Positions 1 through 53,057 of a stretch of DNA of 53,057 nucleotides are shown here, piece after piece. The stretch spans positions 1 to 53,057 of the forward strand of contig NZ_QMEA01000030.1 of the NCBI RefSeq assembly GCF_012912105.1, written 5' to 3'. The position numbers and the translations under genes are program-made. Source of the DNA: Brasilonema sp. UFV-L1. GTDB lineage: Bacteria; Cyanobacteriota; Cyanobacteriia; Cyanobacteriales; Nostocaceae. Position 1 is the stretch's first letter. The number at the start of each line of letters is the position of its first letter. The notes beneath the pieces are model-generated. The model did not search any database and had not been told where the DNA came from. It worked only from the letters and a program-made list of their open reading frames with translations.

Positions 1-24
1 TGTACTCAGGTCGGTGTAGGTAGT

Positions 25-828
25 TCACCGACGTTCTGTGACTAAAGTCAAGCTAACCCATTCGCCTTTATCGCTGTAGTTGCGAATCATCCGTTGTCGT
101 AAATTCGGTTGGATAAGCCAACCAACCTCAAGAAAAAATGGTTGACGTAATTGCAGTTTGAGTGGAGAAGTCGCAGAAGCACCATCAGGGAGAAGTAGAA
201 CTTGTATCTGCTTTTGTGGATCTTGGTTAAAGTGGATGATAGAGTCTTTTACAATTGCTGTTGAAGTGATTGTGTGTTGGTCAAAGGTTAAACTTTGCGT
301 TAATCGTCCAGCGCCATCAAGTTGTAGTTGCATTTTGGTGGAGTAACTTTGGGTAGAACGCCAATCTGGATATATTGTCACTGCTTCACCCTGCCATTCT
401 CCCAGAAGGTCATCGACTTTTAAAGGTGGATTTTGTACTGGTTGAGTTCCAGCCAGATGTTCTCGAATCAGGGTAAATTGGTTTAGCTGGAGGTTTTTGT
501 CAAACAACTGAACTAGGCGTAAGCGGCGATTTTCGGAAATGAAACCAAATTCTGCCCCAAATTCGGAAAATGGACCAAGTTGGATAGAACCTTGAGAAAA
601 CGCTCCATTCTCAAACAACAGAATACCGCGTCCTAAGGACGAATATTCTAAAATTTTTTCATTTCCCGCCAAGCGGATAGTTTGGCGGATAGTTTGGTTG
701 TTGTTTAACCCTTGCAAGGAAACGACACTGGGAATATCTTCTAGAATTTCACCTTGAGGCGAGAAACGGGTAAATGAACTCTGCCATTCACCCAGGTTGT
801 TTAGTAAAGCTTCCCACTGCGATCGCAT
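25..828 (-). CDS. DUF3598 family protein
   Basis: A 267-residue soluble protein that I recognise as the cyanobacterial DUF3598 family, whose members are predicted to fold as lipocalin/FABP-like beta barrels; no biochemical role is established. The N-terminal signature is visible (SQWEALLNNLGEWQSSFTRF, then SPQGEILEDIPS), followed by alternating beta-strand-like segments and a second domain beginning near residue 140 (LLGEWQGEAV), so the protein looks like two similar barrels in tandem. There is no signal peptide or membrane segment. The start codon lies inside a HIP1 site. It lies 79 bp downstream of the ftsX-like gene on the same strand, so the two may be co-transcribed. Confidence 0.8.
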   Translation of the reverse strand: MRSQWEALLNNLGEWQSSFTRFSPQGEILEDIPSVVSLQGLNNNQTIRQTIRLAGNEKILEYSSLGRGILLFENGAFSQGSIQLGPFSEFGAEFGFISENRRLRLVQLFDKNLQLNQFTLIREHLAGTQPVQNPPLKVDDLLGEWQGEAVTIYPDWRSTQSYSTKMQLQLDGAGRLTQSLTFDQHTITSTAIVKDSIIHFNQDPQKQIQVLLLPDGASATSPLKLQLRQPFFLEVGWLIQPNLRQRMIRNYSDKGEWVSLTLVTERR

Positions 829-907
829 AAGTTAGAGTTTTGAGCTATGGACGATATATTATAGCTTATAAAAAGTAAATTTTGTGATTATTCATCATTC
901 ATAAATC

Positions 908-1810
908 CTAGCTTTTTGCAAATCGCCACAAAGCAAAAAGACTCCCTAATAGTCCGACTACTGTTCCAAAAAAGAGGAGAATCAAAGGCAATAGTAAAGT
1001 TTGTAACAGACTGAGTTGCATACCGTTGCTCAGAAATCGAAGAAACTCAGGTTGATTGACTAACCACTTGTTAAGAAGCTGTTGAGTGCAGATGATGAAA
1101 CCCGAAGCAGTCGCACCGCCAAGAAAGCCACAAGTCACTCCTTGTAAGATAAATGGCAGATAAATCCATGCTGAAGTTGCGCCCACAAGTTGCATAACTT
1201 CAATTTCCCGACGACGGGCTATGACAATGAGGCGAATGGTTGTTGAAGTCACACTAACTGCAGTTAAGGTAAAAACAATTGTAATCGTCAGTGACACCCA
1301 GTTTAAAGCTTTATGTAATTGGGCGATTTTTTTGACAGCTTGATCCACATACTGTACAGCGTCAACTCCTTGTAACTTTGCCAGTTGCTTTGCTAAAGTT
1401 GGCACAGCAGAAGAATTGCGTGCTTTGACTTTCAATTCATCTACTAAAGGATTATGACCAAGTTGCTCAGTTGCACCTTCAATATCAGAAATCCCTAATT
1501 CTTGGACTAATTTTTTCCAAGCTTGCTCTTTGGTAATTGTTTTAATATCTTCTACTTGTGGCATTGTTGCGACTTGTGGCAAAATCACTGCTGCCCTTGT
1601 ATCTGGCTTAAGATAGACAGAGACTTCCAACTGGCTACCAAAATGATTGAGCAGTTTTTCTAATTGCCAAGAAGTTTGCAGGCTTATACCAAATAAGAAT
1701 AGTAAAACAGTCACAGTACTGACAGCTGCCCAGTTCATCCATCCACCACGTTGCAAACCCAAGAAGGTTTCTTTGAGCAGATAGTCAAGTTTAGTGATCA
1801 ACCTCGGCAT
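908..1810 (-). CDS. ftsX: FtsX-like ABC transporter permease
   Basis: Predicted integral membrane protein of the FtsX family, which pairs with the ATPase FtsE to control peptidoglycan hydrolases at the division site. From the ATG chosen here (300 residues) it shows a first membrane helix near residues 25-45 (VSTVTVLLFLFGISLQ), a roughly 100-residue extracytoplasmic domain, then three more hydrophobic helices with the typical cytoplasmic loop (RRREIEVMQLVGATSAWI). An ATG 54 bases further upstream is in frame, but the start used here has a GAGG ribosome binding site six bases before it and begins with the family-like MPRLITKLDYLLKE. No ftsE lies beside it, as is common in cyanobacteria. Confidence 0.85.
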   Translation of the reverse strand: MPRLITKLDYLLKETFLGLQRGGWMNWAAVSTVTVLLFLFGISLQTSWQLEKLLNHFGSQLEVSVYLKPDTRAAVILPQVATMPQVEDIKTITKEQAWKKLVQELGISDIEGATEQLGHNPLVDELKVKARNSSAVPTLAKQLAKLQGVDAVQYVDQAVKKIAQLHKALNWVSLTITIVFTLTAVSVTSTTIRLIVIARRREIEVMQLVGATSAWIYLPFILQGVTCGFLGGATASGFIICTQQLLNKWLVNQPEFLRFLSNGMQLSLLQTLLLPLILLFFGTVVGLLGSLFALWRFAKS

Positions 1811-2010
1811 TTGATACCTCAGTGTTTTTGAGAAAACAACAGTATCTTTTATACCCGAAAGCATGATAGATAGCCAGAGAAATATCTACATATCATGACT
1901 ACGGGAATGAATATTGAAGTAAAAAAATAACTCAACGTGTTCTCCAAAGATACTGAGGCGCAGACTGCAAGTTCAGCACCTCCTTGTTTTAATCAATCAC
2001 CAAAACTAAC

Positions 2011-3047
2011 TCATGGTTTTCTTGCGGTTATAAGTGAATAGTAGCCATAGGTTGGGGTGACTGATATATCTTCAAATCCACATTCTGTCAGAATTTGCTC
2101 AAGTTCTCCTGCTGTGAATTGCTTACCTTCAGTCACCCAGATCATGCACATTGAAAATGAAGTAGCAACCACGGGGCTATCTTTCGTATCCGATAGTAAT
2201 ATTTCGTGAAGGTAAATGTGACCTCCTGATGGTAATGCTTCAAAGCTGCGTCGAGCCAAATACAGACACTTTTGCCAACCCCAATCATGAAAGATATTAC
2301 TAAATAAAATTGCATCGTAACCATTCGGAAAAGGGTCTTTGAAAAAATCCAGAGCGTATGTGTCTACTTGGTCTTGCAATCCAGCTTGAGCAATGTATTC
2401 TTCTTCTGCAATCTGACATACTGTTGGCAATTCCAAAATAGTGCAACGTATTTGTGGGTAGCGTTGAGCCAAGGCAAAACAAAAGGCTCCAGAGCCACCT
2501 CCAATATCGAGAAGACGGTTTACACCTTCAAAGTTACCTCGCAATGCAGCGCCTAATGCGGGAGAGACTGTCTGGCTGTGCATATGTCGGGTAAAGACTC
2601 TAGCTTGTTCCAGTTCTACTTCGTGAGTTTCCCAGATATCTTTCTGTTCGTAGATAGTTGATTTGTCCTTGCGTAGAGCTTCTAGCAATGTTGAGTGCGA
2701 TAGTGGAGTCGTTCGCATAAAATGCAATATACCACCCCAGTAGTAAGGACTGTTTGTAAGTAATAATTTTTACATGAATCGGGTAAGTGAAATTTGCCGT
2801 TGTGCTGCACGAGATAACCTAGTGATGCTAATACTCCCAAAAGCGCCTCAGTCGCACGTCCTCCTAAAGACAACTTTTTTGCTACATCTTCAGCTGTTGC
2901 TGGAGCTTCATCTAGAAAAGGAAATAGCCCGACTTCGTCTGCAACAGTCAGTGTAGGAAAATGGAACATAGACATCCATGTATCCCAAAGCAATCTATCA
3001 TCACAAGTTTGTATAGCAAAATGTGTTATTTTATGGTAATTATACAT
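2011..3047 (-). pseudogene. O-methyltransferase, frameshifted
   Basis: Two overlapping reading frames together make one SAM-dependent O-methyltransferase of the plant/bacterial Methyltransf_2 type. The upstream part (from 3047) carries the winged-helix dimerisation domain (FPFLDEAPATAEDVAKKL, ATEALLGVLASLGYL). The downstream part carries the Rossmann domain with the SAM loop LLDIGGGSGAFCFAL and FSNIFHDWGWQ. The frame changes near 2762-2766: restoring one base would join KNY to LLTNSPYYWGGILHF, which reads as a normal continuation. Either the gene has decayed or the base is a sequencing error. The substrate cannot be told from the sequence. Each half is too short to work alone. Confidence 0.8.
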
Positions 3048-3604
3048 TAATTACAAAGGAAGATGTAGATTCTACTTATTAATATCACAAAGTCCTTTAT
3101 AACAGGACTTACGCAAAGAAACCCGGTTTATACGAAAAATCGTCTGTTTCGCAACCAAATACGAACGAAGAAACCGAGTTTCTAGCAGATGGTGCGTAAG
3201 TCCTTTACCAACGAACTCAGTCGAGATGAATTGGTGGCGATCGCCCGTAGTATGAAATAACCCTCTCCTCAAGAAGCACACACGCCGGTTTGAGTGTACC
3301 TCCGCCTGGAAGTTTGACTTTTTTCTGGCGTTTAAACTAGTGTTTCACCACAGGAACTTCGCCGGGTACACAAACCCGGTTTCGATAAAGTTACCGGGTT
3401 TCTCAACAGATCGTTCAGCCTGCACAGTTGCTTTGACAGGCTACCTACATCACCGATAAAAACACAAGAGAAAGTTTAGGTAGGTGTAGGCATTGCATTC
3501 GGTGATGATGGGTTTTACCCAATTTAGCTACGGGACTGGAATTGTTAAGATTAAAGAACTCAGAATATATTAAAACCTAGCCCACACACGTGAGTTACAG
3601 GACC
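3048..3604. other. Intergenic stretch rich in inverted repeats
   Basis: No gene is supported here. It holds one complete MITE-like element (listed separately) and a second cluster of related palindromes at about 3362-3401, where AAACCCGGT faces ACCGGGTTT. Short copies of a CTACCTACA / TAGGTGTAGG motif follow at 3440-3490. A 69-codon frame on the minus strand is just open space through the repeat. Confidence 0.6.
3104..3204. repeat. MITE-like element, TIR AGGACTTACGCA
   Basis: A 101-bp element bounded by perfect 12-bp inverted repeats, AGGACTTACGCA and TGCGTAAGTCCT. Inside is a nested inverted pair (AAACCCGGTTT facing AAACCGAGTTT) and a CTAGCAGATGGTGCG right end. A near copy lies at 41656-41752 and a longer element with the same termini at 42436-42654, so this is a dispersed family. 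There is no coding capacity. Confidence 0.75.
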
Positions 3605-4168
3605 ATGCCCATAGAAATCGCTGTTGAAAAGAAAAAGTTACAAAAACCGCCATTAGAACTTCATTACTTAGGCGATCGCGTTCTTCGTCAAGGAGCAAAG
3701 CGCGTATCTAAAGTAGACGAAGAAATTCGTCAAACGATACGTGAAATGCTGCAAACTATGTACAGCAAGGATGGCATTGGTTTGGCTGCACCTCAAGTGG
3801 GAGTTCATAAACAACTGATTGTCATCGACTGCGAACCGGATAACCCAGCTAACCCACCACTGGTATTAATTAACCCCACTATCAAACAGTTCAGCCGTGA
3901 GATCTGCGTGGCGCAAGAAGGATGTTTGAGTATCCCAGGAGTCTACATGGATGTCAAGCGTCCGCAAGTTGTCGAAATTGCTTACAAAGACGAACATGGG
4001 CATCCCCGAACATTAAAAGCTGGAGATTTACTTGGACGTTGCATTCAGCACGAGATGGATCACCTCAACGGCGTGGTATTTGTAGATCGTGTAGAAAACT
4101 CTTTAGCTTTGACGCAAGAGCTCTCTAAGCATGGGTTTTCACATCAGGCTGTAAAACCAATAAAATGA
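3605..4168 (+). CDS. def: Peptide deformylase
   Basis: Removes the N-terminal formyl group from nascent proteins; a cytoplasmic metalloenzyme. All three family motifs are intact: GIGLAAPQVG, EGCLSIPG (metal-binding Cys) and QHEMDHLNG (two metal-binding His and the catalytic Glu). I chose the ATG that gives 187 residues starting MPIEIAVEKKKL, because cyanobacterial homologues begin in the same way; a GTG 15 bases upstream is in frame but has no ribosome binding site. A small membrane protein gene follows closely on the same strand, its start 22 bases after the stop of def. Confidence 0.95.
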   Translation: MPIEIAVEKKKLQKPPLELHYLGDRVLRQGAKRVSKVDEEIRQTIREMLQTMYSKDGIGLAAPQVGVHKQLIVIDCEPDNPANPPLVLINPTIKQFSREICVAQEGCLSIPGVYMDVKRPQVVEIAYKDEHGHPRTLKAGDLLGRCIQHEMDHLNGVVFVDRVENSLALTQELSKHGFSHQAVKPIK

Positions 4169-4189
4169 GGTAGTTAGATAGTGAATATA

Positions 4190-4387
4190 ATGACTCCAAA
4201 AAGCGGTTTATTCTTGGCTGGTTCTTGTATTACAGCTATAGCCGCAGTCGGTTCAATGTTTGAACTCGCTTCTGGACAACCAGACTTCGGTACTCAAACA
4301 ACTGCAATCATTCTAGCAATAAGCATTCCACTGACAGGATTATTTTTCGTTGCTGCAGTTAGGGATGCTAGAGCTAATATTAAATAA
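4190..4387 (+). CDS. Small two-helix membrane protein
   Basis: A 65-residue protein made almost entirely of two hydrophobic helices (LFLAGSCITAIAAVGSMFEL and AIILAISIPLTGLFFVAAV) joined by a short polar loop (ASGQPDFGTQT) and ending in a basic tail (RDARANIK). I do not recognise a named family. It starts 22 bases after def and is probably transcribed with it. A GTG nine bases upstream could also serve as start; neither has a convincing ribosome binding site. Confidence 0.65.
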   Translation: MTPKSGLFLAGSCITAIAAVGSMFELASGQPDFGTQTTAIILAISIPLTGLFFVAAVRDARANIK

Positions 4388-4495
4388 GCATCAGGTATAA
4401 AGTAAGGAAAAGGAAAAAAGAAAAGAGAAAAAAGAAATCATTTGACTTTTTACCTTTTCCCTTTTACTAAAAGTTGATCATTTCGTTGGAATTGC

Positions 4496-4512
4496 TGATC
4501 AAAATTTGATCA
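4496..4512. other. Perfect 17-bp palindrome
   Basis: TGATCAAAATTTGATCA is a perfect inverted repeat around one central base, with another TGATCA about 20 bases to the left. It lies between convergent genes, 30 bases from the 3' end of the AhpD-like gene. It is AT-rich and lacks the form of a terminator. Confidence 0.5.
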
Positions 4513-4541
4513 TAGAAACAGCATGAGGTAAGGATAAGTCC

Positions 4542-4934
4542 TTACGTCTTGAATTGCTCATCTACTGGAATTTGGTAACCGTTGGCAAGGCGATTGGTTG
4601 TATTGGCTGTAGCAATAATTCCCATCAGTTCGCCAAACATGACATCGCTCATCCCTTTTGCATGCGCTGCTGCTGTGTGTGAGGCGATACAGTACTCGCA
4701 ACCATTTGTCACACTCACAGCAATGTAAATCAGTTCGCGCATCAGAGGATCGAGTTCGCCAGGGCTAGTCATCACTTCTTTGACTGTTTCCCACGTTCGC
4801 CGTAGAGTGGGAGGATGGTTCGCTATGGCTTTCCAGAAATTGTTAATGTAGTCAGTCTTACGAATCACGCGAATGTCATCGTAGACTAAACGAACTTCGT
4901 CATTAGCTTCTTCGTATTCAATCAGTTTGTTCAT
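4542..4934 (-). CDS. AhpD-like carboxymuconolactone decarboxylase family protein
   Basis: A 130-residue all-helical protein of the CMD/AhpD superfamily, whose AhpD members use a Cys-x-x-Cys pair as a peroxidase or disulfide reductant. The redox motif is intact: C79-E-Y-C82 followed by H86 (NGCEYCIASHT), with an upstream Glu in LMRELIYIAV that completes the AhpD proton relay. Length fits single-domain family members. It stands alone on its strand and faces a long gene-free region. Peroxide protection is the likely role, but many members are uncharacterised. Confidence 0.85.
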   Translation of the reverse strand: MNKLIEYEEANDEVRLVYDDIRVIRKTDYINNFWKAIANHPPTLRRTWETVKEVMTSPGELDPLMRELIYIAVSVTNGCEYCIASHTAAAHAKGMSDVMFGELMGIIATANTTNRLANGYQIPVDEQFKT

Positions 4935-6512
4935 TGTTTAAGATGTTCCCCAACTGTATTGGCTTCATGAAATCTACATAAATTTGCCAATCGCCTGAGT
5001 AAGGTAGATTGAGTGTATATTTTTTTCTTTATAGTTGACTTCGTATTTACTAGTCATCAATATATTTTTATTCTTACTCGCTTCTTGCCAGAACATCATC
5101 TAAGAATTAACCCTAGAGAATGCAGAAGATGCGAAGGAAATAGACGTACGCAGGGTTATAGCTCATTTTAGACTACCGAAAGAAGTATTTGTATACAAAA
5201 GTTTTATACCCTTTGATGATTGCCAAAGTACTGGTAGTATTTCATACTTTTATTTGTCCAAAGACTTATATTTTTTTCATTTTATACACTGAAATACATA
5301 AAATTTTCATGAATTTTATCTTTTTTGTTAGGTTACTTAAGTACAAGCACTGAAATTATTAACAGTTTCAAATTCTCTGACAAACTAGACTGGAACAAAT
5401 GCAATTTTTCATGCTTTTTTCACTTACTTGTAGTACTTTTCATACATTTTTTAACTTTTTGATGAAAATTATAGTAATCTAAATGTTAGTGAGTATGCTA
5501 TTTACCATCTACCCACTCACTAAAACTTTCTATTTTCTCTGGTATGTACTCGACAAGTTGAGTACCACTGGACATTTCTGAATGTGGCACTCAAACCTCT
5601 CCAGGGTGACGATTCATTACAAAACAACGTCACATTGTGTTACCGCTACGTATGATGAAATTACCTTGTTATGAAACAGTGACCTTTGGCTCTCATGGCG
5701 TAACGTTGCTGTATGAGTTATTATTACAGTCATTATTACTATGAGTTTACCATTCTTGTCGTTCAAACAATCATCTACTTAGGTGAAAGAAAAGTTGGTG
5801 GACAGCCGTCTAATGGCAATGGTAGGTAAGATGAAAACATGCCTCTTGTTGTTGACAAAGATATCAGTAATTCCTTTTTTGGTTTTTAAAAATAGTTTAT
5901 AAAGCTCTGTTTGAGAAATAGTTGTCCGCTTTGCAAACTTACTTTCATCCCTCATTATGCGGTAAACCTTATGACCAATTACCTTGTTAATTTTCAGTTA
6001 TCAATTATCAATTATCGATTTTATAAATGCTCATTGTTCATTGTTGATTGATTCTGAAGTCGTGGGATCATTGATAATTGTTCATTGATTTTGACTGAAT
6101 GTACTCCTCAGTATAACTCAGTACAATCGTTAGATAAGTAGCTTAAACTCTGGTGCGCAAGCCATCCGTTATTTCTCCCTGACTGTCATAAGAAGCAGCA
6201 GAACTGAGCAAAACTCAAAACCAGCAAAGCTACAAAATTTACCAGGAATTAAGCATCTCCAAACATCACTCTCCCTGACGGGGAGCACTCTTCGTTTTCA
6301 GCAATTGAGTACTATAGGCTTACTTGTGTACTTGCTTTTTATAAACAGGTATAAGTCATGCTGAAACGACTTCTTAATCAGAGAAAGTAAAGTTTGTGGC
6401 AACAATATAGAGACTAAGTTACTAGTTATCAATAGCATATTTTTTCTACTATACAGCCACAAGTACTTATCTTCATGTCCAAATCATTCTTTCTGTCGAA
6501 AATTATTGATTT
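4935..6512. other. 1.6-kb AT-rich gene-free region
   Basis: No reading frame with coding character was seen on either strand. It contains two similar stretches (GTAGTATTTCATACTTTT near 5236 and GTAGTACTTTTCATACATTT near 5430), a small inverted repeat around 5546-5565, and degenerate tandem ATCAATTATC-type heptamers near 6000. The right end must carry the promoter and leader of the PATAN response regulator gene. Confidence 0.5.
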
Positions 6513-7595
6513 ATGAATATGACGACACTTCCTATTGGTAGATACAGATTTTTTCAAACATTACAGCCATTATCTCTACTAGGAAAAATGACCAGCAAAC
6601 CTCTTACTGGTTGTTGGCAAGTTTTTAGTCCGTCAGTTTCTTGGTCAATCTATTTAGATGAAGGGAAACTGATTTATGCTTGCTATACAGATAAAATGTT
6701 TGATTTAATTGACAGACATTTAGAGCGTTTAAGTGAGCAATTTCCTACTATTAATCGTGGAATTTCTAAACAATTGCAGACAGTATTTAACGCAGGGCTT
6801 GACAATCAAGAAATACTAAATCCAGATTATTTAGCTATTTGCTGGTTAGTGAATCAAAAGTATATAACTCCTGCTCAAGCTGGAGTGTTGATAGAACAAT
6901 TAGCAATAGAAGTGCTTGAGCCATTTCTGAAGATAAAAGAGGGAAGTTACGAATTTACCTCTGAGAGTTTCATAAATGATATGCCAAAGTTCTGTCATCT
7001 AGATTTATGCTTGATAGTCGAAAAATGTCAATATTACTCACAAAATCAAGGAAATACGAAATCACGAAGTAAACGACAGCGCTTTTACTCTTTTGCATCA
7101 AAAATCTGGCAGCCACAAAAAAAAACTGAGCAAAAGTTTACAAATACAAACAGTGCGCAGACGACAGAAGTTAAGAATAACGATGGTAAACAGCAGCAGA
7201 ATTATCAAAAGTCATCTGAAGTAAAAGTTTATAAAATTGTTTGCATTGATGATAGTCCTGTCATCATCAATTCAATCAGTAATTTCTTAGATGACAAAAT
7301 GTTTTCTGTGATTGCAATCAATGATTCTTTAAAAGCGTTAATGCAAATTATCCGTGTCAAACCTGACCTCATTTTACTAGACATTGAAATGCCAAGTTTA
7401 GATGGCTATGAACTGTGTTCTTTGTTACGAAAACATTCATATTTTCAAAATACGCCAGTGATTATGGTTACGGGTAGAACAGGAATAATAGACAGAGCAA
7501 AAGCAAAGATGGTTAGAGCGACAGGCTATCTAACCAAGCCTTTTACACAGGTAGATTTGCTAAAAGTTGTCTTTCATCATATCGAAGGTTTATAA
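6513..7595 (+). CDS. PATAN-domain response regulator (PatA-like)
   Basis: A 360-residue two-component response regulator. Residues 1 to about 170 form a PATAN-type region (PLTGCWQVFSP, SWSIYLDEGKLIYA, LLxxVE-like helices), a linker of about 65 polar residues follows, and a CheY-like receiver fills 238-360. Receiver residues are intact: acidic pair D246-D247, phosphoacceptor D290 in LILLDIEMPS, the Thr in MVTG, and the Lys in LTKPF. There is no DNA-binding output domain. Proteins of this build act in cyanobacterial phototaxis, hormogonium motility and heterocyst patterning; here no cheA or cheW is adjacent. An orphan Hpt gene 749 bases downstream is a plausible phosphodonor. Confidence 0.88.
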   Translation: MNMTTLPIGRYRFFQTLQPLSLLGKMTSKPLTGCWQVFSPSVSWSIYLDEGKLIYACYTDKMFDLIDRHLERLSEQFPTINRGISKQLQTVFNAGLDNQEILNPDYLAICWLVNQKYITPAQAGVLIEQLAIEVLEPFLKIKEGSYEFTSESFINDMPKFCHLDLCLIVEKCQYYSQNQGNTKSRSKRQRFYSFASKIWQPQKKTEQKFTNTNSAQTTEVKNNDGKQQQNYQKSSEVKVYKIVCIDDSPVIINSISNFLDDKMFSVIAINDSLKALMQIIRVKPDLILLDIEMPSLDGYELCSLLRKHSYFQNTPVIMVTGRTGIIDRAKAKMVRATGYLTKPFTQVDLLKVVFHHIEGL

Positions 7596-8343
7596 GTCAT
7601 GTAACACTTGTGCTAAACTTCGTCTGTTGTAGCTGGTTTTGGATTTCAATAGTTTAGTATGAATTGGGTTAATCCCTGCGATTCTATAAAATGATTTATC
7701 TAATTCATGTCTTCTCTTTGCGCACTATGGTGTGCCTCTGCTGACTTTAAAAATCAAACGAAAACTTGACAATTAGTTTTTAAAGAATGCTCATGATGAG
7801 CAGTTTTTCTTTTTATATTAGCTTCAAAATATATCAGGCTCATCAAAAGTTAAATATCTATTCTTTACAGTTAGAAGAATTCAAAAATTAACTGTTTGTA
7901 AAAGATAAAGCAGAGTACTGATGCCTATACAGCTAAAAGAATAGCTGCTTAATGAATGGCAATGTAAATTTGAATTTCTGTATGAATAGTTCAAATATTA
8001 TACTTGTCGTAATACAAACCCTAAACAACTTGGAGATTACTCAATACCCCACTCATTGCATTCTGAATTCTGAATATGAGTTCTTATTTACAGGATTTTT
8101 CTAGCAAGATAAACAATTATTAATAGTCCAAAATAGGGAAAGTATTTTGTATTTTTTCATACTTTATACTATCTCACATTGCTTCAATCCCCTAAATTTA
8201 TGATGGGGGAGGTTGATAATTTTGATCGCTCCTTTGTGGTACGAAGTGCCATATTTTGAATTTTTAACCCCTTGTAAGTGCAGAACACACGTCAAAGGTG
8301 TTCACTTTGCAAGGGAATTTATAACTATTGAAGAACAAATACT
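7596..8343. other. Intergenic region with structured leader
   Basis: No gene is supported. The stretch is AT-rich, has a GAATTCTGAAT-type short duplication near 8060, a GTATTTTTTCATACTTT stretch near 8152 that recalls those in the 4935-6512 gap, and ends with a long hairpin just before the Hpt gene (listed separately). Confidence 0.5.
8268..8315 (+). promoter_or_regulatory. Long imperfect hairpin in the leader of the Hpt gene
   Basis: CCCTTGTAAGTGCAGAACAC on the left pairs imperfectly with GTGTTCACTTTGCAAGGG on the right across a loop of about nine bases. It ends about 28 bases before the start codon. No U-run follows, so it is more likely a leader structure or an operator than a terminator. 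Confidence 0.4.
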
Positions 8344-9144
8344 ATGTTACAAGACAAAGAACTAGAAACCCAATTGCAATTTATAGAGTCAGCAATTGAC
8401 TCTCTCAATACTTTGGAAGCTGTTTTATTAGAAGTCAAATTTAATCGTCAAATCGCTCTACAAAAAATTAATGCTGGAGTGAAAGCTGCTCATTCTATAA
8501 AAGGTGGAGCAGGAATGATGGGATTTCGGACTTTAAGTGCTTTAGCTCACCGTTTAGAAGATTCTTTTAAAGTGTTAACAACTCAGAAAGACTCTTTAGA
8601 ACTTGATATTGATTTGCAAAGTTTACTTTTAGCTGGAGTCGATTGGCTGCGTCAGATACTGAAACTACATTTAGAAGGTTATACCATCGATGAACAATGG
8701 TTAGCCACTTTTTGTTATCCAGTTTTTGAAGAGTTACAAGAGCGTTTGGGCGATTTAGTTTCTGAGGAAAATCTCACGATTCTATCACCTGACAATGAAC
8801 TGCAAGACATTATTTCTTTACTATTTCAAACAGAAGTCGAAGACTGTCTACAACGTCTAGAATCATTGATTTTAAATAGTGAAAAGTCTGTTTTACAGGA
8901 CGAAGTGACTCTTATGGCAATAGAGTTGGGTGGTTTAGGGGAAATGCTTCAGCTACAACCTTTTACTCTGCTTTGTAAATCCATAACTGAACAATTAGAA
9001 GCAGCAGAAGAAGTTGAAGAAATTACGCAGTTAGCCTTACAAGCATGGCGACAGTCAAAAACCTTGATACTCACTCATCAGATTGATAGTTTACCAACAA
9101 AGATTACCCATAAGTTAGCAGATTCTCTCAATAGCTGCGTGTGA
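8344..9144 (+). CDS. Orphan histidine phosphotransfer (Hpt) protein
   Basis: A 266-residue protein with an N-terminal Hpt domain; the phosphorylatable His is H50 in KAAHSIKGGAGMMGF, with LAHRLEDSFKVL after it as in CheA P1 domains. The rest (about 100-266) is helical and contains a second, degenerate Hpt-like bundle (IISLLFQTEVEDCLQRLESL) without the His. No kinase, CheW or receiver domain follows, so either it is a stand-alone phosphotransfer protein or the front part of a hybrid CheA that has been cut. No continuation in another frame was convincing. Its position after the PATAN regulator suggests a shared relay. Confidence 0.8.
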   Translation: MLQDKELETQLQFIESAIDSLNTLEAVLLEVKFNRQIALQKINAGVKAAHSIKGGAGMMGFRTLSALAHRLEDSFKVLTTQKDSLELDIDLQSLLLAGVDWLRQILKLHLEGYTIDEQWLATFCYPVFEELQERLGDLVSEENLTILSPDNELQDIISLLFQTEVEDCLQRLESLILNSEKSVLQDEVTLMAIELGGLGEMLQLQPFTLLCKSITEQLEAAEEVEEITQLALQAWRQSKTLILTHQIDSLPTKITHKLADSLNSCV

Positions 9145-9233
9145 AGCCGCTAGTTTTGAACCGGAAATAAGCAAATATCCGGAAAGAACAATTCTTTGGA
9201 TGTATAACAAAGGCTAGATACTAGCTGAAAAGT

Positions 9234-11294
9234 ATGTCCGTGGCTACACACACTTGTCGAAATCTTTTCCGAAGGATTGGTTTAAGCGTCATCGCTTCTC
9301 AGATTGCAGTGACATTGCTATACGGTTCCGAAATCTTGCTTTTTAGCAGCACTTCTTGCACAGCGCAAACGTCCGCTGATACGAAAATAGCACCACTGAT
9401 TGAGAAGTTAAAATTAGAAGGCGAAAAAAATAAGCAGATTCGCCGGGGCGCGGCTGATGCTATCACAAAAATAGGTTTACCAGCTATTCGTCCCCTCGTT
9501 CCCATGTTACGGGGTAACAGAAATGGACGAGTTCGCTGGTATATTGGTGAGAGTCTGGAGAATATAGCTGGTGAACTTCAGGACAAGGCAAAAATATTAT
9601 CGGACTCACAGTTGCAACAAGCAATATCAGACTTGGAGGAAGCATTACGGGCTTTAGAATATAACAAAACCAAATTTCCTCATGATTCTTTCATAGACAA
9701 AAACATAGCACGTGTTCGTCGTCCTCTCAGTGCTTTGAAAGCTGAAAAAGAAATCCGTTCAATCTCACTGAGAAAAACATTTGAGTCAATTTTCAAAAAT
9801 CAATGGCTATTAGGAACGGCGATTTACCTTGTCTTCTTTCCTTCTTTGTGGTTCCTCATTATCCGATTCCGTCCCCTATGGCTGCTACGAATTAACGATT
9901 TTCTCAAACCTTACGAATTTAAACTACCGGAAACATGGGGTGGTGCGCCTGTGCGAATTCGTGACTTACTGTTTTTCAGTCTTTTTAGTCACCGCCACAA
10001 AGTTCTAGATGCATGGGTAACTAAATATCTCACAACAGCTTATCAGCAGTTTCAGCAGAAAAATACAGTAGGCGAACGCGCTATCCACATTCCTGTTCTT
10101 GCGATTTTGAATGAGAAAAAAATAAATTTCCTCACCGGGAATTCTTTACAGTCAACTTTCAACAAAAATCGCGGTTGTTTACTCATCTGCGGTGAAGGGG
10201 GAACCGGAAAAACCAGCTTAGCTTGTCAGATAGCCAAGTGGGGAATCGAGGGAAGCCTTTGTGAACACAAGATGCTACCAGTTTTAATAGAGGAAGAACT
10301 GAACTTCAAACTTGAGACAGGGAAACAACCTTTACTGGAAGCAATTAGTGGGCAACTCCAAGACTTAATTGATGAAGCTACACCCATTTCTGAAGAATTG
10401 CTCAAACACCTTCTACAACAGCGTCGCATTTTGGTGATTATAGATCATTTCTCAGAAATGAGTGAGGCGACGCAACAGGAGATTAAGCCTCAGTCTCCAG
10501 ATTTTCTAGTCAATAGTCTGGTGATAACCTCACGCCGCCGGGAAGATATCAAAGTCACCCATAGTATCCTCAAGCCATGCGGTATTGAGAGTTCTGGGCT
10601 AGTCAAGTTTATGGAAGACTACCTAGAAAAGCGAGAAAAACGTATTTTCTTCACTAATCCAGAACTTCTTGATGGCTGTAGCCACCTTTCGCGTCTGGTT
10701 GATAAGCGAGAAATCACCCTTCTACTGGCAAAATTATATGCTGAACAGATGATAGTCGCCTATGAAGATGGAAAACGCGATACTTTGCCTGAATCTATTC
10801 CCAATTTGATACTCGACTACATCAATAGGCTAAACGCCAGTGTGACAGAGGAGCAATTTGATGACGCCACCGTCCAACAAGATACCAAAATCCTTGGTTG
10901 GGAATCCCTTAAAGCAACCTATCGACCCGCAGATGTCAAAATTAAAGATGTGATGCAAAAATTGGGAGGTGACAATGCTAAAACTCGTCTTAAATATTTA
11001 GAAGAACGCCTGCATCTTATCCGCACTATCCCTCCAGCTAAAACTGAAATCCGCTTTTCCCTCGATCCCTTAGCTGAATATCTTGCTGCATTCCGCTTGT
11101 TAGATATTTATGGTACAGACGAAAATCATTGGATTAATTTCCTGACAGACGTAGAAGATAAAACCAAGAATAGACAGGAAATTAAAGGCTTTTTGATAGC
11201 AGTACGAGATTGCCACCAAGCTAAGATAAATCATACCCACATATCAAACTTCGTAGCAGACGAACTCAGTAGAATAATCCAACTTGTACCGTAA
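9234..11294 (+). CDS. Membrane-anchored NACHT/STAND-type NTPase with extracytoplasmic HEAT-like region
   Basis: A 686-residue protein. It starts with a signal peptide or first membrane helix (GLSVIASQIAVTLLY), then HEAT-like helices (about 50-115: AADAITKIGLPAIRPLVPML), a membrane helix at 191-212 (LLGTAIYLVFFPSLWFLIIR), and a cytoplasmic NTPase. Walker A is G320-EGGTGKTS, Walker B is RILVIIDHFSEM with D404, a sensor-like LVITSRR follows, and the C-terminal DPLAEYLAAF is typical of NACHT proteins. STAND NTPases are signalling switches in regulation and antiviral defence. The inferred topology puts the HEAT part outside and the switch inside. It begins 89 bases after the Hpt gene on the same strand. 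Confidence 0.75.
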   Translation: MSVATHTCRNLFRRIGLSVIASQIAVTLLYGSEILLFSSTSCTAQTSADTKIAPLIEKLKLEGEKNKQIRRGAADAITKIGLPAIRPLVPMLRGNRNGRVRWYIGESLENIAGELQDKAKILSDSQLQQAISDLEEALRALEYNKTKFPHDSFIDKNIARVRRPLSALKAEKEIRSISLRKTFESIFKNQWLLGTAIYLVFFPSLWFLIIRFRPLWLLRINDFLKPYEFKLPETWGGAPVRIRDLLFFSLFSHRHKVLDAWVTKYLTTAYQQFQQKNTVGERAIHIPVLAILNEKKINFLTGNSLQSTFNKNRGCLLICGEGGTGKTSLACQIAKWGIEGSLCEHKMLPVLIEEELNFKLETGKQPLLEAISGQLQDLIDEATPISEELLKHLLQQRRILVIIDHFSEMSEATQQEIKPQSPDFLVNSLVITSRRREDIKVTHSILKPCGIESSGLVKFMEDYLEKREKRIFFTNPELLDGCSHLSRLVDKREITLLLAKLYAEQMIVAYEDGKRDTLPESIPNLILDYINRLNASVTEEQFDDATVQQDTKILGWESLKATYRPADVKIKDVMQKLGGDNAKTRLKYLEERLHLIRTIPPAKTEIRFSLDPLAEYLAAFRLLDIYGTDENHWINFLTDVEDKTKNRQEIKGFLIAVRDCHQAKINHTHISNFVADELSRIIQLVP

Positions 11295-11355
11295 ATAGTA
11301 AATAAATTAAGCTTCCTCACTCATCTTCTGCGCCTTTGCGCCTTGGCGTAATCTC

Positions 11356-12207
11356 TTAAACAGGACGACAACTAGATAACATTGCGTGCATCTTAACTAC
11401 TGCACCAATCACAACAATTGCTGGCGCTTCAAACCCAGTTGCTTCGACTTGCTCTACAATTGTTCCTAGCTGACCAATCAATTCTTCCTGCTCTGGTCGT
11501 GTACCCCAACGTACCAAAGCAATAGGTGTTTCTAAACTCAACCCGGCTTCAGTTAACTGCTCCACAATATGAGATAGATTGTGAATACCCATGTATACCA
11601 CTATTGTTTCTGAACCGTGGGCGATCGCATTCCAATTCACTGCCGGACGATACTTACCAGCAGACTCATGTCCAGTCACAAAAGTGACAGATGAACTATA
11701 AAACCGATGCGTCAAAGGTATACCTGCATAAGCTGGAGCAGCTATTCCCGATGTTACACCAGGCACAACTTCCACAGGAATACCAGCTTCTACCAATTCT
11801 TCCATCTCTTCGCCACCGCGACCAAATATAAACGGATCGCCCCCCTTGAGTCGCACAACGATCGCATTCTCCTGCGCCTTAGCAATCAGCAAGTGTGTTG
11901 TTTCTTCCTGTATAATAGAGTGACGTCCTCGCCGCTTACCAGCATTAATCTTCTCGGCTTCAGGATTTATCATTGCCAAAATTGCTGGACTGACCAAGGC
12001 ATCATAGATGACCACATCTGCACACTCTAATAATCCCTTACCCTTGAGAGTCATTAACCCCGGATCTCCCGGTCCTGCGCCTACGAGGTAGACCTTACCC
12101 AAATTCCTCTTGCTCTCTTCGTTTTCTTCCTTCGCACCCTTTGTGTCTATGTCCTGCGGACACGCTAGCCCCGAAAGGGGCGCTTCGCAAACGCTAACGC
12201 GGTTCAT
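11356..12207 (-). CDS. cobA: Uroporphyrinogen-III C-methyltransferase
   Basis: Methylates uroporphyrinogen III at C2 and C7 with SAM to give precorrin-2, the entry to siroheme and cobalamin. Family motifs are clear: [31 protein letters not shown], and [20 protein letters not shown]. The start codon overlaps the stop of the upstream chelatase gene as ATGA, so translation is probably coupled. This adds about 35 residues before the enzyme core that are low in conservation-like features; the first 20 or so are encoded by a GC-rich dispersed repeat (12132-12202). An ATG 18 bases further upstream is in frame but lies inside the chelatase gene. Confidence 0.92.
12132..12202. repeat. Dispersed GC-rich repeat in the 5' end of cobA
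   Basis: This segment contains TCTATGTCCTGCGGACACGC and the palindrome GCCCCGAAAGGGGC. The inverse of the first motif recurs at about 22953-22973 in a non-coding repeat, and a variant (CCTGCGGGCACGCTGCGC) lies near 42477, also in a repeat. So the sequence belongs to a mobile or amplified family rather than to the gene. Confidence 0.65.
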
Positions 12208-12968
12208 TGTTCTAACAAATCCCAAATTAATTCTACTAATTCTGCACTTGCTCCTAAAGGCTCCGCAAGTTGGAAATTTACTTTAGGAAAATGTAATTTT
12301 AACTCTTGTTGTCTTCGAGCAACAGCATCCGTTATTCCACCTGAAAACAGAAAGTATGGTATTGTCAGTAAATTTTTATAGCCAGCAGTTACTAAATGTT
12401 GCACCTGCGCTTCTAAACTGGGAGATACACTCAAGTATGCAGCCACTGCTCCTATTCTCGCCGCCATTGCTTCCACTGGGGCGATCGCTTGAGGGCGACG
12501 ACTACCATGAGCTAAAAGAATTTTTGCTTCTGCTTTTGTAGCTATCAATTGCTTCGCCAGCAAGCGTTCTAAAGCAGGGTGACAACCTAAGTATGGTTGC
12601 AAAAATATCTTGATATCTTGACTAAGAGCTTGGTCTGCCAGTGCGACTTGCTCTGGAATATCTTCCATCACATGAACTCCACTGAGCAGGAATAGTGGTA
12701 TAATTTTAATGCTATGACATCCAGAATTTAAAGCATTCTTAGCAAATTTTATGATTTGCTGATGTAAAGGTTGAGGATTAAGTTCCAAGTACGCAGTACC
12801 GATCAAGGTTTCACATTTTCGTTGAGAAGTTATACGCCCAGTTGCAACAGCAGATAAATCTTTTCGTATCTTCTGACATAACAGTCCTACCAGATGTTGC
12901 ATAGCAATTTCTGGACGCGGATCACGACTTCCGTGGGATACCAGCAGATATGCAGATGTCATTGGCAA
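12204..12968 (-). CDS. Two-domain CbiX/SirB-type sirohydrochlorin chelatase
   Basis: Inserts Fe (or Co) into sirohydrochlorin. The 254-residue protein has two CbiX domains, each opening with the same strand and metal-binding His motif: LLVSHGSRDPRP at the N-terminus and ILLAHGSRRPQA near residue 150. The first domain also shows IIPLFLLSGVHVMEDIP and the second TIPYFLFSGGITDAV, the matching segments of each half. Its stop overlaps the cobA start by four bases, so methyltransferase and chelatase are made together; with an oxidase step this yields siroheme for nitrite and sulfite reductases. A GTG or ATG further upstream was not needed. Confidence 0.9.
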   Translation of the reverse strand: MPMTSAYLLVSHGSRDPRPEIAMQHLVGLLCQKIRKDLSAVATGRITSQRKCETLIGTAYLELNPQPLHQQIIKFAKNALNSGCHSIKIIPLFLLSGVHVMEDIPEQVALADQALSQDIKIFLQPYLGCHPALERLLAKQLIATKAEAKILLAHGSRRPQAIAPVEAMAARIGAVAAYLSVSPSLEAQVQHLVTAGYKNLLTIPYFLFSGGITDAVARRQQELKLHFPKVNFQLAEPLGASAELVELIWDLLEQ

Positions 12969-13036
12969 GGATGTTACTCAAATGTTTTGTTTCATTATTA
13001 CATATAACTATTAATTGGATTATATAGATAGTTATG

Positions 13037-13061
13037 AGCCAGGAACTGTCAATTCCTGGCT
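13037..13061 (-). terminator. Hairpin downstream of the manganese catalase gene
   Basis: AGCCAGGAA and TTCCTGGCT form a perfect nine-base stem with a seven-base loop, 51 bases after the catalase stop codon on its strand. The U-run is missing, so termination is likely but not certain. Confidence 0.45.
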
Positions 13062-13111
13062 GTTGTAGAGCTTAATTGAGAATAATGTCAAATTGCGGCT
13101 GATTTCTCAAC

Positions 13112-13795
13112 CTACTTTTCTGCAACGGGATCAGCAACGTAACGGAAAGTGGGTTCTGAATTCCAGGGACCACGCTCATCCTTACCATTAGTAGACAAGT
13201 TGTAGTAAATGTCTACAGTGTTATCGGGTTGGATATTACCAAAGAATGGCTCAGTTAACTTACCCAAAGAATCTAAAGCTTTCATAAACATTTGGGTATG
13301 AGAGACTTCCCGCGTCAGAAGATGAACAAGTGCCTGTTTGGTTCCATCATCAGGAGCTAGCTTAATCAAAGCTTCGTAAGTTTGACGTGCCCCAGCTTCA
13401 GCAGCAATGTCAGCACGCAAATCACGCACTACGTCACCACCTTCATTAATATAAGCTGCTGACCAAGCTTGACCTTGACTATCTAGTAAGTGAGGTCCCA
13501 CACCCCGCACAGCAAACAAGGTACTTTTGTAAGCTTCGGTTTGGTCAGCATTTTTGGTGTGACTTTCGATCAGTCTACCCACCATTTCTAGATGGCTAAA
13601 CTCTTCGAGAGCAATATCTTGCAACATATCCCGAATTCCAGGATTTTCGCAGTGTAAAGATTGCGTCCAGTACTGCAAAGCTGCTGTTAATTCACCTGTT
13701 GCACCACCAAATTGCTCTAGAAGTAGTTGAGCAAAACGTGGATTTGGATCAGCAATTTTAACAGGTTGAATTGTTTCTTTCTTATGAAAAAACAC
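13112..13795 (-). CDS. Manganese catalase family protein
   Basis: A ferritin-like four-helix protein of the manganese catalase family, which disproportionates hydrogen peroxide at a dimanganese site. Metal-ligand candidates are all present in the expected order: E35 (GATGELTAAL), E65 and H68 (LEEFSHLEM), E133 (AEAGARQTYE) and H166 (REVSHTQMF). The start is a GTG preceded by AAGGAG. At 227 residues it is shorter than classical enzymes of about 270-300, with a reduced C-terminal tail, as in many cyanobacterial homologues. It stands alone and is likely a stress protein. Confidence 0.88.
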   Translation of the reverse strand: MFFHKKETIQPVKIADPNPRFAQLLLEQFGGATGELTAALQYWTQSLHCENPGIRDMLQDIALEEFSHLEMVGRLIESHTKNADQTEAYKSTLFAVRGVGPHLLDSQGQAWSAAYINEGGDVVRDLRADIAAEAGARQTYEALIKLAPDDGTKQALVHLLTREVSHTQMFMKALDSLGKLTEPFFGNIQPDNTVDIYYNLSTNGKDERGPWNSEPTFRYVADPVAEK

Positions 13796-13984
13796 AATCC
13801 TTCTCCTTCTTTAATAAGTTTGTGTTCCAGTTTATTAAGAGTTCGTGAATAAAACTCTTGAAATCCGGAAATATTGTCCACCTATTAAAAAATGTTAATT
13901 GTAACAGCTTGCTGAAACCTTCATCCTGGGAAAGAGTTGCTCTGTGAGTAGCTCTATCCAAAGTTGTTATTATTTTTGGGTAAG

Positions 13985-14374
13985 CTATTGCTTTTGGGCA
14001 CTGTATGTGTAGAAATTGTCAAATGCTCCTACCGTTTCAAATTGATAAGAAGGTATCAAATCATTAAGTTTTAAATCTGTACGGTAAATACTAAAAATAA
14101 TAAAATCTTGTTTTTCTGTACTCAAGGAGATTATTTCCTTCATACGCGGATTCGCTGCTTCTAGTAGTTTATCGCAGTTCCAGTTTAGTAAATTTTCAAA
14201 TAAATTTGGACTTTTCTTGCAGACATTGCTCTGCAAGTACTCGGTCAGCCTTTGTGCTGCATACTCTTCATATTTCGTTTGATTGGGATTTGTGTTCGCC
14301 ATCGTCACACCCAAGATTGTTACTCCAACGACTCCTAGGCATGTCATGATAGTAAAAGCTTTCATTTGTTTCAA
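13985..14374 (-). CDS. DUF4359 family exported protein
   Basis: A 129-residue protein with an N-terminal hydrophobic segment (TIMTCLGVVGVTILGVTMA) serving as a signal peptide or anchor. The mature part matches my recollection of DUF4359: TNPNQTKYEEYAAQRLTEYL, then two cysteines (NVCKKSPNLF and NWNCDKLL) that could form a disulfide outside the membrane, then a short beta-rich domain ending near FDNFYTYSAQKQ. No function is known. The family is common in cyanobacteria and is usually found alone, as here. Confidence 0.75.
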   Translation of the reverse strand: MKQMKAFTIMTCLGVVGVTILGVTMANTNPNQTKYEEYAAQRLTEYLQSNVCKKSPNLFENLLNWNCDKLLEAANPRMKEIISLSTEKQDFIIFSIYRTDLKLNDLIPSYQFETVGAFDNFYTYSAQKQ

Positions 14375-14480
14375 TTGCTATTTGCCGTATATATTAGACT
14401 CTAGATGAACTAAGTCCGTTCCTCTTAAACATTTATAACTGTTAATTGATTTATTCGTTATAATCTTTAAAAGAAAAATC

Positions 14481-14572
14481 CCCTACGCTATCACCTAGGG
14501 GATGACACGACAGGTGCCGTGCAGTACAAGACCCAATAGCTAATTGATAAGAGGAGGTTTGGGTCTTGTGCT
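14481..14572 (-). ncRNA. Candidate small structured RNA
   Basis: On the minus strand three stems occur in a row: CAGCACAAGACCCAA pairing with TTGGGTCTTGTACTG (15 bp, one G-U, loop about 20), then CACGGCACCTGTCGTG folding on itself, then ATCCCCTA...TAGGGGAT followed by TTTTTCTTTT, a good intrinsic terminator. No protein gene ends close upstream, since the ABC1 kinase gene already has its own terminator. It matches no named RNA that I recognise. Confidence 0.4.
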
Positions 14573-14698
14573 GTGTTATTTCTTGTGCAAGAACGTATTA
14601 ACACCAACGATACTGCTCACAAAATTAGTGCAGTTGCCAAAATGCCGATTTAGTCATTAGTTTTGACATGTATTCAAGCGGTCACGCATTTGTCCCCT

Positions 14699-14774
14699 AA
14701 AAAATTGGCAGCCTTTGTTTGATTGATCGGTGGGACAAGACGGGTACTCGTAGTAGTAAGGCTGCCAATTTTTT
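14699..14774 (-). terminator. 17-bp-stem terminator after the ABC1 kinase gene
   Basis: AAAAAATTGGCAGCCTT and AAGGCTGCCAATTTTTT are perfect inverted copies around a 42-base loop. On the minus strand it sits 50 bases after the kinase stop codon and ends in a T-run; it would also work on the plus strand. The loop is longer than in a usual terminator, so a tiny inverted-repeat element is an alternative. Confidence 0.6.
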
Positions 14775-14824
14775 TTCGTGTAAGACCTCGTCATTTGGCT
14801 AAATCTGAATCAAAGAAACCGAAG

Positions 14825-16906
14825 CTACACTTTTGCAGCAGGTAAAGATAACCTTCTGGATTGACCTAAATTACTATCTTCAACACTATTGACTTCTGTT
14901 GATACTAGTAGTTGGCGAATTAACCTTGCGACAGCTTTCTGCGCCAACTGGTTAGCAACTTGTTGACCCAAACGCTGTACTCCTGGATTGAATAATAACT
15001 GAGCAATTTGAGGTGCAAGTTGTGCAGGATCGAAACCACGAGTTTGTTGGAGAATGTTCAGAATACGTTGGATATGATCCAAGGTTTGTTGTTGTTCGAT
15101 AGTCGCAGAAGGAGTCTCATTGACTGCTGTTATCCCAACTCTTTCGCGCAGTAAATAAGTAAAGTTATGCAAAACATTTTTTGTTAAAGCATCAAATCCT
15201 TTAACAATTTCATCTACCAATTTGTCGCGAATAAAAGCGCCGCGTTCGGAAGACAAAAAGTCTACTGTCTGATTTGCGACTAAGTTAAAGTCATAATCTT
15301 GACTATTACGAGCATTACGTAACAAATTTTCTAAACGATTCCAGCGAAATCTATTTTCTTTAAACAGCAAGTCTTGTAAGGATGCTCTTAACTCTGGTGC
15401 TGGGTCGGTTAATAGGCGTTTAGCAACATAAGGATAAGCTTCACTGAGAACTTTGAAATTCGGATCAATATAAATCGCAATTCCTTCTAAAGTCACCAAA
15501 GAACGAATAATCAGAGCATAGTATGGTGGTACGCGGAAGGGATATTCATACATTAAAGCTGAGAGGTCATCAGTGATGCTTTTAATGTTCAACTCAGCAA
15601 CACTAGCTCCTTGAGCATCAGCAAATACGTTAGCAAAAGCTGGAATAATTGGTGTTAAATCTGTTTCTGGAGATAAGAAATCTAACTTGACGTAGTCTTT
15701 TGCCAAGCCGTCAAAATCGCGGTTGACAACGTGAACAATTGCTTCAATCAAACCATAACGCTGCTGTGGCTGAATCTCGCTCATCATCCCAAAATCGAGA
15801 TAAGCTAATTGACCATCAAATGTTGCGAGTAAATTACCAGGATGAGGATCTGCGTGGAAAAATCCATGTTCCAGTAATTGGCGTAGCGAACACTGTACAC
15901 CGACTTCAATCAAATAACGAGCATTTATGCCTAAGTCGCGAAGTTCTTCTGTCTGGGTTAACTTAACGCCATTAATCCACTCCATTGTTAAGACGCGACG
16001 ATTGGTGTATTCCCAGTAGATTTTTGGCACGTAAACATCTTTCATGTGACCATAAAGCTGATAGAAGCGCTCAGCGTTTTGTCCCTCATGAATGTAATCC
16101 ATCTCTTCAAAGATGCGATCGCCTAATTCATCTAGGATACCAACAAGATCACTCCGCACCCGTTTAAATTGTTTCTTCGCCCACGCAGCTAGTTTGCGTA
16201 GAATATACAAATCAATCGTAATCCGCTCTCTCAAGTCTGGACGTTGGACTTTAACAGCAACTTCTTCACCAGAACTCAGCTTTCCTTTATAAACTTGACC
16301 CAAGGAAGCTGCAGCAATTGGTTCAGTGGAGAGTTCAACGTAAATCTCCTGCGGAGGTAACCCTAACTCTTCCTTAATGAACTGATAAGCAATTTCGTTC
16401 GGAAAAGCTGGTAACTTGTCTTGCAGTTGAGTCAGTTCCTCCAGGTAAATAGGAGGAACAAGATCTGGTCGAGTGGACAAAGCTTGTCCAATTTTGATGT
16501 AAGCTGGTCCCAGTCTAGTTAACAGTTCTCGTAGTTGAACTGCTCGCTTTAAGTCATTTTTGACGACAACTCCCCGCTTACTATCCCACCATAACCCCAG
16601 TGCAAAAGTCATGGTTGGTATCAAAACTGTGATAATACGCCGCAAAACTTCCAGGGGTCTTTTTTGGTAATGCGCCTCTATCTCTTGGGGATTGTAATCT
16701 ATGGCTACAGACTCAGTTTTTGTAGTAACCAGCACCTTACTTTCTTGCGTTTCCTCTGAGTCTGGTAAGCTACTAACAACTTGAACAAGCGCACGATTTT
16801 CTGGTACTCGCTCAGTCTTGGAAAGTTCGTGTGAATTGGCAAACTCACTTACATGAGTGTCTTGCTTCATTGGTTGGGAAGTTGGGGGAACTGTCTTAGC
16901 ATTCAT
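14825..16906 (-). CDS. ABC1/AarF/UbiB family atypical kinase
   Basis: A 693-residue ABC1 kinase; this family of atypical kinases or ATPases controls quinone and other prenyl-lipid metabolism in bacteria, mitochondria and plastids. Hallmarks are intact: KIGQ at 138-141 (YIKIGQALSTRPDLVPP), the Ala-rich nucleotide loop AAASLGQV (198-205), the ion-pair Lys in AVKVQRP, EEMDYIHEGQNAERF, the catalytic HADPHPGN (351-358) and DFG at 371-373. The first 70 residues look disordered. The tail (about 560-690) is helical, without a clear membrane pair. It is a single-gene unit, reading away from recN. Confidence 0.9.
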   Translation of the reverse strand: MNAKTVPPTSQPMKQDTHVSEFANSHELSKTERVPENRALVQVVSSLPDSEETQESKVLVTTKTESVAIDYNPQEIEAHYQKRPLEVLRRIITVLIPTMTFALGLWWDSKRGVVVKNDLKRAVQLRELLTRLGPAYIKIGQALSTRPDLVPPIYLEELTQLQDKLPAFPNEIAYQFIKEELGLPPQEIYVELSTEPIAAASLGQVYKGKLSSGEEVAVKVQRPDLRERITIDLYILRKLAAWAKKQFKRVRSDLVGILDELGDRIFEEMDYIHEGQNAERFYQLYGHMKDVYVPKIYWEYTNRRVLTMEWINGVKLTQTEELRDLGINARYLIEVGVQCSLRQLLEHGFFHADPHPGNLLATFDGQLAYLDFGMMSEIQPQQRYGLIEAIVHVVNRDFDGLAKDYVKLDFLSPETDLTPIIPAFANVFADAQGASVAELNIKSITDDLSALMYEYPFRVPPYYALIIRSLVTLEGIAIYIDPNFKVLSEAYPYVAKRLLTDPAPELRASLQDLLFKENRFRWNRLENLLRNARNSQDYDFNLVANQTVDFLSSERGAFIRDKLVDEIVKGFDALTKNVLHNFTYLLRERVGITAVNETPSATIEQQQTLDHIQRILNILQQTRGFDPAQLAPQIAQLLFNPGVQRLGQQVANQLAQKAVARLIRQLLVSTEVNSVEDSNLGQSRRLSLPAAKV

Positions 16907-17332
16907 CTAGCTTTACCACAGCTTCAGAGTTTGTCTGTTAAATATTGTAACAATTTGTGTTCTTAATATGTAAATTTTATTAAGAGATTTAGAGACGGAG
17001 ATTCTATACTGTAAAGTGCTTGCTCTGAATCCTCTTTTTGTGAGCGCAGCATGCACGTGGGGCATACTTTGAATTTTGAGAGAAGTCACCACCCGAGGCT
17101 TCCAAAGGCTGGTAAACTTCGATGATGCATGAATTTGTTAGCGCAGCGAAGGCAGGCAGCGCAGCAAGAAGCAGCACAATTTACATTCAAGTCGAACTAA
17201 ACTAAATTTGGTACACTTCAAAAAGTCGTACTCATCCTATAGTATGAGCTATTACTATTTGTTTAAAGTTCATTTCTAGTGTCTCACAACTAAAAAGAAT
17301 CCGGCGTCTATCCTCACGGAGAATTGAACTGA
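16907..17332. other. Divergent promoter region, ABC1 kinase and recN
   Basis: This gap separates two outward-reading genes and must carry both promoters. I see no gene. The middle holds GC-rich repeat-like sequence (TTAGCGCAGCGAAGGCAGGC and CAGCGCAGCAAGAAGC, about 17137-17175) of the kind scattered elsewhere in the window. Confidence 0.5.
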
Positions 17333-19075
17333 ATGTTGTCTCTATTGCGAATAGAAAACTTTGCCCTTATTGACCAATTAGAACTGGAATTTGGTGCTGG
17401 GCTCAATGTTTTGACAGGGGAAACCGGCGCGGGAAAGTCAATTATCTTAGATGCGATTGATGCTGTATTGGGTGGAAAAGTCTCCAGTCGTGTCATTCGC
17501 ACTGGGACAACTCGGGCTATGGTGGAAGCGACGTTTAGCTCTAACTCGGAATTAACCGCGACTTTGAGCGAACAAGAAATAGATTTAATCGAAGATAATT
17601 CTATAATTATTAGCCGAGAAATTGCAGTTACGACAAGTCAGATTCGTAGTCGATCGCGCGTTAATGGAGTGTTGGTTAATCGACAGGTGATGTCAGGACT
17701 GCGGGAACGCTTGGTAGAAATCACCGCTCAAGGACAAACTGTACAAGTGGGACAATCTGCTCAAGTCCGCGATTGGTTAGATATCTACGGTGGCGACTCC
17801 CGGATGCAGCAGCGACAGCTTGTCGCTTTTGCATTTGGAGAGTATCAAAAAGCACGACTTTTATTAGAAAAACGTCGAAGATCAGAACGCGATCGCCTGC
17901 AACAACTCGACTTACTCACATATCAAGTGCAGGAACTCAAAGCCGCAAATCTCGGCGAACCTGATGAATTAGAAAAACTTTTACAAGAACGAGAACGCCT
18001 CAATCATGTCGTCGAGCTTCAACAGATGAGTTACAAAGTATACCAAGCTTTGTACCAAAATCATGCTGAAACTCCAGCGGCAGCAGACTTACTAGGAGAC
18101 AGTGAAACGACATTAAGCGACATGGTAGAATATGATACCCAACTGCAACCGCTGTTGGATATGGTCAGAGATGCTCAAGCAACATTAGCAGAAGTCGCAC
18201 GACAAATTAATGCCTATGGGGAAAATTTGGAAGCTGATCCGCAACGCTTAGAGGAAGTAGAAGAGCGTATTCAGGAATTAAAGCCAATTTGTCGTAAGTA
18301 TGGTCCGACACTGACAGAAGTCATCACTTATTACCAGCGCATTCAAGGAGAACTAGCAGAACTGAATGATAGCGACCAATTAATTGAAAGTCTCGAACAA
18401 CAAGAAAAAGAATGTTTGGACAAGCTAACTCAAGTTTGTCAGGAGTTAACTCGTCTGCGACGCGCCACCGCTACTGCTTTAGAAGCAGAACTGATCAGAG
18501 AACTGAAACCTTTGGCAATGGAAAAAGTCAAGTTTCAAGTAGAGATTGTACCAACTTCCCCAACAGCAGCGGGAGCAGATAAAATTACCTTTTTGTTTAG
18601 TCCGAATCCAGGAGAACCACTCCAACCTCTAACAGAAATTGCTTCTGGGGGTGAAATGAGCCGCTTTTTATTAGCGCTGAAAGCTTGTTTTTCTCAAGCT
18701 GATGAAAGTACGACGCTGATATTTGACGAAATTGACGTCGGGGTTTCCGGACGTGTCGCGCAAGCAATTGCAGAAAAATTACATCAATTAGGTCAAAGTC
18801 ATCAGGTATTATGTGTTACACACCAGCCTTTGGTTGCAGCGATGGCAGACCGACATTTCCGGGTTGATAAGCAAGTTATCACGACTGCTCAAAGTCATAA
18901 AGCAAACAATGGATATCCCGAACAACGTACAGTTGTGCGAGTCACAACCTTGGATAATTTAAACAAGCGTCGAGAAGAACTAGCACAGTTAGCTGGTGGG
19001 AAGTCGGCGCAGGAGGCGATCGCATTTGCTGAGTCTTTGTTAACGCAAGCAGCTGATCATCGACGAAAAAGTTAA
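17333..19075 (+). CDS. recN: DNA repair protein RecN
   Basis: An SMC-like ATPase that acts early in double-strand break repair and supports recombination. The 580-residue length fits the family. It opens with MLSLLRIENFALIDQLELEF and Walker A GETGAGKS (29-36); a long coiled-coil (about 165-370, RRRSERDRLQQLDLL to LEQQEKECLDKLTQV) separates the halves. The signature ASGGEMSRFLLALK and Walker B TLIFDEIDVGVSG come near 440-475, followed by the His switch VLCVTHQPLVAAMADRHF. A GGAG lies about 11 bases before the start. It is a single-gene unit. Confidence 0.97.
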   Translation: MLSLLRIENFALIDQLELEFGAGLNVLTGETGAGKSIILDAIDAVLGGKVSSRVIRTGTTRAMVEATFSSNSELTATLSEQEIDLIEDNSIIISREIAVTTSQIRSRSRVNGVLVNRQVMSGLRERLVEITAQGQTVQVGQSAQVRDWLDIYGGDSRMQQRQLVAFAFGEYQKARLLLEKRRRSERDRLQQLDLLTYQVQELKAANLGEPDELEKLLQERERLNHVVELQQMSYKVYQALYQNHAETPAAADLLGDSETTLSDMVEYDTQLQPLLDMVRDAQATLAEVARQINAYGENLEADPQRLEEVEERIQELKPICRKYGPTLTEVITYYQRIQGELAELNDSDQLIESLEQQEKECLDKLTQVCQELTRLRRATATALEAELIRELKPLAMEKVKFQVEIVPTSPTAAGADKITFLFSPNPGEPLQPLTEIASGGEMSRFLLALKACFSQADESTTLIFDEIDVGVSGRVAQAIAEKLHQLGQSHQVLCVTHQPLVAAMADRHFRVDKQVITTAQSHKANNGYPEQRTVVRVTTLDNLNKRREELAQLAGGKSAQEAIAFAESLLTQAADHRRKS

Positions 19076-19673
19076 TTTCAAGCACAGATGCAGGCAATTC
19101 GGAATCAGGCAATGTATGCGAGACTTGCCAGTGGGGACGTAGACGCGGAGCGGCTTGTCGTCAGACATCGCTCAAGGTTTGCCTATGTCCATCGAGAATT
19201 ATTTGAATAAGGCGATCGCACTAGATCTAAAAAGAGCGATCGCGCCCTTCGGTATTAGGGACTTCCAAAGAATAAATTAATCAAAAAATTTAAGACATCT
19301 ACACCGGAGTAATAATGATAATTCTTAACAAGGTAGAGAAAGCAGTTGCCGACGGCAACTGCTGATGAGATGCACCATTATTGTGTAAACGCTCGTAATT
19401 AAATCAAATGCTCTTAATGGTACATTTGTTCCGTATATACTGCTCGTGGGTAAAATTTGAACTTATGTCATGCTGAACGTAACGCAGTGCAGTAAAGTAT
19501 CTCGGAGATTCTTCGCTTCGCTCAGAATGACAGTTTTTAGCCGTTTTTAGTATAATTGAAGTAATTAGGGCATCTGTTAACTTTTAAAGAATTAATAAAC
19601 TTTATGCGTATAAATAATTAAATTGCTAAAATTCTCATGTATCCAAAAATGCACTTTTAATATTGATATAATT
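19076..19673. other. Intergenic region with HIP1 pair and palindrome
   Basis: No gene is supported. Two HIP1 sites lie 15 bases apart near 19211-19240. A perfect 10-bp stem, AGCAGTTGCC facing GGCAACTGCT with a three-base loop, spans 19341-19363 but has no T-run. A GAGATTCTTCGCTTCGCTCAGAATGAC-like stretch, often seen in bacterial repeats, lies near 19504. Confidence 0.5.
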
Positions 19674-20192
19674 ATGAGTATTGCAAGAAAACTCTCCTCT
19701 TCAATATTATTCCTTGTCGTTACCATCTTAGTTCCTACTCTCTCTTCATGCAAAGGTGGTGAGGAGGTTGTAAAGATAGTAGGTGGTGCGGTCATAGGTT
19801 ATGCTGTCACCGAAAGTCTGGATTGTGCAACGAAAGGAGAATGCCCAAATGCGAAAGCTACATCAATAGCCGAACCAGATAAGGCTATTCAAGATTATTA
19901 TCAACTTGTCAACCAGCGACAGTACTCAGTGGCTTGGGGATATTTGAGTAGTAGGTTTCAGAATGTAAAACCAGATAATAATTACAACAACTATGAAGAA
20001 TGGTGGAATCAGGTTAACTCAGTAACGATTGATTCTATAAATGTCATCGAAAAAAATAATAATACGGCTATCGTAGATGCATCTTTAAGCTATTTCATGA
20101 AAGATGGTCGGAAAATAGATGATCCATCGAGAATTACATTAGTTCTTAATTCAAATAGTAAATGGTTAATTGATGAAAAAATCAAAAAATGA
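19674..20192 (+). CDS. Lipoprotein with NTF2-like C-terminal domain
   Basis: A 172-residue lipoprotein. The signal peptide MSIARKLSSSILFLVVTILV ends in the lipobox LSSC with the acylated Cys at about residue 25. Next is a short glycine-rich stretch (VVKIVGGAVIGYAVTESLDC). From about 60 on comes a small alpha+beta domain (IQDYYQLVNQRQYSVAWGYL, then YEEWWNQVNSVTIDSINV) resembling NTF2/SnoaL-like domains that often hang outside the membrane in cyanobacteria. I preferred the ATG directly before the signal peptide over one 51 bases upstream, which would put 17 polar residues in front. No ligand can be proposed. Confidence 0.7.
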   Translation: MSIARKLSSSILFLVVTILVPTLSSCKGGEEVVKIVGGAVIGYAVTESLDCATKGECPNAKATSIAEPDKAIQDYYQLVNQRQYSVAWGYLSSRFQNVKPDNNYNNYEEWWNQVNSVTIDSINVIEKNNNTAIVDASLSYFMKDGRKIDDPSRITLVLNSNSKWLIDEKIKK

Positions 20193-20633
20193 TATAGACG
20201 ATATCCGCCACTTTTACCTTTTGAATATTGCTATTACGAAACTGGAATTTAAAAACTTAAAAACAGTATAGTTTGCCCTTGGATTTTATCTCCGGGTAAT
20301 TTTTCTGCTTCGAGTTGACCGATTATCGATTGTATGTTGTGGCGAATACTGCTATATTTTTCAGCAAGGTACGTATATTTTGGTTAATTTAATAAAGTAT
20401 CATATTCATCATGAGTACCGCTCCAAAAGCAGTAATAATCATCTTCCTTTTTTCAAACTAAAGCACGATATCCACCAGTTACACGCGCAGATCAAAGATT
20501 TTTGCCAACTTCTTAATCTGGCGATCGCAGTTTTGATGGTGGGTGGCACAGATTATACTTCCAAGAGTGAAATAACAATTAACTAAACAAGTTCCTAAGG
20601 CTAACCAGAAGCTTTAATACCACAGAATCTGCC
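20193..20633. other. Intergenic region, no convincing gene
   Basis: Apart from one HIP1 site near 20520 I see nothing clear. A 68-codon frame at 20380-20586 is open but lacks a ribosome binding site and has no recognisable domain. Confidence 0.45.
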
Positions 20634-21569
20634 CTATTTTATTCCTATGGCGACTTTCTGTAATAATGTCATAGGTCCAAGGTCTTTGAGAATCTGCATT
20701 TGTTGCTCGTTTCGCACGAAAAGCGAACCTGCAAATCCTAATGAGTTTACGGCAATGGACTCGAAAGATTCTTGCGATCGCATTACAATCAACATCCATT
20801 CCCTTGTCGCCAAAAGATTGTAAGGACCAGATTGCCTTCCACTCGCTGACTCACTGTTTCCTAAGCCGACGGCGTCTAGCAGAGTGCGATAGCACTCCAG
20901 TGTGACTTCAGCAGCTTTCAGTGGAGATTCAAACCCATCGGGATCTAGCTTTGTAAAGGCGTGTACAAAAGGAAACTGCGGTATAGTGCCAACACAGTCT
21001 TGAAATTGAGCAGACGCCAACAGAGGTTCAATCGGTACCTGCAACCCATCGGGTATGAGTGGAAGTGGAACCAGTTGCAAATGCTTGTGGCGCTGACTCG
21101 CACCCGCAGTTTTGCCACCGTTGTAAAATACTAAACCATCAACCTCCGCTAGACACGCCCACATTGCTGCAAAATCTTGCACAGTCAGTAGAGTTTCCTG
21201 TTCCTCAAACGCACGAGTAATGATCAGCAGGTGATGGTCAGTAACATTAAATTTATTTAAGATACATACGTGGGTGTGAGAAATATCTGCAACAAACAAA
21301 TCTTCCTCGTAAGGAAGAAAAGGATTGAACTCTTGATTAGAAGAAGTTTTTGTCTGTTGTTTTTGCTTAACAGCGTCTTTACGAGCAAGGTTAGATAAAA
21401 CTCGCACTAAGAAGCGAACATCACCTTGTTCTATGAACTCAAACTCTGTTGGTATTGTTAACAGCGCTCCACATCGCAGAGCATATTCAGTTTGTTCTTT
21501 GACACGTTTCCACAAAGAGCCTGGTTTGAGTAAAATTTCTTCATATATAGTTGGTTTTTCTTCTTGCAT
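20634..21569 (-). CDS. ATP adenylyltransferase (Ap4A phosphorylase)
   Basis: Splits diadenosine tetraphosphate with phosphate to ADP and ATP, lowering the alarmone pool. The 311-residue protein is a HIT-superfamily member: the active-site motif is SQRHKHLQLVP with H161 and H163 and Q165. Upstream are NPFLPYEEDLFVADIS and HHLLIITRAFEEQ, the usual substrate-site strands. The N-terminal helix GSLWKRVKEQTEYALRCGAL and the C-terminal domain (YNLLATREWMLIVMRSQE) are present, so it is full length. It stands alone between an intergenic gap and a leftward hydrolase gene. Confidence 0.92.
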   Translation of the reverse strand: MQEEKPTIYEEILLKPGSLWKRVKEQTEYALRCGALLTIPTEFEFIEQGDVRFLVRVLSNLARKDAVKQKQQTKTSSNQEFNPFLPYEEDLFVADISHTHVCILNKFNVTDHHLLIITRAFEEQETLLTVQDFAAMWACLAEVDGLVFYNGGKTAGASQRHKHLQLVPLPLIPDGLQVPIEPLLASAQFQDCVGTIPQFPFVHAFTKLDPDGFESPLKAAEVTLECYRTLLDAVGLGNSESASGRQSGPYNLLATREWMLIVMRSQESFESIAVNSLGFAGSLFVRNEQQMQILKDLGPMTLLQKVAIGIK

Positions 21570-21708
21570 ATTCGATTTTATTCCATAATAAAATTCTATT
21601 TTTTAAGAGCACGAATTTCTCTACAAAGTTTTTTAACAAACCGTTATGATGGTAGCTTCCTTATACACTTCACCGAATGCCTTGATTTCCATGCCTCAAA
21701 GAAGAGTG

Positions 21709-22593
21709 TTATAGATATTTTTGCAAGAAACCAATGACAACCTCTGGTCTTTCCAAATGAGGTAACACTCCTGCATCTGGAATTGCATAAAAATCACGAA
21801 TTGAATTGCTATTTAACTTTATCAAACGCTGTCCCAGTTTAACACCAGTAAATTGTGCTTTTTCTCCCCACAGTATCACTGTAGGAATGGTCAATTGTTG
21901 AATATACAAACTCAAGTCAAAGTAAAGATTACCCTGTAAAAATGCCAAAGCTGCAAATTTCGCATTAGGCTGTTGTGCAGAGGTTAAGAAAGCTTTTACC
22001 ATTTCCTCAGAAACTCGTTCTGGTTTAGCAAATAAAAAACTTTGCAAAAAGTTGCGTACCGCCAACTCATTTTTAGCGCCAAGAGTATAAATAAAATCGT
22101 CCAATAATGGTGTGTTGATGAGTTCAAGTGGAAGTCTGCGCCCTACACCTTGGCCAAAATCATCAAATCCAGAAGGACAAACCAAAAACAGTGCTTGAAA
22201 TAAAAAAGGGTGAGCAATGGCGAGGCGAATCATCAAAGCAGCGGTTAATGAAGATGCCATCACCGTTACAGGTGGACGACAAGTATGTCTGATAAACTCT
22301 GTAATAGTCGTCAAATAATCGTTTATTTGATAATCCCGCACAGGATGTGCAGATTCACCCCAACCAATTAAGTCTGGGGCTATGATCTCGTGCGTAGCTG
22401 CAAAAGCAGGATAAACTTTAGACCATTCATAAGCGCAAGCCCCACCACCAAAGTTATGGAGAAAGACTAGGGGGGGTAAATTTTCTCTCTCAGCAATCAA
22501 CCAGGGTGTAGTGGTTTGAGTATAGTAAACCATAAACCCTAAAGAGGTATGAACGACTTTTTGTCCAAAGCCAGGGGGTTGAAACTGGAGCAT
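21709..22593 (-). CDS. Alpha/beta fold hydrolase
   Basis: A 294-residue alpha/beta hydrolase of unknown substrate. The oxyanion-side motif is LVFLHNFGGGACAYEW, then IIAPDLIGWGES. The nucleophile elbow reads VMASSLTAAL, with S115 in the place of the usual G-x-S-x-G serine; both glycines are replaced by small residues, as seen in some cyanobacterial homologues. The catalytic His is in GVLPHLERPE near the C-terminus. There is no signal peptide. It is not clearly part of an operon. Confidence 0.8.
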   Translation of the reverse strand: MLQFQPPGFGQKVVHTSLGFMVYYTQTTTPWLIAERENLPPLVFLHNFGGGACAYEWSKVYPAFAATHEIIAPDLIGWGESAHPVRDYQINDYLTTITEFIRHTCRPPVTVMASSLTAALMIRLAIAHPFLFQALFLVCPSGFDDFGQGVGRRLPLELINTPLLDDFIYTLGAKNELAVRNFLQSFLFAKPERVSEEMVKAFLTSAQQPNAKFAALAFLQGNLYFDLSLYIQQLTIPTVILWGEKAQFTGVKLGQRLIKLNSNSIRDFYAIPDAGVLPHLERPEVVIGFLQKYL

Positions 22594-22755
22594 AATTTGC
22601 TACCCTCATAAATATGTGTTTGTAGTGGCAAAGCGAATCACAAGCGCGGTGGTATGTCGGTCAAGACTTCTAGCTGCAAATACAGAATTATGGCGTGTCA
22701 CTTTTGTCATTGCTATTTTTTGTGTATGCTCCCAATAATTTCATAATATCAATAT

Positions 22756-22878
22756 TGATACAGCAAACCTAAATTGTTTGTGAACATCTTCTCCCTTTTC
22801 TTCCTTTGTGTACTTCGCGCACTTTGCGGTTCGTTATCATAATTTTTTGTTCACGACCTATCTGGGATTGCTGTATCA
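22756..22878. repeat. MITE-like element, TIR TGATACAGCAA
   Basis: The ends are TGATACAGCAA and TTGCTGTATCA (perfect 11 bp), and the similarity extends inward (GTGAACA facing TGTTCAC). The core contains a GCGCACTTTGCGGTTCGTT stretch that resembles part of the element at 42436-42654. No coding capacity. Confidence 0.6.
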
Positions 22879-22901
22879 TTAATTATTAACTCTTTTTGGC
22901 G

Positions 22902-23036
22902 TAGGTAGCCCTACCAGATGATTTGTGAGAATTATTCAACCGCCTTAGCGAAGCGTGTCCGCAGGACATAGACGCCAAGGACGCCAAGAAGAAATAGAGG
23001 GAAAAATCTTACAAATGATTTAGGACTGCCATATAC
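22902..23036. repeat. MITE-like element with AAATCATTTGT-type ends
   Basis: The left end TAGCCCTACCAGATGATTTG faces a right end TACAAATGATTTAGGACTGC, giving imperfect inverted repeats of about 25 bases. The core includes TTAGCGAAGCGTGTCCGCAG, the inverse of the repeat that forms the start of cobA. It ends about 97 bases before the next gene. Confidence 0.55.
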
Positions 23037-23132
23037 ATAAATGAGGTAAAAAAATCAGTCTATATGATGTTGAACTGATGAAAAATTATCGTCATAATAA
23101 TTTTGCAACAGAACAAGCGTGAGACATGAATC

Positions 23133-24614
23133 GTGACTAACAATAACCGCTCTCGATGGGATTTAGGCAGATTCATCCAAACCCTCACTTATTTTGAGGT
23201 CATCCCTTTTCTGAACTGGGTACAGGATTTGATTCAAGGTCGTCCTAATAGTAGCAAAAATATACCTGATGGAGCAAAACAAGTGGGTGTCATATTAGTA
23301 GCAGGCGCGACAGGTGGAGTTGGTAAGCGGGTGGTTAAGCAACTGCTGGAAAAAGGTTATAAAGTTCGTGCGCTCGTGCGAGACATCGATAAAGCACGGT
23401 CAATGCTGAGTGATGAAGTTGAATTAGTTGTCGCGGATATTACCAAGTCAGAAACTTTAACTCCCCTAATTTTGGCTAATACTCAAGCTGTGATATGCTG
23501 CACAGCAGTACGCGTGCAACCAGTAGAAGGAGATAATCCAGAACGCGCTAAATACTATCAAGGCATCAAATTTTATCAACCAGAAATTGTTGGTGACATC
23601 CCGGAAAATGTAGAATACCAAGGTGTGAAAAACTTGGTAGAATCGACTAAAAAATATTTGCATAAAGCTGGAGAAAAATTATTATTTGATTTTACAAAAC
23701 CATCAACTGAATTAAAGAATACTTGGGGTGCAGTGGATGATGTTGTGATGGGTGGCGTCAGTCAAAGTAATATCCAACTCGTAGAAGAGACAGCTTTATT
23801 TGCTGGTAATGTCTCAACTGAAAACTCTGGAGGCTTTGCTTCTGTAAGAACGAAAAATTTCGCGCCTCCCTTCAATCTATCAGGTTACGAAGGTGTAGAA
23901 TTGCTCTTAAGAGGTGATGGTAAGCGTTATAAATTCCTTCTGCGTACAGAAACACAATGGGATGGTGTTGCCTATAGCTATTCTTTTAACACAGAGGCGA
24001 ATACCTGGATGAATGTTCGCATTCCCTTTGCTGAGATGATTGCAGTCTTTCGTGCCAAAACTCTAAAAGATTCCCCGCCAATTGATGCAAGCAAAATTTG
24101 CTCATTTCAACTCATGTTGAGCAAATTTGAATATGACGGCGAATTAAATCCTAAATTTTCTCCAGGTGGTTTTGCCTTACAAGTCGAATCAATGAAAGCT
24201 TATGGTGGGGCAAATTTACCACAGTTTGTCTTAGTCAGTTCAGCTGGTGTGACTCGTCCTGGTCGTCCTGGAATTAACTTAGATGAAGAACCACCAGCAG
24301 TCAAATTAAATGACCAGTTAGGAGGAATTTTAACATGGAAGTTAAAAGGAGAGGATAGTTTAAGAGAAAGTGGAATTTCTTACACAATTATTAGACCATG
24401 TGCTCTTACTGAGGAAGTAGGAGGCAAGGAATTTATTTTTGAACAAGGTGACAATATCAGAGGAAAAATCAGTCGCGAGGATGTCGCTAAGCTCTGTGTA
24501 GAAGCGCTACAACAAACGAAAGCATCTAACGTCACGTTTGAGGTGAAAGAGGGAGAAAAGACTGCTAGTTCTATTGATTGGGAAAAGTTATTTTCTCAAT
24601 TGCAATCAAACTGA
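23133..24614 (+). CDS. Atypical SDR with inserted CIA30 domain (HCF173-like)
   Basis: A 493-residue NAD(P)-binding protein. The Rossmann motif GATGGVGK starts at G58 (VILVAGATGGVGKRVVKQLL), and the SDR fold is interrupted at about 190-360 by a CIA30 domain (WGAVDDVVMGGVSQSNIQLV, then GGFASVRTKNFAPPFNLSGY), after which the SDR part resumes (FVLVSSAGVTRPGRPG, ISYTIIRPCALTEE). This build is that of plant HCF173, which helps start translation of psbA mRNA; in cyanobacteria photosystem assembly is a plausible role but is inferred. The start is a GTG; the nearest ATG is out of frame. A coiled-coil membrane protein gene follows after 90 bases. Confidence 0.82.
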   Translation: MTNNNRSRWDLGRFIQTLTYFEVIPFLNWVQDLIQGRPNSSKNIPDGAKQVGVILVAGATGGVGKRVVKQLLEKGYKVRALVRDIDKARSMLSDEVELVVADITKSETLTPLILANTQAVICCTAVRVQPVEGDNPERAKYYQGIKFYQPEIVGDIPENVEYQGVKNLVESTKKYLHKAGEKLLFDFTKPSTELKNTWGAVDDVVMGGVSQSNIQLVEETALFAGNVSTENSGGFASVRTKNFAPPFNLSGYEGVELLLRGDGKRYKFLLRTETQWDGVAYSYSFNTEANTWMNVRIPFAEMIAVFRAKTLKDSPPIDASKICSFQLMLSKFEYDGELNPKFSPGGFALQVESMKAYGGANLPQFVLVSSAGVTRPGRPGINLDEEPPAVKLNDQLGGILTWKLKGEDSLRESGISYTIIRPCALTEEVGGKEFIFEQGDNIRGKISREDVAKLCVEALQQTKASNVTFEVKEGEKTASSIDWEKLFSQLQSN

Positions 24615-24704
24615 CGGTAGAGTTTGCTAGGTGCGTTAATCTGGGTAATTTTTTATGCCATGTTAACGTGCTATCAGTCCAATATCATAAATTGGAGCAA
24701 AGTG

Positions 24705-25049
24705 ATGAAACGTATTGGGCTGATAGCTTTAGCCCTGTTTTTGGTAATTATACTTTGGAGCGGAGTCTTTTCAAACACCGCCTCGTCTGGGCAAATAGAA
24801 TCTCGCTTCTACAACTTAGAAGCGAACTTTAATCGTTTAGAGTCGCGGGTTAATCGGATTGAGTCGCAGTTAGGTCAAACAGGGCGATCGCCTCGCGGTG
24901 TCACAACTACACCGTCTACACGTTCTGGAAGAACTGTATCACCGCAAGAACGAGAAAAGATGTTTGATAGACTAGCAACTTTGGTGGTAGAACTCAAGCA
25001 ACAAGTCAACGCACTAGAAGGACGAGTTGCTAAATTGGAGAAACGCTAG
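24705..25049 (+). CDS. Membrane-anchored coiled-coil protein
   Basis: A 114-residue protein with one N-terminal membrane helix (IGLIALALFLVIILWSGVF) and two short heptad-repeat helices (FYNLEANFNRLESRVNRIES and LVVELKQQVNALEGRVAKLE) separated by a Ser/Thr/Pro linker (GVTTTPSTRSGRTVSPQE). The start is set by GGAG seven bases upstream; an in-frame ATG-region further upstream would add a second hydrophobic piece without a ribosome binding site. I know no name for it. It may share a transcript with the CIA30/SDR gene. Confidence 0.72.
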   Translation: MKRIGLIALALFLVIILWSGVFSNTASSGQIESRFYNLEANFNRLESRVNRIESQLGQTGRSPRGVTTTPSTRSGRTVSPQEREKMFDRLATLVVELKQQVNALEGRVAKLEKR

Positions 25050-25177
25050 CACTGGTGAATCTCAGCTATTCGAGTTTTGGAACCCAGAATCAGGATAATA
25101 AGCCGAGTTTTGCATGAGAACTGCATAAGTTGATTTTGCTGACAACTATAAGGTTTGAAAAGGGGAAGGCAATGACT

Positions 25178-25211
25178 TTCTCCTTCAAAGCAACCTCAAC
25201 AAAGGAGAATC
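25178..25211 (+). promoter_or_regulatory. Hairpin that hides the ribosome binding site
   Basis: TTCTCCTT (25178-25185) is a perfect complement of AAGGAGAA (25202-25209), the ribosome binding site of the next gene, with a 16-base loop between them. Folding would block translation; heat, a protein or a ligand could open it. Confidence 0.5.
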
Positions 25212-25460
25212 ATGTCTACTCAAACTCGTCCTCAACTGCAAAAAGGTAGCAAAGATGAATCAGTCAAGCATTTGCAAGACTTACTGAATCGAGCTGATCG
25301 CAAACAAAACTTCGGAAATCCTCCTCCTCTAAAAGTTGACGGAGATTTTGGATACAATACAGAAACGGCTGTTAAGCTCTTTCAAAAATATTATGGACTA
25401 TCTATCGATGGAATTGCTGGTCCTAAAACCTGGGAGAAATTGCAGCAAGTCGTAGGTTAG
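25212..25460 (+). CDS. Small peptidoglycan-binding (PG_binding_1) protein
   Basis: An 82-residue protein that is a single peptidoglycan-binding domain 1 of three helices: LQKGSKDESVKHLQDLLNRA, KVDGDFGYNTETAVKLFQKY and YGLSIDGIAGPKTWEKLQQV. The D-G-x-F-G and G-I-x-G-P-x-T-W motifs are textbook. No signal peptide or second domain is present, so how it would reach the wall is unclear; it may bind inside or leave by another route. Its strong AAAGGAG ribosome binding site can be masked by a leader hairpin. Confidence 0.87.
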   Translation: MSTQTRPQLQKGSKDESVKHLQDLLNRADRKQNFGNPPPLKVDGDFGYNTETAVKLFQKYYGLSIDGIAGPKTWEKLQQVVG

Positions 25461-25862
25461 TGTCCTAGCTTTATGTACCTACGCCCAGATCTTTAATTAT
25501 GGGCGTAGTGCCATACCCCCACTTAATTTCCTTTAGTTGTGTTGGGTTTCGCTTTAGCTTAAACAACCACGCCACCACACCAAAAACGAAGGTAGCCACA
25601 GCACTCAACAGAAAGAATAATACTAGGGGATGATGAACTAGGCACTTGAAATTTATCTATGCGAACGGTTTATCTATATGTTGGGTGGTGACGCTTCATC
25701 TTGTCTTGAGGAACAAACTCATCAAACACCCAATCAATTTACAGCAGTTTTGAGTTGGTTGAACCACAATCTTTATCTGAGATACGGTAATACCGTTCTT
25801 CTACGAGTAATTGTGGTCGATTTATTTGAAAATAGCTGTTAATTCCATATTTTTGGTCTAAT
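25461..25862. other. Intergenic region with terminator-like hairpin
   Basis: CTACGCCCA and TGGGCGTAG (25489-25508) form a nine-base stem with only a two-base gap in the linear sequence model loosened to a short loop, placed 28 bases after the peptidoglycan-binding gene. It may end that transcript although no T-run follows. The rest shows no gene; ACGGTAATACCGT near 25784 is a minor palindrome. Confidence 0.4.
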
Positions 25863-26975
25863 ATGTCCAAAATTTTATCCCGCAGGCAATTACTCAATTA
25901 TGGTACGAAGGCTTTAATCGGTCTTTCAACTTTGAGTTTGATTAGTTTACACCGTAACCGTTCCCTTTTGGCGACAGACAAAATCATTGCCAATTTAGAA
26001 ACGCAAGTTCCTGTGTGGATGCAAGCTGCATTAATTCCTGGTTTAGAGTTAGCAATTATTCGAGATGGAAAACTGTTTTGGAGTCGCGGCTTTGGGCTGA
26101 AGAATAGAGATACGAAACAACCTGTGACCAATGATACTGTATTTGCAGCGGCTTCTTTAAGTAAGCCTTTATTTGCTTATGCGGTGTTGAAAATGGTGGA
26201 ACAGGGGAAACTCGATTTAGATACTCCACTGACAGAATATACAGCAAAACCTTATATTTCCGATCCAAGAATTAAACTCATCACTGCCCGCATGGCACTA
26301 TCTCACACCACAGGTTTTCCAAATTGGAGTGGTGAAAACCCTCTCAAGATTGAGTATCCCCCAGGTAAAAGATTTAGTTATTCAGGAGAAGGCTATCTCT
26401 ACTTACAGAAAGTCGTAGAAGAGATTACACAACAACCTCTGAACGAGTATTTACACCAGCAGATTTTAGAGCCCTTGGGAATGAACAGCAGTAGCTTCAT
26501 CTGGCAACCAGCTTACCAAACAACCGCGAGTCACGGACACAACCGCCAGGGGAAACCCACACCTATAAGTAAACCGAAGCGAGCAAATGCAGCTGGAAGT
26601 TTACGGACGACTGCCACTGATTATGCCCAATTTCTCAGTGTCATGATGAAGCCAGGTAACACTGATAGTTCTAGACTAACAGAAGCTAGTTTAAATGAAA
26701 TGTTGCGATCGCAGATTCAAATTAATCAGTTTCTAGCTTGGGGCTTAGGTTGGGGATTAGAAAGAATAAAGGATGATCGTTTCTTTTGGCATTGGGGCGA
26801 TCTCAATACATTTAAGAGTTTTACAGTTGCTTCCAAAGAATCAGGTACAGGAATTGTCATTTTCACTAACAGTCAAAATGGTTTAAAAATATGCCAAAAA
26901 ATCGTCTACCAAGCAATTGGTGGACAACATCCTGCTTTCAATTTTAAGATGTTTAATGACTCTCTCACACATTAA
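25863..26975 (+). CDS. Tat-exported class C beta-lactamase-like serine hydrolase
   Basis: A 370-residue serine hydrolase of the beta-lactamase/DD-peptidase class C fold. The nucleophile motif is S98-L-S-K101 (AAASLSKPLFAYAVLK), the second motif is Y173-S-G (FSYSGEGYLYL), and the third is HWG in FWHWGDLNTFKSF. The N-terminus has a twin-arginine signal, SRRQLLNYGTKALIGLSTLS, so it is probably exported folded by the Tat system. Members include esterases, peptidases and amidases; true penicillin hydrolysis should not be assumed. It faces the lipoprotein gene 42 bases away. Confidence 0.88.
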   Translation: MSKILSRRQLLNYGTKALIGLSTLSLISLHRNRSLLATDKIIANLETQVPVWMQAALIPGLELAIIRDGKLFWSRGFGLKNRDTKQPVTNDTVFAAASLSKPLFAYAVLKMVEQGKLDLDTPLTEYTAKPYISDPRIKLITARMALSHTTGFPNWSGENPLKIEYPPGKRFSYSGEGYLYLQKVVEEITQQPLNEYLHQQILEPLGMNSSSFIWQPAYQTTASHGHNRQGKPTPISKPKRANAAGSLRTTATDYAQFLSVMMKPGNTDSSRLTEASLNEMLRSQIQINQFLAWGLGWGLERIKDDRFFWHWGDLNTFKSFTVASKESGTGIVIFTNSQNGLKICQKIVYQAIGGQHPAFNFKMFNDSLTH

Positions 26976-27017
26976 AATTGCATTGAATGATAGCGGTTAC
27001 ATCTGATGAATCCAAGT

Positions 27018-28253
27018 TTATCTGTCTACATCTGTGCTCTTGTGCAGTTTCTTAAATGTTTTTACCTCTGCTAACATTAAATTTGAATCATTAACTCCAA
27101 ATTTATAACCAACACCAAAATTCAAGGGCTTAATACTCTTATTTTTCAAATAAATTTTCCTCAAATCTGATTGATAGCGGTTTGCAAACAAACCAATAGG
27201 AGTGGTATAATTACCATAAAACTTTAAATCCCATTTAGAGTTCTCAAAAGCTTTGAAAGGCATACCAGAATCATCTTGTAATACACAGTGACTTTGAGTC
27301 AAAATCAGCTTTTTAATCTCGGAAAAATTCTCGTAGTACATTAAATACGATGCGGCTTTCAGATAAGTAAGCTTCTTGTCTAATTGACTGATAAATTTAT
27401 AAAACTCTGGTCGTTTTTTCAGCCCACCATCTGATAAATCAGTTGAGAAATAATACAGATTACGGGGTTGAGATTCTCCTTTTGGCAGAAACGTCATCTT
27501 GACTCCGGAAACCATACCTTTTTGGAATGGTTGGATTTTAGCATTTCGGTCTAACCCAATCTGTTGCACGTCAAGGATACGATTTTCAGTACGTGCCAAA
27601 AATACATACAAAATCGGTAAAACTCCTTGTTTTTGCAAATCCACCTTCATTTCATTAGTGAGAAAAAAGCTAAATTGCAGAATTGCATAAAGAGAACCTC
27701 TGACTTCCTGCAACTTCAAATCGCGCTTGTTCTCTGAGAGACTAGCCAAATCAGGAATACTACCCACTGGTTCTAAACCCACTAGTACATATTCCTTCCC
27801 TTTGGGGAAAAAAGAATAAGCATATAAAAAATCAGGTCCGCTGAAGGGATAAAATACAGACTGAGAATGAATTTGCTTGAGTTCTTGCTGCGACCATTGT
27901 CTGACTTTTGTTAATTGTGAAGTTTCTAATTTTGACCAAGCATTCTCAAAAAATCGGTGATGAAGTAGCCAACTCTTATTATTTTGCAATTGAGATAAAG
28001 AACTATTACTATCTACACTTATACCAGCAAGGAATTTTGCTGTATTTGTCAACTGTTCAGATTTGGCTTGATCGAATGTCGCGCTTGGTTGTGGTGAAGC
28101 TTGAGGAGTTGATTTGAGCGATACTGATTGCTGATTTTCTAACTCAGCAGCTGTATTTTTTTTGTTAATTTTATTTCCATCAGAACAGTTTGCAAGCAGA
28201 AATATAACACTCATACAAATGCTTGAAACTAATATTTTTTTAAAAAATGTCAT
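27018..28253 (-). CDS. Conserved lipoprotein, paralogue of the one near 36 kb
   Basis: A 411-residue lipoprotein of unknown function. The signal SSICMSVIFLLANC ends in lipobox LANC. After a Gln/Ser/Pro-rich linker (SLKSTPQASPQPSATFDQAK) comes one large domain with long matching blocks to the 35911-37125 product: FYPFSGPDFLYAYSFFP, MKVDLQKQGVLPILYVF, PKGESQPRNLYYFSTD, LTYLKAASYLMY, LQDDSGMP, KPLNFGVGYKFGVNDSNLML. Well over half of the aligned residues agree by eye. The many conserved Tyr/Phe/Gly residues and absence of known catalytic motifs leave enzyme and binding roles both open. It is at the left edge of the envelope island. Confidence 0.8.
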   Translation of the reverse strand: MTFFKKILVSSICMSVIFLLANCSDGNKINKKNTAAELENQQSVSLKSTPQASPQPSATFDQAKSEQLTNTAKFLAGISVDSNSSLSQLQNNKSWLLHHRFFENAWSKLETSQLTKVRQWSQQELKQIHSQSVFYPFSGPDFLYAYSFFPKGKEYVLVGLEPVGSIPDLASLSENKRDLKLQEVRGSLYAILQFSFFLTNEMKVDLQKQGVLPILYVFLARTENRILDVQQIGLDRNAKIQPFQKGMVSGVKMTFLPKGESQPRNLYYFSTDLSDGGLKKRPEFYKFISQLDKKLTYLKAASYLMYYENFSEIKKLILTQSHCVLQDDSGMPFKAFENSKWDLKFYGNYTTPIGLFANRYQSDLRKIYLKNKSIKPLNFGVGYKFGVNDSNLMLAEVKTFKKLHKSTDVDR

Positions 28254-28321
28254 GGTCGAGAATCTTTTGGCAAAAGCTTACACTCAATTATCTTTCTTCT
28301 GATCGTTAAAAAGATGAATAA

Positions 28322-29641
28322 TTAAGATAAATTCACTTTATTTCTATGAGCTAAGAAGTAGACGAGTATACCGATAGCCAAAGTTACAAAACCTGCTAAA
28401 GATTCAGCAGGTTTATCACGAAAAATAAACACCAACATCCACAAACTGATTGCTAAAAAGATCATGGGTGTAATGGGATAGCCCCAAGTACGATAAGGTC
28501 GGGGTATTTCAGGATATCTCATTCTAGCAACGAATACCCCTAAAACAGTGAGAAACGAAGACAAAGTTAAGGTAAATCCTAAATAAGTAATGACTGCTTC
28601 AAAGCTAGAAGTAATCAGTAAAATGGTCACCAAAAAGAGTTGGAGAAAAATTGCATAGTTAGGAATACCCTGAGCATTCTTTTTAGCAAGTACTCTAAAT
28701 AGCGGGATATCTTCGCCAATAACTTGGGTCACTCTAGGTCCAGCTAACACCATTGAACTTATTGAAGAAATGAGTCCTACAGAAATGAGCAACCCCATTA
28801 TCTTTGCCCCATTGACGCTGAAAAACTGATTAGCGGCTATGTAACCCACCTCAAGTTGTCCTGCTAATTTCTCCAGAGGAGTCGTATACAAAAACATCAA
28901 ATTGAGTAGCAAGTATAATCCTGTAACAATCAGAGTTCCAACAACAAGAGCGCGCGGTAAATTTTTTTCTGGTTGTTCGACCTCATTGGCTAAATAAATA
29001 GCTGCATTCCAACCTGAATAAGAATAGATGACATAGACAAGAGAAATCGCAAAAGGAGCACTGAAAATCGCTCCGACATCTGCTGTTGTAGGTAAAAAGC
29101 TCAATGGTTGCGGTTTTGCCAACAGAAAACCACAAACAATTAGCACAACTATTAATATAACTTTGAGCACAGTAAAAATGAGTTGAAAGTTGCTACCAAA
29201 TTGCAGATTACGGGTGTGAATTAAGGAAACTCCAACCACGACTAATAAAGCTATTGGGATTGAGGGAAGGATGGGAAACACACTTTTTAAATACTGTCCT
29301 AAAGCCATTGCAGCAGCAGCAATTGGTGCTGCAAAGCCTACTGTCACCGATACCCAGCCCGATAAAAATCCGACTATGGGATGATAAATACGAGATAAAT
29401 AATAGTACTCACCACCGTTGCGTGGCATTGCTGCTCCTAGTTCACTATAAGACAAAGCACCGCATAAGGCGAAAATGCCTCCTAGTAACCACAGAAATAA
29501 GAGCGCGAAAACAGATTTGATATTTACAACTTGGAAACCTAAGCTAGTAAATACGCCTGTACCAATCATATTCGCGACTACAATACAGATTGCAGTCAGC
29601 AGGTTGATCTTGTTAAAGTTTTGTTGCTGATTTAACGACAT
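28322..29641 (-). CDS. APC-superfamily amino acid permease
   Basis: A 439-residue inner-membrane permease with twelve predicted helices. Helix 1 carries the broken-helix substrate motif of the APC fold (ANMIGTGVFTSLGFQ); then ALSYSELGAAMPRNGGEYYY, the conserved helix 2-3 stretch, and SYSGWNAAIYLANEVEQPEK, the helix 6 region, are all typical of amino acid/polyamine transporters of the LAT/YhdG kind. The helix set is complete and ends with a short basic tail. It sits 88 bases upstream of neither gene's promoter in any clear way, so specificity and operon state remain open. Confidence 0.88.
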   Translation of the reverse strand: MSLNQQQNFNKINLLTAICIVVANMIGTGVFTSLGFQVVNIKSVFALLFLWLLGGIFALCGALSYSELGAAMPRNGGEYYYLSRIYHPIVGFLSGWVSVTVGFAAPIAAAAMALGQYLKSVFPILPSIPIALLVVVGVSLIHTRNLQFGSNFQLIFTVLKVILIVVLIVCGFLLAKPQPLSFLPTTADVGAIFSAPFAISLVYVIYSYSGWNAAIYLANEVEQPEKNLPRALVVGTLIVTGLYLLLNLMFLYTTPLEKLAGQLEVGYIAANQFFSVNGAKIMGLLISVGLISSISSMVLAGPRVTQVIGEDIPLFRVLAKKNAQGIPNYAIFLQLFLVTILLITSSFEAVITYLGFTLTLSSFLTVLGVFVARMRYPEIPRPYRTWGYPITPMIFLAISLWMLVFIFRDKPAESLAGFVTLAIGILVYFLAHRNKVNLS

Positions 29642-29729
29642 TCTTTTACTTCTTCTTTTGATTTTGGAGTTTGGATAAAATCATTTAGGAATTATCCAGT
29701 GACAGCAGTTAGATTATCTGTACAAATCT

Positions 29730-31085
29730 CTAGAGTCTTTCTTGAATGCGTGAATGAGTGAATGAGTGAATTGCTCCTTTGGGGGTTGAGTTTGAATGGC
29801 GAGAAGTCATGCGGTTGTAGACAAGACGAGATATCTGTGGAAAAATTTTTGTCTCATCAGCGTATGCCGAATCTTCAGCAAAAATCGCCAAAATATAAGT
29901 AACTCCATTATTTCCTGTAGAAATCATTGCAGTCTCTGCACGGGAACGAGAAACCCAGCCAGCTTTAGAATAAAATCGGGCATTAGTATCAGACAAAGAT
30001 TCACCTAAAAACGTTTGTACAGGGTTGAACCCGTCAGAATCTGGAGATTTTTTTTGCCAGACTTTAGGATTTAAATCCCTTTTTAGCCAAGTACACATTT
30101 TTTTGCTAGCTTGTGGAGAAACAGCCTGACCAGCGTAACAAGTTTCGTACAATAGTCTAGCTCCCTGTTTGGTTGTTATTTTATTCCAATTCCAAATTGG
30201 ATTGCCTAACATCTGCAATTCACTACCTTTGGGTTCTGGAAGATTGAGGTAGTCAATGGGAAATGTTTTTTGGCTAATATTAATATCTTTGTAACCTGCT
30301 TGTTGGAAAAATCGGTTAACTTGTTGGCGTTTGTTTTTCCAACTTTTAAATTTTTCACTTTCTAGTTCTGGTTCAGAGTGTGTCTGTGTGACTTTATCAA
30401 GAATAAAGCTAGCAGCTTCATTATCAGACTCCTTAATCATCTTTGCCACATAAGGAGTAAAATCCTTTTCATTTTTCCATATACCGCTCTCTATTTGGGC
30501 ATATAAAACCACCATCCAAAACAACTTGACTACGCTGGCGGGATATCTCGGTGTGTCTTGCTGATATCCCGCAGTTTCTCCAGTTTTGGTATCTATCAAA
30601 GTAATAGATAAAGCTTTTTTAGGAAGACCTTGAGCAATGGTAAGATTAATAACATCGTCCACAATAGCTTGCAACTCCTGACTCTGCTTAAAATTTGGAG
30701 GCGTTTTGAGATTGTAAACAATTTCTGAATCTTTTTGTCTAGCTTGACGAGACGGAATGGGTAGTGACTTGGTAATAGCCCAATCAGGAAGTACCTCCAC
30801 AGGTGAATTTAACACTTGTTTTGGAGATGGAGTTGTAGATGAATTTAACGCTTGTTTGGGAGATGATGTGGCAATAACCTGGACAGGAAGTACTGGAGGA
30901 GTCGTAGGTGAATTGAACACTTGTTTGGGAGATGATGTGGCAAAGTGTTCTGTCTGAGATTTAGTTATTAAGGTGGCTATCAGGACACCCACAATTGTCA
31001 ATGTCACTGTCAGTTTATTTATTTTTCCAACAAAACGTCGTTTTGAGAGTTGGTTAAGAAAAATCTTTCTACACCATTGTTGCAT
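29730..31085 (-). CDS. Class A beta-lactamase-like serine hydrolase with repeated linker
   Basis: A 451-residue protein with an N-terminal membrane anchor (LTVTLTIVGVLIATLI), a linker holding three SPKQ repeats (ATSSPKQVFNSP, ATSSPKQALNSS, PSPKQVLNSP), and a class A-type domain. Motifs: S184-V-V-K187 (YPASVVKLFW), S220-D-N222 (IKESDNEAASF), and KAG in YSKAGWVSRS where lactamases have KTG. The fold is thus a penicillin-interactive serine hydrolase outside the membrane. The class A general-base Glu was not identified with certainty, so wall-peptide or ester substrates are as likely as beta-lactams. It belongs to the envelope island. Confidence 0.8.
   Translation of the reverse strand: MQQWCRKIFLNQLSKRRFVGKINKLTVTLTIVGVLIATLITKSQTEHFATSSPKQVFNSPTTPPVLPVQVIATSSPKQALNSSTTPSPKQVLNSPVEVLPDWAITKSLPIPSRQARQKDSEIVYNLKTPPNFKQSQELQAIVDDVINLTIAQGLPKKALSITLIDTKTGETAGYQQDTPRYPASVVKLFWMVVLYAQIESGIWKNEKDFTPYVAKMIKESDNEAASFILDKVTQTHSEPELESEKFKSWKNKRQQVNRFFQQAGYKDINISQKTFPIDYLNLPEPKGSELQMLGNPIWNWNKITTKQGARLLYETCYAGQAVSPQASKKMCTWLKRDLNPKVWQKKSPDSDGFNPVQTFLGESLSDTNARFYSKAGWVSRSRAETAMISTGNNGVTYILAIFAEDSAYADETKIFPQISRLVYNRMTSRHSNSTPKGAIHSFTHSRIQERL
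30806..30943. repeat. Internal linker repeats of the class A-like gene
   Basis: A 24-base stretch containing TTGTTTGGGAGATGATGTGG is identical at 30851-30874 and 30920-30943, and a diverged third copy lies at about 30806-30830. They encode the SPKQ linker repeats, so the linker grew by in-frame duplication. Confidence 0.75.
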
Positions 31086-31261
31086 TTTTTTCTAACTTTT
31101 GATAGATGAAAAGCGTATCATGCACTGTTTTCTTTTACTAATAAAACAGTACGTATAGTCATCCTAAATCATAAGTCCTACGTACATGCTACCCATGAAC
31201 ATGAAATATTCTATCTCGCTTGTCATTGGTCAGTGGAGCGATAGTACAGACAATCACAAGA

Positions 31262-31561
31262 TTAAGAAGCATCGCGAATGATACCCTGCTTGATCAAAAA
31301 TCTTTTGATAGTGGTATAAATTTCTTGTTTTTGATGCTTGCTATAACCACCATGAGCAGCTCCAGAAACTGTGTAAAGTTGATTTGGTACACCAGCTTGA
31401 GCAAGGGCCTGATGTAGTCGGATTGCATGATTGTAATGAACAAATTTATCTTTATCACCATGTATGGTAAGGATGGGGGGGGGGTAACCCAGAGGATACA
31501 TAATTAATCGGAGAAAGCTTTTTCGCGAGTTCGATTTCATTCGCACCAATTTTGTTACCAA
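31262..31561 (-). pseudogene. C-terminal remnant of an alpha/beta hydrolase
   Basis: The last 75 residues match the end of a BD-FAE/Aes-type esterase or peptidase: PPPILTIHGDKDKFVHYNHA with the acid residue, then YTVSGAAHGGYSKHQKQEIY with the catalytic His. The nucleophile half is missing, and the first 25 codons (MVTKLVRMKSNSRKS) look unrelated. A run of ten C on this strand codes for the PPP, so the gene may have been damaged nearby or by a larger deletion. It is unlikely to be active. Confidence 0.7.
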
Positions 31562-31882
31562 ACCATGAAATTCATTTCAAAAATTTATAGTGATCAACTA
31601 TAACTATTTCAATTTTGCACTGCCAAACTGGTAAGTGACTATTGTATAGTCACTAAAAAAATTGTCATTTCAAGCACCTTTGCATAAAGCTGAATTGTTT
31701 GCAAATTTGCTGTTTTGAGTACTAGATATATAGAACAATAACTGAGATACCCAAATTGTGTGTACTACACATATACGATGCGTAAGTTCTAAAGGGTGTC
31801 TTGTTAACTGCTGTTATTTTCGTTCGGCTCTTCACTAGAACCGATAAACCCCTAATTAATTAGCTAATTCTTACATAAAAAT
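31562..31882. other. Intergenic region before the propeller gene
   Basis: No gene and no clear repeat. A short duplicated AAGTGACTATTGTATAGTCACT palindrome-like stretch lies at about 31632-31653 (GTGACTAT facing ATAGTCAC), a possible operator for the operon that starts at 31883. Confidence 0.4.
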
Positions 31883-33223
31883 ATGAAAAAAAATCTCTGG
31901 CTTGCCATAGGTATTTCTATGGCAATTATAGGAGCATACTTTTTAGTTGAAAAAACCCTGTTGAAGTACAATAAAGCTCTTGAAGTCATTTCTGAGTCTA
32001 AAGAGTTTGACAAGGCAAATCAGCTAGCCAAGTTAGCAGTCGAACTAGGAAAATCTGCTCAATCCAAGGTTGAATGGCGCACTGTTGCTCATACTTGGTC
32101 TGAAGCAATTGCTCTCATGAAATCGGTTCCTATAAACAGTACCAATTATGAACAAGCTCAAGAAAAAATTATAGAGTATCAGAACTATTTTAACAACACT
32201 AAAGATAGAGTCAAAAACACTCCTTCCAAGATGAGCCTGATACAAACTATCCGTGGCGATATTAGTCCCAAATCTGTGGTTCATTCTGGCAAGGGTTTAT
32301 TTTTTGCTCAAAATATGATGTATCGCCACACCATCACCGTTTACAACCGAGAATATAACTTAGTCAAAACAATTAGTGATAAAGTTAAGCTCTCAGATTA
32401 CGGTTATGAAAAGTACCAGGGAACTCATCAAGGTTCTCCTGTAGAAGCAGCTTTTTCTGATGATGGGAAATATGCTTGGGTATCAAATTACAGTATGTAT
32501 GGTTCAGGATTCCATCGAGAAGGTAGTGACAGTTGCAACGTAACTGACAATTATGATCCTAGCACTTTATATCGCATAAATACAGAAACACTAGAGATAG
32601 AACAAGTTATTTTGGTAGGATCTGTCCCTAAATACAATGCTGTTTCTCCGGATAATCGCTTTGTTCTAGTTAGCAACTGGTGTAGCTGGGATTTAAGTGT
32701 CGTAGATACAAAAAAGAACAAAGAAATTAAACGGATTAAACTAGGTCCTTATCCACGTGGAATTGCTATAGATAGTCATTCAAAAAAAGCTTATGTTGCG
32801 ATTATGGGTTCATCTTATATTGCTGTCATTAATCTTCAAAAGCCTGATTCTTTTGCCGTGACATGGTTGAAAAATATAGGTAATAACCCGCGTCATTTAA
32901 ATATCGACTCAGCAAGGAATTATCTCTATGCTTCTTTAAATGGTGAAGGAAATGTAACTAAGATTGACCTTTCAAGTGGCAAAGTTTTAAAAAAAATCAC
33001 TACGGGAAATGCTCCTCGCAGCATGACTCTGTCAGATGACGCGGAATTTCTCTATGTAGTTAATTATTATTCCAACACTGTGAGCAAAGTCCGTACCAGT
33101 GATATGAAAGTCATACAAACTGTTAACACAGAACCTCAACCAATTGGAATTACCTACGACTCAAAAACTCATCAGATTTGGGTCGCTTGTTATTCGGGAA
33201 GTATTATGGTATTTCAAGATTAG
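31883..33223 (+). CDS. Membrane-anchored YVTN-type beta-propeller protein
   Basis: A 446-residue protein with an N-terminal membrane helix (LWLAIGISMAIIGAYFLVEK), a helical stretch at about 30-115 that recalls a TPR pair (ANQLAKLAVELGKSAQSKVE), and a beta propeller from about 130 on. The blades carry the usual turns: SPDNRFVLVSNW, DSHSKKAYVAIMG, DSARNYLYASLNGEGNVTKI, SDDAEFLYVVNYYSNTVSKV. Such surface propellers bind partners or polymers and rarely have enzymatic activity. It opens a rightward set with MBOAT, SGNH and lipoprotein genes, which suggests a role in the same envelope process. Gap to the MBOAT gene is 84 bases. Confidence 0.82.
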   Translation: MKKNLWLAIGISMAIIGAYFLVEKTLLKYNKALEVISESKEFDKANQLAKLAVELGKSAQSKVEWRTVAHTWSEAIALMKSVPINSTNYEQAQEKIIEYQNYFNNTKDRVKNTPSKMSLIQTIRGDISPKSVVHSGKGLFFAQNMMYRHTITVYNREYNLVKTISDKVKLSDYGYEKYQGTHQGSPVEAAFSDDGKYAWVSNYSMYGSGFHREGSDSCNVTDNYDPSTLYRINTETLEIEQVILVGSVPKYNAVSPDNRFVLVSNWCSWDLSVVDTKKNKEIKRIKLGPYPRGIAIDSHSKKAYVAIMGSSYIAVINLQKPDSFAVTWLKNIGNNPRHLNIDSARNYLYASLNGEGNVTKIDLSSGKVLKKITTGNAPRSMTLSDDAEFLYVVNYYSNTVSKVRTSDMKVIQTVNTEPQPIGITYDSKTHQIWVACYSGSIMVFQD

Positions 33224-33307
33224 TTTAAGAGATATTACTTTGGCTCTACTCCTCATGAGCACCTCCAACAGCATTAACCTATTAATCATTTAGCGTTACA
33301 AAATAAT

Positions 33308-34489
33308 ATGTTATTTCCTACCTATGAATTTTTAGGTTTCTTTTTTCTTGTTTTCGGTATAGGAATCTTCCTGAAACAGCAAGTCACTGCTTACAAGTAC
33401 TTTTTAGTTTTAGCTAGTTTAGTTTTCTATTCATTTTGGAGCTTGAAATTCCTCAGCTTATTGGTGATAGATACCATAATCAACTACATCATTCTTCAAA
33501 GTATCACCAGAAGTCAACATAAAAATTTCTTTTTCACTCTTGGCTTAGTTATCAATTTATTATATTTAGTCTTTTTCAAGTACGAAAATTTTTTCGTCGA
33601 TTCTTTGTTTGAGTTTTTGCATTTGATTCATCTTCAATCACATTTCCAAGTGTTACAAATTATTGCGCCCGTCGGCATTTCCTTTTATACCTTTAGAATA
33701 ATTGCCCATTTAGTTGACTGCTATAAAAATCAGCTAGACTGTCCGCCTTTATTAGATTACGCTGTATATGTAACCTATTTCCCTCAAATTGCTTCAGGAC
33801 CAATTGCACGAGCACAAGAATTTTATGTCCAATTAAATTCCCGCGAAAAATACAACTACAAAATTGAATATGTCATTATTTTAATCATCTCAGGCTTGTT
33901 CAAAAAATATACCCTATCTAGTTTTCTATTTAACTTCACCCAACTTCCATTTAGTTTACCAGAGCAGTATTCCAGCTTTGACCTTATTCTTGCTGCAGTA
34001 GCATATTCCTGTTTAATTTATGTAGATTTTAGTGGTTACTCAGATTTAGCTAATGCTATTTCTAGCTTACTTGGATTCAAACCAATTCCAAACTTTAATA
34101 TGCCTTATCGTTCTCTAAGCGTACAAGAGTTTTGGCGCAGATGGCATATTAGTTTGTCTGAATGGTTGAGAGATTACTTATATATTCCGTTAGGTGGAAA
34201 TAGAAAAGGTCAGTTAAGAAAATATTTAAATTTAATGTTAACAATGGTTATCGGTGGTTTTTGGCATGGTGCTGGTGTAAATTTTCTTATCTGGGGCGGT
34301 CTTCATGGTGTGGGTTTAATTATTAATCACCTTTGGAAAGATTTAGGCAAGATAATTTCAGCTAAAAATACAATCAGAGAAGAGAAAGAGAAAAACTTTT
34401 CTTTCAGAGAAGATAAAAAAAATGTCTTCGCAGAATTGGATGGTCATTCGCTTAGAAAATCTCTGGAAAATCCTCACATCTATTTTTGA
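33308..34489 (+). CDS. MBOAT O-acyltransferase (AlgI-like), N-terminal part
   Basis: Membrane-bound O-acyltransferase of the AlgI/DltB type, which moves acetyl groups across the membrane onto an exported polymer. This frame covers 393 residues with about nine hydrophobic helices and both key histidines: H280 in SVQEFWRRWHISLSEWLRDY and the catalytic H320 in GGFWHGAGVNFLIWGGLHG. After residue 350 the frame becomes polar (KEKNFSFREDKKN) and soon stops, while the last membrane helices continue in another frame. A run of eight A at 34415-34422 marks the switch. Without slippage the product would lack its C-terminal helices but keep the active site. Confidence 0.85.
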   Translation: MLFPTYEFLGFFFLVFGIGIFLKQQVTAYKYFLVLASLVFYSFWSLKFLSLLVIDTIINYIILQSITRSQHKNFFFTLGLVINLLYLVFFKYENFFVDSLFEFLHLIHLQSHFQVLQIIAPVGISFYTFRIIAHLVDCYKNQLDCPPLLDYAVYVTYFPQIASGPIARAQEFYVQLNSREKYNYKIEYVIILIISGLFKKYTLSSFLFNFTQLPFSLPEQYSSFDLILAAVAYSCLIYVDFSGYSDLANAISSLLGFKPIPNFNMPYRSLSVQEFWRRWHISLSEWLRDYLYIPLGGNRKGQLRKYLNLMLTMVIGGFWHGAGVNFLIWGGLHGVGLIINHLWKDLGKIISAKNTIREEKEKNFSFREDKKNVFAELDGHSLRKSLENPHIYF

Positions 34490-34814
34490 TTGGTTATTAA
34501 CCTTTAGTTTTCTGACTGTCACTTGGATATTTTTCAAGACTCCTAATTATGACAATGCCATGAAATTTATAAACAGAATCTTTGATTTTAACTCAGGAGT
34601 CTCTCTCGTCCAATTTCATGTCTGGCAACTATATATCGTTTTTTTTATCGTCTTTATGATGAACTTTGCTGGAGACAAGATGACTGAGATTTTATGCAAA
34701 TTTTTGTCCAAGCAATATCTTGTTTTACAGACAGTTATTGTTGCTTGTTTAGTGTATATCATCCTCAGATTAGGTCCCGATACAGTTCCGCCTTTCATTT
34801 ACTTCAATTTCTAA
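34422..34814 (+). CDS. MBOAT O-acyltransferase, C-terminal part in another frame
   Basis: A 130-residue frame with three hydrophobic helices (FDWLLTFSFLTVTWIFFKTP, VWQLYIVFFIVFMMNFAG, VLQTVIVACLVYIILRLG) that match the missing end of the MBOAT fold. It overlaps the first part by 68 bases in the +1 frame. Reading seven instead of eight A before it fuses DKK to MSSQNW and yields one protein of about 500 residues, the normal family length. Alternatively the ATG just after the A run lets it be made as a separate subunit. Its stop is followed within ten bases by the SGNH gene's start. Confidence 0.75.
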   Translation: MSSQNWMVIRLENLWKILTSIFDWLLTFSFLTVTWIFFKTPNYDNAMKFINRIFDFNSGVSLVQFHVWQLYIVFFIVFMMNFAGDKMTEILCKFLSKQYLVLQTVIVACLVYIILRLGPDTVPPFIYFNF

Positions 34815-34823
34815 GTGAGGATT

Positions 34824-35792
34824 ATGAAAGACAAAAGATTTTTCTTGATTTCTAGTTCTGTCAGTCTACTTTTAATTGTTGCTAATTTTCCGCTCTTCAT
34901 CAAAAGCTTGGGGTCTAGTCAAATAGCTATTCCACGCATGAAACAAGCAGCACAACAAGTCAAAATTGAAGGTGTTCGTAAACATGAACAAGAATTTTGG
35001 AATAGCATTAAAGAAATTGATTTTGACCCCATCAAGAAAAAGTCTGATATTCCTCAAGTTCAACCAACATTATCTCAAATTTATAAACCACAGCAAACTC
35101 CCTTAGAAGTATCTCAGAAAAAGCCAGAAAAACCCTATACTCGTTTCTTGCTTCTTGGAGATTCCATTATATATGCATTAAGTGTGGAATTTGAAAATGC
35201 AATGAAGAAATCTTCCTACAAATATGATACTCTTAAAGTAGAATATAAAATATCTACAGGATTAAATAGAATTGATTTCTATAACTGGTATTTAAAAACT
35301 CCTCAAGTTATTAATAAATACAAGCCAGATATAATGATAGTCGTTTTTGGTGGAAACGATGACCAAGATATTCTAGATACCAAAAATATTTACAGGGCTG
35401 AATTGACACCAGCATGGGAAAAGGCTTATCAAGAAAGAGTCGAACGGTATGCCAAATTATTAGAAAAATCTTCAGTGCGAAAAGTATACTGGATTGGTCA
35501 TCCTATATCGAATCTTGCTCGATATAATAAGTTCTTTCCAATTTTTAATAAAATTTACCAGAAAGTTGCAGATGCTTCTGCCAAAATCGAGTACGTTGAC
35601 TGTTGGGATATCTTTGCTGTTAATGGTAAGTTCGCTCCGGTAGTTGCTAATAAGTCTGGAAAGAAGGGACAAGTCAGAACCAGTGATGGCGTACATTTTA
35701 CCCTGCATGGCGCAAACATTCTTGTCAATCGTTTGATGGAAAAGATGGTTAAAGATAAAGTTTTACAACCAAAACCAAAGTCTGAGAAATAA
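34824..35792 (+). CDS. SGNH-like (DUF459-type) membrane-anchored protein
   Basis: A 322-residue protein with an N-terminal membrane anchor (FFLISSSVSLLLIVANFPLF), a polar spacer with PQVQPTLSQIYKPQQTP, and an SGNH-hydrolase-like domain. Block I is RFLLLGDSIIYAL with the nucleophile Ser, block III VVFGGNDDQD, and block V SDGVHFTLHG with the Asp-His pair. Proteins of this kind pair with MBOAT proteins (as AlgX/AlgJ with AlgI) and put the acetyl group onto the polymer outside. The ATG with GAGG just before it was chosen; a GTG nine bases upstream is in frame. It begins right after the MBOAT stop. Confidence 0.83.
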   Translation: MKDKRFFLISSSVSLLLIVANFPLFIKSLGSSQIAIPRMKQAAQQVKIEGVRKHEQEFWNSIKEIDFDPIKKKSDIPQVQPTLSQIYKPQQTPLEVSQKKPEKPYTRFLLLGDSIIYALSVEFENAMKKSSYKYDTLKVEYKISTGLNRIDFYNWYLKTPQVINKYKPDIMIVVFGGNDDQDILDTKNIYRAELTPAWEKAYQERVERYAKLLEKSSVRKVYWIGHPISNLARYNKFFPIFNKIYQKVADASAKIEYVDCWDIFAVNGKFAPVVANKSGKKGQVRTSDGVHFTLHGANILVNRLMEKMVKDKVLQPKPKSEK

Positions 35793-35910
35793 GACGAGCA
35801 TCCTACTGTCGATGAGTTGAAAATACCTTGATTGGTTCACCATCTTAAAAAAGCGAATTTTCCAATGAATCACTACTTCTTATCCAATTCATCTCCTGTT
35901 ATTTAAACGT

Positions 35911-37125
35911 ATGGAAAGCAATAAGTTACTATTTGCCTTAGGTATCAGCGTATTAGTTTTTCTCCAGTCTTGTAATTTGACTAGTACTCATAATAAACAG
36001 ACAATTGCCAAGACAAATAACCAACAACAAGCAAGTCTTAAATCTACTCCACAAACTCCGCCAGAACCCAAAGTAGAGTTTGAGCAAGCAAAATCAGACA
36101 AATTGACAAATACAGCGAAGTTTCTTGCCGGGATGGAAGTAGATAGTAACAGCAACTTAGCTGTTTTACAAAAAAAGAGTAACTGGCAAAACCATCGTAG
36201 ATTTTTTGAAAATGCTTGGTCAAAATTAGAAACCCAACATTTAGCAAAACTTCGACAATGGTCCCAGCAAGAACTAAAGCAAATTAATACTGCTTTTCTA
36301 CCTGTTTTTTATCCCTTTAGTGGACCGGATTTTTTGTATACTTATTCTTTATTTCCTCAAGCTAAAGAATATGTATTTATGGGTTTAGAACCAGTCATGA
36401 ATGTTCCTGATTTGGTGACTCTTTCTGAAAACCAGCGTGATTTGAAATTACAGGAAATTAGAAGTTCTCTTCAAGATATTCTGCAATTTAGCTTTTTCAT
36501 TACTAAGGAAATGAAAGTTGACTTGCAGAAGCAAGGAGTGCTTCCAATTTTGTATGTTTTTATGGCACGTACTCAAAATTCTATCCTCGATGTGCAAGAT
36601 GTTGGGATAGACAAAGATGCTAAAATCCAGCAATTCCAGAAAGGCATGATTCCAGGAGTGAAAATTATTTTCGTCCCCAAAGGAGAATCCCAACCCCGTA
36701 ATCTGTATTATTTCTCCACCGATGCATCTAATTCAGGACTCAAACAACGACCAGAATTTAGTCAATTTATCAGCCAATTAGATTTAAGAGTCACTTATCT
36801 GAAAGCAGCATCCTATTTAATGTATGGCGAAGATTTTTCTGATATTAGGACTTTAATTTTGGCGAAAACTACTTATCTACTACAAGATGACTCTGGTATA
36901 CCGCTCAAATTCTTTGATCGTTCTCGTTGGAACTTAAAGTTTTATGGCTCTTATATTCGTCCAATCCCTGTGTTTAATCATGACTATCAACCAGAGTTGA
37001 GACAAATATATGTTACTGATAAAACTATTAAACCGCTGAATTTCGGCATTGGTTATAAGTTTGGAGTCAATGAGTCAAATTTAATGTTGGCAGAGACAAA
37101 AAAACTTTCTGCTACTAAACCTTAG
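35911..37125 (+). CDS. Conserved lipoprotein, paralogue of the one near 27 kb
   Basis: A 404-residue lipoprotein with signal KLLFALGISVLVFLQSC and lipobox LQSC, a Gln/Pro-rich linker (SLKSTPQTPPEPKVEFEQAK), and the same large domain as the 27018-28253 product. The linker itself is nearly the same in both, so the two genes arose by a fairly recent duplication and then took opposite orientations at the two edges of the island. The gap to the SGNH gene is 118 bases, so it could be the last gene of the propeller-MBOAT-SGNH set. Function unknown. Confidence 0.8.
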   Translation: MESNKLLFALGISVLVFLQSCNLTSTHNKQTIAKTNNQQQASLKSTPQTPPEPKVEFEQAKSDKLTNTAKFLAGMEVDSNSNLAVLQKKSNWQNHRRFFENAWSKLETQHLAKLRQWSQQELKQINTAFLPVFYPFSGPDFLYTYSLFPQAKEYVFMGLEPVMNVPDLVTLSENQRDLKLQEIRSSLQDILQFSFFITKEMKVDLQKQGVLPILYVFMARTQNSILDVQDVGIDKDAKIQQFQKGMIPGVKIIFVPKGESQPRNLYYFSTDASNSGLKQRPEFSQFISQLDLRVTYLKAASYLMYGEDFSDIRTLILAKTTYLLQDDSGIPLKFFDRSRWNLKFYGSYIRPIPVFNHDYQPELRQIYVTDKTIKPLNFGIGYKFGVNESNLMLAETKKLSATKP

Positions 37126-37256
37126 CCATTAACAGCTATCAGTTACCAGTTACCAGTTATCAATTTTACCCCTTCTAACCTCCCCAAAGCATCGGGGATC
37201 TCTTCTAGTTATTTCTATGCATCTTCATATGGAAACGGTATTAGGTAACAACTCTT

Positions 37257-37281
37257 CTACGCCTGAGATGTTCAGGCGTAG
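37257..37281. terminator. Hairpin between convergent genes
   Basis: CTACGCCTGA and TCAGGCGTAG form a perfect ten-base stem with a five-base loop between the ends of two convergent genes. No T-run follows on either strand, so it is a candidate only. Confidence 0.45.
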
Positions 37282-37323
37282 GTGGTAAGTTACTGCAATA
37301 TCATTTTGCAATGAATCAAAGTT

Positions 37324-37512
37324 TTACTTGTAGTAACAGTGTTCAATCCAAATTCGCATTTCTTCTTCAGAACCAAAACAAGCAGAACGTCCTGTTAATG
37401 GATCATAGGCGTGCCAAGAAAAAGTACGACCACAACGATCTGATTCTTGCCATACTTGCAGTTCAGAACCGCTAAACAGCCATGTGACAACATTTTGCCA
37501 AATGTTTTTCAT
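37324..37512 (-). CDS. Small conserved-looking soluble protein
   Basis: A 62-residue protein from the ATG chosen (MKNIWQNVVTWLFSGSELQV), rich in Trp and with three Cys. The segments SGSELQVWQESDRCGRTFSW and HAYDPLTGRSACFGSEEEMR look like a compact domain. I have seen similar short proteins in filamentous cyanobacteria but know no name or function. ATGs 39 and 57 bases upstream would add a less regular N-terminus. It ends near the hairpin shared with the convergent lipoprotein gene. Confidence 0.55.
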   Translation of the reverse strand: MKNIWQNVVTWLFSGSELQVWQESDRCGRTFSWHAYDPLTGRSACFGSEEEMRIWIEHCYYK

Positions 37513-37840
37513 TATCGGTAATATTTCTTTGGAAAAATTAAAGATTTTCATAGCACAATGACCTGACACAAGTTTAGAAGTTTTGAGTGATGAGTAGCAA
37601 ATGCTGAGTCATTCATCGCACTCACTCATTTCTCATAACTGTTGGGTGAACTATTACTTTTACCTTCGCTCAAGAATTTATAACTGAGAAGGTACACTTT
37701 TTGCAGATTTGTACTAGTACAGTTAAGCCTCTTGACAACTGTTCTATTAAAAATTCTACAAACTGTACTAGCTCAACAGAAGAAAAATCGTTTATATTGC
37801 CAGTATTGATGATTTTGTAGTCATTAATGAGTGTGCCAGT

Positions 37841-39334
37841 ATGAAGATTTTATTAGAGAGGCAATCGTCTAAACCTATATACTTGCAGATACGAGATCGC
37901 ATCAGTCGTCTCATTAAATCTGGCGCACTGCAAAGCGGCGACCGCCTTCCCTCAATCCGCTGTTTGGCAGAGAGTTTGCAAGTTAATAAACTCACAATCA
38001 TTGAAGCTTATAACGTTCTAGAAGCCGATGGTGTTGTGTGTGCGCGTCAAGGTGCAGGATATTTTGTTAATAGCGCATCTGTTCCTTCTGCTAACCTAAA
38101 ATCAACATTTGCCCCCGCACAAAATGTCATAATTCCAAAACAAGGAGGAAGTTCTTTTTTTGATATGTGTACGGCTGCAGTGCATGCACAATCTCAGCCA
38201 GGAATGATTAACCTTAGTATTGGTTTTCCTCATCCGCCAAAAGATATAGATTTAATTGCTAGACGAGCACTTAGACAAACTCCTGATACCTTATTTCAAT
38301 ACGATTTGCCTCAAGGACAATTGACTTTGCGCAGACAGATTGCTCAGATGTTAATCCAACAAGGAATGGAGGTATCAGCAGACAATTTGATTATTACCAA
38401 TGGCTCTGAGCAAGGGCTATCATTGATATTACAATATCACATACAACCAGGTGATTGGGTGATTGTTGAGAGTCCTACATATTTTGGGGCGATCGCCATT
38501 CTGGAAAAATTAAAAGCCAAAATTATAGGCATTCCCATGACTGCAGAAGGGATGAATTTAGAGTTATTAGAGCAGTATCTCAAAAGCCATCATCCAAAAT
38601 TAATTTATACCATCAGTACTTTACATAACCCTACAGGGATAACGACAACTCAAGCACATCGCCAAGAATTACTCAGGTTAGCAGAAAAATACGAGTGTCC
38701 GATTTTAGAAGATAATGCTTATGAAGGACTATGTTTTGAAATGGTACCACCACCAATCAAAGCTTTTGACAAACAAGATTTGGTGACTTATGTAAACACC
38801 TTTTCTAAAACTTTGATGCCAGGGTTACGGGTCGGTTATATGGTAGTGACAGGCAAACATTATCAAGACATTCTTGAGCAGAAATTGCTCTATGATTTCC
38901 ATACATCCACCGTTTCCCAAGCAATAGTCAGCGAGTACCTAGCATCAGGACACCTCCGCCGTCACCTCAAGCAAATGCGTGCAGAACTCCTTCAAAGCCG
39001 TAATCTTATGCTTCAAGCTTTGGAGTGTTACTTTCCCGAAGAAGCACGGTGGACTGTTCCAAATGGTGGATTATTTCTTTGGGTGCAGTTACCTGAGAAT
39101 CTTCCGACTAAGACCATTCGTATCGAAGCTTTATCACAAAATGTCTTACTTGCTTGTGGTTCGGCGTTTTTCCCAGACAAGCAAGGTTATCCAGCTATGC
39201 GGTTGAGTTATTGTCTCACACCGGAGGAGATTGAAAAAGGTATTTCTATATTGGGTAAATTGCTGAAAAAACATCTTTACAAAGGGTGTGAGAGGATATC
39301 TAATAATCATCAAACACTTGTTCACAGCATTTAG
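37841..39334 (+). CDS. MocR-type GntR regulator with aminotransferase domain
   Basis: A 497-residue transcription factor: an N-terminal GntR winged helix (YLQIRDRISRLIKSGALQSG, then LPSIRCLAESLQVNKLTIIE) fused to a fold-type I PLP aminotransferase. The PLP Lys is in NTFSKTLMPGLRVGYMV, and the Asn/Asp/Tyr pocket is in STLHNPTGITTTQAHR and PILEDNAYEGL. MocR proteins such as PdxR, GabR and TauR sense an amine or PLP and control neighbouring metabolic genes; aminotransferase activity is often lost. No obvious target operon is adjacent, so it may regulate itself or distant genes. Confidence 0.9.
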   Translation: MKILLERQSSKPIYLQIRDRISRLIKSGALQSGDRLPSIRCLAESLQVNKLTIIEAYNVLEADGVVCARQGAGYFVNSASVPSANLKSTFAPAQNVIIPKQGGSSFFDMCTAAVHAQSQPGMINLSIGFPHPPKDIDLIARRALRQTPDTLFQYDLPQGQLTLRRQIAQMLIQQGMEVSADNLIITNGSEQGLSLILQYHIQPGDWVIVESPTYFGAIAILEKLKAKIIGIPMTAEGMNLELLEQYLKSHHPKLIYTISTLHNPTGITTTQAHRQELLRLAEKYECPILEDNAYEGLCFEMVPPPIKAFDKQDLVTYVNTFSKTLMPGLRVGYMVVTGKHYQDILEQKLLYDFHTSTVSQAIVSEYLASGHLRRHLKQMRAELLQSRNLMLQALECYFPEEARWTVPNGGLFLWVQLPENLPTKTIRIEALSQNVLLACGSAFFPDKQGYPAMRLSYCLTPEEIEKGISILGKLLKKHLYKGCERISNNHQTLVHSI

Positions 39335-39488
39335 ATCAGCTAATATTTTGTATTCTTGTTCAACACTGCAAAGTGATAATTCATCCAAAAGACAGATGGA
39401 GTGATTAAGCATAACTACATCTTAGAGAGAAGAAATCACATTCCTACACTTCCTAAGATGTTAGCAGTGTTAAATGCGGAGTTTACCT

Positions 39489-39701
39489 ATGTCTTATCCA
39501 GAAAACGACCAAGTACAAAATCAAAAATCTGAAGAACAAAATACTTCTACTTCCGGTGGTTATCAAACCCCTATTGAAGAAGAAACCCGCAAAACTGGTA
39601 ATGCTGTCAAAAACGATGCAAAAGAGTCTGCAGTACCAGAATCTGGTAGCAGCGATCAGTTTGTTGAGGGCGGTGGTAATCAAGGAACTGAAAAGCGTTA
39701 A
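39489..39701 (+). CDS. Small acidic, disordered protein
   Basis: A 70-residue, highly hydrophilic protein (QNQKSEEQNTSTSGGYQTPI, KTGNAVKNDAKESAVPESGS) without hydrophobic core, so probably disordered in solution. The start is set by GGAG seven bases before the ATG; another in-frame ATG 15 bases upstream lacks a binding site. A clear terminator follows 41 bases after the stop. Such small Gln/Ser/Glu-rich proteins are often stress-induced in cyanobacteria, but that is only an inference here. Confidence 0.65.
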   Translation: MSYPENDQVQNQKSEEQNTSTSGGYQTPIEEETRKTGNAVKNDAKESAVPESGSSDQFVEGGGNQGTEKR

Positions 39702-39742
39702 GTTTCAATTCAACTGAAACTAGTCGTATACACAAGCAGGAC

Positions 39743-39785
39743 AGGTGGAATTGTGTCATATTAAGCATTTTTCCACCTATTTTTC
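39743..39785 (+). terminator. Intrinsic terminator of the small acidic protein gene
   Basis: AGGTGGAA and TTCCACCT form an eight-base stem over a 20-base loop, followed by ATTTTTCTG. A second small stem, AGCCCG/CGGGCT, lies directly after at 39796-39813. Confidence 0.65.
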
Positions 39786-39834
39786 TGTATTCAATAGCCC
39801 GTACAGGCGGGCTGAATTTGTATAGTTTTCGTCT

Positions 39835-39968
39835 TCTATAGCAATCCTATTTGATTTCTAAAAATCGCCCATATTCACCCTTCCCAACAACTTCCACGAA
39901 TTTGGGAATCTTGTTGTGTAAGTTCTTTGCGCGTGCCTGCAGGACTTATAACTTAGGATTGCTATAGA
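39835..39968. repeat. MITE-like element, TIR TCTATAGCAATCCTA
   Basis: A 134-bp element bounded by perfect 15-bp inverted repeats, TCTATAGCAATCCTA and TAGGATTGCTATAGA. If the outer TA pairs are target duplications, the core ends are AGCAATCCTA, as would fit an IS630-like transposase that uses TA sites. It has no coding capacity and separates two convergent genes. Confidence 0.7.
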
Positions 39969-40006
39969 CTGAAAATTATGAACGAAAATTTGATATCACA
40001 CTCGTA

Positions 40007-41581
40007 CTAATTCAACCGTGAAATCAAGTGTTCGCCAACACGCAACGCATTCGCCATAATCGTCAGTGCAGGACTCACAGCAGAACTAGATGGGAAAAAA
40101 CTGCCATCTACAATATAGAGATTATCTACATCATGCGTGCGACAATTCAGGTCGAGAACAGATGTTGTCGGGTCTTCTCCAAAGCGACAAGTCCCACTCT
40201 GATGCGCCACGACTCGAATAGGCGTATTGCTATAAGGATATATGCTTAACGGTAACACCGAGCTTTTTGTAGTTTTGTCTATAGCTTTCAACACCTCTGT
40301 CCAATGATAAATCAAACGGTCATGAGCCTCAACATTATTAGGCGTGTAATCCAGATGCAGCTTGGAACCTTGCACGCGCACTCTATTGTTGGAGTCAGGC
40401 AAATCTTCTGTTTGCAACCACCAACCGATTGTACGTGTTGCTAGCTGCTGTAGTCCAAATTCTGGTATGAATCTTGATAGAAGAGACAACAAAGGCGGTG
40501 CTTCAGCAGGAATCATATCCTGAAGAATACTACCTGTATTTTGGATATGACCCATCGGATATTCAAAATCTGAGTCTCCCCAATAAAAATCGTGGACGTA
40601 AATCGTCTTCTGAAACACAGCAGAGTTAGGTGTGGGAGTAAGCTGTACCACTGCTGACAACAGGTGTTTCATAAAATTGCGTCCCACCTGATCAGAACTA
40701 TTAGCTAATCCAGTAGGGTGTTTTTCATTTGGCGATCGCAACAACAAAGCTGCTGAATTTACAGCACCACACGCCAGCACTACAATATCACTGAAAAACA
40801 GATAAGATTGACCAGCAATTTCCGCTTCAACGGCTTTTACTTCTCGACCAGACGGACTAGTGTGTAAACGTACAACTTTAGCATCAGTCTTCAGCGTCAC
40901 GTTAGGAAATTCTAAAGCAGGGACAACTCCTGATACCTCAGCATCAGCTTTACCATCAATCTTACAGGGAAAGCCATCACAAGTTTTACACCGGATACAA
41001 AGACTCTGGCTACCATCACTTTCATTTAACCTTAAACCCAAAGGTAGATATCCTGGATGCAGCCCATGATGAGAGATAGCATCGCAAATTTGCTGCATTC
41101 GGGCTTCGTGGCTGATTGGAGGATAAGGATAATCTTCACTTCGAGGAGGTTCTGTTGGATCGTCTCCCTGTTTACCATGAACAGAGTAAAGCTTTTCTGC
41201 TTCTGTATAGTAAGGTTCAAAGTCTTGGTATTTTAAAGACCATTCTGGAGAGATACCATCTTGATGTTGAACCTTCTCAAAATCCTTTTCGCGCATCCGT
41301 AACAAAGCCGCACCATAAACCTTGGTGTTACCTCCAACCCAATAGTTGGTTTGGGGACGAAAAGGTTCTCCGGAAATATCGTACCACTGTTCACGAGTGT
41401 GATAACGTCCTTTTTTAAAAACCTCTCCGGCATTCCAGTTTTCATTTTCTTTGGGTAAGAAATTGCCTCTTTCTAAAACAAGAATTTTCTTACCTGTCGG
41501 TGCAAGTTTATGTATTAATGTACCTCCACCAGCACCTGTACCAACGATAATTAAGTCATAGTGTTGGTCATCAATAATCAT
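40007..41581 (-). CDS. GMC-family FAD-dependent oxidoreductase
   Basis: A 524-residue flavoprotein of the glucose-methanol-choline family. FAD binding is by YDLIIVGTGAGGGTLIHKLA and the adenine-binding ERG. The C-terminal signature holds VDGSFFPSSSAVSPALTIMA, and the active-site His lies in VVAHQSGTCRFGEDP. A Cys-rich stretch CIRCKTCDGFPCKIDG (about residue 190) is unusual for simple GMC alcohol oxidases but common in the branch with gluconate/choline-like dehydrogenases of cyanobacteria. It has a strong AAAGGAGG ribosome binding site. Substrate unknown. No signal peptide. Confidence 0.9.
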   Translation of the reverse strand: MIIDDQHYDLIIVGTGAGGGTLIHKLAPTGKKILVLERGNFLPKENENWNAGEVFKKGRYHTREQWYDISGEPFRPQTNYWVGGNTKVYGAALLRMREKDFEKVQHQDGISPEWSLKYQDFEPYYTEAEKLYSVHGKQGDDPTEPPRSEDYPYPPISHEARMQQICDAISHHGLHPGYLPLGLRLNESDGSQSLCIRCKTCDGFPCKIDGKADAEVSGVVPALEFPNVTLKTDAKVVRLHTSPSGREVKAVEAEIAGQSYLFFSDIVVLACGAVNSAALLLRSPNEKHPTGLANSSDQVGRNFMKHLLSAVVQLTPTPNSAVFQKTIYVHDFYWGDSDFEYPMGHIQNTGSILQDMIPAEAPPLLSLLSRFIPEFGLQQLATRTIGWWLQTEDLPDSNNRVRVQGSKLHLDYTPNNVEAHDRLIYHWTEVLKAIDKTTKSSVLPLSIYPYSNTPIRVVAHQSGTCRFGEDPTTSVLDLNCRTHDVDNLYIVDGSFFPSSSAVSPALTIMANALRVGEHLISRLN

Positions 41582-41655
41582 AGAAATTTTCCTCCTTTAA
41601 GGGTATAAGGAAACAAGTAACAAAGCAAAAGTAAAAAGATAATTGCTTTCTTAAA

Positions 41656-41752
41656 GACTGACGCAAAGAAACCCGGTTTCTACCAGAAATCTCTGTTTTG
41701 CAATCAAATATGAACTCAGAAACCGGGTTTCTAGCAGATAGTGCGTAAGTCC
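41656..41752. repeat. MITE-like element, second copy of the GGACTTACGCA family
   Basis: A 97-bp near copy of the 3104-3204 element: the left end has GACTGACGCAAAG (one mismatch in the terminal repeat), the inner pair is AAACCCGGTTT facing AAACCGGGTTT, and the right end is CTAGCAGATAGTGCGTAAGTCC. It lies between the GMC gene and coxC. Confidence 0.75.
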
Positions 41753-41770
41753 GATTCTTTCTACTTTTCT

Positions 41771-42373
41771 TCACTGCCAGATATAAATGAGAACAAACAA
41801 AATAATCCAAATCACATCAACAAAATGCCAAAACAAAGATGTGGCATTCACACCAAAGTGACTAGAATCATAATTACCCGGAATAAACGAGCGAGCAAAA
41901 ATAATCATTTGCAATATGATTCCAGTGAGAACGTGCAAACCGTGGAAACCAGTTAACAAATAGAACGTCCCACCAAAAACACCACTGGTAAAGCCAAAAG
42001 CAAGGTGATTCCATTCAATCGCCTGCCCAACAAGGAAGTAAGTTCCCATCGCCATTGTTGCCAAAAGAAACAGGCGAAATTGATTCAAGTTGTGACGTAA
42101 TAATGCACGTTCTGCCAGATAAATAACAAAACTACTAGCAACAAGAACCACCGTATTAATAGCAGGGTCTTTAATTTCTAATCCAGAAACACCAGACGGT
42201 AACCAGTCGGGAGTTGTTGTTTTGTAGACAATATATCCGGCGAAAAAACTTAAGAAAATCACACTTTCTGAGAGTAAGAACACAACAAAGCCAAACATTT
42301 TGTTGCCTTCTTCGTCGTGAGTATGCTCATGCAAAGGTTGCTGTATTTGTTCTGTAATGATGGAACTATCCAT
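41771..42373 (-). CDS. coxC: Heme-copper oxidase subunit III (ARTO type)
   Basis: A 200-residue subunit III with five hydrophobic helices, the short form usual for cyanobacterial oxidases. Family landmarks: MFGFVVFLLSESVIFLSFFA (helix 1), FYLLTGFHGLHVLTGIILQM with the conserved GxHGxHV, and LFWHFVDVIWIILFVLIY at the end. AAGGAG lies about ten bases before the ATG. It follows coxA on the same strand but 446 bases away, because a 219-bp repeat element sits in the gap, so its transcription with coxBA may be weakened or changed. It has no metal site of its own. Confidence 0.92.
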   Translation of the reverse strand: MDSSIITEQIQQPLHEHTHDEEGNKMFGFVVFLLSESVIFLSFFAGYIVYKTTTPDWLPSGVSGLEIKDPAINTVVLVASSFVIYLAERALLRHNLNQFRLFLLATMAMGTYFLVGQAIEWNHLAFGFTSGVFGGTFYLLTGFHGLHVLTGIILQMIIFARSFIPGNYDSSHFGVNATSLFWHFVDVIWIILFVLIYIWQ

Positions 42374-42819
42374 TGATGAAATTCTCCTTTATTTTACGGC
42401 TGATTATTTGTACTTAGTCGTTGGCAGTTACTCCTAGGACTTACGCAAGAACTCTCTAAAACTTTTATTCCTATGCCCTGCGGGCACGCTGCGCTAATGC
42501 GTCCTTTGCGTCCTACCCTGCGGGAAGCCCTTCGGGGAAGACCTTCGGTCTCGCTGCGCTAACGCAGTCGCCTCTGTCGGGAAACCCTCCTGCAGCGCTG
42601 TCTCACCGCTGCGCGTCTATGCGGTTCGTTTTTTCATAATTTTGCGTAAGTCCTGACTTCCTTCCCACCAAAAGATTACTGATTTTAAAACCGCACCAGA
42701 CGCAGAGAACGCAGAGGAAATACGCTTCGCTGCCCAAAAGAGGTAATTTTAGAACGAGAAGGAAGTAGTTAAACTAACCACCAACAGTCATCACAAGAAA
42801 TACATTTCTTTATGTCAAC
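42374..42819. other. coxA-coxC gap with inserted repeat
   Basis: The 446-bp gap holds a 219-bp inverted-repeat element (listed separately). The rest has an ACGCAGAGAACGCAGAGGAA stretch near 42710, part of another common dispersed repeat. No gene is present. Confidence 0.6.
42436..42654. repeat. Longer element with AGGACTTACGCA ends, inside the oxidase operon
   Basis: A 219-bp element with perfect 12-bp terminal inverted repeats, AGGACTTACGCA and TGCGTAAGTCCT, the same as in the 101-bp element at 3104. The core is different: it is GC-rich and palindromic (CCCTGCGGGCACGCTGCGC, GAAGCCCTTCGGGGAAG, GACCTTCGGTC). The same ends with different cores suggest ends recognised by one transposase. Confidence 0.75.
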
Positions 42820-44502
42820 CTACGATTTGTGATTATGAACTTGACCCGCTGTAGCTACCAATGGTTCAGATTTTCCGTAGCCATATGGTTCAGAAATCAC
42901 CACAGGAATTTCTTCAAAATTCTCTACAGGTGGTGGTGAAGAAACCAGCCACTCTAATCCAATTGCCCGCCAAGGATTTTTAGGAGCTTGCTTACCATGC
43001 ATCCAGGAAGCTATCATGTTGAGAATAAAAGGTAAAGTAGACATTCCTAGTAAAAACGCTCCAATACTGGCAACAATATTCCAGAATTCATACTCAGGAG
43101 CGTAGGAAGAAACACGACGCAACATTCCTTGTAATCCTAGAGGATGCATTGGGAAAAAGTTGAGATTGGTGCCAATAAATGCTAGCCAAAAGTGCAACTG
43201 ACCCCAGCCTTCATAATACATACGTCCAGTCATCTTAGGGAACCAGTGATATATGGCAGCATACATTCCCATCGTTACTGTACCGTAAAGAACGTAGTGG
43301 AAATGACCGACTACATAGTATGTATTATTGACGTGAACATCAATCGGAACAGAAGAGAGTGTAATGCCAGTTATTCCTGCAAACACGAACAAGATTAATC
43401 CACCCAACGCAAATAGCATTGGCGTATTTAGTCGTAGCTTTCCTCCCCAGATAGTTGCAACCCAAGCAAAGACTTTAATCCCTGTAGGTACAGAAACGAA
43501 CATTGTCGAAAGCATGAAAATCATCCGCATCCAGCCCGGAGTCCCACTGACATACAGATGGTGTACCCAAACCAAAGCACTGACTCCAGCAATCAAGAGT
43601 GATGAAAGTGCAACGACTTTGTAACCGAACAGAGGTTTACGAGCATACACAGGAAAGATTTCTGAAAAAATCCCGAAGACTGGTAGAATGATGACGTAAA
43701 CTGCAGGGTGTGAGTAGAACCAGAAAAAATGTTGAAAAAGAACTGCATTACCTCCCTTTGCAGGATCAAAAAAGCTGGTTCCAACTGTCAAGTCAAAAAG
43801 CAGCATGACTGCGCCTGCAGTTAAGGCAGGGAGTCCAAACAGTTGAATAATTTGGGCGCTGAAGACTGCCCAGACAAACAAGGGCATCCGAAAGAATGTC
43901 ATGCCTGGTGCCCGCATTTTGACAATTGTTGTCACAAAGTTGACTGCCCCCATAATCGAGGAAACCCCCGATATTGCCACAGCTAAAAGCCAGACAAATT
44001 CACCATTTATCAATTGACCTGACGGGTTTTGCAAACTGACGGGAGGGTAAGACCACCAGCCTGCTTGTGCTGGACCACCTGGGACAAAGAAACTCGCCAT
44101 CAACAAAATTCCGGCTATGGGAACCATCCAGAAGGCAACAGCATTCAAGCGGGGAAATGCCATATCTCGCGCCCCAATCATTAACGGCACAAGGTAGTTG
44201 GCAAAACCTACTAATACTGGAAATGTCCAACCGAATAACATGACTGTGCCATGCATAGTAAACATGGCATTGTAAACTGTGCGGTCAACGAGGTCTGATT
44301 CTGGGGTAATCAGTTCCCCCCGAATCACCATTGCAAATATGCCACCAACAAGAAAGAAAATGAAAGCAGTGACAATGTACTGAATACCAATGACCTTGTG
44401 GTCAGTGCTAAAGCTGAAGTATCGTTTCCAGCCTGTTGCGGCTTCGTGATCAGGTTTTGCACCACTAGTTAGACTAATGTCCTTAACAGAAATATTCGTC
44501 AT
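42820..44502 (-). CDS. coxA: Heme-copper oxidase subunit I, A2 type (ARTO)
   Basis: Catalytic subunit of 560 residues with twelve helices. All heme and CuB ligands are kept: H84 (FTMHGTVMLFG), H265, H314-H315 (VWVHHLYVSG), and H400/H402 (VVGHFHYVLYG). K343 in PTGIKVFAW (K-channel) and D113 in ARDMAFPRLN (D-channel entry) are present. The D-channel Glu of GHPEV is absent: the motif reads Y263-S-H-P-A-V, matching the YSHPxV mark of A2-type oxidases. Tyr269, which crosslinks to a CuB His, is kept. It starts 29 bases after coxB, so they are co-transcribed. Confidence 0.95.
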   Translation of the reverse strand: MTNISVKDISLTSGAKPDHEAATGWKRYFSFSTDHKVIGIQYIVTAFIFFLVGGIFAMVIRGELITPESDLVDRTVYNAMFTMHGTVMLFGWTFPVLVGFANYLVPLMIGARDMAFPRLNAVAFWMVPIAGILLMASFFVPGGPAQAGWWSYPPVSLQNPSGQLINGEFVWLLAVAISGVSSIMGAVNFVTTIVKMRAPGMTFFRMPLFVWAVFSAQIIQLFGLPALTAGAVMLLFDLTVGTSFFDPAKGGNAVLFQHFFWFYSHPAVYVIILPVFGIFSEIFPVYARKPLFGYKVVALSSLLIAGVSALVWVHHLYVSGTPGWMRMIFMLSTMFVSVPTGIKVFAWVATIWGGKLRLNTPMLFALGGLILFVFAGITGITLSSVPIDVHVNNTYYVVGHFHYVLYGTVTMGMYAAIYHWFPKMTGRMYYEGWGQLHFWLAFIGTNLNFFPMHPLGLQGMLRRVSSYAPEYEFWNIVASIGAFLLGMSTLPFILNMIASWMHGKQAPKNPWRAIGLEWLVSSPPPVENFEEIPVVISEPYGYGKSEPLVATAGQVHNHKS

Positions 44503-44531
44503 TTGTTATTTATCCTTGCGAAACTCACAAA

Positions 44532-45449
44532 TCACAACGGATTGCTGTAATTAACCACAGGAGGCTGTGCAGGCGAAACTGTCGCCCAGCCAGTTTTGAT
44601 GGATTCTTGTGTTTTCTGCGTATACTCAGCAAAAGCTTGATTCGGTGCAGGAGAAAGCTTTTGAGTTGCGGCTTGTGCAAGCCACTTATCGTAATCTTCA
44701 GGAGATTCAACAACCACATTCGCCTGCATTGTGGCAAAGTAAGTACCGCTAAATTGGGAATCGGTTAATCGATATTTGCCCACCCGAATGGGAGTGAATT
44801 CAAAATCAATTGTGCGTTTGGGAATGATGTCTTGCTTGAGTCGGAAAGCGGGAATATAAAAGCCGTGGATAACGTCTTCTGATTGCAGTGCTAAACGAAC
44901 GCGGTGATTACTTGGTAAGTGCAATTCAGTACTGGTGACATCTTGATTTGGGTAGCGGAACACCCAAGCCCACTGTTTCGCATTGACTTCAATGTTTTCT
45001 ACAGGTTCAGCTGAGGAGTTTATAGGTGCAGCATACGCTGATTCCATTCCTATTGGCGTATGCAGGTGGACAATTTCCATTGGACCACGAATCGCCATTT
45101 GGTCGTAAACTTGATAGCTATAGCCTGCAATCCATAACACCACCAAAATTGGGATGGCTGTCCAGACTACTTCCAGTGTGACATTTCCTTCAATAGGAGG
45201 ACCATCTTTAAAATCATACCTGCCTGCTCGATGGAAAGTCACGGAATATATGAGAGTTGCAGTCACTCCAAAGAAGATGAATGCACCCAGTGTGACGAGA
45301 AAGCTGAACAAATCATCTATCAGTTGTGATTCTGCTGCAGCTTGCGGAGGAAGCCAAGAATATGCCTGCTGTCCTATCCAGAGACTGACAACACTCAGGG
45401 CGATCGCACTTACAATGAGTATTAAAACATTCCAGATTTTCATAGTCAT
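44532..45449 (-). CDS. coxB: Heme-copper oxidase subunit II lacking the CuA site (ARTO)
   Basis: A 305-residue subunit II with two membrane helices (about 4-26 and 48-70; a third hydrophobic stretch WTAIPILVVLWIAGY near 96-110) and a C-terminal cupredoxin domain. The CuA site is destroyed: in LTDSQFSGTYFATMQ the Cys positions are D230 and S234 and the His position is F238; only H195 (DVIHGFYIP) and M241 remain. Without CuA it cannot take electrons from cytochrome c or plastocyanin, so the complex probably oxidises quinol, as proposed for cyanobacterial ARTO. Transcribed with the DUF2231 genes upstream. Confidence 0.95.
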   Translation of the reverse strand: MTMKIWNVLILIVSAIALSVVSLWIGQQAYSWLPPQAAAESQLIDDLFSFLVTLGAFIFFGVTATLIYSVTFHRAGRYDFKDGPPIEGNVTLEVVWTAIPILVVLWIAGYSYQVYDQMAIRGPMEIVHLHTPIGMESAYAAPINSSAEPVENIEVNAKQWAWVFRYPNQDVTSTELHLPSNHRVRLALQSEDVIHGFYIPAFRLKQDIIPKRTIDFEFTPIRVGKYRLTDSQFSGTYFATMQANVVVESPEDYDKWLAQAATQKLSPAPNQAFAEYTQKTQESIKTGWATVSPAQPPVVNYSNPL

Positions 45450-45488
45450 TAGTTATCAGTTATCAGTCATCAGTCATTAGTCATTAGC
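45449..45488. repeat. Degenerate heptamer repeat between DUF2231 and coxB
   Basis: Five or six imperfect seven-base units of the AGTTATC/AGTCATT type run through the 69-bp gap before coxB. They resemble the short tandemly repeated repetitive sequences known from heterocystous cyanobacteria. Confidence 0.55.
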
Positions 45489-45518
45489 AAATAACAAATG
45501 ACTAAGGACTAGAATTAT

Positions 45519-46124
45519 TTACTTCAGCAACGTATTGGGGTTTTGACCCAATCGCAACAACATATCGGCGGTATTATGTACCCCAAACTCAGCAGCCAGT
45601 TGTGCTCCTAGTGTTCCATGTAGGTACAATAAGAACATGATTGCGAAGCCAGAAGCTAGGTAACTCCAATGCACTTGTTGGCTTTCGTCCTTGCACCACA
45701 CATAGCGCTGCAATCCTCTCCAGACAGTCATACCAACAATCAGCGTTAATAAGAAAACACCACCCACACCATGCCAAAGCATTGTTTCTATTGGTTGCAA
45801 TCCCCAGGCACTCTTCACATCAGATGGTGCATCTGCTAGCATCATTTCGTAAAAGCCTGCTGCTACAGTAAAAAATGTGATAACAGCTGAAGCCAGCACG
45901 TTATACCAGCCAACATCAAAGAAGTTGGAACGAACAGCCTTAATTGCCAAAAACTTGAAGACTAGAGTTTGTAAAGGGAACAATACACCAACGACATCAA
46001 AGAGAATGCCAAGAATAAACAAACCTAGGGTGAGATGAACCAAGTTTGGATGAATTGGTATCGCATAGGGCAATCCGTTTGCACCAAGATGTGTTTTTAA
46101 TTGGTCAAGAACTTCAGCGTTCAT
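45519..46124 (-). CDS. DUF2231 membrane protein, second gene of the oxidase operon
   Basis: A 201-residue membrane protein with four helices. It opens with a conserved IPIHPNLVHLTLGLFILGIL, the HPxxVH motif typical of DUF2231, and has further helices at DVGWYNVLASAVITFFTVAA, VGGVFLLTLIVGMTVWRGLQ and YLASGFAIMFLLYLHGTLGA. The start overlaps the stop of the first DUF2231 gene as ATGA. DUF2231 proteins have been linked to heme and redox membranes; the His in the membrane (LWHGVGGVF, YLHGTLG) could bind heme b. Its place in front of coxB suggests it feeds or assembles the oxidase, which is inferred. Confidence 0.85.
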   Translation of the reverse strand: MNAEVLDQLKTHLGANGLPYAIPIHPNLVHLTLGLFILGILFDVVGVLFPLQTLVFKFLAIKAVRSNFFDVGWYNVLASAVITFFTVAAGFYEMMLADAPSDVKSAWGLQPIETMLWHGVGGVFLLTLIVGMTVWRGLQRYVWCKDESQQVHWSYLASGFAIMFLLYLHGTLGAQLAAEFGVHNTADMLLRLGQNPNTLLK

Positions 46125-46621
46125 TGTAATAATCCCTCCTTGAGTGCTTCAACAACTGGTACTGTATGCAGTCCATACACCCAAACCAGTTTGTCTCCGA
46201 GATATACTTGTACGCCAACCATAAGAGTTAAAATCAGTCCCAGTGCAAGATAAGAAAACGGTATTTTATGTGGAGTACGGCTACGAATCACATACCGCCA
46301 AGCTGTAATAGATGCAAGGATTCCTGAAAGTGACCAACCAAGAAATGTATGGACATTCAGCACTGACTCAACAGCATCATAAGGTTCTGCCAAACCTGCT
46401 TCAAACTGACCAAAAATAATGGCAATGAAGATGGAAATTGTAGCGAAAAACATATTCCACCAACTCACCTCAAAAAGACGATATTTTCCGCTTAAATAGC
46501 CAATAACATCGCAAATGAAGGCAAACAAGACCATCGCAATCACAAAGTGTACAACAATGGGATGAACTGTATCCGGATACGGTAAATTGTGGTCATTCAA
46601 AGCCGGAAGATACTCAAACAT
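46121..46621 (-). CDS. DUF2231 membrane protein, first gene of the oxidase operon
   Basis: A 166-residue paralogue of the next gene, also four helices: TVHPIVVHFVIAMVLFAFIC with the HPxxVH motif, FFATISIFIAIIFGQFEAGL, LGWSLSGILASITAWRYVIR and LALGLILTLMVGVQVYLGDK. The AGGAG six bases upstream of the start is a strong ribosome binding site. It is the first gene of a leftward unit of at least four genes (DUF2231, DUF2231, coxB, coxA), with coxC after a gap. A TTTGTCA palindrome lies about 120 bases upstream. Confidence 0.85.
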   Translation of the reverse strand: MFEYLPALNDHNLPYPDTVHPIVVHFVIAMVLFAFICDVIGYLSGKYRLFEVSWWNMFFATISIFIAIIFGQFEAGLAEPYDAVESVLNVHTFLGWSLSGILASITAWRYVIRSRTPHKIPFSYLALGLILTLMVGVQVYLGDKLVWVYGLHTVPVVEALKEGLLQ

Positions 46622-46740
46622 ATTCTTCTCCTAGACATATCTCCTGAATTATTTCCCACTGCAAATCATCTGTTCAGTAAATACTTTTTATACTGAAATT
46701 TATCAGTCTAAACAAAATTGTACTTTTACAGCATTTCATG

Positions 46741-46759
46741 TTTGTCAATTGGTGACAAA
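46741..46759. promoter_or_regulatory. Candidate operator upstream of the oxidase operon
   Basis: TTTGTCAATTGGTGACAAA is an inverted repeat with perfect seven-base arms and a five-base spacer, about 120 bases before the first DUF2231 start. The size fits a dimeric regulator. It fits neither the NtcA (GTA-N8-TAC) nor the FNR pattern. Confidence 0.4.
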
Positions 46760-46805
46760 ATAACTTTTTCGGACTTTTTGTCAGCCGTTGTAGAGAGTGT
46801 TTAAC

Positions 46806-46837
46806 AGTTATCAGTTATCAGTTATCAGTTATCAGTT
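46806..46837. repeat. Heptamer tandem repeat (AGTTATC)n
   Basis: Four perfect AGTTATC units followed by AGTT. Such seven-base tandem repeats (STRR) are typical of heterocystous cyanobacteria. Similar but degenerate stretches occur near 6000, 37130 and 45450. Confidence 0.8.
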
Positions 46838-47244
46838 GCTTTATAATTGTTCATGACTAACTGATTGACTGAAAACCTACTACTTAACAGAATGACGTTT
46901 GAGTCATCTGGCGTGCAATAAACACGCGTAATCATGCGATACCTACTTTGAGGTTCAGATGCTCAATCATGAAGTTAGAAAATAGCCATAGGTTTTCAGT
47001 TCAAACCTGACTCAATAGCAGCCCCATGCCCAATACATTTGTATTTTTGTGGTAACTTTATCCCCTGGGCTGTTTACCACTGTTAGCTATCTTAAACTTA
47101 TGTAAATAAAATTTATGTATCGTTTGATAGTTTCATATTTTTTTTATTTTGTTATCATAGGACAATAAAATCAACTTTTTTCTATCTTTAAGATTATAAA
47201 AAGTAGCACAAACAATCACAGAACCAAGCATATCAACAATAGTT

Positions 47245-48306
47245 ATGCAAACGCTTGCAGACAGTTTGTTCCAAGAAGCAAAGACAGTCGAGGCATCTAA
47301 CGGTTCGGCTTGCTATTTTCCCCTTAATAATGGGCGGTACGAGGTAAAGCCTGGTTTTATTCCTTTCGGCTTCTGCTTCGGTAACGGTGAGGCAGACAAG
47401 CAAGTCTTTCAAATTGATGATAACTTCACTCACTACCATCAAGTTAAGCTTTTGGCTCGTGCTGAACGATTGAGCAAATATTACCAAACCTGTTATTATT
47501 CTGATACTGTTACAAGTGAGTTAACGCGGAGTGATTTGCCATCAGGCATTGCTCATTTGATTATTCACCGTCTTACTCAAGAACACCCTCAACACTTTTA
47601 CACTGAACGGTTACCCAGTGGCGAAATAGCATTTTACAGCCAGCTAACCGGAGAAACTCTTTACCTGAATGCCAATTGCGAGTTACAGCAAATCGAAACC
47701 CAGGGTGAACAAGTTATTCCACCTTACGCCTCTACCCTCGATGCTTTAGCAGTACAAGTACAAGAAGACATAGCAGTGATCCGTCGTTGGGCAGATGGTA
47801 GCAACGTCTTGAGTGCAGTTCATCTATGCTACCCCAACCATTGGTCAGCCGAGGAAAAAATTGGCAAGGACTTTGTTACTGTACACTCACCTGTAGCTGG
47901 TATAGATAAAATTAATCGACGGGCGAGTGCTATTGTCAATACGATGATTGTCCGGGAACCAATGGTGCGCTTTTCTTGGGGCTTGAGTACTGACACCCGC
48001 CTAAATCACCATCCCGAACCACCTCTCAATGTAGCAATTAACCAGTGGCAGGGGAGAATGTTTCATCGAGAAAACCCCCAACTGTTTCTTAGAATTGAAC
48101 GACAAGTCATTTGGGGGCTACCAGAATATGATACAGCACTATTCACCATCCGTACTTACTTTAGGGATTGTCGTGAAGTTAAAAAAGATATAAATTTGCG
48201 GCAAAAACTATCTTCTTCCATCCAGTCTATGACGCAAGAGTCCCTAGTTTATAAGGGTTTGGTGGAAAATAGAGACAGTATTCTCGCATGGCTAGAGGAA
48301 GTTTGA
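47245..48306 (+). CDS. DUF3445 heme-dependent oxidative N-demethylase-like protein
   Basis: A 353-residue soluble protein of the DUF3445 family, which includes the heme-dependent oxidative N-demethylase (HODM) that releases formaldehyde from dimethylamine. The characteristic central segment is present: HLCYPNHWSAEEKIGKDF followed by TVHSPVAGIDKINRRA, and later MVRFSWGLSTDTRLNHHPEP. The family's axial ligand and PAS-like fold are expected from these, not shown. It starts with ATG in a very AT-rich leader. Neighbours (oxidase operon on one side, YdcF-like on the other) give no hint about its substrate. Confidence 0.82.
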   Translation: MQTLADSLFQEAKTVEASNGSACYFPLNNGRYEVKPGFIPFGFCFGNGEADKQVFQIDDNFTHYHQVKLLARAERLSKYYQTCYYSDTVTSELTRSDLPSGIAHLIIHRLTQEHPQHFYTERLPSGEIAFYSQLTGETLYLNANCELQQIETQGEQVIPPYASTLDALAVQVQEDIAVIRRWADGSNVLSAVHLCYPNHWSAEEKIGKDFVTVHSPVAGIDKINRRASAIVNTMIVREPMVRFSWGLSTDTRLNHHPEPPLNVAINQWQGRMFHRENPQLFLRIERQVIWGLPEYDTALFTIRTYFRDCREVKKDINLRQKLSSSIQSMTQESLVYKGLVENRDSILAWLEEV

Positions 48307-48577
48307 AGCATCCAAAAATCTGTTTCATTCTTTCCAGTGGAATCACTCTGCAAGGAAAACGAGTCGTAATTGTAGATACCGTAACTTCTTGTACTCGACC
48401 ACACAAGTTTTGACAGGTTATCAAAAACCAGGTTTGGTGATAACCCGCTTTCTAGCCGTACTTGTCTCCTGGAATTCACGCCTTGTTCAGTACAGATGAG
48501 ACAATAGTATAGCGCATAGTCAGTGCTTGTGTATCGTTTGTAAAGTATCCTCGTATCCTTACTGTAAAATTTGTCAA

Positions 48578-49369
48578 ATGTTCTTATATCTCTCTAAATT
48601 GCTACCACTGTTTTTCTATCCTCTGGGACTAGCTTGCTTATGCTTGCTAGTCGCACTTTTCATGTTATGGAAACGACCACGCACAGCGACACTTGCAATT
48701 GTACTGGCAGTGATTCTATTATTGTCTAGTAGTAACGGCTGGGTTTCTTGCTTACTTGTGCAGTCTCTGGAATGGCAAAACCTTCCATCTGCTGAAATAC
48801 CGACGGCAGAGGCGATCGTTGTTTTGGGTGGTGCAACTAAATCCGCTTTACCGCCACGACCAACTGTAGATTTAAATGAAGCAGGCGATCGCGTTATTTA
48901 CGCAGCTCAACTCTACCGCCAAAAAAAAGCTCCTATCATTATTTTAAGTGGTGGTCGCATTGATTGGAACGGAGGCGGTCCATCAGAAGCGGGAGATATG
49001 GCTAATATCCTTACTTCTATTGGTATACCAAAAGAAGCCATTGTACAGGAGCCTGATTCTCTCAATACTTATCAAAATGCAGTGAATGTCAAGAAAATTC
49101 TCAACTCTCGTGGGATTCGTCGTGTTTTACTGGTGACTTCAGCCATTCATATGCCGCGATCGCTCCTCATTTTTAAACATCTAGGTATCGATGTCATTCC
49201 AACACCCACTGACTTTCTCATCAGTCAGAGTGAATTACAAGAATTGAGCAGCACTCCAAAGGCAGCCTTACTAAATATCTTACCTGATGTTGACAACCTA
49301 CACCGATTTACTTCTGCTTTGAAAGAATACGTTGGTATTCTTGCTTATCGTTTGCGCGGATGGCTGTAA
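48578..49369 (+). CDS. YdcF/ElyC-like DUF218 membrane protein
   Basis: A 263-residue protein with two N-terminal membrane helices (PLFFYPLGLACLCLLVALFM and TATLAIVLAVILLLSS) and a DUF218 domain outside or at the membrane. The family motifs are clear: AEAIVVLGGATKSALPPRPT, IIILSGGRIDWNGGGPSEAG, DSLNTYQNAVNVKKIL (the ST-x-N motif), VLLVTSAIHMPRSLLIFKHL. The E. coli relative ElyC affects peptidoglycan/undecaprenyl carrier metabolism. The ATG used gives the typical start before helix 1; a TTG 51 bases upstream is in frame but adds an odd Cys-rich leader. Confidence 0.88.
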   Translation: MFLYLSKLLPLFFYPLGLACLCLLVALFMLWKRPRTATLAIVLAVILLLSSSNGWVSCLLVQSLEWQNLPSAEIPTAEAIVVLGGATKSALPPRPTVDLNEAGDRVIYAAQLYRQKKAPIIILSGGRIDWNGGGPSEAGDMANILTSIGIPKEAIVQEPDSLNTYQNAVNVKKILNSRGIRRVLLVTSAIHMPRSLLIFKHLGIDVIPTPTDFLISQSELQELSSTPKAALLNILPDVDNLHRFTSALKEYVGILAYRLRGWL

Positions 49370-49474
49370 AAGGAAGTGATGAAAGTTATTAGCCCGACAG
49401 GTACGTAATAATGAATAAAGATTTGCACACTCAATCCCCATCTCTAACTCTTAATTTTTAAATTAACTCAGATT

Positions 49475-49696
49475 ATGTCTCAAGAGTTACCCCACATCAT
49501 ACCTTCTCCTCAACCAGAAGTTGAGGACACATTCTCTGCATACCAAACAACTCACCAGTTTTACACAGAAGTTCAAGCGCGGTCAGAGTTAAAGCAATAT
49601 TGTGAATGGTACAATACTACAGCAGAGCGTCATCGTCAAGAGCTACAAAGAATGCGGGGCGAATTGAATATCATGCAGTGGTTTCGCAGAAGGTAA
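49475..49696 (+). CDS. Small conserved-looking protein
   Basis: A 73-residue hydrophilic protein with a C-terminal helix of coiled-coil type (ELKQYCEWYNTTAERHRQEL, then QRMRGELNIMQWFRRR) ending in a basic-aromatic patch. I recognise similar short proteins beside YdcF-like genes in cyanobacteria but know no function. It follows the YdcF-like gene after 105 bases, and a good terminator comes 100 bases after its stop. Confidence 0.6.
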   Translation: MSQELPHIIPSPQPEVEDTFSAYQTTHQFYTEVQARSELKQYCEWYNTTAERHRQELQRMRGELNIMQWFRRR

Positions 49697-49795
49697 ATCA
49701 GTTGTGGTACTCATCGTACGTTTCGTTTTTGGTTTCTACAAATCCTTCGTCATTTCTGGGAATAATGTAAGAGTCATGTAGATAAAGTAGCGTAC

Positions 49796-49826
49796 AGCCT
49801 CCTGCCAAAAGGAGGCTACTTATTTT
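49796..49826 (+). terminator. Intrinsic terminator
   Basis: AGCCTCCT and AGGAGGCT pair as an eight-base GC-rich stem with a six-base loop, followed by ACTTATTTT. It ends the transcript of the small protein gene before the convergent ftrV. Confidence 0.7.
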
Positions 49827-49875
49827 CAGCTGTGATTTGGGTGAAAGTGCAGTGGTTTCACCGCAAATAAGTGAT

Positions 49876-50097
49876 TTAGAGAATTTCTAATTCATTATCA
49901 CGTAAATGAGCCTTAAATTTTTTACTAAACTGGACATAAATCGGCAAATTAGCACTCACAGGTCTACCTTGCCATTGATTGACAATACCTATCACGTCAC
50001 CTTCTGTGCCTTCGAGGTCAAAAGCTTTCCCGCGATGCTCAGGATGATGGTAAACTATGACGGATTCTTTAACGCGGACGCGATCGCCAATTTTCAT
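49876..50097 (-). CDS. ftrV: Ferredoxin-thioredoxin reductase, variable chain
   Basis: The non-catalytic variable subunit that shields the iron-sulfur/disulfide side of FTR, the enzyme passing electrons from photosystem I ferredoxin to thioredoxin. The 73-residue beta-barrel shows the family line MKIGDRVRVKESVIVYHHPE, then GTEGDVIGIVNQWQGRPVSA and NLPIYVQFSKKFKAHLRDNE. The ATG used fits the known length; an upstream ATG would add 16 residues (MAVETLVEHKLGVNTN) not typical of the family. The catalytic chain ftrC is not in the window. Confidence 0.93.
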   Translation of the reverse strand: MKIGDRVRVKESVIVYHHPEHRGKAFDLEGTEGDVIGIVNQWQGRPVSANLPIYVQFSKKFKAHLRDNELEIL

Positions 50098-50145
50098 ATT
50101 AGTATTTACACCTAGTTTGTGTTCCACAAGTGTCTCCACAGCCAT

Positions 50146-50733
50146 CCCTCACTGAACTTGCTTTTTTGAAAAATAGACTGCTTGCACATTTTGTTGCTGT
50201 TCGTACTTGGTTTGCACAGAAGACACGACGTTTGAACGCCTCTGTCACTGCTAGACAAACAAAGCCTGCCCATGCAGGCTTTATTATTCAATGATGAGCC
50301 TTAGTCTATATCCCTTTGTTCTTCCAATCAACAAACAGACGAACAGGGATCGGGCAACATCAAACTCCCCTCGTACTTCGGCAAGAGGTCTAGTCCTTAT
50401 TATCTTCACTCTAGGATGTTCCCAAGGTCAACTCTTTCGCCAATTGCTGGAAATCTCACAAGAGTCTAAGTCACATCTTGGACTTTCTAACCATTCTGAA
50501 ATAAAAAACAGGAAAATAATAAGAGTCACGCCTACTCCGGAACTCCGGTCAGAAGACACTCATTGCAACTTTTTATACTAAATGCTTATCAACTACTTAT
50601 AGAAGCAGAGTATGGAATCAATTAAATCCGTTTATTTACTGGACAGTTGTACAAAATGCCCAAGCGAGATTTTGACAACTGACGGGTGTGAATTCTTGAT
50701 AATTATAAGATACAAGAAAAAGTGGAGGTAGTA
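50146..50733. other. Intergenic region with bidirectional hairpin
   Basis: A perfect stem AAAGCCTGC/GCAGGCTTT with a four-base loop lies at 50261-50282 and has T-rich flanks on both strands, so it may stop transcription either way. An open frame of 96 codons after it (50291-50581) looks non-coding. The promoter of the Uma2 gene must be at the right end. Confidence 0.55.
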
Positions 50734-51294
50734 ATGTCTGTACAATTACTAAGACGGAAATTCACAGTTGAGCAATATCATAAAATGGCTGAGTTTGGCA
50801 TTCTCAGGGAAGATGAACAAGTAGAACTGATACGGGGAGAGATTATTGAAATGTCACCGATTGGGACAAAACATGCTGCTTGTGTAAATCGATTAGTTAA
50901 CCTGTTAATTCAGCGGCTAGGAAAACGCATAATACTTGCTCCCCAAAATCCTGTAATATTGAGCGATAACTCAGAACCTCAGCCAGATGTGACATTACTG
51001 CAACCCCGTGAAGACTTTTATGAAAATGCACATCCTCAACCAAACGATATTTTTCTCATCATAGAAGTTGCAGATACAACAGTGAAATATGACCGAGAAG
51101 TGAAAATTCCTTTGTATGCAGAAGACAAGATAACTGAAGTTTGGTTAGTAGATATTAATGAGCAATGTGTAGAAGTTTTTTCTGAACCTACGGCTGATGG
51201 ATATCAGAATGTTCAGAAGTTTAGGCGAGGTGAAAGTTTAGCGATTCAGGCGTTTGGTGATGTGAAGATTTCTGTTGATGAAATCTTAGGATAG
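50734..51294 (+). CDS. Uma2-family (DUF820) putative endonuclease
   Basis: A 186-residue protein of the Uma2/DUF820 family, a PD-(D/E)XK nuclease-fold group strongly expanded in cyanobacteria. Motifs: EQVELIRGEIIEMSPIG, SDNSEPQPDVTLLQP (catalytic Asp), DIFLIIEVADTTVKYDREVK (Glu and Lys of the core), and TEVWLVDI. The start is chosen for GGAGG six bases upstream; the GTG 12 bases earlier overlaps that site. Function of the family is unresolved: nuclease activity is predicted by fold, and the genes are often linked to mobile DNA. Confidence 0.92.
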   Translation: MSVQLLRRKFTVEQYHKMAEFGILREDEQVELIRGEIIEMSPIGTKHAACVNRLVNLLIQRLGKRIILAPQNPVILSDNSEPQPDVTLLQPREDFYENAHPQPNDIFLIIEVADTTVKYDREVKIPLYAEDKITEVWLVDINEQCVEVFSEPTADGYQNVQKFRRGESLAIQAFGDVKISVDEILG

Positions 51295-51354
51295 TTTTCG
51301 TTTTTACTCAAGATATTTAGTTCAATATTTTGTATGTATAAATTGTAGGGAGAT

Positions 51355-51792
51355 TTATTTCTTCTCTTCTTCAACCTCTGACGCAGTGTATTTACAGAAA
51401 ACATTCAGCCCAATTTTCAAAATGTATAACGCGACGATTGTAGCGATCGCCCCATCAACAGGTATGCCATGTAAGGCTGCAATTGTCACCAATGAGCCGA
51501 TAATACTGTTGAGTAAAGAAGCGCTACCAGGATTATTCGTGTATTCCTTAAGTTTACCGCGTAAACCCTCATCACCACAGATTTCAGCACGGATTTCATT
51601 AAGTGTAAGCTGCAACAGAGATTTGCCTTTGCCGTAGTCTTGAATGCCGAATTGTTCGTGCCAAAGGGTATCAAAAGTCGCTTCTAAATTGCCATTGTTT
51701 TGTTCTAGGGTGGAAAGTGCTTTTTGCGCGGGTTCGTCTTTGAGAATTTGTTGGATTTGTTGGATTTCAGAAGGGGTTAATTGCGTGTTCAT
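51355..51792 (-). CDS. Unknown protein with UBA-like start and C-terminal hydrophobic pair
   Basis: A 145-residue protein (from ATG) coupled to a PIN toxin gene. The N-terminal third resembles a UBA-like three-helix motif (KALSTLEQNNGNLEATFDTL), the middle is polar (LRGKLKEYTNNPGSASLLNS), and the end has two hydrophobic stretches (IIGSLVTIAALHGIPVDG and AIATIVALYILKIGLNVF) that could insert in a membrane. A TTG at 51822 overlaps the PIN stop as TTGA and would add ten residues; coupling favours it, codon type favours the ATG. I know no name. A membrane-acting partner of the toxin-antitoxin pair is one idea. Confidence 0.6.
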   Translation of the reverse strand: MNTQLTPSEIQQIQQILKDEPAQKALSTLEQNNGNLEATFDTLWHEQFGIQDYGKGKSLLQLTLNEIRAEICGDEGLRGKLKEYTNNPGSASLLNSIIGSLVTIAALHGIPVDGAIATIVALYILKIGLNVFCKYTASEVEEEKK

Positions 51793-51818
51793 AAATAAAT
51801 TTTTGGCAAAATAATCTA

Positions 51819-52235
51819 TCAAGGATTTATTAATTCTTGAATTAACTGTTCAGGAGTAATAATTCGTGGAGTCGTTACTGGAAAATCTCCAGGATTGCGA
51901 GTAATAATAGCATATAAGCGATTAAGAACCGCAGTGCTGTATTGAATAGCGTCTTCAAAATCTTTGAAGGTGGTAGTTAGCGCCATGTTGATTGTGGTAT
52001 TGTCTACTGTGGCGACTTGGCAAAGAGTCGTCATTCTTTGCAGAAATTGCAGTGTCCAAGTGTGACCTTTTACTTTGCGGATGATATAGTATAAATCGCT
52101 GAAAGTAGATGCGGAAAGATAACCTTGAATCTCCTGCCGTTCTACTCTTGCTAGAACTTGTTCGCTATTTGTGAAAAAAGGATCGCGATCAAGTGCTACG
52201 TCAACAATAATGTTCGTGTCTAGGAGAACCTTCAC
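51819..52235 (-). CDS. PIN-domain ribonuclease (VapC-like toxin)
   Basis: A 138-residue PIN protein. Acidic active-site residues are visible: D6 in MKVLLDTNIIVDVALDRDPF, the Ser-rich ASTFSDLYYIIRKV helix with the second acid, and D93-E-D in TTFKDFEDAIQY, then TRNPGDFPVTTPRIITPEQL. PIN toxins cut specific RNAs when their antitoxin is degraded. Its start overlaps the stop of the upstream antitoxin gene as ATGA, the usual toxin-antitoxin layout. Confidence 0.88.
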   Translation of the reverse strand: MKVLLDTNIIVDVALDRDPFFTNSEQVLARVERQEIQGYLSASTFSDLYYIIRKVKGHTWTLQFLQRMTTLCQVATVDNTTINMALTTTFKDFEDAIQYSTAVLNRLYAIITRNPGDFPVTTPRIITPEQLIQELINP

Positions 52236-52495
52236 AGGTTATGCTTCTCCTTCAACGCTTCCCATCGTGCTTCATCTGGGTCAAAATCTGGTGGTGTAGG
52301 TGGAGCATTTTCGAGCAAATCTTTCAGGGCTTGGACTTTGTATTCCCGCTTCTTGGTTTGTTTAGGAGTGTCGGTAGTAGTTGGAGTTGGCTGCAAAATA
52401 ATAACTTCCACTTTTCCAGGAGCAATATTAAGAGGTTCGTCAATAATTAAGTGACCTGATTCATCAATTGTTGCATTTAGTTTGTAGGCTTGCAT
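52232..52495 (-). CDS. Antitoxin partner of the PIN toxin
   Basis: An 87-residue protein. The front (MQAYKLNATIDESGHLIIDE, then PLNIAPGKVEVIILQP) resembles the short beta DNA-binding domain of AbrB/Phd-like antitoxins, and the back is a Pro-rich and acidic tail (APPTPPDFDPDEARWEALKE) of the sort that wraps the toxin. It ends in a four-base overlap with the PIN gene. A gene order of antitoxin then toxin fits vapBC-type modules. It probably represses its own promoter. Confidence 0.8.
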   Translation of the reverse strand: MQAYKLNATIDESGHLIIDEPLNIAPGKVEVIILQPTPTTTDTPKQTKKREYKVQALKDLLENAPPTPPDFDPDEARWEALKEKHNL

Positions 52496-52615
52496 AATTT
52501 TGCTCCTTTTTATTTCTAGAATAAAACACGGCTGTTAGAAACAGTGCGATCGCATTTCCAAATCATCGTTTGATTGTTGCGACAATGGCGATCGCATTCC
52601 CAAATCAATCGCACT

Positions 52616-52762
52616 CCCGAAGTTGTTGTCGTTACTCCCGAAGTTATTGTCGTTACTCCCGAAGTTGCTGTCGTTACTCCCGAAGTTGCTGTCGTTACTC
52701 CCGCAGTTGTTGTCGTTACTTCCGAAGTTGTTGTCGTTACTTCCGAAGTTGTTGTTGTGGCT
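52616..52762. repeat. 21-bp tandem repeat, seven units
   Basis: Seven units of CCCGAAGTTGTTGTCGTTAC plus T, units 2-5 and 7 with one to four changes, unit length exactly 21. Because the unit is a multiple of three, all frames that lack stops stay open: the plus strand reads (TPEVVVV)n and the minus strand (SNDNNFG)n. Changes hit first, second and third codon positions alike, so neither frame looks selected. Confidence 0.85.
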
Positions 52763-52888
52763 AACGCTTATGTGTTCGTAACCAAAGGTTAAACAAAACT
52801 TATAAATAATATCAAGTTTACGCAGCACCCCACCCCTTAATCCCCTCCTCTGCTTGCGGCGGCTACGATGTACACACATCTCACTCAA

Positions 52889-53057
52889 AACCTCACCCTC
52901 GCTTTTAGCTGCGCTAAAATCTTTCCCTCTCCTTACTAAGGAGAGGGATGCCCGGAGGGCAGGGTGAGGTTCCATAGCCGCGATTTCTCATCGCCAAGGT
53001 ATGGAGAGGGATGCCCGGAGGGCAGGGTGAGGTTCCATAGCCGCGATTTCTCATCGC
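52889..53057. repeat. Nested palindrome and 55-bp direct repeat at the window end
   Basis: AACCTCACCCT (52889) faces AGGGTGAGGTT (52961), and inside it CCCTCTCCTT faces AAGGAGAGGG around three bases. Then a 55-base unit starting GGAGAGGGATGCCCGGAGGG occurs identically at 52940-52994 and 53003-53057. The window stops exactly at the end of the second copy, so the array probably goes on. Confidence 0.85.

Follow-up and report, generated by a model that had tools for sequence, protein, structure and literature searches.

Results

Gene organization of the oxidase locus

The window analyzed here, a stretch of 53,057 nucleotides from the cyanobacterium Brasilonema sp. UFV-L1, carries on its minus strand the gene series DUF2231a-DUF2231b-coxB-coxA-coxC, followed downstream by a gene for a GMC-family oxidoreductase (Table 1). 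The open reading frames (ORFs), strands and coordinates given in the initial annotation of this DNA were all recovered as stated, and Pfam assigned COX3, COX1, COX2 and two DUF2231 domains to their products. Membership of the DUF2231 family is supported by scores of 143.8 (DUF2231a) and 124.3 bits (DUF2231b) versus a Pfam gathering score of 26.4. The stop codon of DUF2231a and the start codon of DUF2231b overlap by four bases (ATGA), and ATGA is found at the end of DUF2231a in 22 of the 28 loci checked. The gap between coxA and coxC measures 446 bases, and the GMC gene follows coxC on the same strand after 189 bases. No cyoD-like gene was noted among the listed ORFs of the window. The genome codes for three CoxA proteins; the two besides the one described here are part of coxBAC sets with a CuA-motif CoxB.

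Table 1. Oxidase genes of the window and their downstream neighbor, in order of transcription.
Feature	Coordinates	Strand	Remarks
DUF2231a	46121..46621	-	166 aa; Pfam PF09990 4.6e-42; four predicted TM segments
DUF2231b	45519..46124	-	201 aa; Pfam PF09990 4.9e-36; four predicted TM segments
CoxB, subunit II without CuA ligands	44532..45449	-	Pfam COX2_TM + COX2
CoxA, subunit I	42820..44502	-	Pfam COX1; NCBIfam CtaD_CoxA over cut-off
CoxC, subunit III	41771..42373	-	Pfam COX3 2.1e-34
GMC-family FAD oxidoreductase	40007..41581	-	Pfam GMC_oxred_C + GMC_oxred_N; candidate optional operon member

A subunit II without CuA

In the window CoxB, D230, S234 and F238 occupy the columns of the CuA ligands Cys, Cys and His, and only H195 and M241 remain; the two other CoxB proteins of the same genome have Cys, Cys and His at those columns. 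These residues had been read in the same way in the initial annotation and proved invariant across relatives. D230, S234 and F238 occur in 81 of 81 aligned CoxB (the window plus the best 80 of 528 relatives), a set retrieved with search patterns located in the CuA region, which favored the motif. The same three residues are fixed in all 39 rows of a second set, in which the window and its own locus are both counted and M241 is kept in 38 rows. Because of this invariance in both sets, chance can be dismissed and, as far as the alignments go, the loss of CuA is a fixed family feature, neither accidental nor a sign of decay. CoxB scores 123.4, below the cut-off of its own model (147.7), yet above the QOXA and CyoA models.

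CoxA motifs, models and phylogeny

CoxA retains the histidines of the heme and CuB centers (H84, H265, H314, H315, H400 and H402) as well as K343. It also has YSHPAV at Y263-V268; YSHP in place of GHPE is what we take to be the mark of A2-type heme-copper oxidases, and the window CoxA carries it. YSHPAV had been proposed as part of an ARTO pattern, and only its presence withstood scrutiny: the motif is shared by the two CuA-type CoxA that this genome also encodes and by all 12 CuA-type cyanobacterial CoxA compared, as it is by 74 of 76 ARTO-like CoxA. We therefore rejected it as an ARTO mark. On this sequence comparison, YSHPAV is a general trait of cyanobacterial CoxA, uninformative on the electron donor.

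Among NCBIfam models, CoxA passes the cut-off of CtaD_CoxA (679.7 versus 670.75 bits) and falls far below those of CyoB (444.5 versus 1020.35 bits) and QoxB (442.8 versus 1015.5 bits). The bo3 quinol site is presumably formed by R71, D75, H98 and Q101 of Escherichia coli CyoB. Alignment with this protein places V52, F56, V76 and A79 of the window CoxA at these positions, and none of the four E. coli residues was found in any of the 76 ARTO-like CoxA. Nine of 12 CuA-type CoxA have the equivalent of Q101, which, thus, is not quinol-specific on its own. Judging from these alignments, plastoquinol, if it is the donor to ARTO, uses a site other than the presumed bo3 one. Like E. coli CyoABCD, the window oxidase has a subunit II without CuA and a subunit I that keeps the heme and CuB ligands; unlike it, its CoxA lacks the four quinol-site residues and remains far under the CyoB cut-off.

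In a phylogenetic tree of 45 CoxA (32 ARTO, 12 CuA-type and E. coli CyoB), the ARTO branch received support of 79/68 and the CuA group 94/88, and 84% of the 200 bootstrap trees set ARTO apart by a branch of its own. The window CoxA falls apart from the CuA-type cyanobacterial CoxA in this tree, in which support for ARTO is moderate and CyoB forms a very long branch.

Relationship to the Anabaena Cox3 oxidase

The window operon is almost certainly a type-1 ARTO (Anabaena cox3/Qox). Three observations uphold this identity, which had been suggested in the initial annotation: the gene order is that printed for Anabaena cox3, CuA is lost and CoxA is separate in the tree. The model scores and the absence of the presumed quinol-site residues weaken the case for a bo3-like quinol oxidase. 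In Anabaena sp. PCC 7120, the order alr2729-alr2730-coxB3-coxA3-coxC3 is given as type-1 ARTO/Qox/Cox3 in the accessible portion of a review that leaves open whether ARTO has more than three subunits, and in which the heterocyst oxidase Cox3/ARTO is described as helping to protect nitrogen fixation against O2 (PMC6616624). Two membrane-protein genes at the start and a CuA-less subunit II are common to both operons (PMC6616624, PMC7065334, in their accessible portions), a likeness that rests on printed gene order rather than on sequence alignment; by contrast, the window has the GMC gene after coxC and the 446-base gap between coxA and coxC.

The Anabaena genes alr2729, alr2730, cox3B and cox3A were all down about fourfold in a heterocyst-poor cse mutant (PMC7065334), and two tables of a sigC study list alr2730 with coxB3 and alr2729 with alr2730 (PMC4390870). 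NtcA binding has been reported upstream of alr2729 (PMC3898017). In the literature found, from a search covering few subscription journals, DUF2231 proteins, alr2729 and alr2730 among them, are labeled hypothetical or putative membrane proteins. The exact NtcA site GTAN8TAC is absent from the 400 bases upstream of DUF2231a in the window, and it occurs within this distance in 5 of 79 loci versus 8.85 expected by shuffling.

Linkage of the DUF2231 pair to CuA-less CoxB

Near relatives yielded 23 DUF2231 pairs, not counting the own genome, and 20 of these were fetched; a window-like coxB comes next in all 20, and coxA-coxC after it in 19. A residue-level look at up to 11 such CoxB, ten of them besides that of the window, found D230, S234 and F238 in all. 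The pair likewise precedes coxB in 79 of 80 loci (the best 80 of 528 relatives); at the exception, L039, only 240 bases of contig lie ahead of coxB.

We then surveyed the phylum by searching 146 genomes with PF09990 and a CuA-less CoxB profile. CoxB scores were bimodal, with 41 matches at 388 bits or more (CuA-less) and 81 at 187–256 bits (CuA-type, classed by score, with the CuA motif found in 12 of 12 checked); neither group includes one fragment (129.9 bits) or the matches below 116 bits, which came for the most part from deep-branching genomes. A tandem DUF2231 pair is present in all 35 genomes with a CuA-less CoxB. It lies within 4 kb of 37 of the 41 CuA-less coxB genes, always upstream and on the same strand, and no DUF2231 of any kind occurs within 4 kb of the 81 CuA-type genes. 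Three genomes have the pair without a CuA-less CoxB and 108 have neither; of all 146, 69 lack any CoxB match. Nine tool-labeled families are represented among the linked cases (Fisher p 1e-30, ignoring shared descent). Neither of the results that the initial annotation named as counting against its reading was obtained, these being a grouping of CoxA and CoxB with the CuA-bearing oxidases and a lack of DUF2231 linkage to ARTO operons in other genomes. The pair is a better marker of ARTO operons than YSHPAV. The phylum-wide linkage of the DUF2231 pair to CuA-less CoxB is new in this analysis; the oxidase type was already known.

Some genomes depart from this arrangement. G086, G103 and G090 keep both the pair and coxB, at separate loci, and encode CoxA at a third place. 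G018 has an NDH-2-like gene followed by DUF2231a-DUF2231b-coxB, with its ARTO CoxA elsewhere in the genome. G070 has one coxBAC set without an adjoining pair, and another pair that adjoins a CoxB fragment. In G072, the two tandem genes belong to the single type, and their listed neighborhood contains no oxidase. L140 and L142, unlike L144, likewise have an NDH-2-like gene ahead of the pair; this label rests on Pfam Pyr_redox_2 in L026, L137 and L138 and on likeness in the other two, and none of these genes reached an NCBIfam cut-off.

DUF2231 pairs in ccoN-ccoO operons

Two genomes related to one another, G120 and G053, contain ccoN-ccoO-DUF2231a-DUF2231b-NDH-2-like operons and no CuA-less CoxB. 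As in the window, the same DUF2231a/b pair with its invariant histidines stands beside a heme-copper oxidase; the differences are the C-type oxidase, the monoheme ccoO, the NDH-2-like gene and the lack of a ccoP, for which there were weak cytochrome c matches and none over cut-off. CcoN gave 26 matches in 24 of 386 genomes, and the pair lies in the examined stretch in just G120 and G053. Ten of the other CcoN loci have a c-type ORF bearing two heme motifs. The ccoN-ccoO locus of G012 has a single monoheme partner and no DUF2231 within the examined stretch, so the association of the pair with ccoN-ccoO operons lacking a ccoP is not a strict rule.

Conserved residues and predicted topology of the DUF2231 proteins

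Across 25 aligned sequences each, D17, H20, H25, E74, H91 and H152 are invariant in DUF2231a, and H25, H30, E93, H118 and H183 in DUF2231b. Hydropathy averaged over the 25 aligned sequences predicts the four transmembrane (TM) segments of each protein, with invariant histidines on TM1 and TM3. Net charge is positive in the loops that follow TM1 and TM3 and negative in both termini and the TM2-TM3 loop, a pattern by which the N and C termini would face the lumen or periplasm. All invariant residues then fall on the predicted P side (lumen or periplasm), at helix ends or just inside. The initial annotation had proposed membrane histidines that could bind heme: four invariant ones do exist in each protein, placed close to or at the edge of the membrane and not in its middle. 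In their conservation and predicted position, the His and Glu residues are compatible with a redox, heme or metal site. The P side is also the side where CuA would be.

When 60 DUF2231 proteins, including single (unpaired) types, were aligned, H20 and H91 were invariant and positions 74 and 38 always acidic. H25 and H152 are present in 46 of 46 pair members and in none of the 14 single DUF2231, which, although they share the features common to all 60, form a separate group in the tree (100/100; DUF2231a 95/92, DUF2231b 95/95). The ccoNO-linked DUF2231 lie near the base of both pair groups. Over 28 loci, and uncorrected for relatedness, distances of DUF2231a correlate with those of CoxB (0.90) and CoxA (0.91) as those of CoxB do with CoxA (0.91); the values for DUF2231b are lower (0.77 with CoxB and 0.79 with CoxA). 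DUF2231a has no PDB relative at E values up to 10. DUF2231b matched CP47 chains only (E 0.44 to 0.47), which we took as chance.

DUF2231 beyond the ARTO operons

The single-type DUF2231 of the Brasilonema genome matched 132 plasmid records, of which seven were opened. In Roseomonas, Paracoccus and Pararhizobium plasmids, DUF2231 adjoins coxB, coxA, a CopD-family (UPF0093) gene and a CtaG-type gene. The accompanying CoxB has an intact CuA motif in Paracoccus, Met to His as its sole CuA change in Roseomonas, and in Pararhizobium both Cys changed to Ser, His to Tyr and Met to His. At two places in rhizobial plasmids DUF2231 adjoins a sorbosone dehydrogenase gene, in Spirosoma an oxidase subunit I is encoded 1.3 kb downstream, and at the Azospirillum locus no oxidase was seen. 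By this gene content, the tie of the DUF2231 family to oxidases is wider and not limited to CuA loss. No plasmid relatives were found for the DUF2231 of two deep-branching genomes, and the neighbors of seven deep-branching matches, read by eye in a longest-ORF listing that hid several DUF2231 frames, gave no clear oxidase link.

Discussion

The explanation that best accounts for the whole is a five-gene oxidase in which the DUF2231 pair is a candidate quinol-to-oxidase module, an explanation that we regard as evenly poised between right and wrong. Its parts differ in strength. It is likely that the pair is a subunit or a dedicated factor of ARTO; that it is the electron-entry site itself is a reasonable possibility falling slightly short of an even chance. 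In the mechanism that we envisage, CoxA would reduce O2 at its heme-copper center, CoxB would be the former CuA cupredoxin scaffold, and DUF2231a/b would be a membrane partner dedicated to this oxidase, with electron entry as its most likely task. Plastoquinol would be oxidized at a P-side site formed in each DUF2231 protein by the invariant His and Glu residues, with a b-heme or a metal as the probable cofactor, and electrons would pass from there to the low-spin heme of CoxA, bypassing CuA and cytochrome c. Complex formation, cofactor, donor and direction of electron flow are what we infer for DUF2231/ARTO.

Several observations favor this explanation as a whole. The gene order is that printed for Anabaena cox3. 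The pair accompanies the CuA-less enzyme (35/35 genomes, 37/41 genes, 0/81 CuA-type), with H25 and H152 confined to its members; it is retained where the genes scatter (G086, G090 and G103); and it sits in ccoN-ccoO operons without a ccoP over cut-off (G120 and G053). The bo3 residues are missing from 76 of 76 ARTO CoxA, the His/Glu residues lie on one predicted side, the distances of DUF2231a track CoxB and CoxA as CoxB tracks CoxA, and NDH-2-like genes come before the pair in L026, L140 and L142. Other observations disfavor it: the coxBAC set of G070 has no adjoining pair, though this genome has pairs elsewhere; the pair is found at only two, related, of the 26 CcoN matches and is missing from the examined stretch of G012; single DUF2231 lie by assembly genes outside cyanobacteria, once with an intact CuA CoxB; DUF2231b has the lower correlations; and neither DUF2231 protein has a significant PDB relative. 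More tentatively still, DUF2231a/b might be an undescribed entry module, a membrane heterodimer with one P-side His/Glu redox site per half that would take electrons from plastoquinol and feed two oxidase families lacking their normal entry, the A-type without CuA and the C-type ccoNO without ccoP. If entry through the pair is correct, the cyanobacterial ARTO would be a five-subunit enzyme working unlike bo3, and the DUF2231 family would receive its first role, as far as the literature searched shows. With a two-protein partner that is nearly constant and has an invariant His/Glu cluster, the electron-entry site and the number of subunits of ARTO become directly testable.

The pair could instead be an oxidase-dedicated assembly or cofactor-insertion factor, for heme or CuB, with the quinol site elsewhere in CoxA or CoxB. 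The CopD-family (UPF0093) and CtaG-type genes that the alphaproteobacterial single DUF2231 adjoin, next to coxB-coxA, speak for such a role, and the invariant histidines could hold heme or copper in transit. We nevertheless find it rather unlikely, as the other oxidases of the same genomes have no DUF2231 neighbor (0/81) and, in G018, the pair stays by coxB while CoxA, which carries heme and CuB, is encoded elsewhere. The printed view (PMC6616624, in the portion accessible) corresponds to a bo3-like, three-subunit quinol oxidase with electrons going from plastoquinol to the CoxA heme and DUF2231 as a passenger or regulator, and a CoxB without CuA, as in CyoA/QoxA-type subunits, agrees with it. 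This is improbable for an enzyme in which the presumed bo3 quinol residues are absent throughout (76/76) and whose CoxA is closer to the cytochrome c oxidase model than to CyoB or QoxB; nor would one expect passengers to recur in all 35 genomes, a count that shared descent inflates.

In a last alternative, which we hold to be very improbable, the operon would form a substrate-to-oxygen chain in which the GMC dehydrogenase, or an NDH-2-like enzyme elsewhere, passes electrons directly to the DUF2231 pair and from there to the oxidase. Its appeal comes from the GMC gene directly following coxC in several distant lineages, from the nearest solved relatives of its product, which are FAD glucose and fructose dehydrogenases, and from the sorbosone dehydrogenase gene next to DUF2231 in the two rhizobial plasmid places; however, GMC ORF matches at the position seen in the window number just 28 over 119 loci, a few loci being counted twice. 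The window protein has a Cys cluster (C195, C198, C201 and C206) at the position of what we take to be the Fe-S ligands of FAD glucose/fructose dehydrogenase. It is present in only 16 of 29 aligned proteins, and we dropped it as a conserved electron relay. Apart from this alternative, the GMC protein may be an optional electron source.

DUF2231 genes beside other oxidases

In two cyanobacterial genomes, the same tandem DUF2231 pair as in ARTO operons belongs to a C-type oxidase set with no ccoP above the cut-off (see table). On a Pararhizobium plasmid, a single DUF2231 gene adjoins a coxB gene (L200:6305-6964) whose product carries Ser/Ser/Tyr at the CuA residues, the CuA site having apparently been lost in a separate event. 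A DUF2231 gene also adjoins the coxB of a Roseomonas plasmid (L194:6362-7036), which encodes a protein retaining the CuA Cys/Cys/His, with His in the Met column.

Features flanking the window operon and C-type oxidase operons with a DUF2231 pair
Feature	Location	Position	Basis
Heme-dependent oxidative N-demethylase alpha subunit-like gene	window 47245-48306	divergent, upstream of operon	PF11927 match
MocR-type gene (GntR + aminotransferase)	window 37841-39334	past GMC gene	domain matches
ccoN-ccoO-DUF2231a-DUF2231b-NDH-2-like operon	L138:1008-6135		
ccoN-ccoO-DUF2231a-DUF2231b-NDH-2-like operon	L137:5578-10657		

Irregular loci and non-coding stretches

One ARTO operon has an ORF between coxB and coxA (L023:4105-5367) that, judged by eye from its sequence, looks like a putative IscB-type HNH nuclease. 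Genome G070 possesses a third DUF2231 pair (L147:8172-9864); after it come a 105-aa CoxB fragment and an ORF with matches to CoxA as well as to CoxC.

Within the window operon, coxA and coxC are separated by 446 GC-rich, repeat-like bases (42374-42819) in which a gene-like ORF is absent; this spacing is far smaller in most fetched relatives. Short tandem runs of the AACTGAT/GACTGAT type occur both upstream of DUF2231a (46780-46850) and in the DUF2231b-coxB spacer (45440-45520).
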